DNA of 64,000 bases from an uncultured Fusobacterium sp. Its GTDB lineage: Bacteria > Fusobacteriota > Fusobacteriia > Fusobacteriales > Fusobacteriaceae. Shown here in pieces: positions 1 to 64,000 of this stretch. The notes below the pieces were generated by a model, which was given only the letters and a program-made list of their open reading frames with translations, made no database searches and was not told the DNA's origin. Each line of letters starts with the position of its first letter. Position 1 is the stretch's first letter. Location of the stretch: contig UQJY01000006.1 in the NCBI GenBank assembly GCA_900541465.1, forward strand, positions 1 to 64,000, given 5' to 3'. The position numbers and the translations under genes are program-made.

Positions 1-27
1 AAAATTCTTTTCAGCACTTTTTGTATG

Positions 28-58
28 AGCTGTTAAAAAATGCAACAGCCCCTTTTTT
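28..58 (+). terminator. Intrinsic terminator of a gene lying left of the window
   Basis: A GCTGTT/AACAGC stem (29-34 with 44-49) is followed by CCC and six T on the plus strand. The T run is only on the plus-strand side, so it should end a transcript entering from the left. In the second frame a stop TGA lies at 26-28, which may be the end of that gene, but too little of it is present to name it. Confidence 0.55.
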
Positions 59-81
59 ATGTATAATATGTAATTCAAAGC

Positions 82-903
82 CTATTTAGAATACAAAGAG
101 TTTATAAGTTTTTCTGTATTTAAATTATCTTTTTCAATATCTTTAAAATATCTGTAAGTTCCAACTTTTAATTCTCCGCAGGCTTCATCTGCAGCAACGA
201 TAATTCCTTTTGCATGAAGCTGAAGAGCAGAGACAGTACATATATGGCTTACCCCCTCTTCCACAGCTTTGTGAAGAGCAAGAGCTTTGCTTGGTGTGTC
301 AACCATTACAAGAACTTCTTCAGAAGATAAAACAGTTGATACTCCCACAGTGTAAGCAGATTTTGGAACTTTATTTACATCGTTGTCAAAAAATCTTGCA
401 TTTGCCTGAATAGTTTCTGAAGTAAGATTTTTTACCCTTGTTTTTGATGCAAGAGAAGACCTCGGTTCGTTAAATGCAAGGTGTCCGTCAGAACCTATTC
501 CCCCTACAAATAATTTTATTCCTCCAAGAGATTTTATTTTTTCTTCATATCTCTTGCATTCTTCATCAGGATTTTCAGCAAGCCCGTTTAATATATTTAC
601 ATTTTCTTTTTTTATATCAACATGATTAAAAAAAGTTTCAAACATATATGAGTGGTAACTTTGTGCATCATTTGGACCAAGTCCTACATATTCATCCATA
701 TTAAAAGTTATAACATTTTTAAAAGAAATCAGTCCGTCATTATAGAATTTTATAAGATTTTTATACATATCAATTGGTGTACTTCCTGTAGGAAGACCTA
801 AAACAAAAGGTTTCTCCTCAGTGGGTGCAAATTCAATTATTTTTTTTGCAACATAAACAGCTGCCCATTCTCCAATTTTTCCTTCAGGTATAATAAGTCT
901 CAT
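82..903 (-). CDS. nagB: Glucosamine-6-phosphate deaminase
   Basis: Converts glucosamine 6-phosphate to fructose 6-phosphate and ammonia, the last step of amino-sugar catabolism, in the cytoplasm. The 273-residue protein is close to the usual 266. The sugar-phosphate loop GLPTGSTP lies at about residues 36-43, the catalytic segment FNMDEYVGL has its Asp at residue 70, and the GSDGHLAFNEP motif sits near residue 140, all as in the enterobacterial enzyme. The start codon has a strong AGGAGG box just upstream. It stands alone on the minus strand, with no nagA or NagC-type regulator in the window, and is divergent from the PTS genes on its right. Confidence 0.96.
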   Translation of the reverse strand: MRLIIPEGKIGEWAAVYVAKKIIEFAPTEEKPFVLGLPTGSTPIDMYKNLIKFYNDGLISFKNVITFNMDEYVGLGPNDAQSYHSYMFETFFNHVDIKKENVNILNGLAENPDEECKRYEEKIKSLGGIKLFVGGIGSDGHLAFNEPRSSLASKTRVKNLTSETIQANARFFDNDVNKVPKSAYTVGVSTVLSSEEVLVMVDTPSKALALHKAVEEGVSHICTVSALQLHAKGIIVAADEACGELKVGTYRYFKDIEKDNLNTEKLINSLYSK

Positions 904-941
904 AAGTTGTTCCTCCTTCTATTTGTTTTTTAATTTAACTT

Positions 942-970
942 ATTGTATAGTTTTTATAAAAAAACATCAA
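942..970 (-). promoter_or_regulatory. Promoter of nagB
   Basis: Read on the minus strand, a -35 TTGATG is separated by 17 bases from a -10 TACAAT, about 40 bases upstream of the nagB start. The spacing is ideal and both hexamers are close to the sigma-70 consensus. Confidence 0.55.
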
Positions 971-1067
971 AGTTTATTCTTTTCATAATTTTTTGAAACA
1001 AATTAAAAGAGACAAATTTAAATTAATAATATATAATTTATAATAACCAAATAATGCAGGTGATTTA

Positions 1068-2795
1068 ATGAAGAATATACTTTGTAAAACGGGAGAGTTT
1101 ATCCAGAGAATAATTATAAAAAATATACTGCTGTTTATTACAGTGGGATTTATAAAATGGTTAGTTCCTTATTATCCGCCGTTTTCACTTTTATCTTTAA
1201 TTTTTACAAAATATGCAGTTCCTCTTTCAATAGGGTATACAACAGGAAGTTCTGTTGATGAAAAGCACGGAGGGATAAGCGGAATAATCGGGACTTCCCT
1301 TATTATTTCGGCAGGAGATACAAGAAATATTCTGGAAGTTATTTTGATAAGTTTTTTGGTGAGCTTTACAGTAAAAACTTTTAAAGAAAAAATTCTTACA
1401 AAGATTGTTCTGGGATTTGAAATGTTTGCCATAAACTTTTTTGTTCCTGCAGTATCAATTTTATATTATTTTATATTTTTAAAAACAGTTCCTTATATTA
1501 ATATTTTCTTTAAAGAGGGTACAGATATTTTTCTTAAGATAGGAAATGAAATATGGGGTGTGGCAGTTTTAACTGTTATCATCGAAATAAGCAAAATATT
1601 TTTTATTAATAATTTTATAAATCACGGCTTTTTAGCAGTTATGGGGTACAAGGAGCTTTTGTTAGATGGAAAATCTTTATTCTTTCTTCTTGAAACAAAT
1701 CCAGGACCGGGGTTAGGGGTACTTACAGCTTTATATTTTTTATCAAAAGATAAAAGAAAAAATATGTTTTCTAATATGGTTATAGAATTTTTCGGCGGTA
1801 TACATGAAATATATTTTCCCCATGTTCTTAAAAATTTAAAACTTATTGGTGCAGTTATTTTGGGAGGACTTGCAGGAAATATATTTTTCTATTATTTTAA
1901 TGTTTCCCTTTCAGGAGTTCCTTCACCGGGAAGTGTAGTTTTGATAACTCTTTTATCATCAGGGTCAAGATTTATTCTTTTAACAGGAATACTTTTATCT
2001 TCAATGGTATCTTTTGGAGTATCTTATTTAATTCTTGCCTGTGAAAAGCAGAGAGATAAAAATAAAATTTCTGAAGAAATATTTTTAATAAAGGAAAAAG
2101 AAAATGTTGAAGCAGAGATAGTTGTTTTATGCAACGGGGGAATGGGTTCAAGCCATATAGGAAGCACTATTTTGAAAAAGACCATTGATAAATATAAAAT
2201 TGAAAATGTAAAAACTTACGGCTCTTTTATAGGAGATGATATAAAAAAACATTCTTTTATAATAACACATAACAATTTAAAAAGCAGGGTACAGAAAATT
2301 TATCCTGAAAATCTTGTTGCAGGGCTTGAAGACTATACAGACTATAATTTTTATGATGAATTTGTGAAGAAATATTTTATTTTGGAAGAACCTGAAAAGG
2401 AAAAAATTGAAAAGGAAGAAAAAATTCAAGTAAATTTAAATTTAAAAAGTATGTCTGAGGAGGAAAGCATAAATTTTTTAGGAGAAGAATTTAATATAGA
2501 TAATTCTTTTCAGATAGATGAAAGTTTTCTTGTTGTTTCTAAGAGGGAAAATATTTCTTCAGATAAGATAATTATAAATCAATATCCATACGGGCTTAAG
2601 GAAAGTGAAATATTTTTAGTTATTGGGATATGCACTGAAGATGATAAAATTTATAATAAAGTTATAGAAAAAATATATGAAATTTCACAGGATAAAAATC
2701 TTATATCAGAGCTTGAAATCTCTGATGATAAAGAGAATTTTGTAAAAGCACTGGAGCTTGATAAAATTTTTACAGGGGGAGAGAAAAATGCTTAG
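1068..2795 (+). CDS. Mannitol-type PTS EIICB protein with degenerate EIIA-like tail
   Basis: A 575-residue paralogue of the mannitol permease. The membrane EIIC part (about residues 1-340) keeps the family motifs NPGPGLG and FFGGIHEIYFP. A EIIB domain follows with a phosphorylatable Cys at residue 355 in CNGGMGSS, where the canonical motif is CDAGMGSS. The last ~100 residues align by eye with EIIA of the nearby MtlA (shared QYP.G and LIGI segments), but the IPHG active site is replaced by VSKR and the second conserved His is gone. It could transport with phosphate donated by another EIIA, or act as a sensor for the overlapping regulator gene. The substrate is unknown; mannitol-like hexitols are likely from the family. 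An AGGTGA box precedes the ATG. Confidence 0.85.
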   Translation: MKNILCKTGEFIQRIIIKNILLFITVGFIKWLVPYYPPFSLLSLIFTKYAVPLSIGYTTGSSVDEKHGGISGIIGTSLIISAGDTRNILEVILISFLVSFTVKTFKEKILTKIVLGFEMFAINFFVPAVSILYYFIFLKTVPYINIFFKEGTDIFLKIGNEIWGVAVLTVIIEISKIFFINNFINHGFLAVMGYKELLLDGKSLFFLLETNPGPGLGVLTALYFLSKDKRKNMFSNMVIEFFGGIHEIYFPHVLKNLKLIGAVILGGLAGNIFFYYFNVSLSGVPSPGSVVLITLLSSGSRFILLTGILLSSMVSFGVSYLILACEKQRDKNKISEEIFLIKEKENVEAEIVVLCNGGMGSSHIGSTILKKTIDKYKIENVKTYGSFIGDDIKKHSFIITHNNLKSRVQKIYPENLVAGLEDYTDYNFYDEFVKKYFILEEPEKEKIEKEEKIQVNLNLKSMSEEESINFLGEEFNIDNSFQIDESFLVVSKRENISSDKIIINQYPYGLKESEIFLVIGICTEDDKIYNKVIEKIYEISQDKNLISELEISDDKENFVKALELDKIFTGGEKNA

Positions 2796-4884
2796 TAAAA
2801 GATGTATTGAGATAATAGATTATCTTACAAAAAATAATTTTTCCCTTTCACTTAAAGATATGGCTGAAAAATTTGAAATAAGTGAAAGAAGTATAAGGTA
2901 CGATATAGAAAATATAAATTATTATTTAAACAGGGCTGGGCTAAATGAAATAGAAAAATCTGCCAAGGGGATTTATATTCTTGATGAAAAGTCTGAAAAG
3001 GTAGAGAATTTTCTGACAGAGCTTACAAAAAGATTCTATGTTTTTGATGCCGACGAAAGAAAAGAATATATTGAAATGAGATTTCTTTTTTATTCTGACA
3101 ATAAATTTTTGGATTTTGCAGAGGAACTTGATGTAAGCATAAGTACAATAAAATTAGATTTAAAAGAGATAAAAATTTTTCTTCTTGAGCATGATTTAAA
3201 TCTTGTTTTTATATCAAAACAGGGTGTAATCCTTAAGGGAAGCGAAGAAAAAATAAGAAATCTTCAGCTTAAATTTATGAATAAATATCTTTATATAACA
3301 AGCAGCAATATTTTTACAGAAAAACCCGGAGAAAAAAATTCCCGTGGTTCAAGCATTATATTTGAAGAAATCACTGCTGTCTTTGAAGATATAGATTTGA
3401 AAACAATAAGAACCTTTGTAAAAAGAATTGAGAAAAAATTAAATGCAGTTGTCTCTGATGAGGCATTTATGCTTTTAAGATTTTATATTGGAATTATGGT
3501 TGTAAGAATAAGAGACGGGCATTCACTGGAAAAAAGAGAAACAAATAAAAAATTTATAATGGAGACAAAAGAGTTTTCTATTATAAAAGAGTTTTCTATT
3601 ATAAAAAATGAGATTGAACATTTAAAAAATTATTTCGGCATAGAGATAAATGAAAGTGAAATGCTTCTTCTTACAGAGATGTTTTTAGGGTCTCACTCAT
3701 ACAACTTTAACTCATCATTTTTTGAAAACTGGATAGAGCTTGAAACATCTGTAAATGAAATTATAAGGGATATGGGGAAAGCTCTTAACATAAATCTTTC
3801 TCAGGATAAAATTTTAATAGACGGGCTTTTAAACCACCTTAAGCCTGCCTATTACAGAATAAGAAACAATGTTGCTTTTGAAAACAGCATTTACAATGAG
3901 GTTGAAGAACTTTACAGCAGTCTTTATGAAAAAGTGGAAATGGTCAGCAAAAAATATCTTGAAAAATATATAGGAAAAACTATTCCAAAAGAGGAGACTG
4001 CTTTCCTTACAATCCATTTTAAAACTGCTATTGACAGAAAACTAAGTATTCAGAAAAAAAATAAAAATATTCTTCTTGTCTGCGGTTTAGGATATGGAAG
4101 TTCTAAACTTCTGGCTCAAAAACTTCTTGAAAGATACGATGTGAATATAGTTGATACTATCCCTTATCATAAATTTTTAGAAACAGATAATTATAATGAT
4201 ATTGATTTTATTATAACCACTCTTGAAATGGAAGAATTAAATTATCCTCTTCCTGTCATAAAAGTCCACCCGATTTTGACAAAAGAGGACAGAAACCTTT
4301 TAGAAAATTATGGGCTTAGTGAAAGCAAAAAAAGAATTTCTTTAAAATCTCTTATGGATATAATAAGAGAAGAAACAGAGATAAAAAATGAAGAGGAGCT
4401 TGTGGAAAAACTAAAAAAACTTTTAAAGCACAAATATATTGATGATATTTCTTCTGCTAAAAATTATACTTTATCTGACCTGCTTCCAATCTCTAATATT
4501 AATATTAAGGAAGAGGCTATACAAAAAGCAGGGCAGTGTCTTGTGGATAATAACTCTGTAACTTTGGAATATGTTAATGAAATGATAAAAAATGTAAAAA
4601 TTAATGGAAGTTATATGGTTATAAATGATAAGATAGCACTTCCTCATGCAAGAACAGAAAATCTTGTGATGAAAACAGGAATGAGTCTTTTAGAATTAAA
4701 AGAACCTGTTGTTTTTCCGGGAGATAAAAAAGTAAAAGTAATTTTATGTTTCTCAAGTGTAGACCATAAAGAACATATAGATGCTCTTACAAAATTTGTA
4801 ACTCTTATAGAGGAACAAGATTTTTTAAATTATATAGAACACTCATCAAAAGAAGATATTAAAAATTTTATAGAAAATATGTAG
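2788..4884 (+). CDS. mtlR: MtlR-type PRD transcriptional activator
   Basis: Predicted mannitol-operon activator controlled by PTS phosphorylation. In order: an N-terminal HTH (about residues 5-50), a second HTH-like region (about 100-160), two PRD domains (about 180-410), a galactitol-type EIIB domain with Cys432 in VCGLGYGSS, and a mannitol-type EIIA domain with His620 in ALPHART. These correspond to the regulated Cys and His of Bacillus MtlR. I chose the ATG at 2788 (698 residues) because AGGGGGAG lies five bases before it; an in-frame TTG at 2758 has no such site. The start overlaps the end of the preceding PTS gene by 8 bases, so the two are translationally coupled. It carries a short tandem duplication inside PRD1. 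Confidence 0.9.
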   Translation: MLSKRCIEIIDYLTKNNFSLSLKDMAEKFEISERSIRYDIENINYYLNRAGLNEIEKSAKGIYILDEKSEKVENFLTELTKRFYVFDADERKEYIEMRFLFYSDNKFLDFAEELDVSISTIKLDLKEIKIFLLEHDLNLVFISKQGVILKGSEEKIRNLQLKFMNKYLYITSSNIFTEKPGEKNSRGSSIIFEEITAVFEDIDLKTIRTFVKRIEKKLNAVVSDEAFMLLRFYIGIMVVRIRDGHSLEKRETNKKFIMETKEFSIIKEFSIIKNEIEHLKNYFGIEINESEMLLLTEMFLGSHSYNFNSSFFENWIELETSVNEIIRDMGKALNINLSQDKILIDGLLNHLKPAYYRIRNNVAFENSIYNEVEELYSSLYEKVEMVSKKYLEKYIGKTIPKEETAFLTIHFKTAIDRKLSIQKKNKNILLVCGLGYGSSKLLAQKLLERYDVNIVDTIPYHKFLETDNYNDIDFIITTLEMEELNYPLPVIKVHPILTKEDRNLLENYGLSESKKRISLKSLMDIIREETEIKNEEELVEKLKKLLKHKYIDDISSAKNYTLSDLLPISNINIKEEAIQKAGQCLVDNNSVTLEYVNEMIKNVKINGSYMVINDKIALPHARTENLVMKTGMSLLELKEPVVFPGDKKVKVILCFSSVDHKEHIDALTKFVTLIEEQDFLNYIEHSSKEDIKNFIENM
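3571..3606 (+). repeat. Perfect 18-bp tandem duplication inside mtlR
   Basis: GAGTTTTCTATTATAAAA occurs twice back to back, in frame, encoding EFSIIK twice at residues 262-273, near the end of the first PRD domain. The copies are identical, which points to a recent slippage event. It lengthens a predicted helix by six residues. Confidence 0.9.
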
Positions 4885-4924
4885 CTGTTCATTTTCTTTG
4901 AACAGATAAAAATATATTTAATAC

Positions 4925-4959
4925 AGGTTGTCGTAAATTTATTTATGACAGCCTTTTTT
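4925..4959 (+). terminator. Intrinsic terminator after mtlR
   Basis: A 13-pair stem with two G-T pairs (GGTTGTCGTAAAT with ATTTATGACAGCC) is followed by six T. A smaller CTGTTC/GAACAG hairpin (4885-4905) directly follows the mtlR stop. Together they separate the regulator unit from mtlA. Confidence 0.8.
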
Positions 4960-4960
4960 G

Positions 4961-5025
4961 TTTTTTGAAACAAGTACAATTCTTTTCCATTTTTTTTGAA
5001 AAATCATATTTCTCACTTTTTTGAA
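4961..5025 (+). promoter_or_regulatory. Repeated TTTTTTGAA boxes upstream of mtlA, candidate operator
   Basis: TTTTTTGAA occurs at 4961-4969, 4992-5000 and 5017-5025, followed by two tandem TTTGAAC copies at 5054-5067. The extended form TTTTTTGAAACAA (4961-4973) is found once more at 989-1001, ahead of the other mannitol-type PTS gene. Sharing between the two leaders suggests a common regulator site, MtlR being the obvious candidate. Poly-T in an A+T-rich genome makes chance recurrence possible. Confidence 0.3.
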
Positions 5026-5061
5026 TTTATCCAGTATCAATTTAAATGAAATGTTTGAACT

Positions 5062-5090
5062 TTGAACAAAAATTACAAATTATATATAAT
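5062..5090 (+). promoter_or_regulatory. Promoter of mtlA-mtlD
   Basis: A TTGAAC -35 and a consensus TATAAT -10 are spaced by 17 bases. The promoter lies inside the longest open frame (which begins at 5046), so it also argues that translation starts downstream, at 5142. Confidence 0.75.
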
Positions 5091-5141
5091 TTAACTATAA
5101 AAAGAAGAGATAAACATAAGGTAAATTTTAAGGAGGATAAT

Positions 5142-7067
5142 ATGAAAACAGAAAAAAATATTAAAGTTTTGGTTCAGTCTTTCGGAAGATTTTTAAGCGG
5201 AATGGTTATGCCGAACATAGGAGCTTTTATAGCTTGGGGATTTATAACAGCTCTTTTCATTCCTACAGGGTGGATGCCAAATGAAAATTTTGCAGCTATG
5301 GTAGGAGTTATGCTTACTTATCTTCTTCCAATTTTAATCGGATACAGTGGAGGAAAACTTGTAGCAGGAGAACGTGGAGGAGTTGTAGGGGCAATTACTA
5401 CAGCAGGAGTTATTTCAGGAACATCAATTCCAATGTTTATTGGTGCTATGATAGCAGGTCCTGTTGGAGGATATGCAATAAAAAAATTCGATGAAGCAGT
5501 AGACGGAAAAATAAAATCAGGTTTTGAAATGCTAGTAAACAATTTCTCAGCAGGAATTATCGGAATGATTTTAGCACTTATTTTTTACAGAGCAGTTGGT
5601 CCTTTAGTTCAGATGTCAAATACAGCACTTGGAAACGGAGTAAATAAGCTTGTAGAGTTAGGACTTCTTCCTCTTACATTAGTATTGGTAGAGCCTGCAA
5701 AAATTCTTTTCCTTAACAATGCAATTAATCATGGAGTTTTCTCTCCTCTTGGAATTCAGCAGGTATCAGAAACAGGAAAATCTTTATTCTTCCTTATTGA
5801 AGCAAATCCTGGTCCAGGTCTTGGAGTTCTTCTTGCATATATGTTCTTTGGAAAAGGAAGTTCAAAAAATTCAGCTTCAGGGGCAGCACTAATTCATTTC
5901 TTCGGTGGAATACATGAAATCTACTTCCCATACATTTTAATGAAACCATTTTTATTAGCAGCTGTAATTTTAGGAGGAATGGCAGGTGTTTTCACAAATG
6001 TTGTTTTAGGTTCAGGATTAATTGCTCCTCCATCTCCAGGAAGTATTTTTGCAATAATGGCTCTTGCTCCAAAAGGCGGGCTTATAAATGTTCTTTTAGG
6101 AGTTCTTGCAGGAGGGCTTGTATCTTTTGCAGCAGCATCAGCAATTTTAAAAACTTCTAAAGAAAGTGAAGAAGACTTAGAAAAAGCAAAAAATAAAATG
6201 AAACAGATGAAAGCTCAATCTAAAAATTCAGAAACTCCGGTTACAGTTTCAGGAAAAGTTTCAAAAATAGTTGTAGCCTGTGATGCCGGTATGGGTTCAA
6301 GTGCAATGGGTGCAAGTGTTTTAAGAAAAAAAGTAAAAGCAGCAGGTCTTGATATAGATGTAACAAACCGTTCTATTTCAAATCTTACAGAAGATATTGA
6401 TATTGTTATAACACATGAAGATTTAACAGAAAGGGCAAAAGCAAAAGTTAAAAATCCGCTTCATCTTTCAATTAAAAACTTTATGGACGGAGAATTTTAC
6501 GACAATCTTGTAAATCAGCTTAAAAATGGAGCTGTAGAAGAAAAAGCAGAAACAGAGAAAAAAGTATATTCAAACGGTATTGATAGAAGTATGGAAGGAA
6601 GAATGCCTCAATCTGCAGCACCAAATAATACAAATAAAAAACAGAGCATTTTAAGAAAAGAGGGACTTCTTTTAAATCTTCCGTCAGTTCCAAAGGAAGA
6701 AGCTCTTAGAGCTGTAAGCAGACAGCTTGCAGATTTGGGATATGTAAGTAAAAATTATGAAAAATTTATATTTGAACGTGAAAGAGAATCAACAACATAT
6801 ATTGGAAATTATGTGGCAATTCCTCACGGAACTTCAGAGGGAAAAAATGAAGTTTTAAAACCAGGAATAACAATTCTTCAATATCCAGATGGAATAGATT
6901 TTGGAAATGGAAACACAGCTTATTTCTTAATAGGAATTGCAGGAAAAAATAATGAGCATATAGATATTATTTCTCACATTTCAGATATTGTTGAAGATGA
7001 AGATGAAGTTCTTTTATTAAAAAATGAAAAAGATTTTACAAAATTATATGAAAAATTTTCTTTTTAA
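5142..7067 (+). CDS. mtlA: Mannitol-specific PTS permease EIICBA
   Basis: Transports mannitol and phosphorylates it to mannitol 1-phosphate. The 641 residues match the usual ~637. A multi-span EIIC domain (about 1-345) carries NPGPGLG and FFGGIHEIYFP. EIIB has Cys380 in CDAGMGSS, and after a hydrophilic linker EIIA has His562 in AIPHG; these correspond to Cys384 and His554 of the E. coli protein. I took the ATG at 5142, which has AAGGAGGATA just before it, over the upstream ATG at 5046, which precedes the promoter and encodes an Arg/Lys-rich stretch foreign to the family. mtlD follows after 13 bases. Confidence 0.96.
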   Translation: MKTEKNIKVLVQSFGRFLSGMVMPNIGAFIAWGFITALFIPTGWMPNENFAAMVGVMLTYLLPILIGYSGGKLVAGERGGVVGAITTAGVISGTSIPMFIGAMIAGPVGGYAIKKFDEAVDGKIKSGFEMLVNNFSAGIIGMILALIFYRAVGPLVQMSNTALGNGVNKLVELGLLPLTLVLVEPAKILFLNNAINHGVFSPLGIQQVSETGKSLFFLIEANPGPGLGVLLAYMFFGKGSSKNSASGAALIHFFGGIHEIYFPYILMKPFLLAAVILGGMAGVFTNVVLGSGLIAPPSPGSIFAIMALAPKGGLINVLLGVLAGGLVSFAAASAILKTSKESEEDLEKAKNKMKQMKAQSKNSETPVTVSGKVSKIVVACDAGMGSSAMGASVLRKKVKAAGLDIDVTNRSISNLTEDIDIVITHEDLTERAKAKVKNPLHLSIKNFMDGEFYDNLVNQLKNGAVEEKAETEKKVYSNGIDRSMEGRMPQSAAPNNTNKKQSILRKEGLLLNLPSVPKEEALRAVSRQLADLGYVSKNYEKFIFERERESTTYIGNYVAIPHGTSEGKNEVLKPGITILQYPDGIDFGNGNTAYFLIGIAGKNNEHIDIISHISDIVEDEDEVLLLKNEKDFTKLYEKFSF

Positions 7068-7080
7068 GGAGTGATGAAAA

Positions 7081-8226
7081 ATGAAAAAAGCTATACAATT
7101 TGGTGCAGGAAACATAGGAAGAGGTTTTATAGGAAATATACTTTCACAAAATGGTTATGAAGTGTGTTTTGCAGATATTAATAAAGCTGTAATAGACGAG
7201 CTTAATAAAAAGCATGAATATGTTGTTGAAGTGGTTGGAGAAAATTGCCAGGAAATTTTAATAAAAAATGTTTATGGAGTTATGTCAAATTCTTCTGATA
7301 TATTTGAAGAAATCAAGAAAACTAATCTTATTACAACTGCAGTTGGTCCTGTTGTTCTTCCAATAATTGCAAAAACTTTAGCAGAGGGAATAAAAATCAG
7401 AATGGAAGCAGGAATAAAAGATTATCTTAATATAATTGCCTGTGAAAATATGATAAAAGGTTCTTCATTCTTAAAAGAAGAAGTTTATAAACACATAGAT
7501 GATAATGTAAAAAAATATATTGAAACTTATGTAGGATTTCCAGATTCAGCTGTGGACAGAATAGTTCCTCCTATGGAGAAAGGAGCTGATATTTTAAGGG
7601 TTAGAGTTGAAGAATTTAATGAATGGATAGTTGATAAAACTCTTTTCAAAGGAGAAATACCAAACATTGAAGGAATGACTTTAACAGATAACTTAATGGC
7701 TTTTATTGAAAGAAAATTATTTACATTGAATACAGGTCATGCTCTTACTGCTTATCTTGGAATTTTAGAAGGACACAAAACAATAAAAGAAAGTATAAGT
7801 GATGAAAAAATAAAAGATGTTGTTGTTCATGCTATGGAAGAAAGCGGGGAAGTTCTTATTAAAAGATATCACTTTGACAGAGATGCCCATGAAAAATATA
7901 TTAAAAAAATTGTTTCAAGATTTGAAAATCCATATCTTGTTGATGAAGTTGACAGGGTTGGAAGAGAGCCTTTAAGAAAATTAGGATATAATGACAGATT
8001 AATAAAACCTCTTAGAGGAACTCTTGAATATAATACAAAAAATGACAATCTTATTCATGGTATAGCTGCAGCTATGGCATATAGAAATGAAAATGACCCG
8101 CAGGCAGTAATCCTTAAAAATAAAATTGAAAATGAAAACTTAAATAAAGCATTTAGAGAAATAACTTCTCTTTCAGATAATCCTGAGATAGAAGAAAAAG
8201 TTATAGAAGTTTATAAAACATTATAG
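7081..8226 (+). CDS. mtlD: Mannitol-1-phosphate 5-dehydrogenase
   Basis: Oxidises mannitol 1-phosphate to fructose 6-phosphate with NAD, feeding glycolysis. The 381 residues are the family length. An N-terminal dinucleotide-binding motif FGAGNIGRGFIG lies at residues 7-18, and the polyol-dehydrogenase active-site region KLFTLNTGHALTAYLG lies near residue 215. Its AAGGAGTG ribosome site overlaps the mtlA stop codon, so it is translated from the mtlA transcript. With mtlA and mtlR it forms a complete mannitol pathway. Confidence 0.96.
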   Translation: MKKAIQFGAGNIGRGFIGNILSQNGYEVCFADINKAVIDELNKKHEYVVEVVGENCQEILIKNVYGVMSNSSDIFEEIKKTNLITTAVGPVVLPIIAKTLAEGIKIRMEAGIKDYLNIIACENMIKGSSFLKEEVYKHIDDNVKKYIETYVGFPDSAVDRIVPPMEKGADILRVRVEEFNEWIVDKTLFKGEIPNIEGMTLTDNLMAFIERKLFTLNTGHALTAYLGILEGHKTIKESISDEKIKDVVVHAMEESGEVLIKRYHFDRDAHEKYIKKIVSRFENPYLVDEVDRVGREPLRKLGYNDRLIKPLRGTLEYNTKNDNLIHGIAAAMAYRNENDPQAVILKNKIENENLNKAFREITSLSDNPEIEEKVIEVYKTL

Positions 8227-8256
8227 CCGACACACAAACTCTCAATAAATAATACT

Positions 8257-8296
8257 AAATAAGCAGGAGAAATATCTCCTGCTTATTTGGTTTTTA
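8257..8296 (+). terminator. Terminator of mtlA-mtlD
   Basis: A perfect 14-pair stem (AAATAAGCAGGAGA with its complement), an AATA loop, and a T-rich tail lie 30 bases after the mtlD stop. Confidence 0.85.
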
Positions 8297-8368
8297 TTTG
8301 CTGCCTACATGTTACCTTTTTGTTACCTACCGTTGTAAAAAAAGGGTATTTTTGTAATCTATAAAAGT

Positions 8369-8397
8369 AAAAAAGCCCTGAATTTTCAAGGCTTTTA
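8369..8397 (-). terminator. Terminator of the rplU-prp-rpmA operon
   Basis: On the minus strand GCCTTGAA pairs with TTCAGGGC (one T-G pair), followed by six T. It lies about 20 bases after the rpmA stop codon. Confidence 0.8.
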
Positions 8398-8416
8398 ATC
8401 TTCTTAGTTTAAAGAA

Positions 8417-8701
8417 CTATTTTTCTGCGTAAACAGAAACTTGTTTTTTGTCTTTTCCTAATCTTTCAAATTTTACATATCCGTCGATTAGAGCGAATAA
8501 TGTATGGTCTTTACCTTCTCCCATGTTTACACCAGCATGGAATTTGTTACCTCTTTGTCTTACGATGATGTTTCCAGCTTTAACAGCTTCTCCATCGTAT
8601 TTTTTAACTCCTAGGTATTTAGGATTAGAGTCTCTTCCGTTTTTAACAGAACCTTGTCCTTTTTTGTGGGCAAATAATTGTATATTTAATGTAAATAACA
8701 T
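8417..8701 (-). CDS. rpmA: 50S ribosomal protein L27, extended precursor
   Basis: Large-subunit protein near the peptidyl-transferase centre. The 94 residues include an N-terminal extension [11 protein letters not shown] before the [15 protein letters not shown] core. This matches the IQLFA/HKKG site that the Prp protease cuts in Firmicutes and Fusobacteria, exposing the functional N terminus. The gene encoding Prp lies directly upstream in the same operon, with the two coding regions abutting. Confidence 0.97.
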
Positions 8702-9037
8702 CTAAATTTCCTCCTTCTCTACAAGCTTTATATTTTTAGGATAATCTTTTGATAATTGTTTTACAATTACCAACATGCTTTCCAAAAGAGTATTTACTTC
8801 TCTTTCTTTACCTTTCAAGTCCATATCAGCTAATTCTACTGATAAAAGACCTTCAGATGATATTTCAAATCTGGGATAGATTTCCAAGACATCTTGAAAT
8901 CCTGCTAGAGGAAATTGGAGAGCTGTGGAAAGTGCTGCACACACTATATCCGACCCATATTCGTCATATTCTGCATGTCCGACAGCTTTATAACTTATAA
9001 TTCTGCCGTTTTTTCTTAAAATTTCAATCTCTGTCAT
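8702..9037 (-). CDS. prp: Ribosomal-processing cysteine protease Prp
   Basis: Member of the YsxB family, which removes the L27 N-terminal extension. Of its 111 residues, His21 (VGHAEY) and Cys33 (DIVCAALS) occupy the positions of the catalytic His22/Cys34 pair of the Staphylococcus enzyme. It lies between rplU (4 bases upstream) and rpmA (abutting), the usual order, and the matching L27 cleavage site is present in the neighbour. Confidence 0.93.
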   Translation of the reverse strand: MTEIEILRKNGRIISYKAVGHAEYDEYGSDIVCAALSTALQFPLAGFQDVLEIYPRFEISSEGLLSVELADMDLKGKEREVNTLLESMLVIVKQLSKDYPKNIKLVEKEEI

Positions 9038-9041
9038 TTAA

Positions 9042-9353
9042 CTATGCATTGATTGCTGTAACTTTAATCTCAGTGAAAAGTTGTCTGTGACCTTTTTTTC
9101 TGTGATTTCCAGTTTTTGGCTTGTATTTGAAGTTAACAACTTTAGCCCCTTTACCTTGGCTTAATACCTCAACAACAACTTTTGCTCCTTCAACTACTGG
9201 AGTTCCAACTTTTACATCTTCTCCGTTAGCTACTAAAAGAACTTCTGTTAATTCTACAGTTTGGTTAACTTCAGCATTAAGCTTTTCTACTCTTAAAACA
9301 TCACCTTCTGCAACTTTGTACTGTTTACCACCAGTTTTTATAACTGCGTACAT
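9042..9353 (-). CDS. rplU: 50S ribosomal protein L21
   Basis: Ribosomal large-subunit protein that binds 23S rRNA. At 103 residues it is the standard length; it begins [14 protein letters not shown] and ends in the Lys-rich family region ([10 protein letters not shown]). It is the first gene of the rplU-prp-rpmA operon. A GGAGGTG site precedes the ATG. Confidence 0.98.
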
Positions 9354-9418
9354 TCTAACACCTCCAAAAGATTAATCGCTGACGACAGGTTGCTGATGAC
9401 CTTCATCATGCGTAACTT
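9354..9418 (-). promoter_or_regulatory. Possible L21-type ribosomal leader
   Basis: The short 5' untranslated region of rplU contains a 6-pair hairpin TGATGA-AGG-TCATCA and further complementary segments before the ribosome site. Ribosomal leaders regulating rplU are known in Firmicutes. I can see structure, but not enough conserved sequence to assign that family. Confidence 0.3.
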
Positions 9419-9423
9419 TTATT

Positions 9424-9452
9424 ATGATACTATACTTTGCTTTATAAGTCAA
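9424..9452 (-). promoter_or_regulatory. Promoter of rplU-prp-rpmA
   Basis: On the minus strand, TTGACT and TATCAT are spaced by 17 bases, about 70 bases upstream of the rplU ATG. Confidence 0.65.
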
Positions 9453-9515
9453 GGGTTTTTAATCAAAAAAATATTATTTTTTTGGAAAAATATTTTTGGG
9501 AAAAATAAAAATATA

Positions 9516-9544
9516 TTGCTTTTTAAATTATATAAGGTTATAAT
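9516..9544 (+). promoter_or_regulatory. Promoter of tcdA-flavodoxin
   Basis: TTGCTT and a consensus TATAAT are spaced by 17 bases, 42 bases before the tcdA start. Confidence 0.6.
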
Positions 9545-9586
9545 TTCTTTAGTGATTTAGTAAAAAATATAAAACAGGCGGTACTT

Positions 9587-10309
9587 ATGATTTTTCAAAG
9601 AGAAGAACTTTTAATTGGGAAAGAAAATTTAAAAAAATTAAAAAATTCTCATGTAATTGTTTTCGGTGTCGGAGGTGTCGGGGGATTTGCAGTTGAAGCT
9701 CTTGTAAGAGGAGGAATAGGGGAGCTTACAGTTGTTGATTACGATACCATAGACATAACAAACATAAACAGACAGATAATAGCTTTGCAGAATACAGTCG
9801 GGCAAAATAAAGTTGATGTAATAAAGGAAAGAGCAGTTTCAATAAATCCGGAAATAAAAATTCATGCTTTTAAAGAAAAATATGATGAAAGCACAAAGGA
9901 TATATTCTTTAAGGATAAAAGTTATGATTATATTGTAGATGCAATAGACCTTGTATCGTCAAAACTTAACCTTATAGAAACAGCTGCTGAAAAAAATATC
10001 CCGATAATTTCATCAATGGGTACAGGAAATAAAATAAATCCCACTATGCTTGAAGTGAGTGATATAAATAAAACTTCAGTCTGCCCCTTAGCAAAAGTTA
10101 TGAGACGTGAACTTAAAGCAAGAGGAATAAAAAAGCTAAAAGTTGTATATTCAAAAGAACTTCCAATGAAACCTGTAAATGAAGAGGGGGGAAGAGAAAA
10201 ATCCAAAAACGTGGGAAGCATCTCTTTTGTACCTTCAGCTGCGGGGCTTATTATTGGAGGAGAAGTCATTAAAGATATTTGCGGTTTAAAAAATTCAGGA
10301 GGAAATTAG
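9587..10309 (+). CDS. tcdA: tRNA threonylcarbamoyladenosine dehydratase
   Basis: E1-like ThiF/HesA-fold enzyme that cyclises t6A37 of tRNA to ct6A using ATP. The nucleotide-binding motif GVGGVGGFAVEALVRGG lies at residues 26-42, followed by the E1-family D-x-D-x-x-x-x-x-N-x-N-R-Q segment (VDYDTIDITNINRQ). The specific TcdA features SSMGTGNK and CPLAKVMRRELK are present downstream, separating it from MoeB and ThiF. At 240 residues it is near the usual length. It shares a transcript with the flavodoxin gene, whose ATG begins one base after its stop codon. Confidence 0.88.
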   Translation: MIFQREELLIGKENLKKLKNSHVIVFGVGGVGGFAVEALVRGGIGELTVVDYDTIDITNINRQIIALQNTVGQNKVDVIKERAVSINPEIKIHAFKEKYDESTKDIFFKDKSYDYIVDAIDLVSSKLNLIETAAEKNIPIISSMGTGNKINPTMLEVSDINKTSVCPLAKVMRRELKARGIKKLKVVYSKELPMKPVNEEGGREKSKNVGSISFVPSAAGLIIGGEVIKDICGLKNSGGN

Positions 10310-10310
10310 T

Positions 10311-10814
10311 ATGGAAAAAATAGGAATATTTTACGGGTCAAACACAGGAAAAACTGCAGCTATTGCAGAGGAAATAGAATTTAATTTAAGAAAAGAAAAC
10401 TACGAAGTAATAAATGTAGCAGATGGAATTGAAACAATGAAAGATTTTAAAAATCTTATTCTTTTAACTCCAACTTACGGGGTAGGAGAAGTTCAGGAAG
10501 ACTGGGTAAATGTTATGCCTCAGTTTGAAAAAATTGATTTTACAGGAAAGAGAGTTGCAGTTGCAGGTCTTGGAAACCAATTTGCTTTTGGAGAATCTTT
10601 TGTTGGGGGAATGAGAGTTCTTTATGATGCTGTTGTAAAAAACGGCGGAGAAGTTATAGGATTTACTTCAAATGAAGGCTACCACTATGAAGAAAGTGAA
10701 GCTGTTATAGATAATCAGTTTGTAGGTCTTGCAATAGATGAAAACAATCAAGATGACGAAACTCCAGAAAGAGTTATGGACTGGGTAGCAGAACTTAAAA
10801 AGAAGTTCTATTAA
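10311..10814 (+). CDS. Flavodoxin
   Basis: Small FMN-binding electron carrier. The FMN-phosphate loop GSNTGKT lies at residues 8-14, and the long-chain form is indicated by 167 residues and the insert around YHYEESEAV. The TPTYGVGE and GLGNQFAFGESF segments match the other two FMN loops. It follows tcdA after one base, and a terminator lies downstream. Which redox partner it serves here is not evident; fldA would be the conventional symbol. Confidence 0.93.
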   Translation: MEKIGIFYGSNTGKTAAIAEEIEFNLRKENYEVINVADGIETMKDFKNLILLTPTYGVGEVQEDWVNVMPQFEKIDFTGKRVAVAGLGNQFAFGESFVGGMRVLYDAVVKNGGEVIGFTSNEGYHYEESEAVIDNQFVGLAIDENNQDDETPERVMDWVAELKKKFY

Positions 10815-10835
10815 TCATTAAAAAATTATATTTTA

Positions 10836-10870
10836 AAAAGCTATCATTAGATTAATATGGTAGCTTTTTT
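10836..10870 (+). terminator. Terminator after the flavodoxin gene
   Basis: AAAAAGCTATCAT pairs with ATGGTAGCTTTTT (one wobble) around an A+T loop, ending in T residues. Confidence 0.75.
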
Positions 10871-10992
10871 ATTCCCTACATTGAAAAAAATTTCATTTTC
10901 AAAATAAAAATAATGTTGTATAATTTATCGTATCAAAAAATTGTAAGGGAAAAATTAAAATCATATATAATAAGGAAGAGTAAGGAGAAATT

Positions 10993-12321
10993 ATGCAGAA
11001 AAAAGAATATAGTTTGTTCACAGCTGTTGCAATGATAGTTGGAACAGTAATAGGTTCGGGAATATTTTTTAAGAGTGACAATATTTTAGTGTTTACACAA
11101 GGAAGTATTGTAAATGGAGTTATACTTTTTTCTCTTGCAGCCATAGGAATTATTTTTGGAAGTCTGGCAATAGGAGTTCTTGCAGCTAAGACAACAAAAG
11201 CAGGGGGGCTTATAACCTATGCAGATGAATATTCAGGAAAGAAAACAGCCTGTGCATTCGGCTGGTTTCAAGTGTTTATATATTATCCAGCTGTAATAGT
11301 TGTTGTGTCATGGGTTGTGGGAGTTTATGCCTGCATGCTTTTTGGAATAGAAGCTACATATGAAATAACTGCTGCAATAGGAGTTTTTGCCTCAATTATT
11401 TATTTTGCAATAAATGCACTGTCAGCAAATCTTGGAGGATATTTTCAAAACTGTGCAACAATTATAAAAATGATACCTCTTATAATAATTGCTGTGGCAG
11501 GATTTTTATATGGGGATCCTTATGGAGCTATGCCTATAGAAACAGCTTCAAATGAGATGGCCTCTTCAATAAACTGGCTGGCAGCTCTTGGACCGATTGC
11601 TTTCTCATATGACGGCTGGGTTGTTTCAACATCAATAGCTCATGAAATAAAAAATTCAAAAAGAAATCTTCCGATAGCTCTTATAGTTGGTCCTATATTT
11701 GTTTTGGCAGCTTATATTTTTTATTTTACAGGAATAAGTTTTTTAATAGGACCTGCAAATATTATTGAAATGGGTGACGGCCATGTAAATGCAGCAGCGA
11801 TAAAACTTTTTGGAGAAATGGGAGCAAAAATAATTTTAATATTTGTAATAATTTCTGTTCTGGGAACTCTTAACGGATTTATTTTAGGATTTATCCGTCT
11901 TCCTTATTCACTTGCTTTAAGAGGAATGTTCCCAATGGAAGAAAAATTTAAAAAAGTAAATGAGAAGACTCATCTTCCAGAATATTCTGCTTTCATAGCA
12001 TTTATCATAACTTGTGTGTGGGAATATATAAATTATGTCGTTCAAAAGAATAATCTTATTCCAAATTCAGATGTTTCTGAAATTCCTATTGTAGCAAGCT
12101 ATGTTCTTTATATAATTTTATATGTATGTGTTATTAAATTATATTTAAAAGGTGAAGTAGAAGGAAAAATCCGCGGGCTTGTAATTCCTGTTCTGGCAGT
12201 GATAGGTTCTCTTATAATTATTGCAGGAGGGCTTCAAAATCCAATGACAATATTGTATCTTGGAATTTGTCTTGTGGTAATAGTTATTTCACTTATATTC
12301 TGGAGCAGAAAAAATAAATAA
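10993..12321 (+). CDS. APC-family amino acid permease
   Basis: A 442-residue membrane protein with about twelve hydrophobic segments. The first has the APC signature (GTVIGSGIFFK) that forms the broken substrate-binding helix, and the sixth region has SYDGW. It most resembles the serine/threonine exchanger (SteT/LAT-like) branch by general pattern, but the substrate cannot be read from the sequence. GGAG lies ahead of the ATG, and terminators flank it on both sides, so it is a single-gene unit. Confidence 0.85.
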   Translation: MQKKEYSLFTAVAMIVGTVIGSGIFFKSDNILVFTQGSIVNGVILFSLAAIGIIFGSLAIGVLAAKTTKAGGLITYADEYSGKKTACAFGWFQVFIYYPAVIVVVSWVVGVYACMLFGIEATYEITAAIGVFASIIYFAINALSANLGGYFQNCATIIKMIPLIIIAVAGFLYGDPYGAMPIETASNEMASSINWLAALGPIAFSYDGWVVSTSIAHEIKNSKRNLPIALIVGPIFVLAAYIFYFTGISFLIGPANIIEMGDGHVNAAAIKLFGEMGAKIILIFVIISVLGTLNGFILGFIRLPYSLALRGMFPMEEKFKKVNEKTHLPEYSAFIAFIITCVWEYINYVVQKNNLIPNSDVSEIPIVASYVLYIILYVCVIKLYLKGEVEGKIRGLVIPVLAVIGSLIIIAGGLQNPMTILYLGICLVVIVISLIFWSRKNK

Positions 12322-12341
12322 AAATATTTGCAGATGTTAAT

Positions 12342-12376
12342 CGGAGACTGTTAAAAATGCAGCAGTCTCCGTTTTT
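12342..12376 (+). terminator. Terminator after the APC permease
   Basis: A nine-pair perfect stem (CGGAGACTG with CAGTCTCCG) is followed by a T run (GTTTTTATTT). Confidence 0.85.
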
Positions 12377-12381
12377 ATTTA

Positions 12382-12390
12382 TGGTATAAT
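12382..12390 (+). promoter_or_regulatory. Extended -10 promoter of lysA-dapF
   Basis: TGGTATAAT is a perfect -10 with the extended TGN element. No good -35 is visible, as is common for extended -10 promoters. It lies directly after the preceding terminator. Confidence 0.5.
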
Positions 12391-12428
12391 ATTATTATTA
12401 AAAATTTTTTATTTAATGGGTGATGGGA

Positions 12429-13733
12429 ATGAGATTATTCGGTACAGCAGAAAATATAAACGGGATACTTCATATAGGGGGAATTTCTGTTGAAAAATTA
12501 AGGGAAAAATACGGAACTCCTCTTTATGTGATGGACCAAAAATTGATAGAAGATAATTTGCAAAAATATAAAGAATATTTTGTTTCTGATAAATTTGCAA
12601 CACAGGTTATATATGCAACAAAGGCATTTTTAAATGTGGGAATGTGTCAGCTTGTAAATAAATTTGGGCTTGGAATGGACGCAGTTTCAGACGGGGAGCT
12701 TTTTACAATAAAACATTCTGGATTTCCTATGGAAAATGTTTATATGCATGGAAATAATAAAAGTGATTTGGAACTTGAAATGTGCATTGACTATGGTGTC
12801 GGGATAATTATTGTAGATAATTTTTATGAACTTAAAAGGCTTGAAAAAATTTGTGAGTTAAAAGATAAAAAAGTAAAAGCACTTTTAAGGGTAAATCCGG
12901 GAATAGAAGCTCACACACATGAATATATAAAAACTTCAAAAGATTCATCAAAATTTGGAGAAACTATATATGAAGATAAAATCTATGATATAATAGAAGA
13001 GTTCCAAAAATCTGAATATGTAGAGCTTCTTGGTTTTCACTGCCACATAGGTTCGCAGATATTTGACACAAAAGCATTTTATGCTGAGATAGAAACTATG
13101 ATGGATTTTATAGAAGCTGTAAAAGAGAAATTAAGTTTTCATACAAAATATTTAAACCTTGGGGGAGGTTTTGGAATATATTATGTATCTGGGGATAAGG
13201 AACTTAATATTCCTGAAGTTATGAAAAAAATGATAGAGATACTTGAAAGTAAACTTGAAGAATATAATATTTCTCTTGAAAAAGTAATAATTGAGCCGGG
13301 AAGAAGTATTGTTGGAAATGCAGGGACAACAATATATACTGTGGGGGGAACAAAAATAACTCACAGCGGGAAAAAATATGTTTTTGTTGACGGAGGAATG
13401 GCAGACAATATAAGACCTGCTCTTTATCAGGCAGAATATGAAGGGTGCATTGCAAATAAAATGAATGACAAAATTTCTGATGAAGTGACAGTTGCAGGAA
13501 AATGCTGTGAATCTGGGGATATGCTTATAAAAGATTATTTAATGGCAGAGGCTGAGGCAGGGGATATCTTGGCAGTTTCCACAACAGGAGCTTATAATTA
13601 TTCCATGGCAAGTAATTACAACAGACTTAGAAAACCAGCTGTTGTTTTAGTAAAAGACGGGCAGTCAAGACTTCTTGTAAGACGTGAAACATATGAAGAT
13701 TTAATAAGAACTGATATGAATTTTGAAGATTAA
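12429..13733 (+). CDS. lysA: Diaminopimelate decarboxylase
   Basis: PLP enzyme converting meso-diaminopimelate to lysine. The PLP lysine is in the ATKAF segment near residue 60, the phosphate-binding glycine loop is NLGGGFGIYY near residue 240, and the substrate-binding cysteine motif CESGD lies near residue 360. I prefer the third of the clustered starts (ATG at 12429, 434 residues) because GGGTGA lies five bases before it; GTG at 12420 and ATG at 12423 are alternatives. It is co-directional with dapF, 11 bases ahead of it. Confidence 0.93.
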   Translation: MRLFGTAENINGILHIGGISVEKLREKYGTPLYVMDQKLIEDNLQKYKEYFVSDKFATQVIYATKAFLNVGMCQLVNKFGLGMDAVSDGELFTIKHSGFPMENVYMHGNNKSDLELEMCIDYGVGIIIVDNFYELKRLEKICELKDKKVKALLRVNPGIEAHTHEYIKTSKDSSKFGETIYEDKIYDIIEEFQKSEYVELLGFHCHIGSQIFDTKAFYAEIETMMDFIEAVKEKLSFHTKYLNLGGGFGIYYVSGDKELNIPEVMKKMIEILESKLEEYNISLEKVIIEPGRSIVGNAGTTIYTVGGTKITHSGKKYVFVDGGMADNIRPALYQAEYEGCIANKMNDKISDEVTVAGKCCESGDMLIKDYLMAEAEAGDILAVSTTGAYNYSMASNYNRLRKPAVVLVKDGQSRLLVRRETYEDLIRTDMNFED

Positions 13734-13744
13734 GAGGTGCTTAG

Positions 13745-14587
13745 ATGAAATTTACAAAAATGCAGGGAGCGGGAAATGATTTTCTGCTGATAGATGGATT
13801 TAAAAATAATCTTTGCGAGATAGTTCCAAAAATAAAAAATCTTTGTGACAGAAGATTTGGTGTGGGAGGAGACGGGGTAATAATTGCTCTTCCAAGTGAA
13901 ATTTCAGATGTAAAGATGTATTATTACAACAGCGACGGTTCACAAGGTGAAATGTGCGGTAACGGAATAAGATGCTTTGCAAAATTTGTATATGAAAAAG
14001 GAATAGTAAAAAAAGATATTTTAAAAATTGAAACTTTAGCAGGTATCCAGACAGCAGTTTTAAAAATAAATGATAAAGATATTGTTGAGAAAATTGAAAT
14101 AGAGATAGGAAACATAAAATATGCTCCAGAAGATATTGTTGTTAATGTTAAAGGAGAAAATGCTTTTAATAAAAAAATAAATATTGACGGGAAAGAGATA
14201 GAGTTTTCTTCTGTATTTCTAGGAGTTCCTCACACTGTAATATTTATAGATGAAGAAAATCAATATGATGTTAATGAAATAGGAAGAAAGATAGAAATCC
14301 ACCCTGTTTTTCCTAAAAAAACAAATGTAGATTTTGTTCTTCCAATATCAGATGATGAGATAAAAATATTTACATGGGAAAGAGGGGCTGGAAGAACTCT
14401 TGCCTGCGGAACAGGTTCAAGCTCATCAGCTCTTTTATGTCACAAATTAAAAGGAATGAAAAACAGAATAAAGGTTGTTACTGAGGGCGGAGATTTAGAA
14501 GTTGAAATTTTAGACGACACAAGGGTAAAACTTATAGGCTCTGCTGGAATTTCTTTTGAGGGAGAAGTGGATTTAGAAAATTATTAA
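13745..14587 (+). CDS. dapF: Diaminopimelate epimerase
   Basis: Interconverts LL- and meso-diaminopimelate for peptidoglycan and lysine synthesis. The two catalytic cysteines are visible in MCGNGIRCF (near residue 70) and ACGTGSSSSA (near residue 220), and the N terminus MKFTKMQGAGNDF is typical. 280 residues is the family length. Located immediately after lysA in one transcript. In lanthionine-using fusobacteria a DapF homologue also exists, so this gene alone does not settle which diamino acid is used. Confidence 0.95.
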   Translation: MKFTKMQGAGNDFLLIDGFKNNLCEIVPKIKNLCDRRFGVGGDGVIIALPSEISDVKMYYYNSDGSQGEMCGNGIRCFAKFVYEKGIVKKDILKIETLAGIQTAVLKINDKDIVEKIEIEIGNIKYAPEDIVVNVKGENAFNKKINIDGKEIEFSSVFLGVPHTVIFIDEENQYDVNEIGRKIEIHPVFPKKTNVDFVLPISDDEIKIFTWERGAGRTLACGTGSSSSALLCHKLKGMKNRIKVVTEGGDLEVEILDDTRVKLIGSAGISFEGEVDLENY

Positions 14588-14593
14588 AAAAAT

Positions 14594-14632
14594 AAAAGCT
14601 GTGCAGAAAAAACTGCATGGCTTTTTAGTTTT
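14594..14632 (+). terminator. Terminator of lysA-dapF
   Basis: GCTGTGCAG pairs with CTGCATGGC (two wobbles), extended by AAAA/TTTT, then a T-rich tail. Confidence 0.75.
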
Positions 14633-14643
14633 TTAATAATATA

Positions 14644-14652
14644 TGATATAAT
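14644..14652 (+). promoter_or_regulatory. Extended -10 promoter of the SEDS gene
   Basis: TGATATAAT combines the TGN element with a consensus -10, 40 bases before the coding start. No clear -35 is visible because the dapF terminator occupies that position. Confidence 0.45.
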
Positions 14653-14691
14653 ATTACTTGAAATATTTTAAATGGGGTATATGATAATAAA

Positions 14692-15903
14692 ATGAAAATA
14701 GAAAATAAAAGTATTTATCATCAGCATAATGAAATAGATGAAAATATACAAAAAAATATAGAAAACCTAAGAGTGAGAAGAAGAAACAGAAGCATACTTT
14801 TGATAGTTGCAATTTTAGTTGTACTAAGCATACTTAATATATTAAGTGTAGGATTTTATAAAGAGGATTTATTTAGTGTAAAAAGACATCTTCAAATAAT
14901 GTGCGGCTCAACTGTTGCAGCTCTTATTCCTATGACTTTAGACTATGAAATATATAGAAAGCCTTTTATGAAACTTCTTTTGTTTCTGGGGTCTGTTGGA
15001 GTTTTACTCTTTGTAATTTTTGGACCGGGCAGTATTATAAAGAGTGTCAACGGTGCAAGAGGGTGGATAAATTTAGGAATAACAACTATACAGCCGGCAG
15101 AAATTTTAAAAATTCCTTTTATAATTCTTCTTGCAAATGTTCTTGCAAAAGGAGAGGAGAAAAAACTTCCTGCTCTTACAATATTTATAAATTCTCTCAT
15201 AGTTTTTGGAATTTTTGCTGTTCTTATAAATGAGCAGAATGACTTGGGAACAGTTATCCACTATGGAGCAATTTATATTTTTATGTTTTTTCTTACAAAA
15301 GTGGATAAAAAAGTTGTAACAGGTCTGGTGGCTGCAGGAGTATCAACAGCAGTTACAGCCGGTTATTTCATTTATAAATATTCAGATAAACTGAGCGGCG
15401 GTTATAAACTTGAAAGGATAAAAATATTTTTAGAGGGGCTTTTTACAGATAAATATATAGGAAATGCAGATATAGGTTATCAGGTGGGGCAGTCTCTTCT
15501 TGCTTTTGGAAACGGCGGACTTTTAGGACGTTCTTATGGAAATGGAGTACAGAAATATAATTATCTTCCGGAAATCCACACAGACTTTATAATGGCTCTT
15601 TTTGGTGAAGAGATGGGATTTATCGGAGTTTTAATTGTGATTATTTTATTTTTCACCTTGTATAATTTAATAGCTGAAACAGGAATAAGCTGTAAAAATA
15701 TTTTCGGCCGTTATCTTGCCCTTGGAATAGGAGGATATATTATAAGCCAGTTTCTTATAAATATATTTGTAGCTTTAGGGCTTCTTCCTGTGTTTGGAAT
15801 TCCTATGCCCATATTCAGCTATGGGGGAAGTTCTGTAATTACAATATTTGCCGGGATTGGGATAATCCTTAATATTAATAAGAGTATGTTTGACAAAAAA
15901 TAA
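14692..15903 (+). CDS. SEDS-family peptidoglycan glycosyltransferase (FtsW/RodA type)
   Basis: Integral-membrane polymerase of lipid II, acting with a class B penicillin-binding protein in division or elongation. The 403 residues have a basic cytoplasmic N terminus and about ten hydrophobic segments. SEDS landmarks are NGARGWINLG with QPAEILKIPFI, YLPEIHTDFIMALFGEE, and PIFSYGGSS near the C terminus. FtsW and RodA cannot be told apart securely by eye. No partner PBP gene is next to it. A weak GGGG element lies farther than usual from the ATG; an upstream ATG at 14681 runs straight into a stop, so 14692 is the only sensible start. Confidence 0.88.
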   Translation: MKIENKSIYHQHNEIDENIQKNIENLRVRRRNRSILLIVAILVVLSILNILSVGFYKEDLFSVKRHLQIMCGSTVAALIPMTLDYEIYRKPFMKLLLFLGSVGVLLFVIFGPGSIIKSVNGARGWINLGITTIQPAEILKIPFIILLANVLAKGEEKKLPALTIFINSLIVFGIFAVLINEQNDLGTVIHYGAIYIFMFFLTKVDKKVVTGLVAAGVSTAVTAGYFIYKYSDKLSGGYKLERIKIFLEGLFTDKYIGNADIGYQVGQSLLAFGNGGLLGRSYGNGVQKYNYLPEIHTDFIMALFGEEMGFIGVLIVIILFFTLYNLIAETGISCKNIFGRYLALGIGGYIISQFLINIFVALGLLPVFGIPMPIFSYGGSSVITIFAGIGIILNINKSMFDKK

Positions 15904-15918
15904 AATAAAATGTATAAT
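15890..15918 (+). promoter_or_regulatory. Near-perfect sigma-70 promoter of the DUF896-asnS unit
   Basis: Full-consensus TTGACA and TATAAT are spaced by 17 bases. The -35 lies within the last codons of the SEDS gene and the -10 just after its stop codon. It is among the strongest promoters by sequence in this window. Confidence 0.85.
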
Positions 15919-15964
15919 TAGCAATATGCTTTATGCTCATTGAGAGCGGACAGGAGAACAAAAA

Positions 15965-16162
15965 ATGGAAATGAAAGACATTATAGAAAAAGTAAATTAC
16001 TTTTCAAAACTTGCCAAAACAAGACCTCTTACAGAGGAAGAAGCTGCAGAAAGACATAAATACAGACAGCTTTACCTTGAAAAATTCAGAGCACAGGTAA
16101 AAGCTCAGCTTGACAATATTGAAATAGTAGACGACATAAAAGATAAAGAAAAATTAAACTAG
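15965..16162 (+). CDS. DUF896 (YnzC-like) small protein
   Basis: A 65-residue cytoplasmic protein of the DUF896/UPF0291 family, recognised from the order ..LAK.RPLTEEEAAERHKYRQLYLEKFRAQVKAQL.., which parallels Bacillus YnzC. Related proteins form short helical hairpins; their function is not established. An ACAGGAGA ribosome site precedes the ATG. Only 12 bases separate it from asnS, and both are served by the consensus promoter at the end of the SEDS gene. Confidence 0.85.
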   Translation: MEMKDIIEKVNYFSKLAKTRPLTEEEAAERHKYRQLYLEKFRAQVKAQLDNIEIVDDIKDKEKLN

Positions 16163-16174
16163 GGGGATAACAGT

Positions 16175-17566
16175 ATGTGTAAGACAACAGTAAGAAACTT
16201 ATATAGAAACGAAAAAGAGTTTCTGGGAAAAGAAATAGAAGTTTCAGGTTGGGTAAGAAAATTAAGAGATCAGAAAAATTTTGGATTTATAGAACTTAAT
16301 GACGGTTCTTTTTTCAAAGGAATGCAGGTTGTATATGACACTTCTCTTGCAAATTTTGAAGAAATTTCTCACTTATCAATTTCATCTTCAATAACAGTAA
16401 AGGGAATTTTTAAAGAATCTGAAGGAAAAGGACAGGCAACAGAAATAAAAGCCACTGATGTAAAAATTATTCAAAAAGCATCTTTGGATTATCCTCTTCA
16501 AAATAAAAGACAATCATTTGAATATTTAAGAGAAATTGCACACTTAAGACCAAGAACAAATACATTTGCAGCAGTATTCAGAGTAAGATCAGTTCTTGCT
16601 TATGCAATTCACAAATTCTTCCAAGAACAGGGATTTGTATATACTCACACTCCAATCATAACAGGATCTGACGCTGAGGGAGCTGGAGAAATGTTCAGAG
16701 TTACAACTTTAGATTTTAACAATCTTCCTAAAAAAGAAGACGGAACAGTGGACAACTCTAAAGATTTCTTTGGAAAATCAACTAACTTAACAGTAAGCGG
16801 ACAATTAAACGGTGAAACTTATTGTTCAGCATTCAGAAATATCTATACATTCGGTCCTACATTCAGAGCTGAAAATTCAAATACATCAAGACACGCTGCT
16901 GAATTCTGGATGATAGAACCTGAAATTGCTTTTGCAGACTTAAATGCAAATATGGATTTAGGAGAAGCAATGATAAAATATATTATAAAATATGTTATGG
17001 ACGAATGCCCTGAAGAAATGGCATTCTTCAACCAATTCATAGAAAAAGGACTTATTGACAAATTAAATAACGTTCTTCACAATGAATTTGCAAGAGTAAC
17101 TTACACTGAAGCAATAGATATTCTTCTTGCATCAGGACAAAAATTCAGCTACCCTGTTAAATGGGGAATAGACTTACAAAGTGAACATGAAAGATTCTTG
17201 GCTGAAAAACATTTTGGAAAACCTGTATTCTTAACAGACTATCCAAAAGATATAAAAGCATTCTATATGAAACTTAACGAAGACGGAAAAACTGTAAGAG
17301 CGATGGACCTTCTTGCACCGGGAATCGGGGAAATTATAGGAGGATCTCAAAGAGAAGACAACTTAGAAGCTCTTGAAAAAAGAATGGACGAAGTTGGACT
17401 TAAAAAAGAAGATTATAGCTTCTATCTTGATTTAAGAAGATTTGGAAGTTTCCCACATTCAGGATACGGACTTGGATTTGAAAGAATGATGATGTATATT
17501 ACAGGTATGACAAATATAAGAGACGTAATACCATTCCCAAGAACACCAGGAAATGCAGCATTCTAA
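16175..17566 (+). CDS. asnS: Asparaginyl-tRNA synthetase
   Basis: Class IIb synthetase that charges tRNA-Asn. It has an N-terminal OB-fold anticodon-binding domain (about residues 1-110, starting with the [22 protein letters not shown] signature), then the catalytic core with motif 2 [21 protein letters not shown] and motif 3 [13 protein letters not shown] near the C terminus. At 463 residues it is typical of AsnRS; the [10 protein letters not shown] form fits AsnRS rather than AspRS. Its 5' leader is too short for a T-box. Confidence 0.96.
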
Positions 17567-17609
17567 TAAAATTAAAATAAAAAATAATTAATATAAAAGG
17601 AGATGAAAA

Positions 17610-18635
17610 ATGATACTGAACATATTAATAATATTAGCAGTTTTTTCTCTCCTTTTTTATATTGTAACTTATCCTTATGATTTTAAACTTGAGAGAAAAT
17701 TAAGAAGAGTGAAAAGTTTTCCTGAAGTTAGTTATGTAAGCAAAGAGGATAAAAGTTTTAACAGATATGATTTTGATAAAATTGACGAGCTTTTAAATAT
17801 TGAAGAGAGATTTTTAAAAAGTGTCCATGTTGACGAGGAGATGAGATATATTCTTGTTACTCCCAAAGGAAAAATAAAAGAGGATACACCCTGCCTTTTT
17901 CTTCTTCATGGAATAAGGGATTACCCGGAGGACTGGATAAACAGAGCATATTTATTAGAAAATTATCTCACTTTAAGAGAGATGAATTTAGTAGATGATA
18001 TAATTTTTATACTTCCTGCTTCTGGTTTTAACGGAGAGAGCTGGTATACAAATTTCTTTAAAGATAAAAATCATAAATATGAAAATTATTTTACAGGGGA
18101 GCTTTATGAAGAAGCCAGAAAAATTTCTCCCAAAGGAAAGATAGGAATAGCAGGTTTTTCTATGGGGGGATACGGAGCATTTAAGCTGGGGCTTATGCAC
18201 CCTGAAAAATATCACGTAATAGGAAGTTTTTCTGGGGCGGTAAGCCTTATAAGAATGAGTGTAAACAGAAGAGTTATGAGGGTGATGAAATATGTTTACA
18301 TTCCAAAATTTTTATTTAATGATTTAGATAAGTCTCTTTTTATCAGAATTTTCAGCTCGTGGGGCTGGAGAATTTTAAAACAGGATCCTTACAGCATAAT
18401 AAAAGTTATAGAAAGTGAAAGATTAAAAGGAAAGAAATTTTATATAAGTGTGGGGGCAGAAGATAAAAAACCTTATCTTATGCTTCAGCAGTGGATAGAT
18501 ATAGTTGGAAGATTAAAAAAATACGGTGTGGATTTTAAAGGATATATTTATAAAGATGAAGTTCATACATGGGAATATATTTCAAAAGATCTTCCAAACT
18601 TTATATGCTATTTTAATCGGGAAATAAAAAAATAA
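17610..18635 (+). CDS. Membrane-anchored esterase-like alpha/beta hydrolase
   Basis: A 341-residue protein of the putative esterase (esterase D/feruloyl-esterase-like, PF00756) group. A hydrophobic N-terminal segment (residues 2-22) looks like a signal anchor, placing the catalytic part outside the cytoplasmic membrane. The nucleophile is Ser184 in GFSMGGYG, the likely acid is the Asp in GAEDKKP, and His319 (EVHTWEY) completes the triad; FLLHGIRD fits the oxyanion region. The substrate is unknown. It follows asnS by 43 bases with no terminator between, so it may be partly co-transcribed. Confidence 0.8.
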   Translation: MILNILIILAVFSLLFYIVTYPYDFKLERKLRRVKSFPEVSYVSKEDKSFNRYDFDKIDELLNIEERFLKSVHVDEEMRYILVTPKGKIKEDTPCLFLLHGIRDYPEDWINRAYLLENYLTLREMNLVDDIIFILPASGFNGESWYTNFFKDKNHKYENYFTGELYEEARKISPKGKIGIAGFSMGGYGAFKLGLMHPEKYHVIGSFSGAVSLIRMSVNRRVMRVMKYVYIPKFLFNDLDKSLFIRIFSSWGWRILKQDPYSIIKVIESERLKGKKFYISVGAEDKKPYLMLQQWIDIVGRLKKYGVDFKGYIYKDEVHTWEYISKDLPNFICYFNREIKK

Positions 18636-18639
18636 AACA

Positions 18640-18668
18640 TTGACTGGACGGTCGTTATATGATATGCT
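18640..18668 (+). promoter_or_regulatory. Promoter of the lipoprotein-GT/deacetylase-OmpV operon
   Basis: TTGACT and TATGCT are spaced by 17 bases. The -35 is embedded in one palindromic operator and a second lies just downstream of the -10, suggesting repression by occlusion. Confidence 0.65.
18641..18654 (+). promoter_or_regulatory. TetR-type operator, copy 1 (imperfect)
   Basis: GACTG-GA-CGGTC has inverted half-sites of the GACYG type around a two-base centre, characteristic of many TetR-family operators. It overlaps the -35 hexamer. Confidence 0.5.
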
Positions 18669-18679
18669 TTCATTGAAAG

Positions 18680-18693
18680 TGACTGTTCAGTCA
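18680..18693 (+). promoter_or_regulatory. TetR-type operator, copy 2 (perfect palindrome)
   Basis: TGACTG-TT-CAGTCA is a perfect six-base inverted repeat. Its centre is 39 bases from that of the imperfect copy, and it should lie at or just after the transcription start. No TetR-family gene is present in the window. Confidence 0.6.
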
Positions 18694-18715
18694 AACTTTT
18701 ATATAGGCGGGAAAA

Positions 18716-19021
18716 ATGAAAAAACATATTTTAACAATTTTTTTATGCACAACATTTTTTTCATGTGTTTCTTTATCATATAACTATAATCAATTTGAAT
18801 TTACAGAGGAGTATAACAAAACTGTAAAATATTTTGACAGAGTTGTGTCATCTCCTATAAAAAAATCAGATTTAAAAAGGCTTAAGAAAAGATTTACTTT
18901 TCTTCGTAATCAGCTTTATAAAAATAATGATAATTATGAACGTTTGAATGAAATAATTGTAAAAACATACAGTGAAAAAATAGAAGAATATCTAATGTTT
19001 GTGGAAGATTTAAGTGATTAA
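18716..19021 (+). CDS. Putative small lipoprotein
   Basis: A 101-residue protein I do not recognise. The N terminus MKKHILTIFLCTTFFSC looks like a lipoprotein signal with the lipid-modified Cys at residue 17; the Phe at -3 is unusual, so this is tentative. The rest is charged and helical, with no known motif. It is the first gene behind the TetR-operator promoter and precedes the glycosyltransferase/deacetylase fusion by 21 bases, suggesting an envelope role. Confidence 0.7.
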   Translation: MKKHILTIFLCTTFFSCVSLSYNYNQFEFTEEYNKTVKYFDRVVSSPIKKSDLKRLKKRFTFLRNQLYKNNDNYERLNEIIVKTYSEKIEEYLMFVEDLSD

Positions 19022-19042
19022 TCTTTGTGAGGCGGAGGAAAA

Positions 19043-20848
19043 ATGAATATACTAATGGCACTTTCTCAGCTGGAAGTGACAGGGGCAGAGGTTTATGCAG
19101 TAAATCTTGCCAATGAACTTATAAAAAGAGGAAACAATGTATATATTGTTTCAGATACTCTTACTAAAAAAACAGAAGCTGAGTATTTTAAAATAGAATT
19201 TAACAAAAGAAAACTTTTGGAGAGAATAGGGCATATAAAAGAACTTTTAAGAATAATAAAAGAAAAGGATATTCATGTGGTTCATGCTCATTCAAGAGCA
19301 TCTTCATGGAGTTCTGGTATAGCATGTAAAATTGCAGGAATTCCTCTTATTACAACTACACATGGAAAACAGCCTGTTCATATGAGCAGAAAAATTATAA
19401 AAGGTTTTGGTGATTATTCCCTTGCTGTGTGTGAAAATGTTTATGAGCAGATGGCAGAGGAGCTTCATTTTAAAAGAGAAAAGATTGAAGTTTTAAGAAA
19501 TCCTGTAAACTGTGAAGAGTATGCTTTTTCTGAAAGGAAAAAAGCAGATGAAAAAGTTGTAGTTTCAATTATAGGAAGACTTTCAGGGCCTAAAGGGGAC
19601 GTTACTTTTGAACTTTTAAAAGAACTTACTAAAAAAGAAAATTATGCTGTTCAAGTTATCGGGGGAAAAGATATTCCTGAAAGATTTGAACAGTTTAAAA
19701 ATAGAGTAAATTTTATGGGATACATAAATAATGTATCTGAAGAAATTTCGAAATCTCATGTGGTTATAGGAGCAGGAAGAGTTGCAGTTGAAGGAATTCT
19801 TTCCGGTGTTCCTGTTATTGCAGTGGGGGAAGCAGAATATATAGGAGCTGTTTCAGAAAAAAATATAGATGAAGCACTGAAAAGCAATTTTGGCGATATA
19901 GGAAATGTCGGCTCTGATGATATAGTAAATGTTTCTTCTGTAAATGAAGATATAGAAAACTCTTTATTAAAAGGAAAAGAAGAACTTTTAAAACTAAGAA
20001 ACATTGTGGAAGAAAATTTTTCTTTCAAAAAAATTGTAGACAGAATAGAAAAAATTTATTCAAAACAGTATGTGCTTAAGAAAAAATATGAAATGCCTGT
20101 AATTATGTATCACAGAGTTGTAGAGGACAAAGAGGAAAATAAAGGAGTCCACGGTACTTATATTACAGTTGAAAAATTTGAAGAGCATATGAAATATCTT
20201 AAGGACAAAGGATTTAAAACTGTGACATTTGAAGATTTAAAAAATGGAAATTACAGACACAGATTTGACAGAGGAAACAAGTGGATAGTTTTAACTTTTG
20301 ACGACGGATATAAAGACAACTATACTCATGCTTTTCCAATATTAAAAAAATATGGTTTCAAAAGTGTGATTTATCTTTTGGGAACTTTAAAATATAATAA
20401 ATGGGATGTTGATAATTCTGAAAATCCAGAGAAAAGATTTCCTCTTATGGACGACAATGAAATTCTTGAAATGCAGGAATATGGAATTGAGTTCGGGGGA
20501 CATTCAATGACTCATTCAAAAATGAGTAAGCTGGACAAAAATACTGCCCGTGAGGAAATTATTGAATCAAAGGCTATTTTAGAAAAGAAACTTGGAAGAA
20601 AATTAAACTGTTTTGCTTACCCTTATGGAGACAGAGATGAGGGAGTGAAAAAATTTGCAGAGGAAGAGGGATATGAATTTGCAGTGGCAACAGACAGCGG
20701 AGATATATCTTTCCAAGAGGACTTATACAATATAAGAAGAATTGGAATTTTCCCCACAAACGGACTTAGAAGCTTTAAGAGAAAGACAAGTGGAAAATAT
20801 AATTTTATAAAATTAAAAAGAGAGCATAGAGCAGCAGGAGGAAAGTAA
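19043..20848 (+). CDS. Fused GT4 glycosyltransferase / polysaccharide deacetylase
   Basis: A 601-residue two-domain protein. Residues 1 to about 340 form a GT-B glycosyltransferase (family 4 pattern: N-terminal GAEVYAVNLANEL, a VHAHS segment, RLSGPKGD and a second-half GVPVIAVGE). From residue 351 (MPVIMYHR) there is a NodB-type deacetylase with TFDDGY (Asp420, Asp421) and HSMTH (His487, His491) supplying the metal ligands, and FAYPYGD. No signal peptide is visible, so both domains appear cytoplasmic, implying sugar transfer and deacetylation before export. Substrates are unknown. It sits between a putative lipoprotein and an outer-membrane protein gene. Confidence 0.88.
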   Translation: MNILMALSQLEVTGAEVYAVNLANELIKRGNNVYIVSDTLTKKTEAEYFKIEFNKRKLLERIGHIKELLRIIKEKDIHVVHAHSRASSWSSGIACKIAGIPLITTTHGKQPVHMSRKIIKGFGDYSLAVCENVYEQMAEELHFKREKIEVLRNPVNCEEYAFSERKKADEKVVVSIIGRLSGPKGDVTFELLKELTKKENYAVQVIGGKDIPERFEQFKNRVNFMGYINNVSEEISKSHVVIGAGRVAVEGILSGVPVIAVGEAEYIGAVSEKNIDEALKSNFGDIGNVGSDDIVNVSSVNEDIENSLLKGKEELLKLRNIVEENFSFKKIVDRIEKIYSKQYVLKKKYEMPVIMYHRVVEDKEENKGVHGTYITVEKFEEHMKYLKDKGFKTVTFEDLKNGNYRHRFDRGNKWIVLTFDDGYKDNYTHAFPILKKYGFKSVIYLLGTLKYNKWDVDNSENPEKRFPLMDDNEILEMQEYGIEFGGHSMTHSKMSKLDKNTAREEIIESKAILEKKLGRKLNCFAYPYGDRDEGVKKFAEEEGYEFAVATDSGDISFQEDLYNIRRIGIFPTNGLRSFKRKTSGKYNFIKLKREHRAAGGK

Positions 20849-21595
20849 ATGAAGAGATTAGCACTTATGTTATGCGGAATAGTTCTTGCAGGACAGGCAG
20901 CTTTTGCAGGAAGCATTGGAATAGGATACGGAGCAACTACAGAACTTTATAAAAGTGATGAAAATGGTTATGTGCTTCCAATGGTAGATTTGGAATATGA
21001 GAATTTTTTTGTAAAAGGAGCTACTGTAAACGGATTTAGCTTCGGATACAATTTGTATCAAGATGATTTCTATACATTGTCACTTTATGTAAAACCATTC
21101 GGCGGATATAAAATGGACGCAGATGACATGAAACACGGTTACAGAAATATTGATGACAGAGAACATAAAGTTATGGGAGGAGCAGAAGTAACTGTTTATA
21201 CAGGAATTTATGATATTGAAATGCTTGCTTCTGTTGATTATGGAAAAGAGGGAGGAAATGTTTTATTCCAGCTTAACAGACCATATTTTGTAAATTCAAA
21301 ACTTACACTAATTCCTTCAGCAAACTTTGTATACTTCAATTCTGATTACATTGATTACTATTTTGGTGTAAGTCACAGTGAAGCTCTAAGAAATTCTGGA
21401 ATAAACAGAAGCTATGAAGGAGACAGTGCTTATACAATAGGTCTTAACTTAACAGGTTCTTACAGACTTACAGACAGCTTCTCTTTAATGGGATTTGCAG
21501 GGGTAAACAGAGTATCAAAAGAGATAAAAAATTCTCCGATAGTTGACGATGATATTATTTACTTTGTAGGAACAGGTATTGTATACACATTCTAA
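20849..21595 (+). CDS. MipA/OmpV-family outer-membrane protein
   Basis: A 248-residue beta-barrel protein. A clear signal peptide (cleavage likely after AAFA, about residue 20) is followed by alternating aromatic/polar strands and a C-terminal Phe, as expected for BAM-assembled barrels. SIGIGYGATTELYKSD.. with VDLEYENFFVKG.. is the OmpV/MipA pattern. MipA in E. coli scaffolds murein enzymes, but the family is diverse. Its ribosome site GGAGGAAAG lies within the last codons of the upstream fusion gene, so the two are co-translated. Confidence 0.82.
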   Translation: MKRLALMLCGIVLAGQAAFAGSIGIGYGATTELYKSDENGYVLPMVDLEYENFFVKGATVNGFSFGYNLYQDDFYTLSLYVKPFGGYKMDADDMKHGYRNIDDREHKVMGGAEVTVYTGIYDIEMLASVDYGKEGGNVLFQLNRPYFVNSKLTLIPSANFVYFNSDYIDYYFGVSHSEALRNSGINRSYEGDSAYTIGLNLTGSYRLTDSFSLMGFAGVNRVSKEIKNSPIVDDDIIYFVGTGIVYTF

Positions 21596-21614
21596 TTTAT
21601 TAAATAAACTTATT

Positions 21615-21648
21615 AAAAAAGGATTGCCGCTTCTGACAATCCTTTTTT
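21615..21648. terminator. Bidirectional terminator between the OmpV gene and metK
   Basis: AAAAAAGGATTG pairs perfectly with CAATCCTTTTTT, giving a T run on both strands. It serves the convergent OmpV operon (plus) and metK (minus). Confidence 0.85.
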
Positions 21649-21659
21649 CTTTTTGTTTA

Positions 21660-22814
21660 TTATTTATTGAAATATCTTTTTAATTCTTCTGCTTTGTTTA
21701 ATTCTTCCCATGGAAGTTTTATATCAGTTCTTCCAATATGACCGAATGCAGCAAGGTCTTGATATTTAAATTCACAGCTTCTTAATTTTAAATCTCTTTC
21801 AATTCCTCTTGGTGTTAAATCGAAAATAGATTTTACAGCATTTTCAAGTTCTATTACATCAACTTTTCCTGTTCCGAATGTTTCAACTTTTACAGATGTA
21901 GGCTCTGCAACTCCGATTGCATAAGAAAGCTGAACTTCACATTTATCAGCAAGGTCTGCAGCAACTATATTTTTTGCAACCCATCTTGCAGCATAAGCAG
22001 CTGAACGGTCAACTTTTGAAGGGTCTTTTCCAGAGAAAGCTCCTCCGCCGTGTCTGAAGTATCCACCGTAAGTATCAACTATAATTTTTCTTCCTGTAAG
22101 TCCTGTATCTCCGTGAGGTCCTCCAATTTCAAATCTTCCTGTCGGATTGATATGAACTTTTTTAACATCGTCAAAGTTTAATTTATATCTTGTAAGAACA
22201 GGTCTTATAACATACTCTTTTACATCGTGGTGAATTTGTTCTTGAGTAACAAAAGGATTATGCTGAACAGATACAACCACAGTATCAACGAACTGAACTT
22301 TTCCATCTCTGTCATAAGCAAGAGTAACTTGAGATTTAGCATCTGGTCTTGCCCAAGAAAGAGTAGAATTTCTAGTAAGTCTTGTAAGTTCAACTAAGAT
22401 TTCTCTTGCAAGAACAAGTGCAAGAGGCATAAGTTCAGGAGTTTCTTTTACAGCTCCTCCGAACATTATTCCCTGGTCTCCGGCTCCTCCAACATCAACA
22501 CCCATTGCAATATCAGGTGACTGAGCATGGATAGCATTTAAAACACCGCAGTCAGAATCAAATCCCATTCCAGGCTTGTATCCTATTTCATCAATTTTTT
22601 TTCTTACGATATCTTGAATATCTACATAAGTTTTTGTAGTGATTTCTCCTCCGACGATAACCTGTCCTGTTGTGCAGAATACTTCGCAGGCAACTCTTGA
22701 ATCAGGGTCATTTGCAAGGCAGGCATCAAGAACAGCATCAGAAATCTGGTCTGAAACTTTATCAGGGTGTCCTGGTGATACGAATTCAGAAGTAAAATAT
22801 GTTAAATTTTCCAT
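21660..22814 (-). CDS. metK: S-adenosylmethionine synthetase
   Basis: Makes S-adenosylmethionine from methionine and ATP. The 384 residues have the family signatures [16 protein letters not shown] (near residue 15), [12 protein letters not shown] (near 115) and [15 protein letters not shown] (near 265). A GGAGG box lies before the ATG, and a SAM-I riboswitch and strong promoter lie upstream, so end-product feedback at transcription is expected. Confidence 0.98.
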
Positions 22815-22892
22815 TAAAAATCCTCCTCAAAGTAATAAAAAAATTAAATAATAAAATGATAATTAAAATAAATTTAGTTTAGAAATAAAAAA

Positions 22893-23021
22893 TCCCTTTC
22901 ATTTCAAATGAAAGGGAAAATAAAAACTTATTCGTCCTTCCATCTGCTGGAATTAGCACCACACTCATATAAGCAGGTTGCTGAGACTTCACCGGGCCGC
23001 TCCCTCTGTCTCTCTTGATGG
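22893..23021 (-). promoter_or_regulatory. SAM-I (S-box) riboswitch with terminator, controlling metK
   Basis: On the minus strand the S-box core is readable in order: ATCAAGAGAGAC, AGAGGGA, CGGCCC, GGTGAAGTCTC and AGCAACC, closed by a CCATC/GATGG helix (23017-23021 with 22940-22944). The platform ends with a 12-pair terminator stem (22893-22917) and a T run. SAM binding should favour termination before metK. Confidence 0.93.
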
Positions 23022-23030
23022 TTCTCAAAA

Positions 23031-23059
23031 ATTATAATATTAAAGTTGATAAAAGTCAA
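23031..23059 (-). promoter_or_regulatory. Promoter of metK
   Basis: On the minus strand, TTGACT and consensus TATAAT are spaced by 17 bases, placing the transcript start at the beginning of the riboswitch. Confidence 0.8.
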
Positions 23060-23097
23060 TAATAATTTAAAAATTTTTTAAAAAAATATATAAAACG

Positions 23098-23127
23098 TTG
23101 CTTTTTTGGCAGTACATATGATATAAT
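23098..23127 (+). promoter_or_regulatory. Promoter of the rimP-nusA-infB operon
   Basis: TTGCTT, an 18-base spacer and TATAAT, with an extended -10 TGA just before it. It is divergent from the metK promoter about 40 bases away. Confidence 0.65.
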
Positions 23128-23155
23128 TAACATGATAAATCATACTAGTTCGAGA

Positions 23156-23175
23156 AGAGTGGGGCAACCCACTCT
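23156..23175 (+). promoter_or_regulatory. GNRA-capped hairpin in the rimP leader
   Basis: AGAGTGGG and CCCACTCT form a perfect 8-pair stem closed by a GCAA tetraloop, followed by TTTGTTTG. It lies about 45 bases before rimP and could be a weak attenuator or a protein-binding site. nusA operons are often autoregulated. Confidence 0.5.
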
Positions 23176-23219
23176 TTGTTTGTAGAATGAGAAAATGAAA
23201 GAGAGGTGAAAATTTAGTT

Positions 23220-23693
23220 ATGAAAGAAACAGCAGAAGAAAGCATTGTAAAAATTGAAAAAATAGTGTTGCCTGTACTGAAAGAAATGGAACTTGAATTG
23301 GTTGACATTGAATATCTGCAGGAAGGCGGATATTGGTATGTAAGAATTTATATAGAAAAATTAGATGGGGACGTATCTCTTGATGACTGTGCAAAAGTGA
23401 GCATGGCAGTTGAAGATGATATAGACAAGCTGATTGACAAGAAATTCTTTTTGGAAATCTCTTCTCCCGGAGTTGAAAGACCTCTTAAAAGAGAAAAAGA
23501 TTATATAAGATTTACAGGTTCTAAAATAAAAGTAAGTTTAAAACATAAAATAAATGAAAAGAAAAATTTTGAAGGAATATTATCCAAATTTGAAAATGAC
23601 ACAGTATTTTTAATGACAGATAACGAAGAATTGGAAATACCTTTTAAAGAGGTTAGAAAAGCAAACCTTGTTTATGACTTTAAGGATATTTAA
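23220..23693 (+). CDS. rimP: Ribosome maturation factor RimP
   Basis: Small-subunit assembly factor. The 157 residues show the conserved N-terminal VDIEYLQEGGYWYVRIYIEK and the hallmark ISSPGVERPLKREKDYIRFTGSKIKV around residue 85. First gene of the nusA-infB operon, preceded by a GAGAGGTG site and followed by nusA after 21 bases. Confidence 0.95.
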   Translation: MKETAEESIVKIEKIVLPVLKEMELELVDIEYLQEGGYWYVRIYIEKLDGDVSLDDCAKVSMAVEDDIDKLIDKKFFLEISSPGVERPLKREKDYIRFTGSKIKVSLKHKINEKKNFEGILSKFENDTVFLMTDNEELEIPFKEVRKANLVYDFKDI

Positions 23694-23714
23694 TGCCTAT
23701 CGGGAGGAAAATGA

Positions 23715-24818
23715 ATGAGAAGTAAAGACGCAAAAATATTTTTAGAAGCATTGGAAGAACTTGAAAAAGAAAAAGGGATAAGTAAAGAAAGTTTACTTGA
23801 AACAGTTGAGCAGGCTCTTCTTGCTGCTTATAAAAAACATTATGGTGACGAAGAAAAAGTTGAAGTTGAAATTGACAGAGAAACAGGAGAAATCGGGGTA
23901 TACGAAGTAAAAACAGTTGTTGATGATGTTTATGATGCTGCACTTGAAATTTCTGTTGAAGATGCAAGAGAAGTCTCAAAAAGAGCAAAAATCGGAGACC
24001 AAGTAAAAATTGAAGTAAACTGTGAAGAATTCAGAAGAAATGCTATTCAAAACGGAAAACAGATAGTTATTCAAAAAGTAAGAGAAGCTGAAAGACAAAA
24101 CATATACGACAAATTTAAAGTTAAAGAAAAAGATATTATAAATGGAATCATAAGAAGAATAGATGAAAGAAAAAATATCTTTATAGAATTTGACGGGACA
24201 GAAGCTATTCTTCCAATGGCAGAACAGTCACCTGCTGACACATATAGAGTAGGGGAAAGAATTAAAGTTTATGTTGCTGAAGTTGAAAAAACAAACAAAT
24301 TCCCTAAAATAGTAATTTCAAGAAAAAATGAAGGACTTTTAAGAAAATTATTTGAACTTGAAATTCCTGAAATTGCAGAAGGATTAATAGAAATAAAATC
24401 TGTTGCCAGAGAAGCTGGTTCAAGAGCAAAAATAGCTGTATACTCTGCTGATAAAAACATAGATACAGTTGGAGCTTGTATTGGACAGAAAGGTCTTAGA
24501 ATAAAAAATATAGTTGACGAATTAAACGGAGAAAAAATTGATATTGTTGAATGGAAAGAATCAATTGAAGAATTCGTATCAGCTGTTTTAAGCCCTGCAA
24601 AAGTAAACAGTGTAGAACTTTTAGAAGACGGAACAACAACAAGAGTTATTGTTGACCCATCACAGCTTTCACTTGCTATTGGTAAAAATGGTCAAAATGC
24701 AAGACTTGCAGCAAAACTTACAGGAATGAGAGTTGACATTAAAGTTAAAGAAGACTTAAAAAAAGCTGAAGAAGAAGTAAAAGCCGAGGAGCATACAGAA
24801 GAGGAAAATGAAGACTAA
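23715..24818 (+). CDS. nusA: Transcription elongation/antitermination factor NusA
   Basis: RNA-polymerase-associated factor for pausing, termination and antitermination. The 367 residues are the short form: an N-terminal polymerase-binding domain (about 1-130), an S1 domain (about 135-200), and two KH domains, the first with IGQKGLRIKNIVDEL and the second with AIGKNGQNARLAAKLTG. The Proteobacterial C-terminal acidic repeats are missing, as is usual outside that group. The last bases overlap the start of the downstream ylxR/ylxQ gene by 11. Confidence 0.97.
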   Translation: MRSKDAKIFLEALEELEKEKGISKESLLETVEQALLAAYKKHYGDEEKVEVEIDRETGEIGVYEVKTVVDDVYDAALEISVEDAREVSKRAKIGDQVKIEVNCEEFRRNAIQNGKQIVIQKVREAERQNIYDKFKVKEKDIINGIIRRIDERKNIFIEFDGTEAILPMAEQSPADTYRVGERIKVYVAEVEKTNKFPKIVISRKNEGLLRKLFELEIPEIAEGLIEIKSVAREAGSRAKIAVYSADKNIDTVGACIGQKGLRIKNIVDELNGEKIDIVEWKESIEEFVSAVLSPAKVNSVELLEDGTTTRVIVDPSQLSLAIGKNGQNARLAAKLTGMRVDIKVKEDLKKAEEEVKAEEHTEEENED

Positions 24819-25332
24819 TCCCGAAAGAATGTGTGTAATTTGCAGAGAAAAAAAAGATAAGGCCGATTTGTTCAGAATAGTTGAAAAAGATGAAGAGGGA
24901 AAATTCACTCTTGATGAAAAGCAGACAATTCAAAAAAGAGGTCAGTATGTGTGCAAGACACATGAATGCATAAATAGGTTGTCAAAACATAAAAAAATAA
25001 AAGTGGAAATAGAAGATTTACTAAAAATGTTAAACTTACTGAAGAAGGACAGCAAAGACTACCTTAAAATTTTAAGGGCAATGAAAAATTCTCAAGAGCT
25101 TGTTTTTGGAATCAATATGATATTTGATGAAATAGAAAAAGTTCATTTTATCATAATAGCTGAAGATATAAGTGAAAGAAATGATAAACGTATTACAGCA
25201 AAAGCAAAAGAAAAAAATATTCCTTATGTGCATTATGGAAAGAAAAATGAACTTGGAGATATTTTTAACAAAGAGGAAATAAATGTGATTGCTGTTAAAA
25301 ACAAGAAGGTAGCCCGTGGACTTATAGAGTAA
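24808..25332 (+). CDS. Fused YlxR (RnpM) and YlxQ (L7Ae-like) RNA-binding protein
   Basis: A 174-residue protein joining two small RNA-binding families that are separate genes in Bacillus. Residues 1 to about 70 are YlxR (RnpM, reported to bind RNase P RNA): RMCVICREKKDKADLFRIV with the later GRGxYVC-like QKRGQYVCKTHECI. From about residue 80 the sequence is L7Ae/YlxQ-like (..ELVFGINMIFDEIEKVHFIIIAEDIS.., ending with PYVHYGKKNELGDI). It overlaps nusA and lies 22 bases before infB, the same order as nusA-ylxR-ylxQ-infB. Confidence 0.85.
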   Translation: MKTNPERMCVICREKKDKADLFRIVEKDEEGKFTLDEKQTIQKRGQYVCKTHECINRLSKHKKIKVEIEDLLKMLNLLKKDSKDYLKILRAMKNSQELVFGINMIFDEIEKVHFIIIAEDISERNDKRITAKAKEKNIPYVHYGKKNELGDIFNKEEINVIAVKNKKVARGLIE

Positions 25333-25354
25333 GTTAAGGAGGTGCTTAGTTTTA

Positions 25355-27457
25355 ATGAAAGTTAGAGTACATGAATTAGCTAAGAAGTATGAAATAGGAA
25401 ATAAAGAGTTCTTAAATCTTTTAAAAGATTTAGAAATAGAAGTATCGTCTCACCTTTCAGGACTTTCTGAAGATCAGGTTGATAAAATAAAAAGCCACTT
25501 CAGTAAAGATGAAAAATCTGCTGACGATGAAAAACCAGGAAAAAAGAAAAAGAAATCAAAAATAAAAGAGAAAAATAAGGAGTCTGTATTGGAAACAAAG
25601 AAAGATAAAAGCAAGAAAAAGAAAAAAGGAAGAAGAACTGATTTCTTTGTAAAAAAAGCTGATACAGAAGCTGGAACAGTAGTAGAAGAAGATGGAATTA
25701 AAATTATAAAAATGAGAGGAGAAATGACTTTAGGAGAGTTTGCTGAAAAATTAAAGATAAACAGCTCTGAAATCATTAAAAAACTTTTCTTAAAAGGACA
25801 AATGCTTACAATAAACAGTCCTCTTAGCATAGAACTTGCTGAAGAAATTGCAGCAGATTATGATGTTCTTGTTGAGGAGGAGGAAGAGGAAGAAATTGCA
25901 TTTGGAGATAAATTTGCTCTTGAAATAGAAGATAAAGAGTCAGATTTACAAGAAAGAGCTCCTGTTATTACAATCATGGGACACGTTGACCACGGAAAAA
26001 CATCTCTTCTTGATGCTATAAGAAAAACAGAAGTTGTTGCCGGGGAAGCTGGAGGAATCACTCAGAAAATAGGAGCTTACCAAGTAACTAAAAATGGAAA
26101 GAAAATAACTTTCGTAGACACTCCTGGTCACGAGGCTTTTACAGATATGAGAGCCAGAGGGGCAAAAGTTACAGATATAGCAATTCTTGTTGTTGCAGCA
26201 GATGACGGTGTAATGCCTCAGACAATAGAGGCAATATCTCACGCAAAAGCAGCTGGGGTTCCTATTATTGTTGCAATCAATAAAATTGATAAACCAGAAG
26301 CAAACCCAATGAGAGTTAAACAAGAACTTATGGAACATGGTCTTGTTTCAGTTGAATGGGGTGGAGATGTAGAGTTTGTTGAAGTATCAGCAAAAGCTAA
26401 GATAAACCTAGACATTCTTCTTGAAACGATCCTTATTACAGCAGAAATTCTTGAGCTTAAAGCAAACCCTAAGAAAAGAGGAAAAGGTGTTGTTCTTGAA
26501 TCAAAACTTGACCCTAAAGTTGGGCCGGTTGCAGATATCTTAGTTCAAGAAGGAACTGTAAAAATAGGAGACGTTATTGTTGCAGGAGAATCTTATGGAA
26601 AAATAAGAGCTTTAATGGACGATAAAGGAATGAGAGTAAACAGTGCAGAAATGTCTCAGCCAGTGGAAATCATAGGATTTAACAGTGTGCCGGAAGCTGG
26701 AGATACAATTTATGTTATTCAAAATGAACAGCATGCAAGAAGAATAGTTGAAGAGATGGCTAAAGAAAGAAAAATGGCTGAAACAGGTAAGAAAACAATA
26801 ACTCTTGAATCTTTATCAGAAAGTTTTGACAACGAAAACCTAAAAGAACTTAACTTAATTTTAAGAGCAGATTCAAAAGGTTCTGCACAGGCACTTAAAG
26901 AATCACTTATGAAACTTTCTACAAATGAAGTTGCAGTTAATATTATTCAGTCAGCTCCTGGAGCAATCACTGAAAGTGATATTAAACTTGCAGAAGTTTC
27001 AAGTGCAATCATAATAGGATTTAACGTAAGACCAACAACAAAAGCTATAAAAGAAGCTGAAACTTCAGGAATAGAAATAAGAACATCTTCAATTATTTAC
27101 CAAATTATAGAAGATATTGAAAAAGCTTTAACAGGAATGCTTGAGCCTGAATTTAAAGAAATGTATCTTGGAAGAATTGAAATCAAGAAAGTATTTAAAG
27201 TGGCAAAAGTTGGAAATGTTGCAGGTTGTGTTGTTGTAGACGGTAAAGTAAAAAGAGATTCTAATATAAGAATAGTAAGAGATGGAGTTGTTGTTTACGA
27301 AGGAAAACTTGCATCACTTAAGAGATTTAAAGATGACGCAAAAGAAGTTGTTGCAGGTCAGGAATGCGGACTTGGTATTGAAAACTTTAATGATATTAAA
27401 GAGGGAGATATCGTAGAAGCATTTGATATTCAAGAAGTAAAAAGAACTCTTAGATAA
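25355..27457 (+). CDS. infB: Translation initiation factor IF-2
   Basis: GTPase that places initiator tRNA on the ribosome. The 700 residues comprise a winged-helix-like N terminus (VRVHELAKKYEIGNKEFLNLLKDL), a short Lys-rich linker (about 50-105), an IF2-N domain, and then the G domain with GHVDHGKTS (G1), DTPGHEAF (G3), NKIDK (G4) and SAK (G5). Domains II to IV follow. The linker is much shorter than in enterobacteria. AAGGAGGTG lies ten bases before the ATG. Fourth gene of the rimP operon. Confidence 0.98.
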   Translation: MKVRVHELAKKYEIGNKEFLNLLKDLEIEVSSHLSGLSEDQVDKIKSHFSKDEKSADDEKPGKKKKKSKIKEKNKESVLETKKDKSKKKKKGRRTDFFVKKADTEAGTVVEEDGIKIIKMRGEMTLGEFAEKLKINSSEIIKKLFLKGQMLTINSPLSIELAEEIAADYDVLVEEEEEEEIAFGDKFALEIEDKESDLQERAPVITIMGHVDHGKTSLLDAIRKTEVVAGEAGGITQKIGAYQVTKNGKKITFVDTPGHEAFTDMRARGAKVTDIAILVVAADDGVMPQTIEAISHAKAAGVPIIVAINKIDKPEANPMRVKQELMEHGLVSVEWGGDVEFVEVSAKAKINLDILLETILITAEILELKANPKKRGKGVVLESKLDPKVGPVADILVQEGTVKIGDVIVAGESYGKIRALMDDKGMRVNSAEMSQPVEIIGFNSVPEAGDTIYVIQNEQHARRIVEEMAKERKMAETGKKTITLESLSESFDNENLKELNLILRADSKGSAQALKESLMKLSTNEVAVNIIQSAPGAITESDIKLAEVSSAIIIGFNVRPTTKAIKEAETSGIEIRTSSIIYQIIEDIEKALTGMLEPEFKEMYLGRIEIKKVFKVAKVGNVAGCVVVDGKVKRDSNIRIVRDGVVVYEGKLASLKRFKDDAKEVVAGQECGLGIENFNDIKEGDIVEAFDIQEVKRTLR

Positions 27458-27499
27458 TATGAGCCGTGCAGCCTTCTATGTAGAACGGAGGTATTTATA

Positions 27500-27865
27500 A
27501 TGAGAAAACAAAGATTAGCAGCTATTGAAAAAGAAGTCTTAAGAGTTATCTCAACAGCTCTTTTGGAAGATGTAAAAAATCCAAAAGTAAAAGGTATGGT
27601 TTCTTTAACAAAAGTAAGAGTAACAGAAGATTTAAAATTTGCTGACCTTTATTTTACAATTCTTTCTATGGAAGGACAAAATATAAATAAAGAAAGAGTT
27701 GAAGAGGGGCTTAATGAGATAAGAGGATTCTTAAGAAAAAAAGTTTCAGAAGAATTAAATTTAAGATTTGTTCCTGAAATGAGAATAAAAATAGATGACT
27801 CAATAGAATATGCAGTAAGAATATCTAAGCTGCTTGATGATATTAAGAAGAAACAGGAAGAGTAG
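27500..27865 (+). CDS. rbfA: Ribosome-binding factor A
   Basis: KH-fold factor needed for 16S rRNA 5'-end maturation and cold adaptation. The 121 residues contain the family features EVLRVISTALLEDVKNPKV near the start and LRFVPEMRIKIDDSIEYAVRI near residue 90. It follows infB as usual and precedes recJ by 12 bases. An ACGGAGG site lies before the ATG. Confidence 0.95.
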   Translation: MRKQRLAAIEKEVLRVISTALLEDVKNPKVKGMVSLTKVRVTEDLKFADLYFTILSMEGQNINKERVEEGLNEIRGFLRKKVSEELNLRFVPEMRIKIDDSIEYAVRISKLLDDIKKKQEE

Positions 27866-27877
27866 GACAGAGAAGCT

Positions 27878-29563
27878 ATGATATGGAAAAACAATAATAT
27901 TCCAGAAAACATTGTAGCGGAAAAAGCAGATGCTTGGAAAACTTCCAAAATATTAACGAGACTCTTATTAAATAAAAATTTAGTTGAAAAGAAAGATGTG
28001 GAAAGATTTATAAATCCCTGTCTTGAACAGCTGAGAAATCCTTTCGATTTTGAAAGAATGGAAGAGGCTGTTGAAAAAATTATAAAACTGAGGGAAAAAA
28101 AGCAAAGAATTTATATCTATGGAGATTACGATGTAGATGGAATTACTGCAGCTTCCTTTCTTGTTCTTGTTATGAGAGAAATAGGAATAGATACAAGATA
28201 TTATATTCCAAGCAGAATGGAGGAAAACTATGGTCTTGATAAAAAGACCATAGACTTCATTAATGAACGGGACGGGAAAATGGTTATAACCGTTGATACG
28301 GGAGCAAATTCAATAGAGGATATAAGATATGCACAAAGTCTGGGAATAGAAGTTATAGTTACAGACCATCATAAATCTACAAAAGAAAAATTTGATGAAG
28401 AGTATATTTTAATAAATCCAAAGCTGAGTGAAAATTATAAATTCAAATATCTGTCTGGGGCAGGGGTTGCTTTAAAACTTGCTCAAGGAATATACAGAAA
28501 ACTTAAAATATCAGAAGAAAGATTATATAAATATCTTGATATAGTTATGATAGGAACAGTTGCTGACGTAGTTCCAATGATAGATGAAAACAGAGTTATA
28601 ATAAGCAAAGGCCTTCAGGTTTTAAAAGAGACAAAAGTAAAGGGGCTTGTATATCTTATAAGATACTTGAAATTTCAAAATAAGAATATAAATACTACTG
28701 ATGTGAGTTATTTTATATCTCCTCTTATAAACTCCCTTGGAAGAATAGGGGTTTCTAAGATAGGGGCAGACTTTTTTATTGAAGAAGATGATTTCAAAAT
28801 TTACAATATAATAGAAGAAATGAAAAAAACCAATAAAATAAGAAGAAAATTGGAGAAAAAAATATATGACGAGGCTATTGAAATTCTTGAAAAAGAAGAG
28901 AATGCAAAAGATATGCCTTATATATTTCTTACTTCAAAAAACTGGCATCCGGGAGTAATCGGAGTTGTATCTTCAAGGCTGAGCATAAAATTTGGTGTTC
29001 CGGTGATATTGGTTGCAATAAAAAACGGAGTGGGAAAAGCATCATGTAGAAGCAACAATGGAGTAAATATTTTCAACATATTTAAAAAAATGGAGGGCAA
29101 ACTTGTCCGTTTCGGAGGACATGACCTGGCAGCAGGTTTTATTGCTGAGACAGGAAAACTTAAAGAAATAGAAGGGGAGTTTGCAAAAGAGATAGAAAAG
29201 CTGAAAACAACCAGAGAAGAAAAAGTTCTCGAAGTGGATTTAGAGCTTTCAATAGATGAAATTAATGAAGAGATTTTAGAAGATATAAAATTACTTTCTC
29301 CATACGGGCTTGAAAATCAGCAGCCTTTATTTATGGACAGAGGTGTTTATATAAAGAATATTGAAAAATTTGGTGTTGAAGACAGACATTTTAACGGGAT
29401 AATTGAAAAAAATAAAAAAGAATATCCTTTTATTGCTTTTAATCTGTCTAATGAAATAGAGCATAAAAATATGAAAGAAAAATTTGATATTGTGTACTAT
29501 CCAGAAAAGGTTAATATAAAAGGCAAGGATAGATACAGTATTAAAATAAAAGGCATAAAATAA
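27878..29563 (+). CDS. recJ: Single-stranded-DNA exonuclease RecJ
   Basis: 5'-to-3' ssDNA exonuclease of the DHH family used in recombination and mismatch repair. Its 561 residues include motif I YGDYDVDGITAASF (about 80-93), VTVDTGANS, the DHH signature VTDHHKS (about 165), and in the C-terminal DHHA1 domain GKASCRSNNGVN and RFGGHDLAAGF. It is slightly shorter than typical (~570-580). Being last in an infB-rbfA operon is a less common position; truB often follows rbfA elsewhere. Confidence 0.93.
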   Translation: MIWKNNNIPENIVAEKADAWKTSKILTRLLLNKNLVEKKDVERFINPCLEQLRNPFDFERMEEAVEKIIKLREKKQRIYIYGDYDVDGITAASFLVLVMREIGIDTRYYIPSRMEENYGLDKKTIDFINERDGKMVITVDTGANSIEDIRYAQSLGIEVIVTDHHKSTKEKFDEEYILINPKLSENYKFKYLSGAGVALKLAQGIYRKLKISEERLYKYLDIVMIGTVADVVPMIDENRVIISKGLQVLKETKVKGLVYLIRYLKFQNKNINTTDVSYFISPLINSLGRIGVSKIGADFFIEEDDFKIYNIIEEMKKTNKIRRKLEKKIYDEAIEILEKEENAKDMPYIFLTSKNWHPGVIGVVSSRLSIKFGVPVILVAIKNGVGKASCRSNNGVNIFNIFKKMEGKLVRFGGHDLAAGFIAETGKLKEIEGEFAKEIEKLKTTREEKVLEVDLELSIDEINEEILEDIKLLSPYGLENQQPLFMDRGVYIKNIEKFGVEDRHFNGIIEKNKKEYPFIAFNLSNEIEHKNMKEKFDIVYYPEKVNIKGKDRYSIKIKGIK

Positions 29564-29606
29564 AAATTTATGAATAAAGCATATAAAAACACTTAAGGAG
29601 GAAAAG

Positions 29607-30896
29607 ATGAAACACGAAATCAAAAAACTTGAAAAATCTGCAGTAGAGATTGTAATGACTCTATCAAAAGAGGAGTTTGCTCCACTAAAAAAAGAAATAC
29701 TTGCAAATGCTCAAAAAACTGTAGAAATTCCAGGATTCAGAAAAGGACATGCTCCGATTGATCAAATCGAAGCTAAATATGCTGAAGGAATAAAAGAGGA
29801 ATTAACAGACAAAGTTCTTAAAAAATATTTTGGTGAGGTTGTAACAGCTGAAAATTTAAAACCAGTAAGTCCAATGTACAATGTAAACGTTAAAATGGAC
29901 GAAGAAACTTTTGAAGTAACTTGTTCTGTTGACGTTTTCCCTGAAGTAACTTTAGGAGAATACAAAGGAATCGAAATAGAAAAAGCTGTATTTGAAATGT
30001 CAGAAGATAAATTAAATGAAGAAATAGAAAGAATGAGAAATGCAAAAGCAGAATTAAAAGATGCTGAAGACGGATACCAAGCTCAAATGGGTGACACAGT
30101 TGATCTAGCATTTGAAGGATTTGTTGACGGAGTTGCTTTTGAAGGCGGAAAAGCTGATTCTCACTTATTAAAACTAGGAAGCAACATGTTTATCCCTGGT
30201 TTTGAAGATCAATTAGTAGGATACACTAAAGGTCAAGAAGGAGAAGTAAACGTAACTTTCCCTGCTGAATACCATGCAGCTAACCTTGCAGGAAAACCTG
30301 CTGTATTCAAAGTAAAAATCAATGCAGTTAAATTACTTAATAAACCTGAAGTAAATGAAGAATTTGCAAAAGCATATGGATTTGAATCTGTTGAAGATTT
30401 AAGAACTAAAAAATATGATGAAGTTGCAAAAAGAGGAGAAGAAAACGCTAAAAACGAAAACAGAGGAAGAATGCTTGTTAAAGTAACAGATGGAGCAAAA
30501 GTTGAAGTTCCTCAAAGTTTAGTTATAAGAGAAGTTGAAGCTAAAGTTGCAGAACTTGAGCAGCAACTTATGATGCAGGGAATGGATTTAAAAGGATACT
30601 TAAAAATGACAGGAATGACAATGGATTCTATATTTAACCAATTAGCTCCAATGTCTGAAAGCAAAGTTAAAATGGATCTAATCCTAGACAAAATAGCTGA
30701 AGTTGAAAACTTAGAAGTTTCTGAAGATGAAGTAAAAGCAAAAGCTGAAGAAGTTGCAAAAATGTATGGAATGACTCCAGAAACTCTTAAAGAAGAATTA
30801 GACAAAACTAAGAGATATGAAAGCTTCATTAACAGCTTAAAAACTGATTTATTAATGAGTAAAGCTATTGAATTAATCGAAGCTAACGTAAAATAG
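29607..30896 (+). CDS. tig: Trigger factor
   Basis: Ribosome-associated chaperone and peptidyl-prolyl isomerase. The ribosome-docking signature appears as IPGFRKGHAP at about residues 40-49. An FKBP domain (about 155-240, GDTVDLAFEGFVDGVAFEGG) and a helical C-terminal chaperone region follow. 429 residues is the usual length. AAGGAGG precedes the ATG. It lies upstream of clpP-clpX, the classic order. Confidence 0.96.
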   Translation: MKHEIKKLEKSAVEIVMTLSKEEFAPLKKEILANAQKTVEIPGFRKGHAPIDQIEAKYAEGIKEELTDKVLKKYFGEVVTAENLKPVSPMYNVNVKMDEETFEVTCSVDVFPEVTLGEYKGIEIEKAVFEMSEDKLNEEIERMRNAKAELKDAEDGYQAQMGDTVDLAFEGFVDGVAFEGGKADSHLLKLGSNMFIPGFEDQLVGYTKGQEGEVNVTFPAEYHAANLAGKPAVFKVKINAVKLLNKPEVNEEFAKAYGFESVEDLRTKKYDEVAKRGEENAKNENRGRMLVKVTDGAKVEVPQSLVIREVEAKVAELEQQLMMQGMDLKGYLKMTGMTMDSIFNQLAPMSESKVKMDLILDKIAEVENLEVSEDEVKAKAEEVAKMYGMTPETLKEELDKTKRYESFINSLKTDLLMSKAIELIEANVK

Positions 30897-30899
30897 TTT

Positions 30900-30992
30900 T
30901 TAAATAAAAAATAAAATAATTTAAATAGGAAGAGAGCTGTATTATTTTAAATAATACAGCAGTTCTCTCCCTCTTAAATAAAAAATAAAATA
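30900..30992 (+). repeat. Hairpin flanked by 19-bp direct repeats between tig and clpP
   Basis: TTAAATAAAAAATAAAATA occurs at 30900-30918 and again at 30974-30992. Between them a near-perfect inverted repeat (GCTGTATTATTT 30936-30947 with AAATAATACAGC 30949-30960, outer AGAGA/TCTCT) forms a strong hairpin. No T run follows, so it is not an ordinary terminator; mRNA processing or a regulator site are possibilities. Confidence 0.6.
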
Positions 30993-31042
30993 TTTTTAAA
31001 TAAAAAAGTCTTTTATCTTTTATTTAAGGAGGAGATAATAAA

Positions 31043-31618
31043 ATGTATAATCCAATAGTTATAGAAAATACAAGCTACGGCGAAAGAAGTTATGATATAT
31101 ATTCAAGACTTTTAAAAGACAGAATAATCTTTTTGGGAACAGAGATAAATGACAATGTGGCAAATGCTATTGTTGCACAGCTTTTATTTTTGGAAGCTGA
31201 AGATCCGGAAAAAGATATTACAATGTATATAAACAGCCCAGGTGGAGTTGTTACAGCTGGAATGGCAATATATGACACAATGAATTATATAAAACCAGAC
31301 GTTCAGACAATCTGTGTGGGACAGGCTGCAAGCATGGGAGCTTTTCTCCTTTCAGCAGGGGCAAAAGGAAAAAGATTTTCTCTTGAAAATTCAAGAATAA
31401 TGATACATCAGCCTTTAGGAGGAACTCAGGGGCAGGCAGCTGATATAGAAATTCATGCTAAAGAAATTTTAAGACTTAAGAAAAAACTTAGTGAAATTTT
31501 AGCTGAAAACTGTGGGAAAACAGTTGAAGAAGTGTATAGAGATACAGACAGGGATAACTTTATGTCAGCAGAAGAAGCTGTTGAATATGGTCTTATAGAT
31601 AAAGTTATCAAGAGATAG
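31043..31618 (+). CDS. clpP: ATP-dependent Clp protease proteolytic subunit
   Basis: Tetradecameric serine protease that degrades proteins fed by ClpX. The 191 residues have the catalytic Ser97 in GQAASMGAF and His122 in [10 protein letters not shown], with the third residue in the [13 protein letters not shown] segment. The IGF-loop-binding pocket and handle helix regions look intact. AAGGAGGAG precedes the ATG. clpX follows after 21 bases, so the protease and its unfoldase are co-transcribed. Confidence 0.97.
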
Positions 31619-31639
31619 TAATTCAGAGAGGAGAGAAAT

Positions 31640-32875
31640 ATGAAAAAACCGGTTTGTTCTTTTTGTGGAAGAGGACAGGAGGAAGTTGGAAAACTTTTTT
31701 CAGGAATTAACGGAGCTTTTATATGTGAAGATTGTATAGAAGCATGTTATGAAATGCTTGATTACTCTCTTGGAGAAGAAATAGTAAAAGAGAAAAAAAA
31801 TCCAATAGAAACAGAACTTCTTACACCAAAAGAAATAAAAGAAAAACTTGATGAATATGTAATCGGTCAGGACGAAAGCAAAAAAGTTCTAGCCGTTTCA
31901 GTGTATAATCATTACAAAAGAATAAAACTTGCAGATGAAACAGACAAAAGTGTTGATGTACAGAAATCAAATGTTCTTATAATAGGGCCTACTGGTTCTG
32001 GAAAAACACTTCTTGCACAGACTCTTGCAAGAATATTAAATATTCCTTTTGCAATAGCTGATGCTACAACTCTTACAGAAGCAGGATATGTAGGAGACGA
32101 CGTAGAAAATGTTTTAGTAAGACTTCTTCAGTCTGCAGATTATGATGTAGAAGCAGCAGAAAAAGGAATAGTTTATATAGACGAGATAGATAAGATTGCA
32201 AGAAAATCTGAAAATATGTCAATAACAAGAGATGTTTCCGGAGAGGGAGTTCAGCAGGCTCTTCTTAAAATAATTGAGGGAACAAAATCACAAGTTCCCC
32301 CTCAAGGAGGAAGAAAACACCCTAACCAGGAACTTATAGAGATAGATACAAAAAATATTCTTTTCATAGTCGGAGGAGCTTTTGAAGGGCTTGAAAAAGT
32401 TATATCAAAAAGAACTCAGCAGAAAAGTTTAGGTTTTGGAGCAGATACAAGCAGAGTTAAAAGAGGAGAAGAGGGAGAAGTTTTAAGAAAAGTTACTCCT
32501 GAAGATTTAATAAAGCAGGGAATAATTCCAGAACTTGTTGGAAGACTTCCTCTTGTTACAACTCTTGACAGCTTAGACGAAGATGCACTGTTAAGAATTC
32601 TTGTTGAGCCAAAAAATGCCATAGTAAAACAATATCAGAAATTTTTTGAAATGGAAGGAATAGAGCTTGTTATTACAGAGGGAGCTTTAAGAGAAGTGGC
32701 AAAAAGAGCAATGGCAAGAAGAATAGGAGCAAGAGGACTAAGAGCAATTTTAGAAAATACAATGCTTGAACTTATGTATGAAGTGCCGTCACAAAAAAAT
32801 GTAGAAAAAGTTATTGTAGATATTGACGGGCTTGACGACTACAAAAAAGTTCAGATAATTAAAAAGGAGGGATAA
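31640..32875 (+). CDS. clpX: Clp protease ATP-binding subunit ClpX
   Basis: AAA+ unfoldase partner of ClpP. The 411 residues have the N-terminal zinc-binding domain (CSFCG and CEDCIEAC, four Cys within the first 35 residues), Walker [12 protein letters not shown] near residue 117, Walker B VYIDEIDK, the [14 protein letters not shown] sensor region, and the ClpP-docking loop LGFGAD. It lies six bases ahead of lon. Confidence 0.98.
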
Positions 32876-32881
32876 TAGCTT

Positions 32882-35197
32882 ATGGAAAATAGATTACCAT
32901 TTTTGCCTACAAGAGATTTAGTTATCTTCCCCGGAGTAGTAACACCTGTATATGTTGGAAGAGAAAAGAGTATGAAAACTCTTGAGAAATTAGAAAACAG
33001 CGAAAATACAAAAATGCTTTTCGGAATGCAGAAAGAAACACTTAAAGAAGAACCAAAACTTCCTGAAGATGTTTACACGACAGGAGTCATTGTAAATGTT
33101 CTTCAAAGTATAAAAATGCCTAATAAAACAATAAAAATTCTTGTGGAAGCAGAAAAAAGAGTTCTTTTAGAAAATCCTAAAGAGGAAGAAGACGGGTCAT
33201 ACAGCTCTGGTTATGTGGAAGTTGAATGTAAAAATTCAGATTCAAAAGAAACTCTGGCAGTTTACAGAAAAGTTATAGAATATTATGAAAGATATACTAA
33301 ATTCTTAGGGAAAACTTTACCAGAAGTTTTAGTAACTTTAAAATCAACTAAAGATATAAACGGCGGATTTGATTTAATTGCCAATAATCTTTTCATTGAT
33401 TCACAAGATAAGCAGAAAATATTAGAAGTCCTTGATGTAGAGCAGAGAGGATATATGATTTTAGATCTGCTTTCAAAAGAGATTGAAATAAATGAAATAG
33501 AAAAGAAAGTTGAAGATAAAGTCAGAAACAAAATGAATGATGCTCAAAAAGCATATTATTTAAAAGAAAAAATAAATGCTATGAAAGAGGAAATTCAAGA
33601 TTACACTCCTGAAGATGAAGATAAAGAACTTGCAGAGAGAATAGAAAAAGCAAAACTTCCAGCTGAAGTTAAGAAAAAAGTTGATGAAGAACTTAAAAAA
33701 ATGAGCAAAATGCCTGGATTTTCAGCTGAAGCATCTGTTTCAAGAAACTATATAGAAACACTTCTTGAACTTCCATGGAAAAAAACAACAAAAGATGATC
33801 TTGATATAGAAAGAGCTTCTTCTGTTTTAGACAGAGACCACTATGGACTTAAAGAAGTTAAAGAAAGAATTCTTGACTATCTTGCAGTTAAAAAACTTAA
33901 TCCAAAAATGAAAGGAACAATAATCTGTCTTGTCGGGCCTCCGGGAGTAGGAAAAACATCTCTTGCAAAATCTGTTGCAGATTCAATGGGAAGAAAATTT
34001 GTAAGAGTTTCACTTGGAGGAGTGAGAGACGAGGCTGAAATAAGAGGACACAGAAGAACATATATAGGATCTATGCCTGGAAGAATTATGAAAGCAATGA
34101 AACTTGCAGGGGTAAAAAATCCTCTTATTCTTCTTGATGAACTTGATAAAATGTCAAGCGACTTTAAAGGAGATCCGGCTTCAGCGATGCTTGAAGTTCT
34201 TGATCCAGAACAGAACATTCACTTTGAAGATCACTATATTGATGTTCCTTATGATTTATCACAAGTATTTTTCCTTGCAACAGCAAATGATTTAAGAAAT
34301 ATTCCTGAGCCTTTAATCGATAGAATGGAAATTATATCTCTTTCTTCATACACTGAATATGAAAAACTTCATATTGCAAAACAGTATCTAGTAAAACAGC
34401 TGCAGGAAGAAAATGGATTGAAAGATATAAAAATAACAATATCAGATAATGTTATTTTAAAAATTATAAATGAATACACAAGAGAAGCCGGAGTAAGAAG
34501 CCTTAAGAGAGAAATAAATAATCTTTTCAGAAAACTTGCAAGAAAAGTTGTAAAAGAAAAACTTGAAAAAATTATAGTAAATGCAGGCAATCTTGAAAAA
34601 TATCTTGGAAAAGCAAAATTCAGACCAGAAAAAATGAAAGAGAGAACTTATAAAGTTGGAATAGTAAACGGTCTTGCTTGGACATCAGTTGGAGGAATTA
34701 CTCTTGAAGTTCAGGGGGTTTTAATTCCAGGAAAAGGAGCTTTAAACTTAACAGGAACTCTTGGAAATGTAATGAAAGAGTCAGCTGAAGTATCATTTAC
34801 TTATGTTAAATCAAATTTTGAAAAATATCATATAAATGAAAAAGAATTTTTAGAAAAGAAAAATATTCACCTTCACTTCCCAGAGGGAGCAACTCCAAAA
34901 GACGGACCTTCTGCGGGAATAGCTATTACAACTGCAATTCTTTCAGTATTAACAGGAAGAGAAATAAGACAGGATATAGCTATGACTGGTGAAATAACAA
35001 TAACAGGTGAAGTTCTTGCAATAGGAGGAGTGAAAGAAAAAGTTATAGGTGCTCACAGAGCCGGAATAAGAGAAGTAATTCTTCCAGAAGACAACAGACC
35101 TGATATTGCAGATATTCCACATGAAGTTGCAAAAGATATGAAAATAAATTGTGTAAAAAATTATGATGAAGTTGAGAAATTAGTTTTTAAAAAATAA
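32882..35197 (+). CDS. lon: ATP-dependent protease Lon
   Basis: Soluble AAA+ protease of damaged and regulatory proteins. Of the 771 residues, the N-terminal substrate domain covers about 1-300, Walker A GPPGVGKTSLAKS lies near residue 350, and the protease domain has the catalytic dyad Ser677 (KDGPSAGIA) and Lys720 (GVKEK), 43 residues apart as in E. coli. Located between clpX and engB, as in Bacillus. Confidence 0.98.
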   Translation: MENRLPFLPTRDLVIFPGVVTPVYVGREKSMKTLEKLENSENTKMLFGMQKETLKEEPKLPEDVYTTGVIVNVLQSIKMPNKTIKILVEAEKRVLLENPKEEEDGSYSSGYVEVECKNSDSKETLAVYRKVIEYYERYTKFLGKTLPEVLVTLKSTKDINGGFDLIANNLFIDSQDKQKILEVLDVEQRGYMILDLLSKEIEINEIEKKVEDKVRNKMNDAQKAYYLKEKINAMKEEIQDYTPEDEDKELAERIEKAKLPAEVKKKVDEELKKMSKMPGFSAEASVSRNYIETLLELPWKKTTKDDLDIERASSVLDRDHYGLKEVKERILDYLAVKKLNPKMKGTIICLVGPPGVGKTSLAKSVADSMGRKFVRVSLGGVRDEAEIRGHRRTYIGSMPGRIMKAMKLAGVKNPLILLDELDKMSSDFKGDPASAMLEVLDPEQNIHFEDHYIDVPYDLSQVFFLATANDLRNIPEPLIDRMEIISLSSYTEYEKLHIAKQYLVKQLQEENGLKDIKITISDNVILKIINEYTREAGVRSLKREINNLFRKLARKVVKEKLEKIIVNAGNLEKYLGKAKFRPEKMKERTYKVGIVNGLAWTSVGGITLEVQGVLIPGKGALNLTGTLGNVMKESAEVSFTYVKSNFEKYHINEKEFLEKKNIHLHFPEGATPKDGPSAGIAITTAILSVLTGREIRQDIAMTGEITITGEVLAIGGVKEKVIGAHRAGIREVILPEDNRPDIADIPHEVAKDMKINCVKNYDEVEKLVFKK

Positions 35198-35211
35198 AAC
35201 AGGAGAGAAAA

Positions 35212-35820
35212 ATGATAATAAAACAAGCAGAATTTGTTAAATCTGCCGTGTATGAAAAAGATTATCCGGAAGAACTTTCTAACATAGAATTTGCCTTTGT
35301 TGGAAGATCAAATGTTGGAAAATCATCTCTTATAAACAGTATAACAAGAAGAGGGAAACTTGCCAGAATAAGTAAGACACCGGGAAGAACTCAGCTTATA
35401 AACTATTTTATTATAAATAATGAATTCTTTCTTGTAGACCTTCCAGGATATGGTTTTGCCAAAGTTCCAAAAGCTATGAAAGCTGAATGGGGGCAGACTA
35501 TGGAAAGATACCTTGCAAGCAAAAGGAAGAAACTTGTTTTCGTTCTTCTTGATATAAGAAGAGTTCCTACAGCAGAAGATATGGATATGCTTCACTGGCT
35601 TGACCACTTTGATATTCCTTTTAAAATTATTTTTACAAAGATGGACAAGGTGTCAAACAATGAAAAGTTTAAATGCTTGAAAGCTATAAGAACAAAACTT
35701 GAGTTTCATAATGAAGATGTCTTTTTCCATTCTTCACTGAAGGATACAGGAAGAGATGAAATCTTAGATTATATTGAAGAAATTTTAAATGAAGAAAAAA
35801 TTCAGCAGGAGGGAAATTAA
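35212..35820 (+). CDS. engB: Ribosome biogenesis GTPase EngB (YihA/YsxC)
   Basis: TRAFAC GTPase required for 50S assembly. The 202 residues have G1 GRSNVGKSS (about 31-39), the switch segment TPGRTQLINYF, G3 DLPGYG, and G4 TKMDK. Directly downstream of lon in the common lon-engB pairing; its TAA stop shares a base with the ATG of valS. Confidence 0.96.
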   Translation: MIIKQAEFVKSAVYEKDYPEELSNIEFAFVGRSNVGKSSLINSITRRGKLARISKTPGRTQLINYFIINNEFFLVDLPGYGFAKVPKAMKAEWGQTMERYLASKRKKLVFVLLDIRRVPTAEDMDMLHWLDHFDIPFKIIFTKMDKVSNNEKFKCLKAIRTKLEFHNEDVFFHSSLKDTGRDEILDYIEEILNEEKIQQEGN

Positions 35821-38480
35821 TGAAAGAATTGGAAAAAATCTATTCTCCCAATGAAATAGAAAAAAAATGGTATAAACACTGGGAAGAATCAAAATATTTT
35901 GCTGCTACTTTAGAAGATGGTAAGGAAAACTATTCGGTAGTTATTCCTCCTCCAAATGTAACAGGAATACTTCATATGGGGCACGTTTTAAATAACTCTA
36001 TCCAAGATACTCTTGTAAGATACAACAGAATGACAGGAAAAAATACTTTATGGCTTCCAGGATGTGACCATGCTGGTATTGCAACTCAAAATAAAGTTGA
36101 AAGAAAACTTGCTGAAGAGGGACTTACAAAAGAAGATTTAGGAAGAGAAGAGTTTTTAAAAAGAACTTGGGAATGGAAAGAGGAGCATGGCGGAATAATT
36201 ACTAACCAGCTTAGAAAACTTGGAGCTTCACTTGACTGGGACAGAGAAAGATTTACAATGGACGAAGGTCTTTCAGAAGCAGTAAGACATATATTCGTTG
36301 ATTTATATAATGACGGATTAATTTATCAAGGTGAATATATGGTAAACTGGTGTCCAAGATGCGGAACAGCTCTTGCAGACGACGAAGTTGACCACGTTGA
36401 AAAACCAGGAAATTTCTGGCATATAAAATATCCTGTAAAAGATACAGATAAATTCCTTATAATTGCGACTACAAGACCAGAAACAATGCTTGCAGACGTT
36501 GCTATTGCAGTAAATCCTAATGATGAAAGATATAAAGAATTTGTTGGTAAAAAAGCAATACTTCCATTAGTAGGAAGAGAGATTGAAATTATAGCTGACG
36601 AATATGTTGACATGGAATTTGGAACAGGGGCTTTAAAAATTACTCCTGCTCACGATCCTAACGACTTTAACATTGGAAATAAATATAATCTTCCAATTAT
36701 AAATATGATGACAGCAGATGGAAAAATCGTTGAAGATTATCCAAAATATGCAGGGCTTGACAGATTTGAAGCTAGAGAAAGAATAGTTGAAGATTTAAAA
36801 GCTGAAGGGTACCTTGTAAAAATAGAACCTCATAATCATAATGTAGGAACTTGTTATAGATGTGGAACTATTATTGAACCAAGAGTTTCAAAACAATGGT
36901 TTGTAAAAATGGAACCTCTTGCAAAAAGAGCTTTAGAAGTTGTAAGAAACGGCGAAATAAAAATTATGCCGAAAAGAATGGAAAAAATCTATTACAACTG
37001 GCTTGAAAATATAAGAGACTGGTGTATCTCAAGACAGCTTTGGTGGGGACACAGAATACCAGCTTGGTATGGACCTGACCAAAAAATGTTCGTTGCAATA
37101 AATGAAGAGGAAGCAATGAAACAGGCAGAAGCTCACTATGGTAAAAAAGTTGAACTTACTCAAGAGGAAGATGTACTTGATACTTGGTTCTCATCAGCAC
37201 TTTGGCCTTTCTCAACTTTAGGCTGGCCTGAAAAAACAAAATCTCTTGAAAAATTCTACCCTACATCAACACTTGTAACAGGTGCTGACATCATATTCTT
37301 CTGGGTAGCAAGAATGATTATGTTCGGACTTTATGAAATGGATGAAATTCCATTTAAAAATGTATTCTTCCACGGAATTGTAAGAGACGAAATAGGAAGA
37401 AAGATGTCAAAATCTTTAGGAAACTCTCCTAACCCTCTTGACCTTATAGATAAATATGGAGCAGATGCAATAAGATTTGCAATGATTTACAACACATCTC
37501 AAGGACAGGACGTTCACTTCTCTGAAAAACTTATTGAAATGGGAAGAAACTTTGCAAATAAAATGTGGAACGGATCAAGATTTGTTATTATGAACCTTGA
37601 TGGATTTGATGTAACAAAAGTTGATAAATCAAGGCTTAAATATGAGCTTGTTGACAAATGGATATTCTCAAGACTTAATGAAACAGCAAAATCAGTTGCA
37701 GAAAATCTTGATAAATTCCTTCTTGATGAAGCAGCAAAATCAGTTTATGAATTCTTAAGAGGAGATTTCTGTGACTGGTATGTTGAAATGGCAAAAATAA
37801 GATTATATAACTCTGAAGATGCGGATTCAAAACTTACAGCACAATATGTATTATGGACAGTGCTTGAAACTGGAATGAGACTTCTTCACCCATTTATGCC
37901 TTATATCACAGAAGAAATATGGCAGACAATAAAAGCAGAGGGAGAAACTGTAATGCTTGCACAGTATCCTGTTGCTGATGAAAAATTAATAGATAAAGAT
38001 GTAGAAAAATCTTTTGAATATATAAAAGAACTTATTTCTTCATTAAGAAATATAAGAGCTGAAGCGGGAATTTCTCCTGCAAAGCCAGCAAAAGTTGTTA
38101 TAAAATCTTCTGATGAAAGCGAACTTAATACAATAAAAGAAAACTATTTCTTTATAACAAAACTTGGAAACTTAGAATCTATTGAATATGGAAAAAATAT
38201 GGAAAAACCTGCTCAAAGCGGATTCAGAGTTACAGGAAATTCAGAAGTTTATATGATTCTTACAGGTCTTCTTGATATAGAAGCAGAAGTAAAAAAACTT
38301 AAGGCTCAGCTTGATAAAGTTGCTGTTGAACTTGAAAAAATGAATGCTAAACTTTCAAATGAGAAATTTACTTCAAAAGCTCCTGCTCATATTTTAGAAA
38401 GAGACAGAAGAATTCAAAAAGAATATCAAGATAAATTTGATAAACTTTCTGAAAATATTAAAGAATTACAAAATCAATAA
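35820..38480 (+). CDS. valS: Valyl-tRNA synthetase
   Basis: Class Ia synthetase charging tRNA-Val. Of 886 residues, the HIGH-type motif is PNVTGILHMGH near residue 50 and the KMSKS loop is RKMSKSLGNSPNP near residue 530. Two zinc-knuckle-like cysteine pairs (CPRCG and CYRCG) occur in the editing region. The C-terminal coiled-coil arm (LLDIEAEVKKLKAQLDKVAVELEKM) distinguishes ValRS from IleRS and LeuRS. Translationally coupled to engB by a one-base overlap; last gene of the clpP operon, with a terminator after it. Confidence 0.98.
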   Translation: MKELEKIYSPNEIEKKWYKHWEESKYFAATLEDGKENYSVVIPPPNVTGILHMGHVLNNSIQDTLVRYNRMTGKNTLWLPGCDHAGIATQNKVERKLAEEGLTKEDLGREEFLKRTWEWKEEHGGIITNQLRKLGASLDWDRERFTMDEGLSEAVRHIFVDLYNDGLIYQGEYMVNWCPRCGTALADDEVDHVEKPGNFWHIKYPVKDTDKFLIIATTRPETMLADVAIAVNPNDERYKEFVGKKAILPLVGREIEIIADEYVDMEFGTGALKITPAHDPNDFNIGNKYNLPIINMMTADGKIVEDYPKYAGLDRFEARERIVEDLKAEGYLVKIEPHNHNVGTCYRCGTIIEPRVSKQWFVKMEPLAKRALEVVRNGEIKIMPKRMEKIYYNWLENIRDWCISRQLWWGHRIPAWYGPDQKMFVAINEEEAMKQAEAHYGKKVELTQEEDVLDTWFSSALWPFSTLGWPEKTKSLEKFYPTSTLVTGADIIFFWVARMIMFGLYEMDEIPFKNVFFHGIVRDEIGRKMSKSLGNSPNPLDLIDKYGADAIRFAMIYNTSQGQDVHFSEKLIEMGRNFANKMWNGSRFVIMNLDGFDVTKVDKSRLKYELVDKWIFSRLNETAKSVAENLDKFLLDEAAKSVYEFLRGDFCDWYVEMAKIRLYNSEDADSKLTAQYVLWTVLETGMRLLHPFMPYITEEIWQTIKAEGETVMLAQYPVADEKLIDKDVEKSFEYIKELISSLRNIRAEAGISPAKPAKVVIKSSDESELNTIKENYFFITKLGNLESIEYGKNMEKPAQSGFRVTGNSEVYMILTGLLDIEAEVKKLKAQLDKVAVELEKMNAKLSNEKFTSKAPAHILERDRRIQKEYQDKFDKLSENIKELQNQ

Positions 38481-38493
38481 TTTATATGAGATT

Positions 38494-38528
38494 AACTGCT
38501 GCAGATTTACTTGCGGCAGTTTTTTTTC
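38494..38528 (+). terminator. Terminator after valS
   Basis: AACTGCTGCA pairs with TGCGGCAGTT (one wobble), followed by a run of T. Confidence 0.85.
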
Positions 38529-38626
38529 TTATATAAGAAAAATGTTTTATTAAAAAACAAAATATTATAGAAATAAAACAGAAAAATTTACTGTTATAAA
38601 ACTTTACATTTTTTCATATTAAAAAG

Positions 38627-38655
38627 TTGAAAAATTTTTTAGAATGTGCTATTCT
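38627..38655 (+). promoter_or_regulatory. Promoter of the pur operon
   Basis: TTGAAA and TATTCT are spaced by 17 bases. Transcription would begin about 20 bases before the guanine riboswitch, giving a 5' leader of about 530 nucleotides before purE. Confidence 0.7.
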
Positions 38656-38679
38656 AAGATATAAAGAAAAATAAATAAT

Positions 38680-38750
38680 CGCTTATATAATAGTCGTAAT
38701 ACGGACGACAAGTTTCTACCTGCAAACCTTAAATTAGCAGACTATAAGCA
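38680..38750 (+). promoter_or_regulatory. Guanine-class purine riboswitch aptamer
   Basis: The purine-aptamer order is clear: P1 GCTTATA paired with TATAAGC, J1/2 TATAAT, P2 GTCGT/ACGAC with loop AATACGG, J2/3 AGTTTCTACC, P3 CTGC/GCAG with loop ACCTTAAA, and J3/1 GACTATAAG. The loop GG and CC needed for the kissing contact are present. The specificity base (position 74 in the usual numbering) is C in GACTAT, indicating guanine/hypoxanthine rather than adenine. Confidence 0.93.
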
Positions 38751-38794
38751 TCAAAGATATAACTTGTAAATATAATTTAAAAAAATAATATTCT

Positions 38795-38882
38795 ATTTGT
38801 TGTAGCTATGTTGCTTCGAGAGAAAAATTGGGTTAATTTTTCGTTCTTTATAATTTAATAATGAGGAGACAGAGTGACAATG
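38795..38882 (+). promoter_or_regulatory. Probable PRPP (ykkC subtype 2b) aptamer in tandem
   Basis: Landmarks resemble the ykkC superfamily: GCTATGTTGCTTCGAGAG at the 5' side (family form CUAGG-UUCCGAGAG), then an 8-pair stem GAAAAATT/AATTTTTC (38822-38842), an A+T-rich stretch, and GGAGACAG near the 3' end (family form GGGAGAC). TTGT/ACAA could close P1. Tandem guanine-PRPP riboswitches before purine genes are published. The A+T-rich inner stem is atypical, so a covariance-model match is needed. Confidence 0.55.
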
Positions 38883-38977
38883 TGTTTTATTTTTAAAAGG
38901 AATAAAAGGACATTTAGCAGCAAGTTTGACGAGACAAATTTAATTGGGTTAATTAACATAGAAAAAAATGAAATTAT

Positions 38978-39041
38978 GCACGCTATGAGTGTGCAGACGG
39001 TCTAGTGACGGTCTGCCACATTTCGTAGTGTGCTTTTTTTT
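38978..39041 (+). terminator. Long riboswitch-associated terminator before purE
   Basis: An outer stem GCACGCTATGA/TCGTAGTGTGC and an inner stem GCAGACGGTC/GACGGTCTGC (one mismatch) with a TAGT loop are followed by eight T. At about 25 base pairs it is the largest terminator in the window. It lies 150 bases upstream of purE, so it should be the decision point of the leader riboswitches. Confidence 0.85.
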
Positions 39042-39130
39042 CGCATTTATAGGAGTTGAATAACTAAAAGTAAATTCAACGACTAATAAATGCGATGAAC
39101 TGAAATTTTTATTTATTAAAATTTTAGTTC
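39042..39130 (+). promoter_or_regulatory. Two further hairpins between the terminator and purE
   Basis: CGCATTTAT (39042-39050) pairs with ATAAATGCG (39086-39094), with an inner GTTGAAT/ATTCAAC stem. Directly after, GAACTGAAATTTT (39097-39109) pairs with AAAATTTTAGTTC (39118-39130). They would be the folded 5' part of any read-through mRNA and may aid stability or form alternative pairings. Together with the features to the left they account for the 712-base gap between valS and purE. Confidence 0.6.
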
Positions 39131-39192
39131 GCTTCAAAAAATTATATAAAAAATTTAAAATTAATGAATAAAGTTTTGGAGGGGAAAAGTAA

Positions 39193-39678
39193 ATGGCAAG
39201 AGTTGGAGTTATTATGGGAAGCAGATCGGATCTTCCTACAATGGAAAATGCTGTTGAGATGTTAAAAAGATTTGGAGTTGATTATGAAGTAAAAATCGTT
39301 TCAGCTCACAGAACACCTGAACTTATGTTTGAATATGCAAAATCAGCAAAAGAAAGAGGAATTAAAGTTATAATAGCTGGGGCCGGAGGGGCTGCTCATC
39401 TTCCAGGAATGGTATCAAGCTTAACACCTCTTCCTGTAATAGGAGTTCCTGTTCAGTCAAAAGCAATGAGCGGGCTTGATTCACTTCTTTCAATAGTTCA
39501 GATGCCGGGAGGAATTCCAGTAGGAACAGTTGCAATAGGAAATTCCGGAGCAAAAAATGCAGGAATACTTGCAAGTGAAATAATAGCTCTTATGGACGAA
39601 GAAGTTGCTAAAAAAGTTGAAGAATTTAGAAGAGAACAGAGAGACGAAGTTTTAAAAACAAGCGAGGTTGAGGCATAA
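39193..39678 (+). CDS. purE: N5-carboxyaminoimidazole ribonucleotide mutase
   Basis: Moves the carboxyl group of N5-CAIR to give CAIR in purine synthesis. 161 residues; class I signature GSRSDLPTM at residues 9-17 and the catalytic His in SAHRTPE near residue 45, followed by [13 protein letters not shown]. The presence of purK next to it supports class I (mutase) rather than class II (carboxylase). Its stop codon shares one base with the purK start. Confidence 0.97.
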
Positions 39679-40787
39679 TGCTTATAGAAAAGGGAAAATG
39701 GATAGCTGTTCTTGGAGGAGGGCAGCTTGGAAAAATGCTTTGTGAAAGTGCCAGAAGACAAGGTTATAAAACAATGGTACTTGAGCCGTCAAAAGTAGCT
39801 TGTGCAGCTCTTGAAGCAGATTTACATTTAGCAAAACCTTATGATGATAAAGAAAGTCTTTTATACATTGCAAAAAATTCTAGTGTAATTACTTATGAAT
39901 TTGAAAATGTGCCTTCAGAAGCAATAGATATTTTAGAAGAAAACGGAGGATATATTCCTCAAGGAAGAAGACCTCTTTATATCAGCCAGCACAGATTTAG
40001 AGAAAAAAGCAGTATAAATAAACTTGGAATAAAAACAGCTGAATTCAGAGCTGTTACAGATAGAGAAAGTTTTGAAAAAGCTGTAGAAGAGATTGGGTAT
40101 CCGTCAATTTTAAAAACTTCTATGGGAGGATATGACGGAAAAGGGCAGTGGGTTTTAAGAACAAGAGAAGATTTTGAAAAAGCTGCCAGCGAATTAGAAG
40201 AGAGAGAATATATTTTAGAAAAGATGGTTGATTTTAAATGCGAGCTTTCTTGTATAGCAGTTAAAAGTACAGACGGATCTGTGGGAGTATTTCCTGTTGT
40301 AGAAAATATTCACAAAAACGGAATACTTCATATAACAATAGCCCCTGCAAGAATAGGGAAAGACGTTCAGGAGAGAGTAAAAGAGATAACTAAAAAAGTT
40401 ATTGAGGGACTGGATTTTGTAGGGCCTTTAGCAATAGAATATTTTTACGGAAAAGATGGAGAAATATATGTAAATGAAATGGCACCAAGACCTCACAACT
40501 CTGCACACTACACAATGGACGGATGTGACAAATCACAATTTGATTTGCAGATAGAAGGAATATGCGGAAAACATCTTGAAGATCCAAAACTTGTTAAGAA
40601 AAGCGTAATGCTTAATATCTTAGGACAAGATGTTGAAAGAATAGAGAGTGCCGAACTTAAAGAAAACGAAAAAATATATATGTATGGTAAGGGAGAGGCA
40701 AAGGTTGACAGAAAAATGGGACACCTTAACCTGACAGGAGAAGATTTGGAAGCTCTTATAAAAAGAGCAGAGGAACTTGCTGAGTAG
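39678..40787 (+). CDS. purK: N5-carboxyaminoimidazole ribonucleotide synthase
   Basis: ATP-grasp ligase making N5-CAIR from AIR, bicarbonate and ATP. 369 residues; N-terminal GGGQLGKMLCESAR (residues 14-27), the central ATP-grasp segment KTSMGGYDGKGQWVL, and the metal-ligand region VNEMAPRPHNSAHYTMD. Coupled to purE by a one-base overlap; purL follows 38 bases later. Confidence 0.96.
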   Translation: MLIEKGKWIAVLGGGQLGKMLCESARRQGYKTMVLEPSKVACAALEADLHLAKPYDDKESLLYIAKNSSVITYEFENVPSEAIDILEENGGYIPQGRRPLYISQHRFREKSSINKLGIKTAEFRAVTDRESFEKAVEEIGYPSILKTSMGGYDGKGQWVLRTREDFEKAASELEEREYILEKMVDFKCELSCIAVKSTDGSVGVFPVVENIHKNGILHITIAPARIGKDVQERVKEITKKVIEGLDFVGPLAIEYFYGKDGEIYVNEMAPRPHNSAHYTMDGCDKSQFDLQIEGICGKHLEDPKLVKKSVMLNILGQDVERIESAELKENEKIYMYGKGEAKVDRKMGHLNLTGEDLEALIKRAEELAE

Positions 40788-40825
40788 AAAATAAAAAAAT
40801 TAAAACATTAATATATGGAGGAGAG

Positions 40826-43800
40826 ATGAATAAGAGAATTTTTGTTTCAAAAAAACAAGGATTTCAAGTTGAAGGAAATTCAATTTTAAACGAAATCAGA
40901 GAAAATTTATACGAAACAGGTCTTACAGGAGCAGAACTTTATAATGTTTATGATGTTTTCAACTGTGACGAAGAGGACGTAAAACTTTTAAAGACAAAAG
41001 TTTTATCAGAAATAGTAACAGACAATGTTTATGACGAGATTGACCTTACAGGAAAAACTTATGTGGCAATAGAAAACCTTCCAGGACAGTATGACCAGAG
41101 AGCCGATTCAGCAGAACAATGTCTTGCTCTTTTAAACAGTAAAGACAGCGTAACAATAAAAAGCGGAAGAATAATTGTTTTCTATGGAGAGGTAAAAGAC
41201 CTAGAAAAAATTAAAAAATATTTAATAAACCCTGTTGAAACAAGAGAAAAAGATTTAAGTATACTTGAAAATAATGAGGACGTAACAGTTGAGCCTGTTC
41301 CTGTTCTTGATGGATTTAGAAAACTTTCAAGAGAGGAACTTGAAAACTTTGTATCTGTAAACGGACTTGCAATGACAGCAGATGATTTGGAACATATCCA
41401 AAAATATTTTATTGAAGAGCAGAGAGACCCAACAGAAACAGAAATAAAAGTTCTTGACACTTACTGGTCAGATCACTGCAGACATACAACATTTGAAACT
41501 TTCTTAAAAAGTGTTGTAATTGAAAAAGGTGAAATGACAGAAGCAATTCAAAGAGCATATGAAAAATATCTTGAACTTAGAACAACAGTTCACGGAAATA
41601 AAAAACCAATGACTCTTATGGATATGGGAACACTTGGCGGAAAATACATGAGAAAAATCGGTAAACTTGACGATATGGAAATTACTGATGAAATAAATGC
41701 CTGCAGTATAGAAGTTGACATTGACGTTGACGGAGAAACTGAAAGATGGCTTTTAATGTTTAAAAACGAAACTCACAACCACCCAACAGAAATTGAACCT
41801 TTTGGAGGAGCAAGTACATGTATAGGCGGAGCAATAAGAGACCCTCTTTCAGGAAGAGCTTATGTATATCAGGCAATGAGAATTACAGGAGCTGGGGATA
41901 TTTGTGAAAAACTTGAAGATACACTTCCAAACAAACTTCCTCAAGTAAGAATTTCAAAAGGAGCAGCTCACGGATATTCATCTTATGGAAACCAAATCGG
42001 ACTTGCAGCTACATTTGTAAGAGAAATATATCACAATGGATATAAAGCAAAAAGAATGGAAGTTGGAGCAGTTGTAGGAGCTGTTAAAAAAGAATATGTA
42101 TTAAGAGAAGAACCAAAACCAGGAGATTTAGTAATAGTTCTTGGAGGAAGAACAGGAAGAGACGGTGTTGGAGGAGCAACAGGTTCATCTAAAGAACATA
42201 ACGATTCATCACTTACTAAATGTTCTTCAGAAGTTCAAAAAGGAAATGCTCCAATAGAAAGAAAAATTCAAAGAGCATTTAGAAATCCTGAAGTTACAAA
42301 ACTTATTAAAAAATCAAATGACTTTGGTGCTGGAGGAGTTTCAGTAGCAATCGGAGAACTTGCAAGAGGAATAGAAGTAAACTTAGATATGGTATCAGTA
42401 AAATATCTAGGACTTAGTGGAACAGAACTTGCAATCAGTGAATCTCAAGAAAGAATGGCAGTTGTTATAGCTCCAGAAAACAGAGAAAAATTTGAACAAT
42501 TAATGAAAGAAGAAAACCTTGAAACAAGACTTGTTGCAAAAGTAACAGAAAAAGAAAATCTTGTTATAAAATTCAGAGGGGAAACAATAGTTGATATAGC
42601 AAGAAGCTTCCTTGATACAAACGGAGTAAGACAAGAGCAGGACGTAAAAGTAATTGCTCCAGTTAAACAAGAAATGTTTAAATCTGAAAAAACAGGAACA
42701 GTTGAAGAAAAATTAACAGCAACTCTTAAAGATATGAACGTAGCATCTCAAAGAGGAATGATAGAAATGTTTGACTCAACAGTTGGACGTTCAACAGTTC
42801 TTATGCCTTTCGGAGGAAAATATCAGTTAACAGAAAGTGAAGCAAGTGTACAAAAATTCCCTACACGTGGATTTACAAATACAGCATCAGTTATGGCTTA
42901 TGGATTTAACCCATACATTTCTGAAAAATCTCCATATTTAGGAGCAATCTATGCAGTTATAGAATCTCTTGCAAGACTTACTTCAGTAGGAGCAGATTAT
43001 AGAAAAGCAAGACTTACTTTCCAAGAATATTTTGAAAGATTAGGAAAAGAACCAACAAGATGGGGAAAACCATTTATGGCACTTCTTGGAGCATTAGAAG
43101 CTCAAGTTGAATTTGAAACTCCTGCAATTGGAGGAAAAGACAGTATGAGCGGAACATTTAAAAATATAGACGTTCCACCTACACTGATTTCTTTTGCAGT
43201 GACAACAGAAAAAACACAAAATATTGTTTCTTCTGAATTCAAAACAGCAGGAAACTACATTTATTTAGTAAAACCTGAATACAACAGCGACTTCACTCCA
43301 AAATACGATACAGTAAAAGCTGTATTTGACAATGTAAGAAAAGAAATGCTTAACGGAAACATTGTTTCAGCATCTGTTGTAAAATTCGGAGGAGCTGCTG
43401 AAGCTCTTATGAAAATGGCTTTCGGAAATAAACTTGGAGTTAATGTTGAAACAACTGAAGAATTATTTGATTTAATGCCGGGAGCATTAGTTGTTGAAAG
43501 CAGAGAAAAACTTTCTTTCGGATCTTTACTTGGAACAGTTGAAGATACAAAAGAAATAAGAATAAACGGAGCAGTAATAAATATTGATAAAGCAATATCT
43601 GACTGGGAAGAAAGATATGCAAAAATTTATCCATACGATACAGGAGCAAAAGCTGAAAAAGTATTTGCACCAACAGAGAAAAAAGGAAATATGAAACAAA
43701 AAGCATCTGTATTATACGATAAACCAAAAGTTTTAGTTCTTGCATTCCCTGGAACAAACTCAGAATATGATACAGCAAAAGCATTTGAAAGAGCCGGCGG

Positions 43801-44518
43801 AGAAGCTGAAATATTTGTTATCAATAACTTAACAGTTAAAGATATGGAAGCTTCAATAGAAGAACTTAGCAGAAAAATAAAAGAAAGTCAGATAGTAATG
43901 CTTCCAGGAGGATTCAGTGCAGGAGACGAGCCGGACGGATCAGGTAAATTTATAACAAATATTTTACAAAATCCAAAAGTTAAAGCTGCAATAAAAGAAT
44001 TCCTTGCTAAAGAAGGATTAATGCTAGGAATTTGTAACGGATTCCAAGCACTTATAAAATCAGGATTACTTCCATACGGAGATATGGATAAATTAAATGA
44101 AAATTCTCCTACATTATTCAGAAACGACATCAACCGTCACGTTTCAAGAATAGCTACAACAAGAATAGCTTCAAATTCATCTCCATGGCTTTCATCTTTT
44201 GAAATAGGTGATATGCACTCAATGACACTTTCACACGGAGAAGGAAAATTTGTTGTAAGCGAAGAGTTTGCAAAAGAATTATTTGAAAACGGACAGGTTG
44301 CAACTCAATATTGTAATCTTGAAGGAGAACCTACAATGGACGGAAAATATAACCTTAATGGTTCATGTTACGCTATTGAAGGAATCACATCAAAAGACGG
44401 ACATATTTTTGGAAAAATGGGTCACTCAGAACGTTATGAAGATGGAATTTTCAAAAATATTTATGGAGAAAAGATGCAAGACATCTTCCAAAATGGAGTA
44501 AACTTCTTTAAAAAATAA
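40826..44518 (+). CDS. purL: Phosphoribosylformylglycinamidine synthase, single-chain
   Basis: Converts FGAR and glutamine to FGAM. The 1230-residue chain carries both synthetase and glutaminase functions, as in Gram-negative PurL, rather than the split PurS/PurL/PurQ of Bacillus. SDHCRHTTFET near residue 215 is the PurL N-terminal signature; the ATPase part has GGASTCIGGAIRDPLSG. The C-terminal class I glutaminase begins near residue 970 (VLVLAFPGTNSEYD) with the nucleophile in GICNGFQ. GGAGGAGA precedes the ATG. Confidence 0.97.
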   Translation: MNKRIFVSKKQGFQVEGNSILNEIRENLYETGLTGAELYNVYDVFNCDEEDVKLLKTKVLSEIVTDNVYDEIDLTGKTYVAIENLPGQYDQRADSAEQCLALLNSKDSVTIKSGRIIVFYGEVKDLEKIKKYLINPVETREKDLSILENNEDVTVEPVPVLDGFRKLSREELENFVSVNGLAMTADDLEHIQKYFIEEQRDPTETEIKVLDTYWSDHCRHTTFETFLKSVVIEKGEMTEAIQRAYEKYLELRTTVHGNKKPMTLMDMGTLGGKYMRKIGKLDDMEITDEINACSIEVDIDVDGETERWLLMFKNETHNHPTEIEPFGGASTCIGGAIRDPLSGRAYVYQAMRITGAGDICEKLEDTLPNKLPQVRISKGAAHGYSSYGNQIGLAATFVREIYHNGYKAKRMEVGAVVGAVKKEYVLREEPKPGDLVIVLGGRTGRDGVGGATGSSKEHNDSSLTKCSSEVQKGNAPIERKIQRAFRNPEVTKLIKKSNDFGAGGVSVAIGELARGIEVNLDMVSVKYLGLSGTELAISESQERMAVVIAPENREKFEQLMKEENLETRLVAKVTEKENLVIKFRGETIVDIARSFLDTNGVRQEQDVKVIAPVKQEMFKSEKTGTVEEKLTATLKDMNVASQRGMIEMFDSTVGRSTVLMPFGGKYQLTESEASVQKFPTRGFTNTASVMAYGFNPYISEKSPYLGAIYAVIESLARLTSVGADYRKARLTFQEYFERLGKEPTRWGKPFMALLGALEAQVEFETPAIGGKDSMSGTFKNIDVPPTLISFAVTTEKTQNIVSSEFKTAGNYIYLVKPEYNSDFTPKYDTVKAVFDNVRKEMLNGNIVSASVVKFGGAAEALMKMAFGNKLGVNVETTEELFDLMPGALVVESREKLSFGSLLGTVEDTKEIRINGAVINIDKAISDWEERYAKIYPYDTGAKAEKVFAPTEKKGNMKQKASVLYDKPKVLVLAFPGTNSEYDTAKAFERAGGEAEIFVINNLTVKDMEASIEELSRKIKESQIVMLPGGFSAGDEPDGSGKFITNILQNPKVKAAIKEFLAKEGLMLGICNGFQALIKSGLLPYGDMDKLNENSPTLFRNDINRHVSRIATTRIASNSSPWLSSFEIGDMHSMTLSHGEGKFVVSEEFAKELFENGQVATQYCNLEGEPTMDGKYNLNGSCYAIEGITSKDGHIFGKMGHSERYEDGIFKNIYGEKMQDIFQNGVNFFKK

Positions 44519-44614
44519 TAGAGAAAACTTCAGATGAGAAGGCATTGTATTATTTATTTACTAAAATTTTTAATTATTATACAAGTCGTATAAAAAGGAA
44601 GAGGAAAAAATAAA

Positions 44615-46024
44615 ATGAGAGAATTTGATTATATATTAGATGAAATTCATGAAGAATGTGGAGTATTTGGAATTTACAATGTAGAGAACGCAGCTCAGTC
44701 AGCTTATTACGGGCTGCACTCTCTTCAACATAGAGGACAGCAGGGAGCAGGAATTGCAACTTCTGACAATGGACATATTTTAAGACACAGAGGAAGCGGG
44801 CTTGTAATAGAAGTTTTTAATGCTGAAAATATATCTGCATTAAAAGGAGATATGGCAATAGGTCATGTGAGAATGGGAGATCATAAAGCTCCAGGAATAG
44901 AAAATATTCAGCCCCTTTTAGTTCGTTCTCACCTTGGAGATTTTAGTGTTGCTCATAATGGAAAAATAGTAAACGGGGATCAGCTTAGAATGCAGCTTGA
45001 ATTTGAAGGAAGTATATTCCAGTCATCTTCAGACAGTGAAATTCTATGTCACCTTATTCAAAAAGAATCAGGAACATTTACTGAAAAACTTACAAAAGCA
45101 GTAGCAAAACTTGAAGGAGCTTTTTCCTTTGTAGTTATGACAGGAAACACAATCTATGCAATAAGAGATAAAAACGGTCTTCACCCTCTTTCATTAGCTC
45201 AAATGGGAGAAGGATATGTAGTAAGTTCAGAAACAGTTGCTTTTGAAACTTTAGGAGCGAAATTCCTAAGAAGTATAAAGCCAGGAGAAATAGTAAAAAT
45301 AAGCAGAGATGGAATACAATCAATATTCTATACAAATGGAACTCAAGATAAAATGTGTTCAATGGAATTTATTTATTTCTCAAGACCTGACAGCACAATA
45401 AATGGTCTTAATGTACATACATCAAGAAGAATATGCGGAAGAATTCTTGCAGAAGAAAGTCCATGTCCAGAAGCTGATATGGTTATAGGAGTTCCAGATT
45501 CATCACTTTCTGCAGCAGTTGGATATGCTGATGGTTCAGGACTTCCATATGAAACAGGACTTATTAAAAACCGTTATATAGGAAGAACATTTATTCAGCC
45601 TACACAAAAAGAAAGAGAAAGAGGAGTTAAAATGAAACTTTCTCCAATGTCTTCTGTAATAGCTGGTAAAAAAATTGTTCTTGTTGACGATTCAATTGTA
45701 AGAGGAACAACAAGTAAATATATAATAAAATTATTAAAAGAAGCAGGAGCAAAAGAAGTTCATGTAAGAATTGCTTCTCCTGCAATGATAGCTCCATGTT
45801 TCTATGGAGTTGACACATCAAGTCTTAAAGATTTAATCAGTGCAAGAATGAGTTTAGAAGAATTAAGAGAATATATATCTGCTGATTCACTAGCATTCTT
45901 ATCAGTTGAAGGATTAAGAAAAGGACTTGGAGATAATATTTGTGCAGCATGTTTTGATAAACAATATCCAACATATCTGTTTGGACTAGATAAAAAATTT
46001 AAAGAAGAAAAGGAAGGTAAATAA
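44615..46024 (+). CDS. purF: Amidophosphoribosyltransferase, FeS type
   Basis: First committed enzyme of purine synthesis, making phosphoribosylamine from PRPP and glutamine. 469 residues. The catalytic Cys is residue 15 after a 14-residue propeptide (MREFDYILDEIHEE), as in the self-processed Bacillus enzyme. The PRPP loop is VLVDDSIVRGTTSK. Cysteines in KMCSMEFIYFSRP, IAPCFYGVD and NICAACF match the four 4Fe-4S ligands of the Bacillus type. A 96-base gap after purL contains a small TTATAC/GTATAA hairpin. Confidence 0.96.
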   Translation: MREFDYILDEIHEECGVFGIYNVENAAQSAYYGLHSLQHRGQQGAGIATSDNGHILRHRGSGLVIEVFNAENISALKGDMAIGHVRMGDHKAPGIENIQPLLVRSHLGDFSVAHNGKIVNGDQLRMQLEFEGSIFQSSSDSEILCHLIQKESGTFTEKLTKAVAKLEGAFSFVVMTGNTIYAIRDKNGLHPLSLAQMGEGYVVSSETVAFETLGAKFLRSIKPGEIVKISRDGIQSIFYTNGTQDKMCSMEFIYFSRPDSTINGLNVHTSRRICGRILAEESPCPEADMVIGVPDSSLSAAVGYADGSGLPYETGLIKNRYIGRTFIQPTQKERERGVKMKLSPMSSVIAGKKIVLVDDSIVRGTTSKYIIKLLKEAGAKEVHVRIASPAMIAPCFYGVDTSSLKDLISARMSLEELREYISADSLAFLSVEGLRKGLGDNICAACFDKQYPTYLFGLDKKFKEEKEGK

Positions 46025-46027
46025 AAG

Positions 46028-47059
46028 ATGAGTAAAAAATATATGGAATCAGGTGTAAACTTAGAAGCTGGATACGAATCAGTGAGAAGAATAAAATCTC
46101 ACGTTGAGAGAACAAAAGTAAAGGGAATGATAGACAGTTTAGGTGCATTTGGAGGAATGTTTGACTTATCATCTTTAGGATATAAAGAGCCTGTTCTTAT
46201 CAGTGGAACAGATGGTGTTGGAACAAAACTTATGCTTGCTTTTGAAATGGATAAACACGACACAATAGGTCAAGACGTTGTGGCAATGTGTGTAAACGAC
46301 GTTTTAGTACAAGGGGCTATGCCTATATTCTTCCTTGATTATGTTGCAGTTGGTAAAAACTTCCCAGAACAGATAGAACAAATCGTAAAAGGTGTTGCTG
46401 ACGGCTGCGTTCTTTCTGAATGCGGACTTATCGGAGGAGAAACAGCAGAAATGCCTGATATGTATGAAGTAGGAGATTATGACCTTGCTGGATTCTGTGT
46501 TGGTGTTGTTGAAAAAAGCAAATTAATAACAGGGGCAAATGTTAAAAAAGGAAATAAAATCATAGGACTTACTTCTTCAGGAGTTCACTCAAACGGATTC
46601 TCTCTTGTAAGAAAAATAGTTATGAAAGATAAACAGCTTGACTTAAACGGATATAAAGATGTATTTGGAGGAAAATCTTTGGGAGAAACTCTTCTTGCTC
46701 CAACAAGAATTTATGTTAAAACAATAAAAGCATTATTAAATGAAGTTGAAGTAAATGGAATGTGCCATATAACAGGTGGAGGTTTCTATGAAAATGTGCC
46801 TAGAATTCTTCCTGAAGGATTACAGGCAAAAATTGATACAAAAGCAATAGATACTCCAGAAATATTTAAATTCCTTGCTAAAGAAGGAGATGTACCTAAA
46901 GAAGATATGTACAACGTATTCAACATGGGTATAGGATTTATGATTGTTGTTGATGAAGACAAAGTTGAAAAAACTATGGAAGTTTTAAAAGCTAACGGAG
47001 AAAAACCTGTACTTCTTGGAGAAATCGTTGAAGGTGAAGGAGTAGACCTTATATGGTAA
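46028..47059 (+). CDS. purM: Phosphoribosylaminoimidazole synthetase (AIR synthase)
   Basis: Closes FGAM to AIR with ATP. 343 residues; the PurM-family motif SGTDGVGTKLMLA lies near residue 60, followed by DVVAMCVNDVLVQGAMPIFFLDY and GGETAEMPDMY. Begins three bases after purF and overlaps purN by 7 bases, so the genes are translationally coupled. Confidence 0.97.
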   Translation: MSKKYMESGVNLEAGYESVRRIKSHVERTKVKGMIDSLGAFGGMFDLSSLGYKEPVLISGTDGVGTKLMLAFEMDKHDTIGQDVVAMCVNDVLVQGAMPIFFLDYVAVGKNFPEQIEQIVKGVADGCVLSECGLIGGETAEMPDMYEVGDYDLAGFCVGVVEKSKLITGANVKKGNKIIGLTSSGVHSNGFSLVRKIVMKDKQLDLNGYKDVFGGKSLGETLLAPTRIYVKTIKALLNEVEVNGMCHITGGGFYENVPRILPEGLQAKIDTKAIDTPEIFKFLAKEGDVPKEDMYNVFNMGIGFMIVVDEDKVEKTMEVLKANGEKPVLLGEIVEGEGVDLIW

Positions 47060-47640
47060 GAGTAGCTGTATTCGCTTCTGGAAACGGAGGGAATTTTGAA
47101 AGTTTAGTAAGAACAAGCAGAGAGTGGGACAACCCACCATGCAGAATAGAACTTTTAATAGTTGATAAAAAGAATGCTTTTGCTATAAAAAGAGCTGAAA
47201 ATTTAGGGATACCATGTTATGTGGTTTCTCTAAAGGAATGTGCTGACAAGAAAGAATATGAAGAAAAAATAATAAAAATTTTAGAAGATAATAATATTGA
47301 GCTTGTGGCTCTTGCAGGATATATGAAAATAATCTCAGAAGTTTTATTAAATGCTTACAGAAATAAAATCATAAATATTCATCCAGCATATCTTCCTAAT
47401 TTTCCTGGAAAAGATGGAATAGGAGATGCTTTTAGAGCAGGAGCAAGTGAAACAGGAGTAACAATTCACTATGTTGATGAAGGGGTAGATTCAGGAGAGA
47501 TAATTTATCAAGAGAAATTAATAATTGATAAATCTTGGGATATTGAAAAACTTGAAGAAGAAATTCATAAGATTGAACATAGAATTTATCCAATGGTGTT
47601 AAAACAACTTTGTGAAAAAATTGAGGAGGAAAGAAACTAA
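47053..47640 (+). CDS. purN: Phosphoribosylglycinamide formyltransferase
   Basis: Transfers formyl from 10-formyl-tetrahydrofolate to GAR. 195 residues. N-terminal VFASGNGGNFESLV binds the phosphate; the catalytic Asn and His are in IINIHPAYLPNFPG near residue 105, and the Asp in YVDEGVDSGEII near residue 140. The ATG overlaps the purM end; purH starts on the next base after its stop. Confidence 0.95.
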   Translation: MVRVAVFASGNGGNFESLVRTSREWDNPPCRIELLIVDKKNAFAIKRAENLGIPCYVVSLKECADKKEYEEKIIKILEDNNIELVALAGYMKIISEVLLNAYRNKIINIHPAYLPNFPGKDGIGDAFRAGASETGVTIHYVDEGVDSGEIIYQEKLIIDKSWDIEKLEEEIHKIEHRIYPMVLKQLCEKIEEERN

Positions 47641-49173
47641 ATGAAAAGAGCATTAATAAGTGTTTCAGATAAAACAGGAATAATAGAGTTTGCAAAAGAA
47701 TTAAGTACATTAGGATATGAAATAATATCAACAGGAGGAACTAAAAAAGCCCTTGATGATGCAGGACTTAAAACTCTTTCTATATCTGATGTAACTCATT
47801 TTCCTGAAATGATGGACGGAAGAGTAAAAACTCTTCACCCAAATGTTCACGGAGGACTTCTTTGTGTAAGAGACAATGAAGAACATATGAAAGATTTAGT
47901 TGAAAATAAAATTGAACTAATAGATTTAGTAGTTGTAAATCTTTATCCATTCAAAGAAACTCTTAAAAAAGGCGGAACACACGAAGAGCTTATTGAAAAT
48001 ATAGATATTGGCGGACCAAGCATGTTAAGAAGTGCTGCTAAAAATCACAAATTTGTAACAGTTTGTGTTGATCCAAAAGATTATGAAAGAGTAATTGCTG
48101 AAATAAGAGAACATGGAGATACAACTTTAGAATTCAGACAAGAACTTGCAGCAAAAGTTTTCAGAACAACGGCAGCATACGATTCACTTATAGCTGGATA
48201 TTTAACAAGTAAACTTGGAATAGAATATCCTGAAAAATTAACTCTTACTTATGAAAAAGTTCAAGATTTAAGATATGGAGAAAATCCTCATCAATCAGCA
48301 GCATTCTATTCTTGTCCAATGGTTGGATATTCAATAGCAGGAGCAAAACAGCTTCACGGTAAAGAATTATCATATAACAATATTCAAGATGCAAACGGAG
48401 CTATTGAAATCTTAAGAGAATTTAAAGATGGTAAAAAAGCTGTAGTTGCTGTAAAACATACAAATCCTTGTGGTGTAGGACTTGGAAACACATTAAAAGA
48501 AGCATGGGATAAAGCATATGCAGCAGACCCTATCTCTATATTTGGAGGAATCGTTGCAGTAAACGATACAGTTGATGAAGTTGTTGCAGCAGAACTTCAT
48601 AAATTATTCTTAGAAATTGTAATTGCTCCGGCATTTACAGAAAAAGCTCTTGAAATATTAATGGCTAAGAAAAATATAAGACTTATGACTCTTGATATAA
48701 ACAAAGAAATTGTAAATAAACAAAGAGTTATGGGAGTAAATGATGGACTTCTTGTTCAAGATATAGATTTTGGAGAAGTAAAAGCTGAAGATTTAGTTTG
48801 TGTTACTGAAACAAGACCAACAGCTGAAGATATTGAAGAATTATTATTCGGATGGAAAGTTGTTAAAAATGTAAAATCAAATGCAATAGTAATAAGCAAA
48901 GGAAATCAGACTCTGGGAGTCGGGGCAGGACAAATGAACAGAGTTGGAGCAGCAAAAATTGCTCTTGAGCAGGCTGGAGAAAAATCTAAAGGTTCATATA
49001 TGTCATCAGATGCTTTCTTCCCTATGCCTGATACAGTTGAACTTGCAGTTAAACATGGAGTAAAAGCTATAATTCAGCCAGGTGGATCTATAAAAGATCA
49101 GCTTTCAATAGATGTGTGCAATGCCCATGGAATAGCAATGGTATTCACAAAAATGAGACACTTCAAACACTAA
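47641..49173 (+). CDS. purH: Bifunctional AICAR transformylase / IMP cyclohydrolase
   Basis: Carries out the last two steps to IMP. 510 residues. The cyclohydrolase domain (about 1-195) begins [16 protein letters not shown] and has STGGTKKAL and [14 protein letters not shown]. The transformylase domain has [12 protein letters not shown] and the catalytic KHTNPCGVG near residue 275, with [10 protein letters not shown] near the C terminus. The ATG follows purN without a gap; GAGGAGG is within the purN end. Confidence 0.97.
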
Positions 49174-49203
49174 TCATAAAAAATGTTATAAGGAGTATTT
49201 TAA

Positions 49204-50439
49204 ATGAAAATATTAGTTATAGGAAAAGGTGGAAGAGAACATGCTCTTGCATGGAAACTTAATCAAAGTCCTTTAGTTGATAAAGTATATATAGCTCCTG
49301 GAAATCCGGGAACAGCTGCATTTGGAATAAATGTTGATATTAAAGACAGTGACATAAAAGCTCTTGCAGATTTTGCAGAAAAAGAAAAAATAGATTTAAC
49401 AGTTGTAGGTCCTGAAACAACTCTTGCTCTAGGAGCTGCTGATGAATTTGAAGCAAGAGGGCTTAAAATATTCGGGCCGAGAAAAGATGTTGCAAGACTT
49501 GAAAGCAGTAAAGATTTTGCAAAACATATTATGAATAAATACAATGTTCCAACAGGGGCATATGAAACATTTACAGATTTTGAAAATGCAAAAGCATATG
49601 TTTTAAAACATGGAGCACCAATCGTTATAAAAGAAGACGGACTTAAAGCTGGAAAAGGTGTAACAGTTGCAATGAAAATAGAAGAGGCAATAGAAGCTCT
49701 TGAAATAGCTTTTGCAATTCCAGATAACAAAGTTGTAATAGAAGAATATCTTGATGGATTTGAATTTTCTCTTATAGCTCTTGCTCATGAAGACAAAGTT
49801 ATCCCTTTAGAAGTTGGACAAGACCATAAAAGAGTTTTTGACGGAGATAAAGGGCCAAACACAGGAGGAATGGGAGTATATTCACCTGTAAGAAGAGTTA
49901 CAAAAGAAATAATAGATGCAAGTGTTAATGAAATTATAAGACCTACTCTTGAAGGACTTAAAAAAGAAGGACTTTCATTTACAGGATTTATTTTTGCAGG
50001 AATAATGGATACTAAGGAAGGTGTTAAAACTATAGAGTTTAATGCAAGATTTGGAGATCCTGAAGCAGAAGCAATTCTTCCAAGAATGGAAAGTGACCTT
50101 GTACAATTAATCCTTGATATAATGAATGGAAAAGAAGCTGAAGTTAAATGGAGTGAAAAAACAACTGTAGGTGTTGTTTTAGCTTCTGAAGGATATCCAG
50201 CTTCTTCAACTTCAAATGCTGAAATAGAAATTGAAGATGGAATGGAATCTATACTTTTCCATATGGGAACTAAAGAGGAAAATGGAAAACTTTACACTAA
50301 CGGTGGAAGAGTTCTAATCGTTGTGGCAGAGGGAGATACTCTTGCTGAAGCCAAAGAAAAAGCATACAATGACATCGAAAAAATAAAATGTGAAAAATTA
50401 TTTTTTAGACATGACATAGGTGCAAAAGATGTGGTATAA
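49204..50439 (+). CDS. purD: Phosphoribosylamine-glycine ligase
   Basis: ATP-grasp ligase making GAR from phosphoribosylamine and glycine. 411 residues, slightly short of the usual ~425. N-terminal VIGKGGREHALAWKL, central IKEDGLKAGKGVTVA, GPNTGGMGVYSP and the metal-binding EFNARFGDPEAEAIL near residue 285. Last pur gene of the run; no terminator is visible before guaB, 72 bases downstream. Confidence 0.97.
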   Translation: MKILVIGKGGREHALAWKLNQSPLVDKVYIAPGNPGTAAFGINVDIKDSDIKALADFAEKEKIDLTVVGPETTLALGAADEFEARGLKIFGPRKDVARLESSKDFAKHIMNKYNVPTGAYETFTDFENAKAYVLKHGAPIVIKEDGLKAGKGVTVAMKIEEAIEALEIAFAIPDNKVVIEEYLDGFEFSLIALAHEDKVIPLEVGQDHKRVFDGDKGPNTGGMGVYSPVRRVTKEIIDASVNEIIRPTLEGLKKEGLSFTGFIFAGIMDTKEGVKTIEFNARFGDPEAEAILPRMESDLVQLILDIMNGKEAEVKWSEKTTVGVVLASEGYPASSTSNAEIEIEDGMESILFHMGTKEENGKLYTNGGRVLIVVAEGDTLAEAKEKAYNDIEKIKCEKLFFRHDIGAKDVV

Positions 50440-50472
50440 TAGTTCCTATACCATAAAAAAATTAGAAAATAA

Positions 50473-51975
<1,503 letters not shown>

Positions 51976-51991
51976 TAAAAAATTTTTTAAG

Positions 51992-52025
51992 GGACTGTTG
52001 CATTTTTGCAATGGTCCTTTTTATA
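51992..52025 (+). terminator. Terminator of the pur-guaB operon
   Basis: GGACTGTTGCA pairs with TGCAATGGTCC (two wobbles) around a T loop, followed by TTTTT. Confidence 0.8.
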
Positions 52026-52054
52026 TTGTAAAAAAGTGGAATATATGGTATAAA
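52026..52054 (+). promoter_or_regulatory. Promoter of the first LPS-kinase gene
   Basis: TTGTAA and TATAAA are spaced by 17 bases, with an extended -10 TGG, about 45 bases before the ATG. Confidence 0.6.
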
Positions 52055-52101
52055 ATTATTTGGGAAGAATAGAAAATTTAATTTAAAATTGGTGGAGAGA
52101 T

Positions 52102-52668
52102 ATGGAAAAAGTTATAGTCAACCATAAAAGGACAAAAGTTGTATTTGATACAGAAAATAGGATTTATACTAAATATTTTTATCCTAAATTTGATAAAAGA
52201 TTAAAATATTTTTTAGGATTTAGGAAATATCCAGGGAAAAATTATAAATATATTTCTGATATTTTGGAAAAAGAGGGAATAAAAGTAGCAGAAATTGTAA
52301 ATTTTAATAAATATAGTGTTTCAACAAAAGAAATAACTGGGAAAGATTTATCAGAAGAACTTATAAATTCTGAAAAAGAAAGAGGAAAAGAGCTGATAAA
52401 TAAATATATTGAAATGGTTTCTAAAATTATAAATCTGGGAATATATTTTGGAGATTTTAATTTTGATAATTTTATAGTTTATCAAAATGAATTGTATGCA
52501 ATAGACTTGGAAGATTATAGAAAAGATTTCTTTTCAACTTATAGAAAGAAGTCTCTGATAAAAAGGTTAAAACGTCAGCTTGTTGAAAGAACAGAAATTA
52601 TTGGAAAAATGTCAGATTTTTATGATGGAAATAACGTTTTTAATGAAATAGAGAAAAGATTAAAATAG
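52102..52668 (+). CDS. WaaY/RfaY-like LPS-core kinase
   Basis: A 188-residue member of the protein-kinase-like LPS kinases. The catalytic loop is GDFNFDNF (Asp118, Asn123) and the metal-binding Asp follows in AIDLEDYR. The typical HGD is YFGD here, so the His is replaced by Phe. It is short for the family (about 230), with a reduced N-lobe but a plausible Lys in the first strands. Likely phosphorylates a sugar of the LPS inner core on the cytoplasmic side. It opens the LPS region and is its own unit; a terminator overlaps its stop codon. Confidence 0.75.
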   Translation: MEKVIVNHKRTKVVFDTENRIYTKYFYPKFDKRLKYFLGFRKYPGKNYKYISDILEKEGIKVAEIVNFNKYSVSTKEITGKDLSEELINSEKERGKELINKYIEMVSKIINLGIYFGDFNFDNFIVYQNELYAIDLEDYRKDFFSTYRKKSLIKRLKRQLVERTEIIGKMSDFYDGNNVFNEIEKRLK

Positions 52669-52692
52669 GAGGGAGTTTTTCCCTCCTAAAAT
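52667..52692. terminator. Bidirectional terminator between the LPS kinase and lipid kinase genes
   Basis: AGGAGGGA pairs perfectly with TCCCTCCT around GTTTT; A/T runs flank it on both sides. It overlaps the stop codon of the plus-strand gene and lies close to the convergent minus-strand stop. Confidence 0.75.
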
Positions 52693-52694
52693 TT

Positions 52695-53576
52695 TTATAT
52701 AAATCCTAAAACCTGCAGAGATTTTTTTTCACAGGTAATTTTTAAAGGTGATACCGGACCGGGTTCTCCGTCAATATCAGTATTGTAGTTATTTTCAATA
52801 TCTATTTCTAGTTTATCAGTTTTAAAATGTATAATTCCTTTCGGGTATTCAAGATTTTTCTTTAAAATAAATTGTGATACAAAAGTAAGTTTTTCTAAAA
52901 TATTTTCTCCATCTACAATGATTACATCAAGCATACCGTCATCGACTAAAGAATCGTGAGCTATTTCAAATCCTCCTGCTGTTCTTCCGTTGAAAACAAA
53001 GAATAAAATAGACGAACCATTAAAATTTTTATGCTCAGATTTAACAGAAAGATTTAATTTTTTAAAGTTTGGAAGCTCTTTTAAACCTGTAAAATAATAA
53101 GCAAGTTTACCAAAAGTATTTTTCTGGTTTGTCGGTGTTTTTTGTGAAACATCTGTAAAAAGTCCGCAGCTGAAAATATTTATAAAATATTTATCATTTA
53201 CTTTTCCTAAATCAATAAGTTTTGGCGAACTTTTTAAAATCATATCAACAGACTGTCTTATGCTGTGGGGCATGCCAATTACATGAGCAAAATCATTTGC
53301 AGTTCCTGCTGGAAGAACAGCGATTGGAATATTCAAATTTTTGTTTTTTATAATATTTACAATCTGATTTACTGTTCCATCTCCTCCGGAAATAAGAATA
53401 TGGTCATAAGAATCGTTAATATCAATGAAAGCATTTTCTAAATCTGCATTGTAGCTTATACGAAACGGCACAATAATATAATTATTTTTTTGATAAGCAT
53501 TTATAATATAATCAAGATATTTTAAAATTTCACGTTCTCCTGAGAATGGATTGTAAATAAATTTTACTTTTTTCAT
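52695..53576 (-). CDS. Diacylglycerol kinase-family lipid kinase
   Basis: A 293-residue DAGK-catalytic-domain protein (YegS/DgkB/BmrU group) that phosphorylates diacylglycerol or a related lipid. FIYNPFSGE at the start, the nucleotide loop SGGDGTVNQIVN near residue 60, LPAGTANDFAHVIG near residue 85 and the C-terminal DDGMLDVIIVDG segment are visible. I chose the ATG at 53576, which has AAGGAGAC just before it; an upstream in-frame ATG at 53609 lies inside the neighbouring gene and adds a non-family leader. It sits 10 bases after the truncated phosphoethanolamine transferase, in one transcript. Confidence 0.85.
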   Translation of the reverse strand: MKKVKFIYNPFSGEREILKYLDYIINAYQKNNYIIVPFRISYNADLENAFIDINDSYDHILISGGDGTVNQIVNIIKNKNLNIPIAVLPAGTANDFAHVIGMPHSIRQSVDMILKSSPKLIDLGKVNDKYFINIFSCGLFTDVSQKTPTNQKNTFGKLAYYFTGLKELPNFKKLNLSVKSEHKNFNGSSILFFVFNGRTAGGFEIAHDSLVDDGMLDVIIVDGENILEKLTFVSQFILKKNLEYPKGIIHFKTDKLEIDIENNYNTDIDGEPGPVSPLKITCEKKSLQVLGFI

Positions 53577-53586
53577 AAAAGTCTCC

Positions 53587-54345
53587 TTATTTTTTATATA
53601 TAATTCCATCAGAAGAAATAGTTCTTTCTTTTGGAATAAAATTTTTATTAATAATACTTTTTTCAGAATGATGTTCAGAATATTTTATATTAGCCAAATC
53701 AATAAGAGAATAAATAATATCTTCAGAACAATAAGGATTATTTAGAGAAGATTTTATATTATTTATATTTTCCTTATGATAATCATTATATAATGGAGAA
53801 CTCCAGAAAATCATGGGAATTTCAACTCCTCTTAAAGTATTTATTGGAGGAGGTGATGACGTTGTATTAAGCTCATCATGAACATCTTGACCATGGTCAG
53901 AAAGATAAAGAATAAAAGAATTTAGATTTCTTAAATTGTTATCTTCTATAATTGATTTTACAATAACACTGTCATTGTATACTAATGAATTATCATAATG
54001 ATTAACATCTTCTTTATGAAGAATTTGATTTTTATTAAAAAATTCTTCAGTGCTGTCAAGAGGAAATGTAATAAAATTATTTGGATATCTGTATTTATAA
54101 CCAGGATGACTGCCGAATAAATGCACAACAATAAATTTTTTCTTTGCTGTTTTATCATTAATTGCATTTTTAAACATTGGAAGAAGTTTTTCATCATAAT
54201 TTTTTTCTTCTTTATCAGCTAAATAAAGTTCTTGAGTAAAGTTTACGACATCAGCTCTATGAATTACAGCACTAAGTCCTGCACCTCTAAAAGCAAAATC
54301 TTCTTGATTACTTATCCAATAAGTTTTGAAGCCGGCTTTTTTCAT
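53587..54345 (-). pseudogene. 5'-truncated phosphoethanolamine transferase (sulfatase-fold) remnant
   Basis: 252 residues matching only the C-terminal half of EptA-like lipid A/core phosphoethanolamine transferases: YWISNQ at the start, HLFGSHPGYKYRYP, YDNSLVYNDS and the metal motif LYLSDHGQDV. Full proteins are ~500-550 residues, with five N-terminal membrane helices and a Thr nucleophile; both are absent, as is the first metal-binding Glu region. The upstream 196 bases contain no in-frame remainder. It still has a ribosome site (AGGGG) and a -10 element, so it may be expressed, but the enzyme should be inactive as phosphotransferase. Confidence 0.75.
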
Positions 54346-54400
54346 AAATAACCCCTAAGTTTTTTATATTTGTTATAAAAAATTCTATATTTTGTTTTTT

Positions 54401-54409
54401 ATTATACCA
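54401..54409 (-). promoter_or_regulatory. Extended -10 for the minus-strand lipid-modification pair
   Basis: On the minus strand TGGTATAAT gives a consensus -10 with a TGN extension, about 55 bases upstream of the truncated gene. The -35 is weak. Confidence 0.45.
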
Positions 54410-54482
54410 TATTTTTTTATTTCATTGAAAAATTTTGGTTAAATAAAAATAGAAAAAAGGGAAAGAAAGGTGTAAAAAAAGT

Positions 54483-54499
54483 ATATAATTTGTTATAAT
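54483..54499 (+). promoter_or_regulatory. -10 elements of the glycan operon
   Basis: Two TATAAT hexamers (54483-54488 and 54494-54499) lie 40-60 bases before the first glycosyltransferase gene. No convincing -35 accompanies them. The region is divergent from the minus-strand promoter. Confidence 0.4.
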
Positions 54500-54541
54500 A
54501 TTTTAAGAATAGTATTATTTTATTTTAGCGAGGGAAGTATA

Positions 54542-55678
54542 ATGAGAAAAAAATTATTAATTCATAATGGAAATATTTCTATTGGCGGGCAGGAGAAAAT
54601 GCTGATGGAATTTTTGAATATACTTGATTCTAAAAAATATGAAATTTTATTATTAATAGAAGAAAATAATGGGAAGAGAAATGATTATATAGATAGAATT
54701 CCTAAATGGATAGATTATAAATTTCTAACAACAGAAGAATTTATGAATAAAATAGAAAAATACCAAGGAAGTAAAAACTTTTTAAAAAAACTTTATTACT
54801 CTCATCTTTTGAAATTAAAAAAGAAAATCTCACTTAAAGAATTAAGAAAATATTTAAATTTTTCAGATATAATTATAGATTATGATATGGGACTTTTAAG
54901 AAATCTTCATAAAATTAATCTGCAAAATAAAAAAATTATAGGCTGGAGTCATGCAGGAAGCGGAGAACTTTTAAAAAAGAAACAGAAAAGAGAAAATGTA
55001 AATAAATATGACTGTATTGTAACTATAAATGAAACTATGAAAAATGGATATTTAAAAAACTACAATAATAAAGAAATTGTTAAAATATATAATTTTTTAG
55101 ATTTTGATTTAATAGAAAAAAAAGCAGAAGAAAAATTAGAAAAAGACTATGGAAAATATATAATAAGTGTTGGTTCTCTTACAGAAAATAAAAATCATAA
55201 ACTGCTTATAAATGCTTTTAAAATTTTAAAAGAGAAATATAAGATTTCTGAGAAATTATTAATTGCAGGAGAGGGAAAAGAAAGAGAAAATCTTGAAAAA
55301 CAGATAAAAGAATTAAATTTAGGAAATGATGTACTTTTATTAGGGCAGAAAGAAAATCCGTATAAATATATAAAAAATTCAGAATTATATATATTACCAT
55401 CAAAAGCGGAAGGGTTTTCTTTGACTTTAGTAGAAGCAATGTGTCTAAAAAAAATGATTGTGTCTACTCATAATAATGGTTCTGAAGAATTAGTGAGAGA
55501 AAATAAATATGGAGTTTTAGTAGAAAATAATGCTAATGAAATGGCAGAAAAAATAAATTATTATTTGGAAAATAAAAATGAAAGAAAAAAATATGAAGAA
55601 CTAGGTTATGAAAGAGCAAAAGATTTTAGTAAAGAAAATGGAAAGAAAGTTATAGAGGAGTTTATTGACAGGTTATGA
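54542..55678 (+). CDS. Family 4 glycosyltransferase
   Basis: A 378-residue GT-B glycosyltransferase. N-terminal IHNGNISIGGQEKMLMEFL is the acceptor-side glycine-rich loop; the donor-binding half has ISVGSLTENKNHKLLINAF, LLLGQKENPYKYIKNSELYILPSKAEGFSLTLVEAM with the E-x7-E pattern. It resembles the second GT4 of this locus (59889-61079) more than the fused one at 19 kb. First gene of the operon; its stop overlaps the next ATG by 4 bases (ATGA). Confidence 0.88.
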   Translation: MRKKLLIHNGNISIGGQEKMLMEFLNILDSKKYEILLLIEENNGKRNDYIDRIPKWIDYKFLTTEEFMNKIEKYQGSKNFLKKLYYSHLLKLKKKISLKELRKYLNFSDIIIDYDMGLLRNLHKINLQNKKIIGWSHAGSGELLKKKQKRENVNKYDCIVTINETMKNGYLKNYNNKEIVKIYNFLDFDLIEKKAEEKLEKDYGKYIISVGSLTENKNHKLLINAFKILKEKYKISEKLLIAGEGKERENLEKQIKELNLGNDVLLLGQKENPYKYIKNSELYILPSKAEGFSLTLVEAMCLKKMIVSTHNNGSEELVRENKYGVLVENNANEMAEKINYYLENKNERKKYEELGYERAKDFSKENGKKVIEEFIDRL

Positions 55679-56667
55679 AAATTTATATAATCGGTAATAT
55701 TGATAAAGAAATAGAAGAAAAATTAAAAAGCAGTAAAAATAATATAATGTATAAGAATATAATAAATGCTGTAGTAAATTGTATTTTTGGAAGAGGGAAA
55801 ATAATTTATTCAAAAGAAAAAAATAATTTTCTTGAATTAGCAGAAAAAGTATTAAAAATACCATATTTATATGGAAGAATAGAAAATACTTTAGAATTTC
55901 AAAATCACTATGCAAAAATAAAGAAATATGAAATACCTGTTTTAATGTACCATCAGTTTGTAAAAAAGGCAGAAGACGGTGGAAAAATAAAATTATTTGT
56001 TACAGAAAAACAATTTGAAATACAGTTAAAAATTTTAAAATTTTTAGGATATAAAACAATTACTTTTAATGATTTAATAAAAATCGGCTTAGAAAACAGA
56101 TTTGATAAAAAATATATAATTCTTACAGTTGATGACGGATATAAAGATAATTACGAAATACTTTTCCCAATGCTTAAAAAATACAATATGAAAGCAGTAA
56201 TATTTTTAGTATCAGATTTAAAATATAATAAATGGACAATGGAAAGTGACAATGAAAAAAAATTTATGCTTATGTCTGATGACGAAGTGAGAGAAATGCA
56301 GGAAAGCGGACATATTGAATTTGGAGGACATACATTGTCACATATAAGTTTTTTAAAAGCGTCTGATGAAGAAGCAGAGAAAGAAATTTTTGAAGATAAA
56401 AAAATAACGGAAAAAAGATTAGGAAAAGAATTAAATATTTTTGCTTATCCATATGGTCATAGAAAAGAAGAGACAAAAGAAATGGTAAAAAAGGCAGGAT
56501 ATAAATTTGCAGTATCAACAGATACAGGCAGTGGGATATTTACAGAGGATTTATATGATATAAGAAGAACAGCCATTGATAAAACTTCTGTATTCGATTT
56601 TTTAAGAAAAATATCTCCGGGATATGCTCAGTATAAAGCAAAAAAATATAAAAATAAAAGAGGATAA
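55675..56667 (+). CDS. Polysaccharide deacetylase (NodB domain)
   Basis: 330 residues. From about residue 83 (YEIPVLMYHQF) it is a NodB-type deacetylase with TVDDGY (Asp153, Asp154), HTLSH (His219, His223) and FAYPYGH. It is a clear paralogue of the C-terminal half of the 19-kb fusion: YKDNY, LKYNKW, and EMQE..GIEFGGH occur at matching places. The first ~80 residues have no recognisable domain. No signal peptide is visible, so it is probably cytoplasmic. Translationally coupled to the preceding GT4. Confidence 0.88.
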   Translation: MKIYIIGNIDKEIEEKLKSSKNNIMYKNIINAVVNCIFGRGKIIYSKEKNNFLELAEKVLKIPYLYGRIENTLEFQNHYAKIKKYEIPVLMYHQFVKKAEDGGKIKLFVTEKQFEIQLKILKFLGYKTITFNDLIKIGLENRFDKKYIILTVDDGYKDNYEILFPMLKKYNMKAVIFLVSDLKYNKWTMESDNEKKFMLMSDDEVREMQESGHIEFGGHTLSHISFLKASDEEAEKEIFEDKKITEKRLGKELNIFAYPYGHRKEETKEMVKKAGYKFAVSTDTGSGIFTEDLYDIRRTAIDKTSVFDFLRKISPGYAQYKAKKYKNKRG

Positions 56668-56673
56668 TTTATT

Positions 56674-57786
56674 ATGATAAGAAAATTAAACAGAGTTTTT
56701 CAAGATTATATGAGAAAAAAAAGACTTGCTTTTGGAAAAAAAATTTGGGATAAAAAAACAGAGAAATTTCCAATAAAGGAAGGAAAATTTTTGGAAGAAA
56801 ATAATATAAAATCGATATTATTTTTAAGATATGACGGCAAGATAGGGGATATGGTAGTAAATACTCTTATGTTCAGAGAAATTAAAAAAAATTATCCTGA
56901 TATAAAAATAGGTGTTGTTGCAAGAGGCGGGGCATCACAAATTTTAAGAAATAATACCTATGTTGATAATATCTATAACTATATTAAAAAGAAAAATGAA
57001 ATAAAAAAACTTGCGGAAAAAATAGCAGAGGAAAAATATGATCTGCTTATAGATTTTTCTGAAATGTTAAGAGTAAATCAAATGATGTTTATTAATAAAT
57101 GTCAGGCAAAATTTAATATGGGGCTTAACAGAGAAAATTGGGAAATGTTTGATATAAGCTACGATATGCCAAAAGGAAATTTCCATATTTCAGAACTTTA
57201 TAAAAAAGTGTTAAATATTCTTGGAATAGAAAATGTGAGTATAGATTATGATTTACATTTTTCTGCAGAAGAAAAAGAAATTGTTGAAAAAAAATTAGAA
57301 AAATATAAAGATAAAAAAATTTATGTGTTAAATCCTTTTGCAGCAAGCAGGCACAGAAATATAAACAAAGAAAATATAAAAAAAATAGTTGATATAATTT
57401 TAAAAAAAGAAAACAGGGTAGTTTTTGTTATAGGTGAAAAAGGAAGGAAAAATGATATTTTAGAAATTGTAAAAAATTATAAAGAAAATGTTGTTTATCC
57501 GGAGCTGAACAATATTATGGAAACAGCTTATTTAATAAAAAAATCTGATTTTGTAGTAAGTCCGGATACTTCCATAGTTCATATTGCAGCAGCTTTTAAA
57601 AAACCAATGGCTGCAATTTATAGATGGGATAGTAGTGAAGAAAATCAGGTGAATAAAGATTTGTGGTCGCCAAATTATAAAGAAGCAGTACAGGTATTTT
57701 CAAAAGATTTTGATGTAAAAAAAGGCGAAGAGCCTGATATTAATAAATTTGATATTAATGAATTGGATAAGATTATAAATAATTAA
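56674..57786 (+). CDS. GT9-family (ADP-heptose:LPS) glycosyltransferase
   Basis: A 370-residue heptosyltransferase-like protein for LPS inner-core assembly. The N-terminal LFLRYDGKIGDMVVNTLMFREI motif (about 49-70) and the C-terminal VSPDTSIVHIAAAFKKP sugar-nucleotide segment are GT9 hallmarks; LNPFAASRHRN fits the domain-2 start. It is the most canonical of the three GT9 proteins here. A six-base gap follows the deacetylase. Confidence 0.88.
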   Translation: MIRKLNRVFQDYMRKKRLAFGKKIWDKKTEKFPIKEGKFLEENNIKSILFLRYDGKIGDMVVNTLMFREIKKNYPDIKIGVVARGGASQILRNNTYVDNIYNYIKKKNEIKKLAEKIAEEKYDLLIDFSEMLRVNQMMFINKCQAKFNMGLNRENWEMFDISYDMPKGNFHISELYKKVLNILGIENVSIDYDLHFSAEEKEIVEKKLEKYKDKKIYVLNPFAASRHRNINKENIKKIVDIILKKENRVVFVIGEKGRKNDILEIVKNYKENVVYPELNNIMETAYLIKKSDFVVSPDTSIVHIAAAFKKPMAAIYRWDSSEENQVNKDLWSPNYKEAVQVFSKDFDVKKGEEPDINKFDINELDKIINN

Positions 57787-57804
57787 ATTTAGGGAGTTTT
57801 AAAA

Positions 57805-58830
57805 ATGGGGAAAGTAAAAATTTTAAAAACGTCTTACTTGAAAAGAAAAATAAGAGAGACTATTGTAAAAGTATTTTTGCTGGATTATAAATTTTTAAAA
57901 AATAAAAAAGAAAATAAAAATATTTTAATAATAACAATGGATGCTTTGGGAGATAATATTGTAAAGAGCAGAACAATAGAAATTCTTGCTGAAGAATATG
58001 GAAAAGAAAATATTTATATTTTATGTAAAAATAAATGGAAAATTTTATATGAAATGCAGGGATATAAAAATATTTTTGTAGATGAAACAAAGTGGAACAT
58101 TTTTTATAAAATCAAATTATATAGAAAATTAAATAAAATAGGGTTTTCTAAAATAGCAATTATAAATCATTCATATATCCCACATGAAGTAGATTATATT
58201 TATTGTGGTGAAAAGTATGATACTTCTGAGTCTGTAGATTATATTTTGGAAAAACATGTCATATTACTTAATAAAATGTTAAAAAGAAAATTTACTCTTG
58301 GAGATGTAAAACCTGATATAAGAAAATATTTTCCTGAGAAGAAATATGAAAATATAATAAGTATAGCTGTTGGAACAGCAGACTATCCTAAAACACCGAC
58401 ATATAATAATTTAAAATTATATATTATAGGCTTATTAAATAAATTTCCAAATAAAAAAATTTTATTATTAGGAAGTGGAGATAAGCAACAAAAAACAGCA
58501 AAGGATTTAATTAATGAAATTTCTTCTGAAAGAATAGTGGATTTGATAGACAAAATAAACTTAAAAGAGGTAATGCAGATAATAAAAGACAGTGATCTAT
58601 TTATTGGTGGAGATTCTGGGTTGTATAATATAGCTTTTGCATTAAATAAAAAAATAATATGTCTTCATTGGGACAGTAACAAAAGTGCATGGGAACATAA
58701 TTTTAATAATGTAAAAATTTTAAAAGGTAATGGGACAGAAAAAGATAAAAATGAAAAATATGGAACACCAACTTTAAACAGTATAACTTTTGAGCAGATA
58801 GAAAATGCTATAAATAAATTGGGGGAATAA
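57805..58830 (+). CDS. GT9-like glycosyltransferase, divergent copy 1
   Basis: 341 residues with the GT9 layout: LIITMDALGDNIVKSRTIEIL near residue 40, AVGTADYPKTPTYNNLKLYI in the middle, and DLFIGGDSGLYNIAFALNKK near residue 270. In place of the usual DTS/DTGxxHxA motif it has GDSGLYNIA, without the His. It is similar in layout to the next gene (GDSGLYN/FESGLYN), suggesting tandem duplication. Probably adds a core sugar; donor unknown. Confidence 0.8.
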   Translation: MGKVKILKTSYLKRKIRETIVKVFLLDYKFLKNKKENKNILIITMDALGDNIVKSRTIEILAEEYGKENIYILCKNKWKILYEMQGYKNIFVDETKWNIFYKIKLYRKLNKIGFSKIAIINHSYIPHEVDYIYCGEKYDTSESVDYILEKHVILLNKMLKRKFTLGDVKPDIRKYFPEKKYENIISIAVGTADYPKTPTYNNLKLYIIGLLNKFPNKKILLLGSGDKQQKTAKDLINEISSERIVDLIDKINLKEVMQIIKDSDLFIGGDSGLYNIAFALNKKIICLHWDSNKSAWEHNFNNVKILKGNGTEKDKNEKYGTPTLNSITFEQIENAINKLGE

Positions 58831-58836
58831 TTGGGT

Positions 58837-59892
58837 ATGAAATTAAAAAAAGCATATGTAAGAGATTTGGTGAATAGTTCAATAATAAATTTTATTTTTA
58901 AATTTTGCAGTTTTAAAAATGATGGAAAAATATTAGTTAAATCGATGGATGGAATTGGAGATATTCTTGTAAGAAGTAGACTTGCAGAAAAAATTATTGA
59001 AAAATATGGAAATGAAAATGTATATTTTTTAATGAAAGACCATTATAAAAATATAGGAGAAATGTTAGGATATAATGTAATAGGAATTCCAAGAAAATCA
59101 GAGAAAAATCTTTTTAAAAGATTAAAAATGATGTATCAAATAAATAAAAAATATAGTCCTCAAAAATTTTTAAATATTGAGTTTGGAAATGACAGCATAA
59201 TTGCAAATATTTCTGCAAAAGAAAAAGTAGGAATTCTTGACTTGTCAGAAAATTCTGAAAAATATAATAAATATTATACTAAATACATTAATGTATTTAA
59301 AAATAATAAAAAGATTTTGGATATTATCAAAGAAATTGGAGAAGGAATATTGAATATTGAGTTAAATTTAAAAGAGATAACTCCTGATTTAAGAGATAAA
59401 TTTAATGTTACAGAAAAAAATATAGTAATCGCTGTTGGTTCTACTGCAAGAGATAGAGTATGTAGTCCTTTAAAAATGGCAGAATATACAAAAATATTAA
59501 AAGAAAAATTTCCAGATGAGGAAGTGATTTTAGTGGGAAATGGTGAATTACAATTAAAATATGCTGAAAAACTTATTGAGCTATTGCCAAATATTAAATT
59601 TAAGAATATGGTAAATGAGACTTCTCTTAAAGAAGTTTTTGATCTTGTAGCAGGTTCAAAAATATTTATTGGTTTTGAGTCAGGGTTGTACAATCTTTGT
59701 TTTACATTAAGAAAAAAAGGAATAGGATTATTTAAAGATACAACAGTCCCCTTTGCTCATGATGTGCCTTGGTTAAAAAATATAGGACCAGATGAAAAGG
59801 AAGAAATAATTTTTGATGAAAACTACCCTGATGAAAAAATTAATAAGATATCAGTAGAAAAATTTAAGAAGGTACTAGAGGAATTAATATGA
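58837..59892 (+). CDS. GT9-like glycosyltransferase, divergent copy 2
   Basis: 351 residues. KILVKSMDGIGDILVRSRLAEKI near residue 35 is the GT9 N-terminal motif, and KIFIGFESGLYNLCFTLRKKG near residue 265 replaces the usual DTGxxH segment, as in the preceding gene. I chose ATG 58837, with GGGGGA ten bases upstream; an in-frame TTG at 58831 directly follows the previous stop and is possible. Its end overlaps the next gene by 4 bases. Confidence 0.78.
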   Translation: MKLKKAYVRDLVNSSIINFIFKFCSFKNDGKILVKSMDGIGDILVRSRLAEKIIEKYGNENVYFLMKDHYKNIGEMLGYNVIGIPRKSEKNLFKRLKMMYQINKKYSPQKFLNIEFGNDSIIANISAKEKVGILDLSENSEKYNKYYTKYINVFKNNKKILDIIKEIGEGILNIELNLKEITPDLRDKFNVTEKNIVIAVGSTARDRVCSPLKMAEYTKILKEKFPDEEVILVGNGELQLKYAEKLIELLPNIKFKNMVNETSLKEVFDLVAGSKIFIGFESGLYNLCFTLRKKGIGLFKDTTVPFAHDVPWLKNIGPDEKEEIIFDENYPDEKINKISVEKFKKVLEELI

Positions 59893-61079
59893 AAAAAAAT
59901 ATAATTATAAGAAGCGGAAGTTTAAGAATGGGGGGATTAGAAAGAGTTCTTATTGAGGTATTACAGACAATAGATAAAAAAAAATATAATATTACTTTAG
60001 TAATAGATGATGATTGCGGTGAAGGTAATATATTTGAAAAGGATATCCCAAAAGAAATTCCATATTATTTTTTGAAATCAAAAGAATTAATAGAAAAAAC
60101 AGAATATTATAAAGAAAAAAGAAAAAATTTATTTTGCAAATTAATGTATAATTTATATATGAATTTTGAGACGTTTATAATGTGTAAAAATATGAAAAAT
60201 TTATTGAACAAATTGGATAAAGCAGACTTATTAATAGATTTTGATGCAGGAGCTTCAAAGTATATTAATAAATTAAGAAATATTAATAAAAAAGTTGTGT
60301 GGATTCATAATTCAATTCCTAAATTGAAAAAAAAGAAATCTAAAATAGAGAGATTTGGAAAAAGATTAGAAAATTATGATAAAGTAGTTGCTATTTGTGA
60401 TGAAATGAAAGAAGAGTTAGGAGATATTTATCCAAAAATAAAAAATAAAATTGTGAGAATTTATAATCCTTTTGACTTTGAAAGAGTTTTAAAGTTATCG
60501 AATGATGATTCAGAGTTAAATTTTACTCAAAAAGAGGAATTAAAAAAAGATTACTGCTTAGCTATTTCAAGATTAGATACAGTTCAAAAAGATTATTTAA
60601 CACTAATAAAAGCATTTAAAATCTTAAAAGACAAGAAAATATATAAAAAATTATATATTATAGGAGATGGTCCTTCAAAAGAAGAAATTCAAAGTATGAT
60701 AGAGAAATATGATTTAAAAGAACAGATAAAATTAATAGGACGGTTTAAAAATCCATATGTCTGGTTAAAATATTGTGATTTTTTTGTTCATAGTTCAAAA
60801 TATGAGGGATTCGGATTAGTTTTAGTAGAAGCTGCAATTTTAAACAAATTAGTAATTTCTTCAAATTGTCCTGTTGGTCCAACAGAAATTTTGGAACAAG
60901 GAAAGAGCGGAATATTATTTGATGTTGGAAATGCAGAAATGTTAGCTGAAAAATTAGAAAAAGTTTTATCAAACAAAGAAGTCAGAAAAAAATATATAGA
61001 AAACATGGATAAAAGAAAATATGATTTTTCTAAAGAAAAAGTTATTAAAGAATATGAAAAATTAATTGATGAATTATAG
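59889..61079 (+). CDS. Family 4 glycosyltransferase
   Basis: 396 residues, GT-B fold. N-terminal SGSLRMGGLERVLIEVL and donor half ISRLDTVQKDYLTLIKAF, LIGRFKNPYVWLKYCDFFVHSSKYEGFGLVLVEA with the E-x7-E pattern, and SNCPVGPTEIL. The two GT4 proteins of this locus are close paralogues, for example in the opening SGS/NIS.GG segments. ATGA overlap with the preceding GT9 gene shows tight coupling. Confidence 0.9.
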   Translation: MKKNIIIRSGSLRMGGLERVLIEVLQTIDKKKYNITLVIDDDCGEGNIFEKDIPKEIPYYFLKSKELIEKTEYYKEKRKNLFCKLMYNLYMNFETFIMCKNMKNLLNKLDKADLLIDFDAGASKYINKLRNINKKVVWIHNSIPKLKKKKSKIERFGKRLENYDKVVAICDEMKEELGDIYPKIKNKIVRIYNPFDFERVLKLSNDDSELNFTQKEELKKDYCLAISRLDTVQKDYLTLIKAFKILKDKKIYKKLYIIGDGPSKEEIQSMIEKYDLKEQIKLIGRFKNPYVWLKYCDFFVHSSKYEGFGLVLVEAAILNKLVISSNCPVGPTEILEQGKSGILFDVGNAEMLAEKLEKVLSNKEVRKKYIENMDKRKYDFSKEKVIKEYEKLIDEL

Positions 61080-61089
61080 GGAGAAAAAA

Positions 61090-61833
61090 TTGATTATAGA
61101 AAAGATTAAGTATGAAGATTGGGAAATTTATTCTCCAAAATCTAATATTAAATTAGGAAAATTAGTATTAGATAAAGAATATAAAGTTGTAAAAATTTTA
61201 AAAGATACCAACAGAAATTATGTAGCTGTAATTTTAATTGAAAATAAGAAATATATTTTAAAAGGTTTTAAATCAGAGGTAATCATCCCACAAAGAAAAA
61301 TACAAACTCTTTTAAAAAAAGGTGAGGCTTTAACAACTTTAGAAAATGGTTTAGAAGCTATAGAAAATGGAATAACTGAATTAGTAAAACCGCTTACTGC
61401 AATTATAAAAAAGAAACTTTTTATAGAAGAAAGCTTTTTAATAATGGAATATGTAGATGGAAGAAATCTGAGTACAGAAAAAGATGTAGATGAAGTTATA
61501 AAAATAACAAAGAAATTTCATAGATTAAATAGATACCATGGAGATTTGAATACATCAAATTTTTTAATAAATAAAGACGGAATTAAGATACTTGATACTC
61601 AAATGAAAAAAGAAAAAAAGTTATTTTTTAAAAGAGGATACGATTTATTAACCTTAAAAGAAGATTTGCTGGTACGAAGTCTTAATTATTCAGTTGAAGA
61701 AAAATATGGAAATTTTAATAAAGATATAGGATATTTTACAGCTAAATTAATGAAGAAAATAAAAAATTTAAAATTTATAAAGAAAATAAAAAAGAAAAAG
61801 AAAAAGTTGAGAGAAAAAGGATGGAGAATATAA
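61090..61833 (+). CDS. WaaY/RfaY-like LPS-core kinase, second copy
   Basis: About 247 residues of the lipopolysaccharide core heptose kinase family. Visible parts: ILKGFKSE with the N-lobe Lys, LIMEYVDGRNLS hinge, catalytic loop YHGDLNTSNFLI and metal Asp in IKILDTQM. The HGD motif is intact here, unlike the short copy at 52.1 kb. I favour the TTG at 61090, preceded by AGGGAG at ideal distance; an ATG at 61069 within the upstream gene is the alternative. The C terminus is extremely Lys-rich. Confidence 0.8.
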   Translation: MIIEKIKYEDWEIYSPKSNIKLGKLVLDKEYKVVKILKDTNRNYVAVILIENKKYILKGFKSEVIIPQRKIQTLLKKGEALTTLENGLEAIENGITELVKPLTAIIKKKLFIEESFLIMEYVDGRNLSTEKDVDEVIKITKKFHRLNRYHGDLNTSNFLINKDGIKILDTQMKKEKKLFFKRGYDLLTLKEDLLVRSLNYSVEEKYGNFNKDIGYFTAKLMKKIKNLKFIKKIKKKKKKLREKGWRI

Positions 61834-63062
61834 TGTTAATAATTAAAGAGAAGTATATGCAAATAAAAGAAATAGTTTTATATTTGTTTGGACTTAGTTT
61901 CTTTTATAACTTTGATATAAGTAAAATATTTTTAAGTTTAATGATTTTATTTATTTTAATTGATATTTTTTATTTTAAAGAAAAATTAGAATGTGGTAAT
62001 GATAAATTAAGAAACTTTATATTTTTTTTAGTAATAGGTGGAACAATTTGGAATTTTATGGCAGATTTTAATTATAGAGCTGCCAGAGCATATTTAAAAA
62101 TAAATAGATATGCAGTGATAATATTTTATTTATATCCGTTGGTTAAATATAAAAAAGAAATTTTAAGAAATTTTTTAATTTCTATACTTTTAAGCTATTG
62201 TATATTACTTTTTAAAGGAATAAAATTTTATGAATTAAATAGAAATTTAAATTATTATAGATTTGATGCTTTTGAAGGAGTAATGGATGTAGCTGTATTG
62301 GTAGCAGTAGTAAGTGCATTCTTTTTTGGAAACTTAATACAGGAAAAAGATAAAAAATTAAAAATTATAAATTTAATTTTATTTTTGAGTTCCTTATTTT
62401 TAATTGTGATTACTCAAACAAGAGCTTCTATGCTTGCCTTAATTGGAGCAGCGGGCTGTATGCTGATTTTTAATAAAAATTTAAAATTAATAATAGCAAG
62501 TTTTGTTCTTGGATGTCTACTTTTATTTGGATTTATGCAGACACCACAGGCAAGAAGATTCAAAACAAATACTTTTAATGTAAAAGTTTCAACTGATAAT
62601 ATGTCAAATGGATTAAGAGTTGAAATGTGGAAAAATGCAATTTGGAGATTTAAGCAGCATCCTATAATGGGAAGTGGAACAAAGCAAGACTATGAATTAT
62701 TTAGCAAGTATGTAGAAAATATGCCAGAAACAACAGAAACAGAAAAAATATATAAAAATGTATTTAGAAATGGATTTGATGATGCTCATTGTATGTATTT
62801 AAATGCACTAACAGATAATGGATTATTTTTTTTAGTGCAGCTTATTTTTATTTTTGCTGTCTTACCTTATATTTTGATAGTAAATAAAAATTATAAGTAT
62901 AGGCTACCTCTTGTTGGAGGATTGTCAGCATATTATATATTTGGAGTTGTATGGCCTATATGGAGACATGGTTGGGACCCAATGTTATTATGGACATTGA
63001 TAGCTTTGCTTTGCTGCGGATATATCTATAAAGATACTAAGGAAATAAAAAATGAAAAATAA
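61833..63062 (+). CDS. O-antigen ligase/polymerase (WaaL/Wzy-like) membrane protein
   Basis: About 409 residues with ten or more hydrophobic segments. TQTRASMLALIGA and, in the large extracytoplasmic loop, RVEMWKNAIWRFKQHPIMGSG with DDAHCMYLNALTDNGL match the Wzy_C (O-antigen ligase) pattern, including the loop Arg and His residues. Could ligate an O-chain to lipid A core or polymerise repeats. I took ATG 61833 (shared with the upstream TAA), which has GGAG six bases before it, over the in-frame ATG at 61821. Confidence 0.83.
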   Translation: MLIIKEKYMQIKEIVLYLFGLSFFYNFDISKIFLSLMILFILIDIFYFKEKLECGNDKLRNFIFFLVIGGTIWNFMADFNYRAARAYLKINRYAVIIFYLYPLVKYKKEILRNFLISILLSYCILLFKGIKFYELNRNLNYYRFDAFEGVMDVAVLVAVVSAFFFGNLIQEKDKKLKIINLILFLSSLFLIVITQTRASMLALIGAAGCMLIFNKNLKLIIASFVLGCLLLFGFMQTPQARRFKTNTFNVKVSTDNMSNGLRVEMWKNAIWRFKQHPIMGSGTKQDYELFSKYVENMPETTETEKIYKNVFRNGFDDAHCMYLNALTDNGLFFLVQLIFIFAVLPYILIVNKNYKYRLPLVGGLSAYYIFGVVWPIWRHGWDPMLLWTLIALLCCGYIYKDTKEIKNEK

Positions 63063-64000
63063 AAAAATTATACTATCTTTAGACAAAATTATAATAAATC
63101 AAAAAGAAATATTAATTGAAAAATTAAATAATATTTTTTCTGAAGCAAAATATTTTTATGGAAGTGAAAAGCAGAAAAAAGATGTAACAATTTATGAAAA
63201 AATATTAAAAGAATTGAATAGAAAAAAATATTTAAAAAGACATACAGATGTGCTATTAAAAAAACAGAATTTAAAATATCATAATAAAATATTAAAAAAT
63301 TTTTTAGATATTGATTATGTTCTTATGATTGGTGGAATATATTATTCAAAAGAATTTATTGAGTTGGTAAAAGAAAAAAATTCTAAAATTAAATTTATAT
63401 TATTTTTGTGGGATAAATTTGATAGAAATAAAATAAAAGAATTAAAAAATATATATGACATTGTTTATACTTTTGAGAAAAGCGATGCAGCAGAAAATCA
63501 CATAAACTGGAGACCAAGTTTCTATGTTGATGAAAAAAAAGACTTAATAAAAGATATTGATTTATATTTTTTAGGAGAAAATAGAGATAGAGAAAGATAT
63601 GAATATATAAACAGATTATATAATTTTTGTATGGAAAATGGTCTTAGAAAAAATATTAAACTTTTCTCAAGAAAAAAATTAAAAAATGTTAATCCAGATA
63701 TAATAACATATAAAAGAATTCCATATGAAGAAAACTTAAATAATATTCAAAAAACCAGAGTAACTTTTGAAAAAAATATTGAAAACCAATATGGATTAAG
63801 TCTGCGTTCATTAGAATGCCTTGGATATGAGACAAAACTAATAACTACAAATAAAGATATAAAAACTTATGATTTTTATAACTCTGAAAATATTTATGTA
63901 ATTGAAAATGTTAATGATATAGATAAAATTCCTATTAATTTTTTCAAGGAAAAATATAAAAAAGTTGATAATGAAATATTAAAAAGATATTCTTTTGAAG
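63052..64000 (+). CDS. Partial gene at right edge, possible glycosyltransferase
   Basis: An open frame from ATG 63052 runs without a stop to the window end (316 codons). It overlaps the ligase-like gene by 11 bases, and AAGGAAA lies before the ATG. I do not recognise a family with certainty. The middle has LYFLGENRDRERYEYINRLY and, near the end, LSLRSLECLGYETKLITTN, resembling the two halves of CgeB-like or uncharacterised LPS glycosyltransferases. It is mostly hydrophilic, with no signal peptide, and extremely A+T-rich. Confidence 0.7.
   Translation, partial: MKNKKIILSLDKIIINQKEILIEKLNNIFSEAKYFYGSEKQKKDVTIYEKILKELNRKKYLKRHTDVLLKKQNLKYHNKILKNFLDIDYVLMIGGIYYSKEFIELVKEKNSKIKFILFLWDKFDRNKIKELKNIYDIVYTFEKSDAAENHINWRPSFYVDEKKDLIKDIDLYFLGENRDRERYEYINRLYNFCMENGLRKNIKLFSRKKLKNVNPDIITYKRIPYEENLNNIQKTRVTFEKNIENQYGLSLRSLECLGYETKLITTNKDIKTYDFYNSENIYVIENVNDIDKIPINFFKEKYKKVDNEILKRYSFE

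Follow-up and report, generated by a model that had tools for sequence, protein, structure and literature searches.

A leader ORF that runs into the intrinsic terminator behind a guanine riboswitch suggests ribosome-dependent attenuation of purine operons in Fusobacteriota

The purine operon of an uncultured Fusobacterium sp. is preceded by a leader that carries a guanine aptamer at one end and an intrinsic terminator at the other, which raises the question of what the RNA between them does. In the window (the whole stretch of DNA analysed, 64,000 nucleotides of contig UQJY01000006.1) the leader comprises about 530 bases between a valS-like gene, recognized by eye, and purE, the operon's first purine gene (39193-39678, + strand; TIGR01162, 230 bits). 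The genome is Fusobacterium-like, the PurE protein sharing 90% identity with its counterpart in ‘Fusobacterium sp. isolate cluster1_bin.39' and 95% with the one in genome G036. A DNA comparison of 38750-39060 with 98 genomes matched 19 of them; only the match to G036 was real (89% over the whole length), the others being pieces of 26-64 bases, and plasmid sequences gave no match to the leader. A promoter-like TTGAAA-17-TATTCT, with TG ahead of the second hexamer, lies at 38627-38655 (+). It is a consensus match only, and five such sites were found against 3.8 expected from shuffling, a number not above chance, so the promoter call is weak when taken alone. Between the terminator and purE (39036-39135) there are imperfect palindromes with one compensatory change seen by eye; in five genomes searched, G036 holds the region whole (92%) and G037 only a 23-base piece located elsewhere, while part of the region occurs a single time within the window.

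The two ends of the leader are as an earlier note on this DNA had read them. The stretch 38663-38764 (+) matches the purine riboswitch family RF00167 with 80.1 bits (gathering score 37; E 9.8e-13), ahead of a purine operon in which purE is the next gene. The P1 strands, read from the sequence, are 38681-38687 and 38743-38749, and J3/1 is GAC (38740-38742), with C at 38742. A pyrimidine C in J3/1 specifies guanine rather than adenine. The sequence confirms 38663-38764 as a guanine-class aptamer, with guanine as the predicted ligand. At the other end, the terminator T2 (38978-39041, +) is indeed very strong and single: its hairpin (38978-39033) folds at -35.7 kcal/mol, with z -7.1 against 200 shuffles, and is followed by a run of 8 T (39034-39041). 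No other terminator was found in the window's leader upstream of the ORF described below, even when the threshold was relaxed to -3 kcal/mol. The fold of 38760-39045, a segment that includes the terminator, beats all 200 shuffles (z -3.86). The window also contains a SAM riboswitch (22937-23024, - strand; RF00162, 63.7 bits) of ordinary design, located upstream of a metK-like gene and provided with its own terminator, which has no ORF inside it.

The segment between these elements, 38795-38882, had been proposed to be a second aptamer of the PRPP/ykkC class. Against the whole of Rfam at E<=10, 38640-39060 returned only the Purine family and a chance miRNA match on the other strand, and 20 purE loci (L091-L110) gave no PRPP/ykkC covariance match at E<=0.5. 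The Guanidine-I/ykkC model matched 6 of 98 genomes of the phylum. Two of the six have what look like PRPP-type RNAs of the ykkC class (L145, 1501-1590, - strand; L146, 1501-1584, + strand, upstream of an NCS2-permease-like gene). These RNAs, assigned to the PRPP type by eye, served as positive controls and reached 47.6 and 45.4 bits with RF00442 (E 3e-6 and 1e-5; gathering score 63); no separate PRPP family was among the Rfam matches seen. As the controls were recovered, the same library would probably have revealed a relative in the window. When the window was aligned with ten ykkC-class RNAs, CUAGGGUUC was present in all ten of them and AAAAGCC in nine; the window has neither, although it contains the short look-alike CGAGAG. 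Guanine-PRPP tandems resemble the window in having a guanine aptamer first, purine genes and one terminator, and the purine operon setting suits their published logic. As described in the available part of PMC5912903, however, these tandems, like the PRPP riboswitches reported, were found in Firmicutes rather than Fusobacteriota, and their P1 stems are typically 5-7 nt apart, whereas about 45 nt separate the end of P1 at 38749 from the second segment (∼38795), in which no PRPP/ykkC aptamer was found. With the core strands missing and no covariance match in the window or in L091-L110, we reject a PRPP or other ykkC-class aptamer at 38795-38882, and with it a tandem riboswitch, as very improbable.

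The strings that had been quoted as ykkC-like landmarks are present in the window, as parts of a different device. Most of CUAUG-UUGCUUCGAGAG, and likewise UUGCUUCGAG, falls within a strand at 38798-38817 (referred to below as the switch strand), while GGAGACAG is the Shine-Dalgarno (SD) region of a leader ORF. Reading 3' from 38795, the switch strand is followed by an A+T-rich hairpin (38822-38842, +; from folding), AUGAGGAG, 11 bases and an AUG; the hairpin gave no terminator call, even at -3 kcal/mol. The ORF (38880-39005, +) has 41 codons from ATG to TAG, and its stop codon (39003-39005) lies inside the terminator hairpin. Its SD, GAGGAG (38863-38868, +), is 11 nt upstream of the ATG, and an in-frame GTG at 38874 is a possible alternative start. 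In a P1-forced fold, UUCUUUAU (38844-38851, +) is a possible anti-SD, partnered with 38861-38868. A 13-base direct repeat, AATTGGGTTAATT, occurs before the SD (38826-38838) and again inside the ORF (38942-38954). The window displays the layout of an attenuator, an SD-bearing leader ORF overlapping an intrinsic terminator, and the pair is very probably a functional ribosome-dependent attenuator. The earlier view of a two-part integrating leader is retained in so far as there is a second part, namely a leader ORF that extends into the terminator; the PRPP half is not supported.

The arrangement recurs in the phylum. ORFs were called by a script that requires an SD-like tetramer, and one is present in 22 of the 23 aptamer-bearing purE leaders, the exception being L098 from a Cetobacterium genome. 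The stop codon is inside the terminator in 21 of the 23 (in L097 the ORF stops 14 nt beyond the hairpin), compared with 1.01 cases expected by chance when the aptamer-terminator stretch of each leader was shuffled 500 times. The terminator-stop count and the shuffling are the fair tests, as a count of stops per frame is biased by the choice of a frame because it is open. The purE set leaves out L111-L115, L117-L120 and L248, and from a batch of 40 additional stretches the analysis drew on L147 alone. Among the matches listed, a further 40 leaders of the phylum with a guanine aptamer yielded one positive, the purM leader L202; its homologue L199 (purM by NCBIfam) has a leader ORF that runs past the hairpin.

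Sorting 132 aptamer leaders by their downstream gene, using short motifs, placed an ORF that ends in the terminator before fhs (formate-tetrahydrofolate ligase) in 17/17 leaders, before purE in 21/23 and before purM in 1/2. For purL the strict script found 6/16, and inspection by eye 11/18; the latter count adds L282 and L283, as well as L233, L234 and L273, in which the stop codon overlaps only the first bases of the hairpin, and takes in L239 and L240, which have no ORF, from the class of other genes. The remaining leaders gave 1/74 in total, made up of 1/55 for permease-labelled genes, 0/4 for guaA and 0/15 for other genes (two of which are purL), and the ORF of the sole permease-labelled positive, L271, starts within the aptamer. 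The split between biosynthesis leaders and the remaining aptamer leaders is clear, with the proviso that p-values are uncorrected and that the counts are not independent, some leaders (L280 and L281, for example) being almost the same sequence. An NCBIfam scan of seven proteins, five of them fragments, agreed with the purE, fhs, purL, purM and guaA labels and identified the L256 product as a xanthine permease; the permease-labelled L243 gave no match, and some scores of fragments were below the curated cut-offs. The design is not universal, as it is absent from 7 of the 18 purL leaders (L239-L242, L249, L277 and L278) and from the purE leader L098. Four Bacillus-type purE leaders contain no ORF within the terminator. 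L077 (upstream of 3001), a purE leader from Acholeplasmatales whose aptamer is guanine-like, shows short ORFs ending at or in its terminator only when no SD is demanded.

The distance from the stop codon to where the T-run ends has a median of 33 nt and quartiles of 25-39 over 51 rows; the row of L234 is faulty, and the ORF of L097 continues beyond the hairpin. By script, no other terminator is present in 16 of the 17 fhs leaders. L236 is the most telling single leader: its SD nearly abuts P1, and the sole terminator found sits at the end of the ORF. These data bear on the view that the ORF is a product of chance in A+T-rich DNA and that the aptamer controls T2 through plain long-range RNA refolding. 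The leaders are A+T-rich and, as shown below, the peptide is not conserved, both of which a chance ORF would explain, but 21/23 purE leaders against 1.01 expected, 17/17 before fhs and 1/74 in the other aptamer leaders make this explanation highly improbable.

The peptide is not conserved. In 12 pairs of ORF bodies, with some sequences used in more than one pair, substitutions number 35, 34 and 34 at codon positions 1, 2 and 3, with no synonymous bias; the comparison covers only the parts upstream of the terminator, and the alignment is uncertain in the 2 of the 12 pairs that contain gaps (3 bases in the window and L091; 9 and 1 in L096 and L097). No residue common to all leader peptides was found, and closely similar terminator RNA in fhs leaders is read in more than one frame, the peptides ending GLSVY* or KV*. 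The features that persist across the leaders are the SD, the start, an uninterrupted frame and a stop at ∼33 nt from where the T-run finishes, which looks like an ORF maintained for the place to which it brings the ribosome. An amino-acid attenuator or an arrest peptide, in which a codon run or the nascent chain is sensed, would have the same classic layout of a leader ORF overlapping a terminator, and by eye ‘SV' recurs close to the C-terminus of several leader peptides. The even substitutions, the lack of residues common to all leaders and the reading of similar fhs terminator RNA in different frames nevertheless render such a mechanism very unlikely.

How the aptamer might act on the ORF is suggested by duplex predictions. 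The P1 3' side and its flank (38746-38763, +) have their best partner in the switch strand (38798-38817, +; -11.5 kcal/mol, shuffle p 0.043), with which they pair in the predicted guanine-free (ON) fold, and the switch strand is likewise the best partner for the region from the SD to the AUG (-14.8 kcal/mol, p 0.030). One strand that can pair with either the P1 side or the SD and AUG gives the layout of a translational riboswitch acting on the leader ORF. The joint probability of such one-strand pairing (from shuffling, uncorrected) is 0.007 for the window and 0.002-0.003 for L091; in the purM leaders it is 0.005-0.013 (L199) and 0.015-0.033 (L202). Values are 0.03-0.07 for L092 and, among purL leaders, 0.07 for L282 and 0.06 for L283. 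In L096 and L097 the strands are at the same places with non-significant joint values (p 0.12-0.32); L093 is not significant either (p 0.4), and in L094 and L095 the partners do not overlap. The partners overlap in 5/17 fhs leaders, three of these with p<=0.04, and in 4/8 purE leaders that have an aptamer terminator (L100, L101, L110 and L116). The pairing tests thus appear to support gating in the window and its closest kin, and do so weakly or not at all for the other leaders.

In equilibrium folds computed without and with P1, respectively, the probability that the AUG is unpaired is 0.71 and 0.53 in the window, 0.65 and 0.08 in L091, and in the purM leaders 0.71 and 0.02 (L202) and 0.09 and 0.01 (L199). 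For the SD the corresponding values are 0.15 and 0.22 in the window, and the change is in the wrong direction in L096 (0.11 and 0.45) and L097 (0.09 and 0.47). Modelled accessibility at equilibrium is not decisive, as it does not show clean gating. The purE leaders of the window type (the window and L091-L097) have no other terminator at -8 kcal/mol. At -3 kcal/mol there is still none in the window, L091, L092 and L094, and only very weak ones in L093 and L095, while upstream of the ORF in L096 and L097 lies a weaker hairpin (-6.0 and -6.6 kcal/mol, respectively) followed by 7-8 T, perhaps the aptamer's own terminator. Of the 22 purE leaders that carry an ORF, 14 also contain a clear aptamer terminator.

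From the pairing predictions and the position of the ORF we infer a model, which we regard as probable on balance, in which the output of the guanine riboswitch is translation of the leader ORF, and this translation decides intrinsic termination. With guanine bound, P1 would be stable and the switch strand free to pair with the SD and the ORF start (38862-38882); no ribosome would load, the hairpin at 38978-39033 would form and RNA polymerase would halt before purE. When guanine is absent, the switch strand would be held on the P1 3' side, opening the SD, and a ribosome would translate all 41 codons and, on arriving at the stop codon or close to it, cover the 5' arm of the hairpin, such that the purine operon is transcribed. 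In E. coli, ribosomes repress an intrinsic terminator that lies a few bases behind a gene, and a terminator within the initial 100 bp of a coding region may remain functional, according to the accessible text of PMC4824070. The latter observation implies that a polymerase pause would probably be needed in the leader.

The strongest competitor to gating of the ORF by the riboswitch is a pair of independent attenuators in series, the guanine aptamer working through a different route and the ORF and T2 sensing translation or, by way of a race between polymerase and ribosome, the supply of purine nucleotides. The 14 purE leaders that have an aptamer terminator in addition to the ORF and T2 suggest that in such leaders the ORF responds to another signal or operates in series, and that it must be worth keeping beyond guanine. 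The unconserved peptide is compatible with this arrangement, and so is base composition: in 13 of the 17 T1-type purE and fhs leaders tested, the A content of the ORF body exceeds that of stretches taken from the purine genes in the window (fraction <=0.02), with A fractions of 0.59 in L105 and 0.64 in L276, for example. In addition, 32/39 leaders with a leader ORF have AGTGT at the last terminator or immediately ahead of it, compared with 12/46 other terminator-bearing aptamer leaders; the motif might be a polymerase pause site, or might reflect plain kinship. Conversely, A-richness in this sense is missing from all 7 leaders of the window type that were tested (the window has an A fraction of 0.44; fraction 0.199). 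In the window, moreover, as no other terminator was found before the ORF, the aptamer would lack an evident output other than the ORF itself. Attenuators in series are a possible reading, and a rather doubtful one.

A design that combines elements of both can also be entertained. The aptamer would read the end product and the ORF the purine nucleotide supply through the polymerase-ribosome race, low ATP or GTP slowing the polymerase and letting the ribosome reach the terminator, while the riboswitch could also shut the ORF. Such a two-input gate would be spread over the phylum and reserved for genes of de novo purine and formyl-tetrahydrofolate synthesis; it is a speculative and somewhat improbable proposal. 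In E. coli pyrBI, UTP is sensed via a race between RNA polymerase and ribosome; the pyrBI leader ORF likewise overlaps an intrinsic terminator, and is not known to be preceded by a riboswitch. By analogy, the Fusobacteriota leaders may possibly be the purine equivalent of pyrBI with a riboswitch in front.

In their classical form, guanine riboswitches of RF00167, for example those of B. subtilis purE and xpt, have one terminator beside the aptamer and are not known to have a leader ORF. The window is similar to them in its aptamer, ligand class, purine biosynthesis target and expected OFF logic, but differs in the leader ORF between aptamer and terminator. The individual components have precedents elsewhere. 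In B. subtilis bmrB, an intrinsic terminator likewise lies in a leader ORF and blocked translation lowers downstream expression, the response being to ribosome-targeting antibiotics; in contrast to the window, the part of the report consulted places no riboswitch in front of bmrB (PMC4191407). Riboswitches of M. tuberculosis control or meet a small upstream ORF with effects on the operon, although, in the accessible sections of the two reports, the Mbox-uORF system uses Rho-dependent termination (PMC12810186) and the B12 switch-uORF is a translational OFF device (PMC11260477), whereas the window has an intrinsic terminator inside the ORF. The Salmonella mgtCBR leader uses leader ORFs as attenuators, one of which, mgtM, responds to ATP; its signals are amino acids and ATP, and no purine-class aptamer features in the available portion of that paper (PMC3641672). 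Among the matches listed in a literature search, with most subscription journals outside its coverage, titles and abstracts describe neither a leader ORF behind guanine riboswitches nor such a design in Fusobacteriota. We rate the design as a combination of known kinds, a riboswitch joined to a ribosome-mediated attenuator.

In most descriptions, a riboswitch controls either a terminator or the start site of the gene it regulates. The riboswitch in this leader seems to act on the start of a leader ORF that apparently serves to bring a ribosome into an intrinsic terminator, and the design recurs before four heads of purine-synthesis operons, purE, purM, fhs and, in most of the leaders seen, purL. 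It also carries a caution, in that a structured-looking stretch behind an aptamer may be a ribosome-binding site and not a second aptamer. For the Fusobacteriota, the leader would offer a direct test of transcription-translation coupling.
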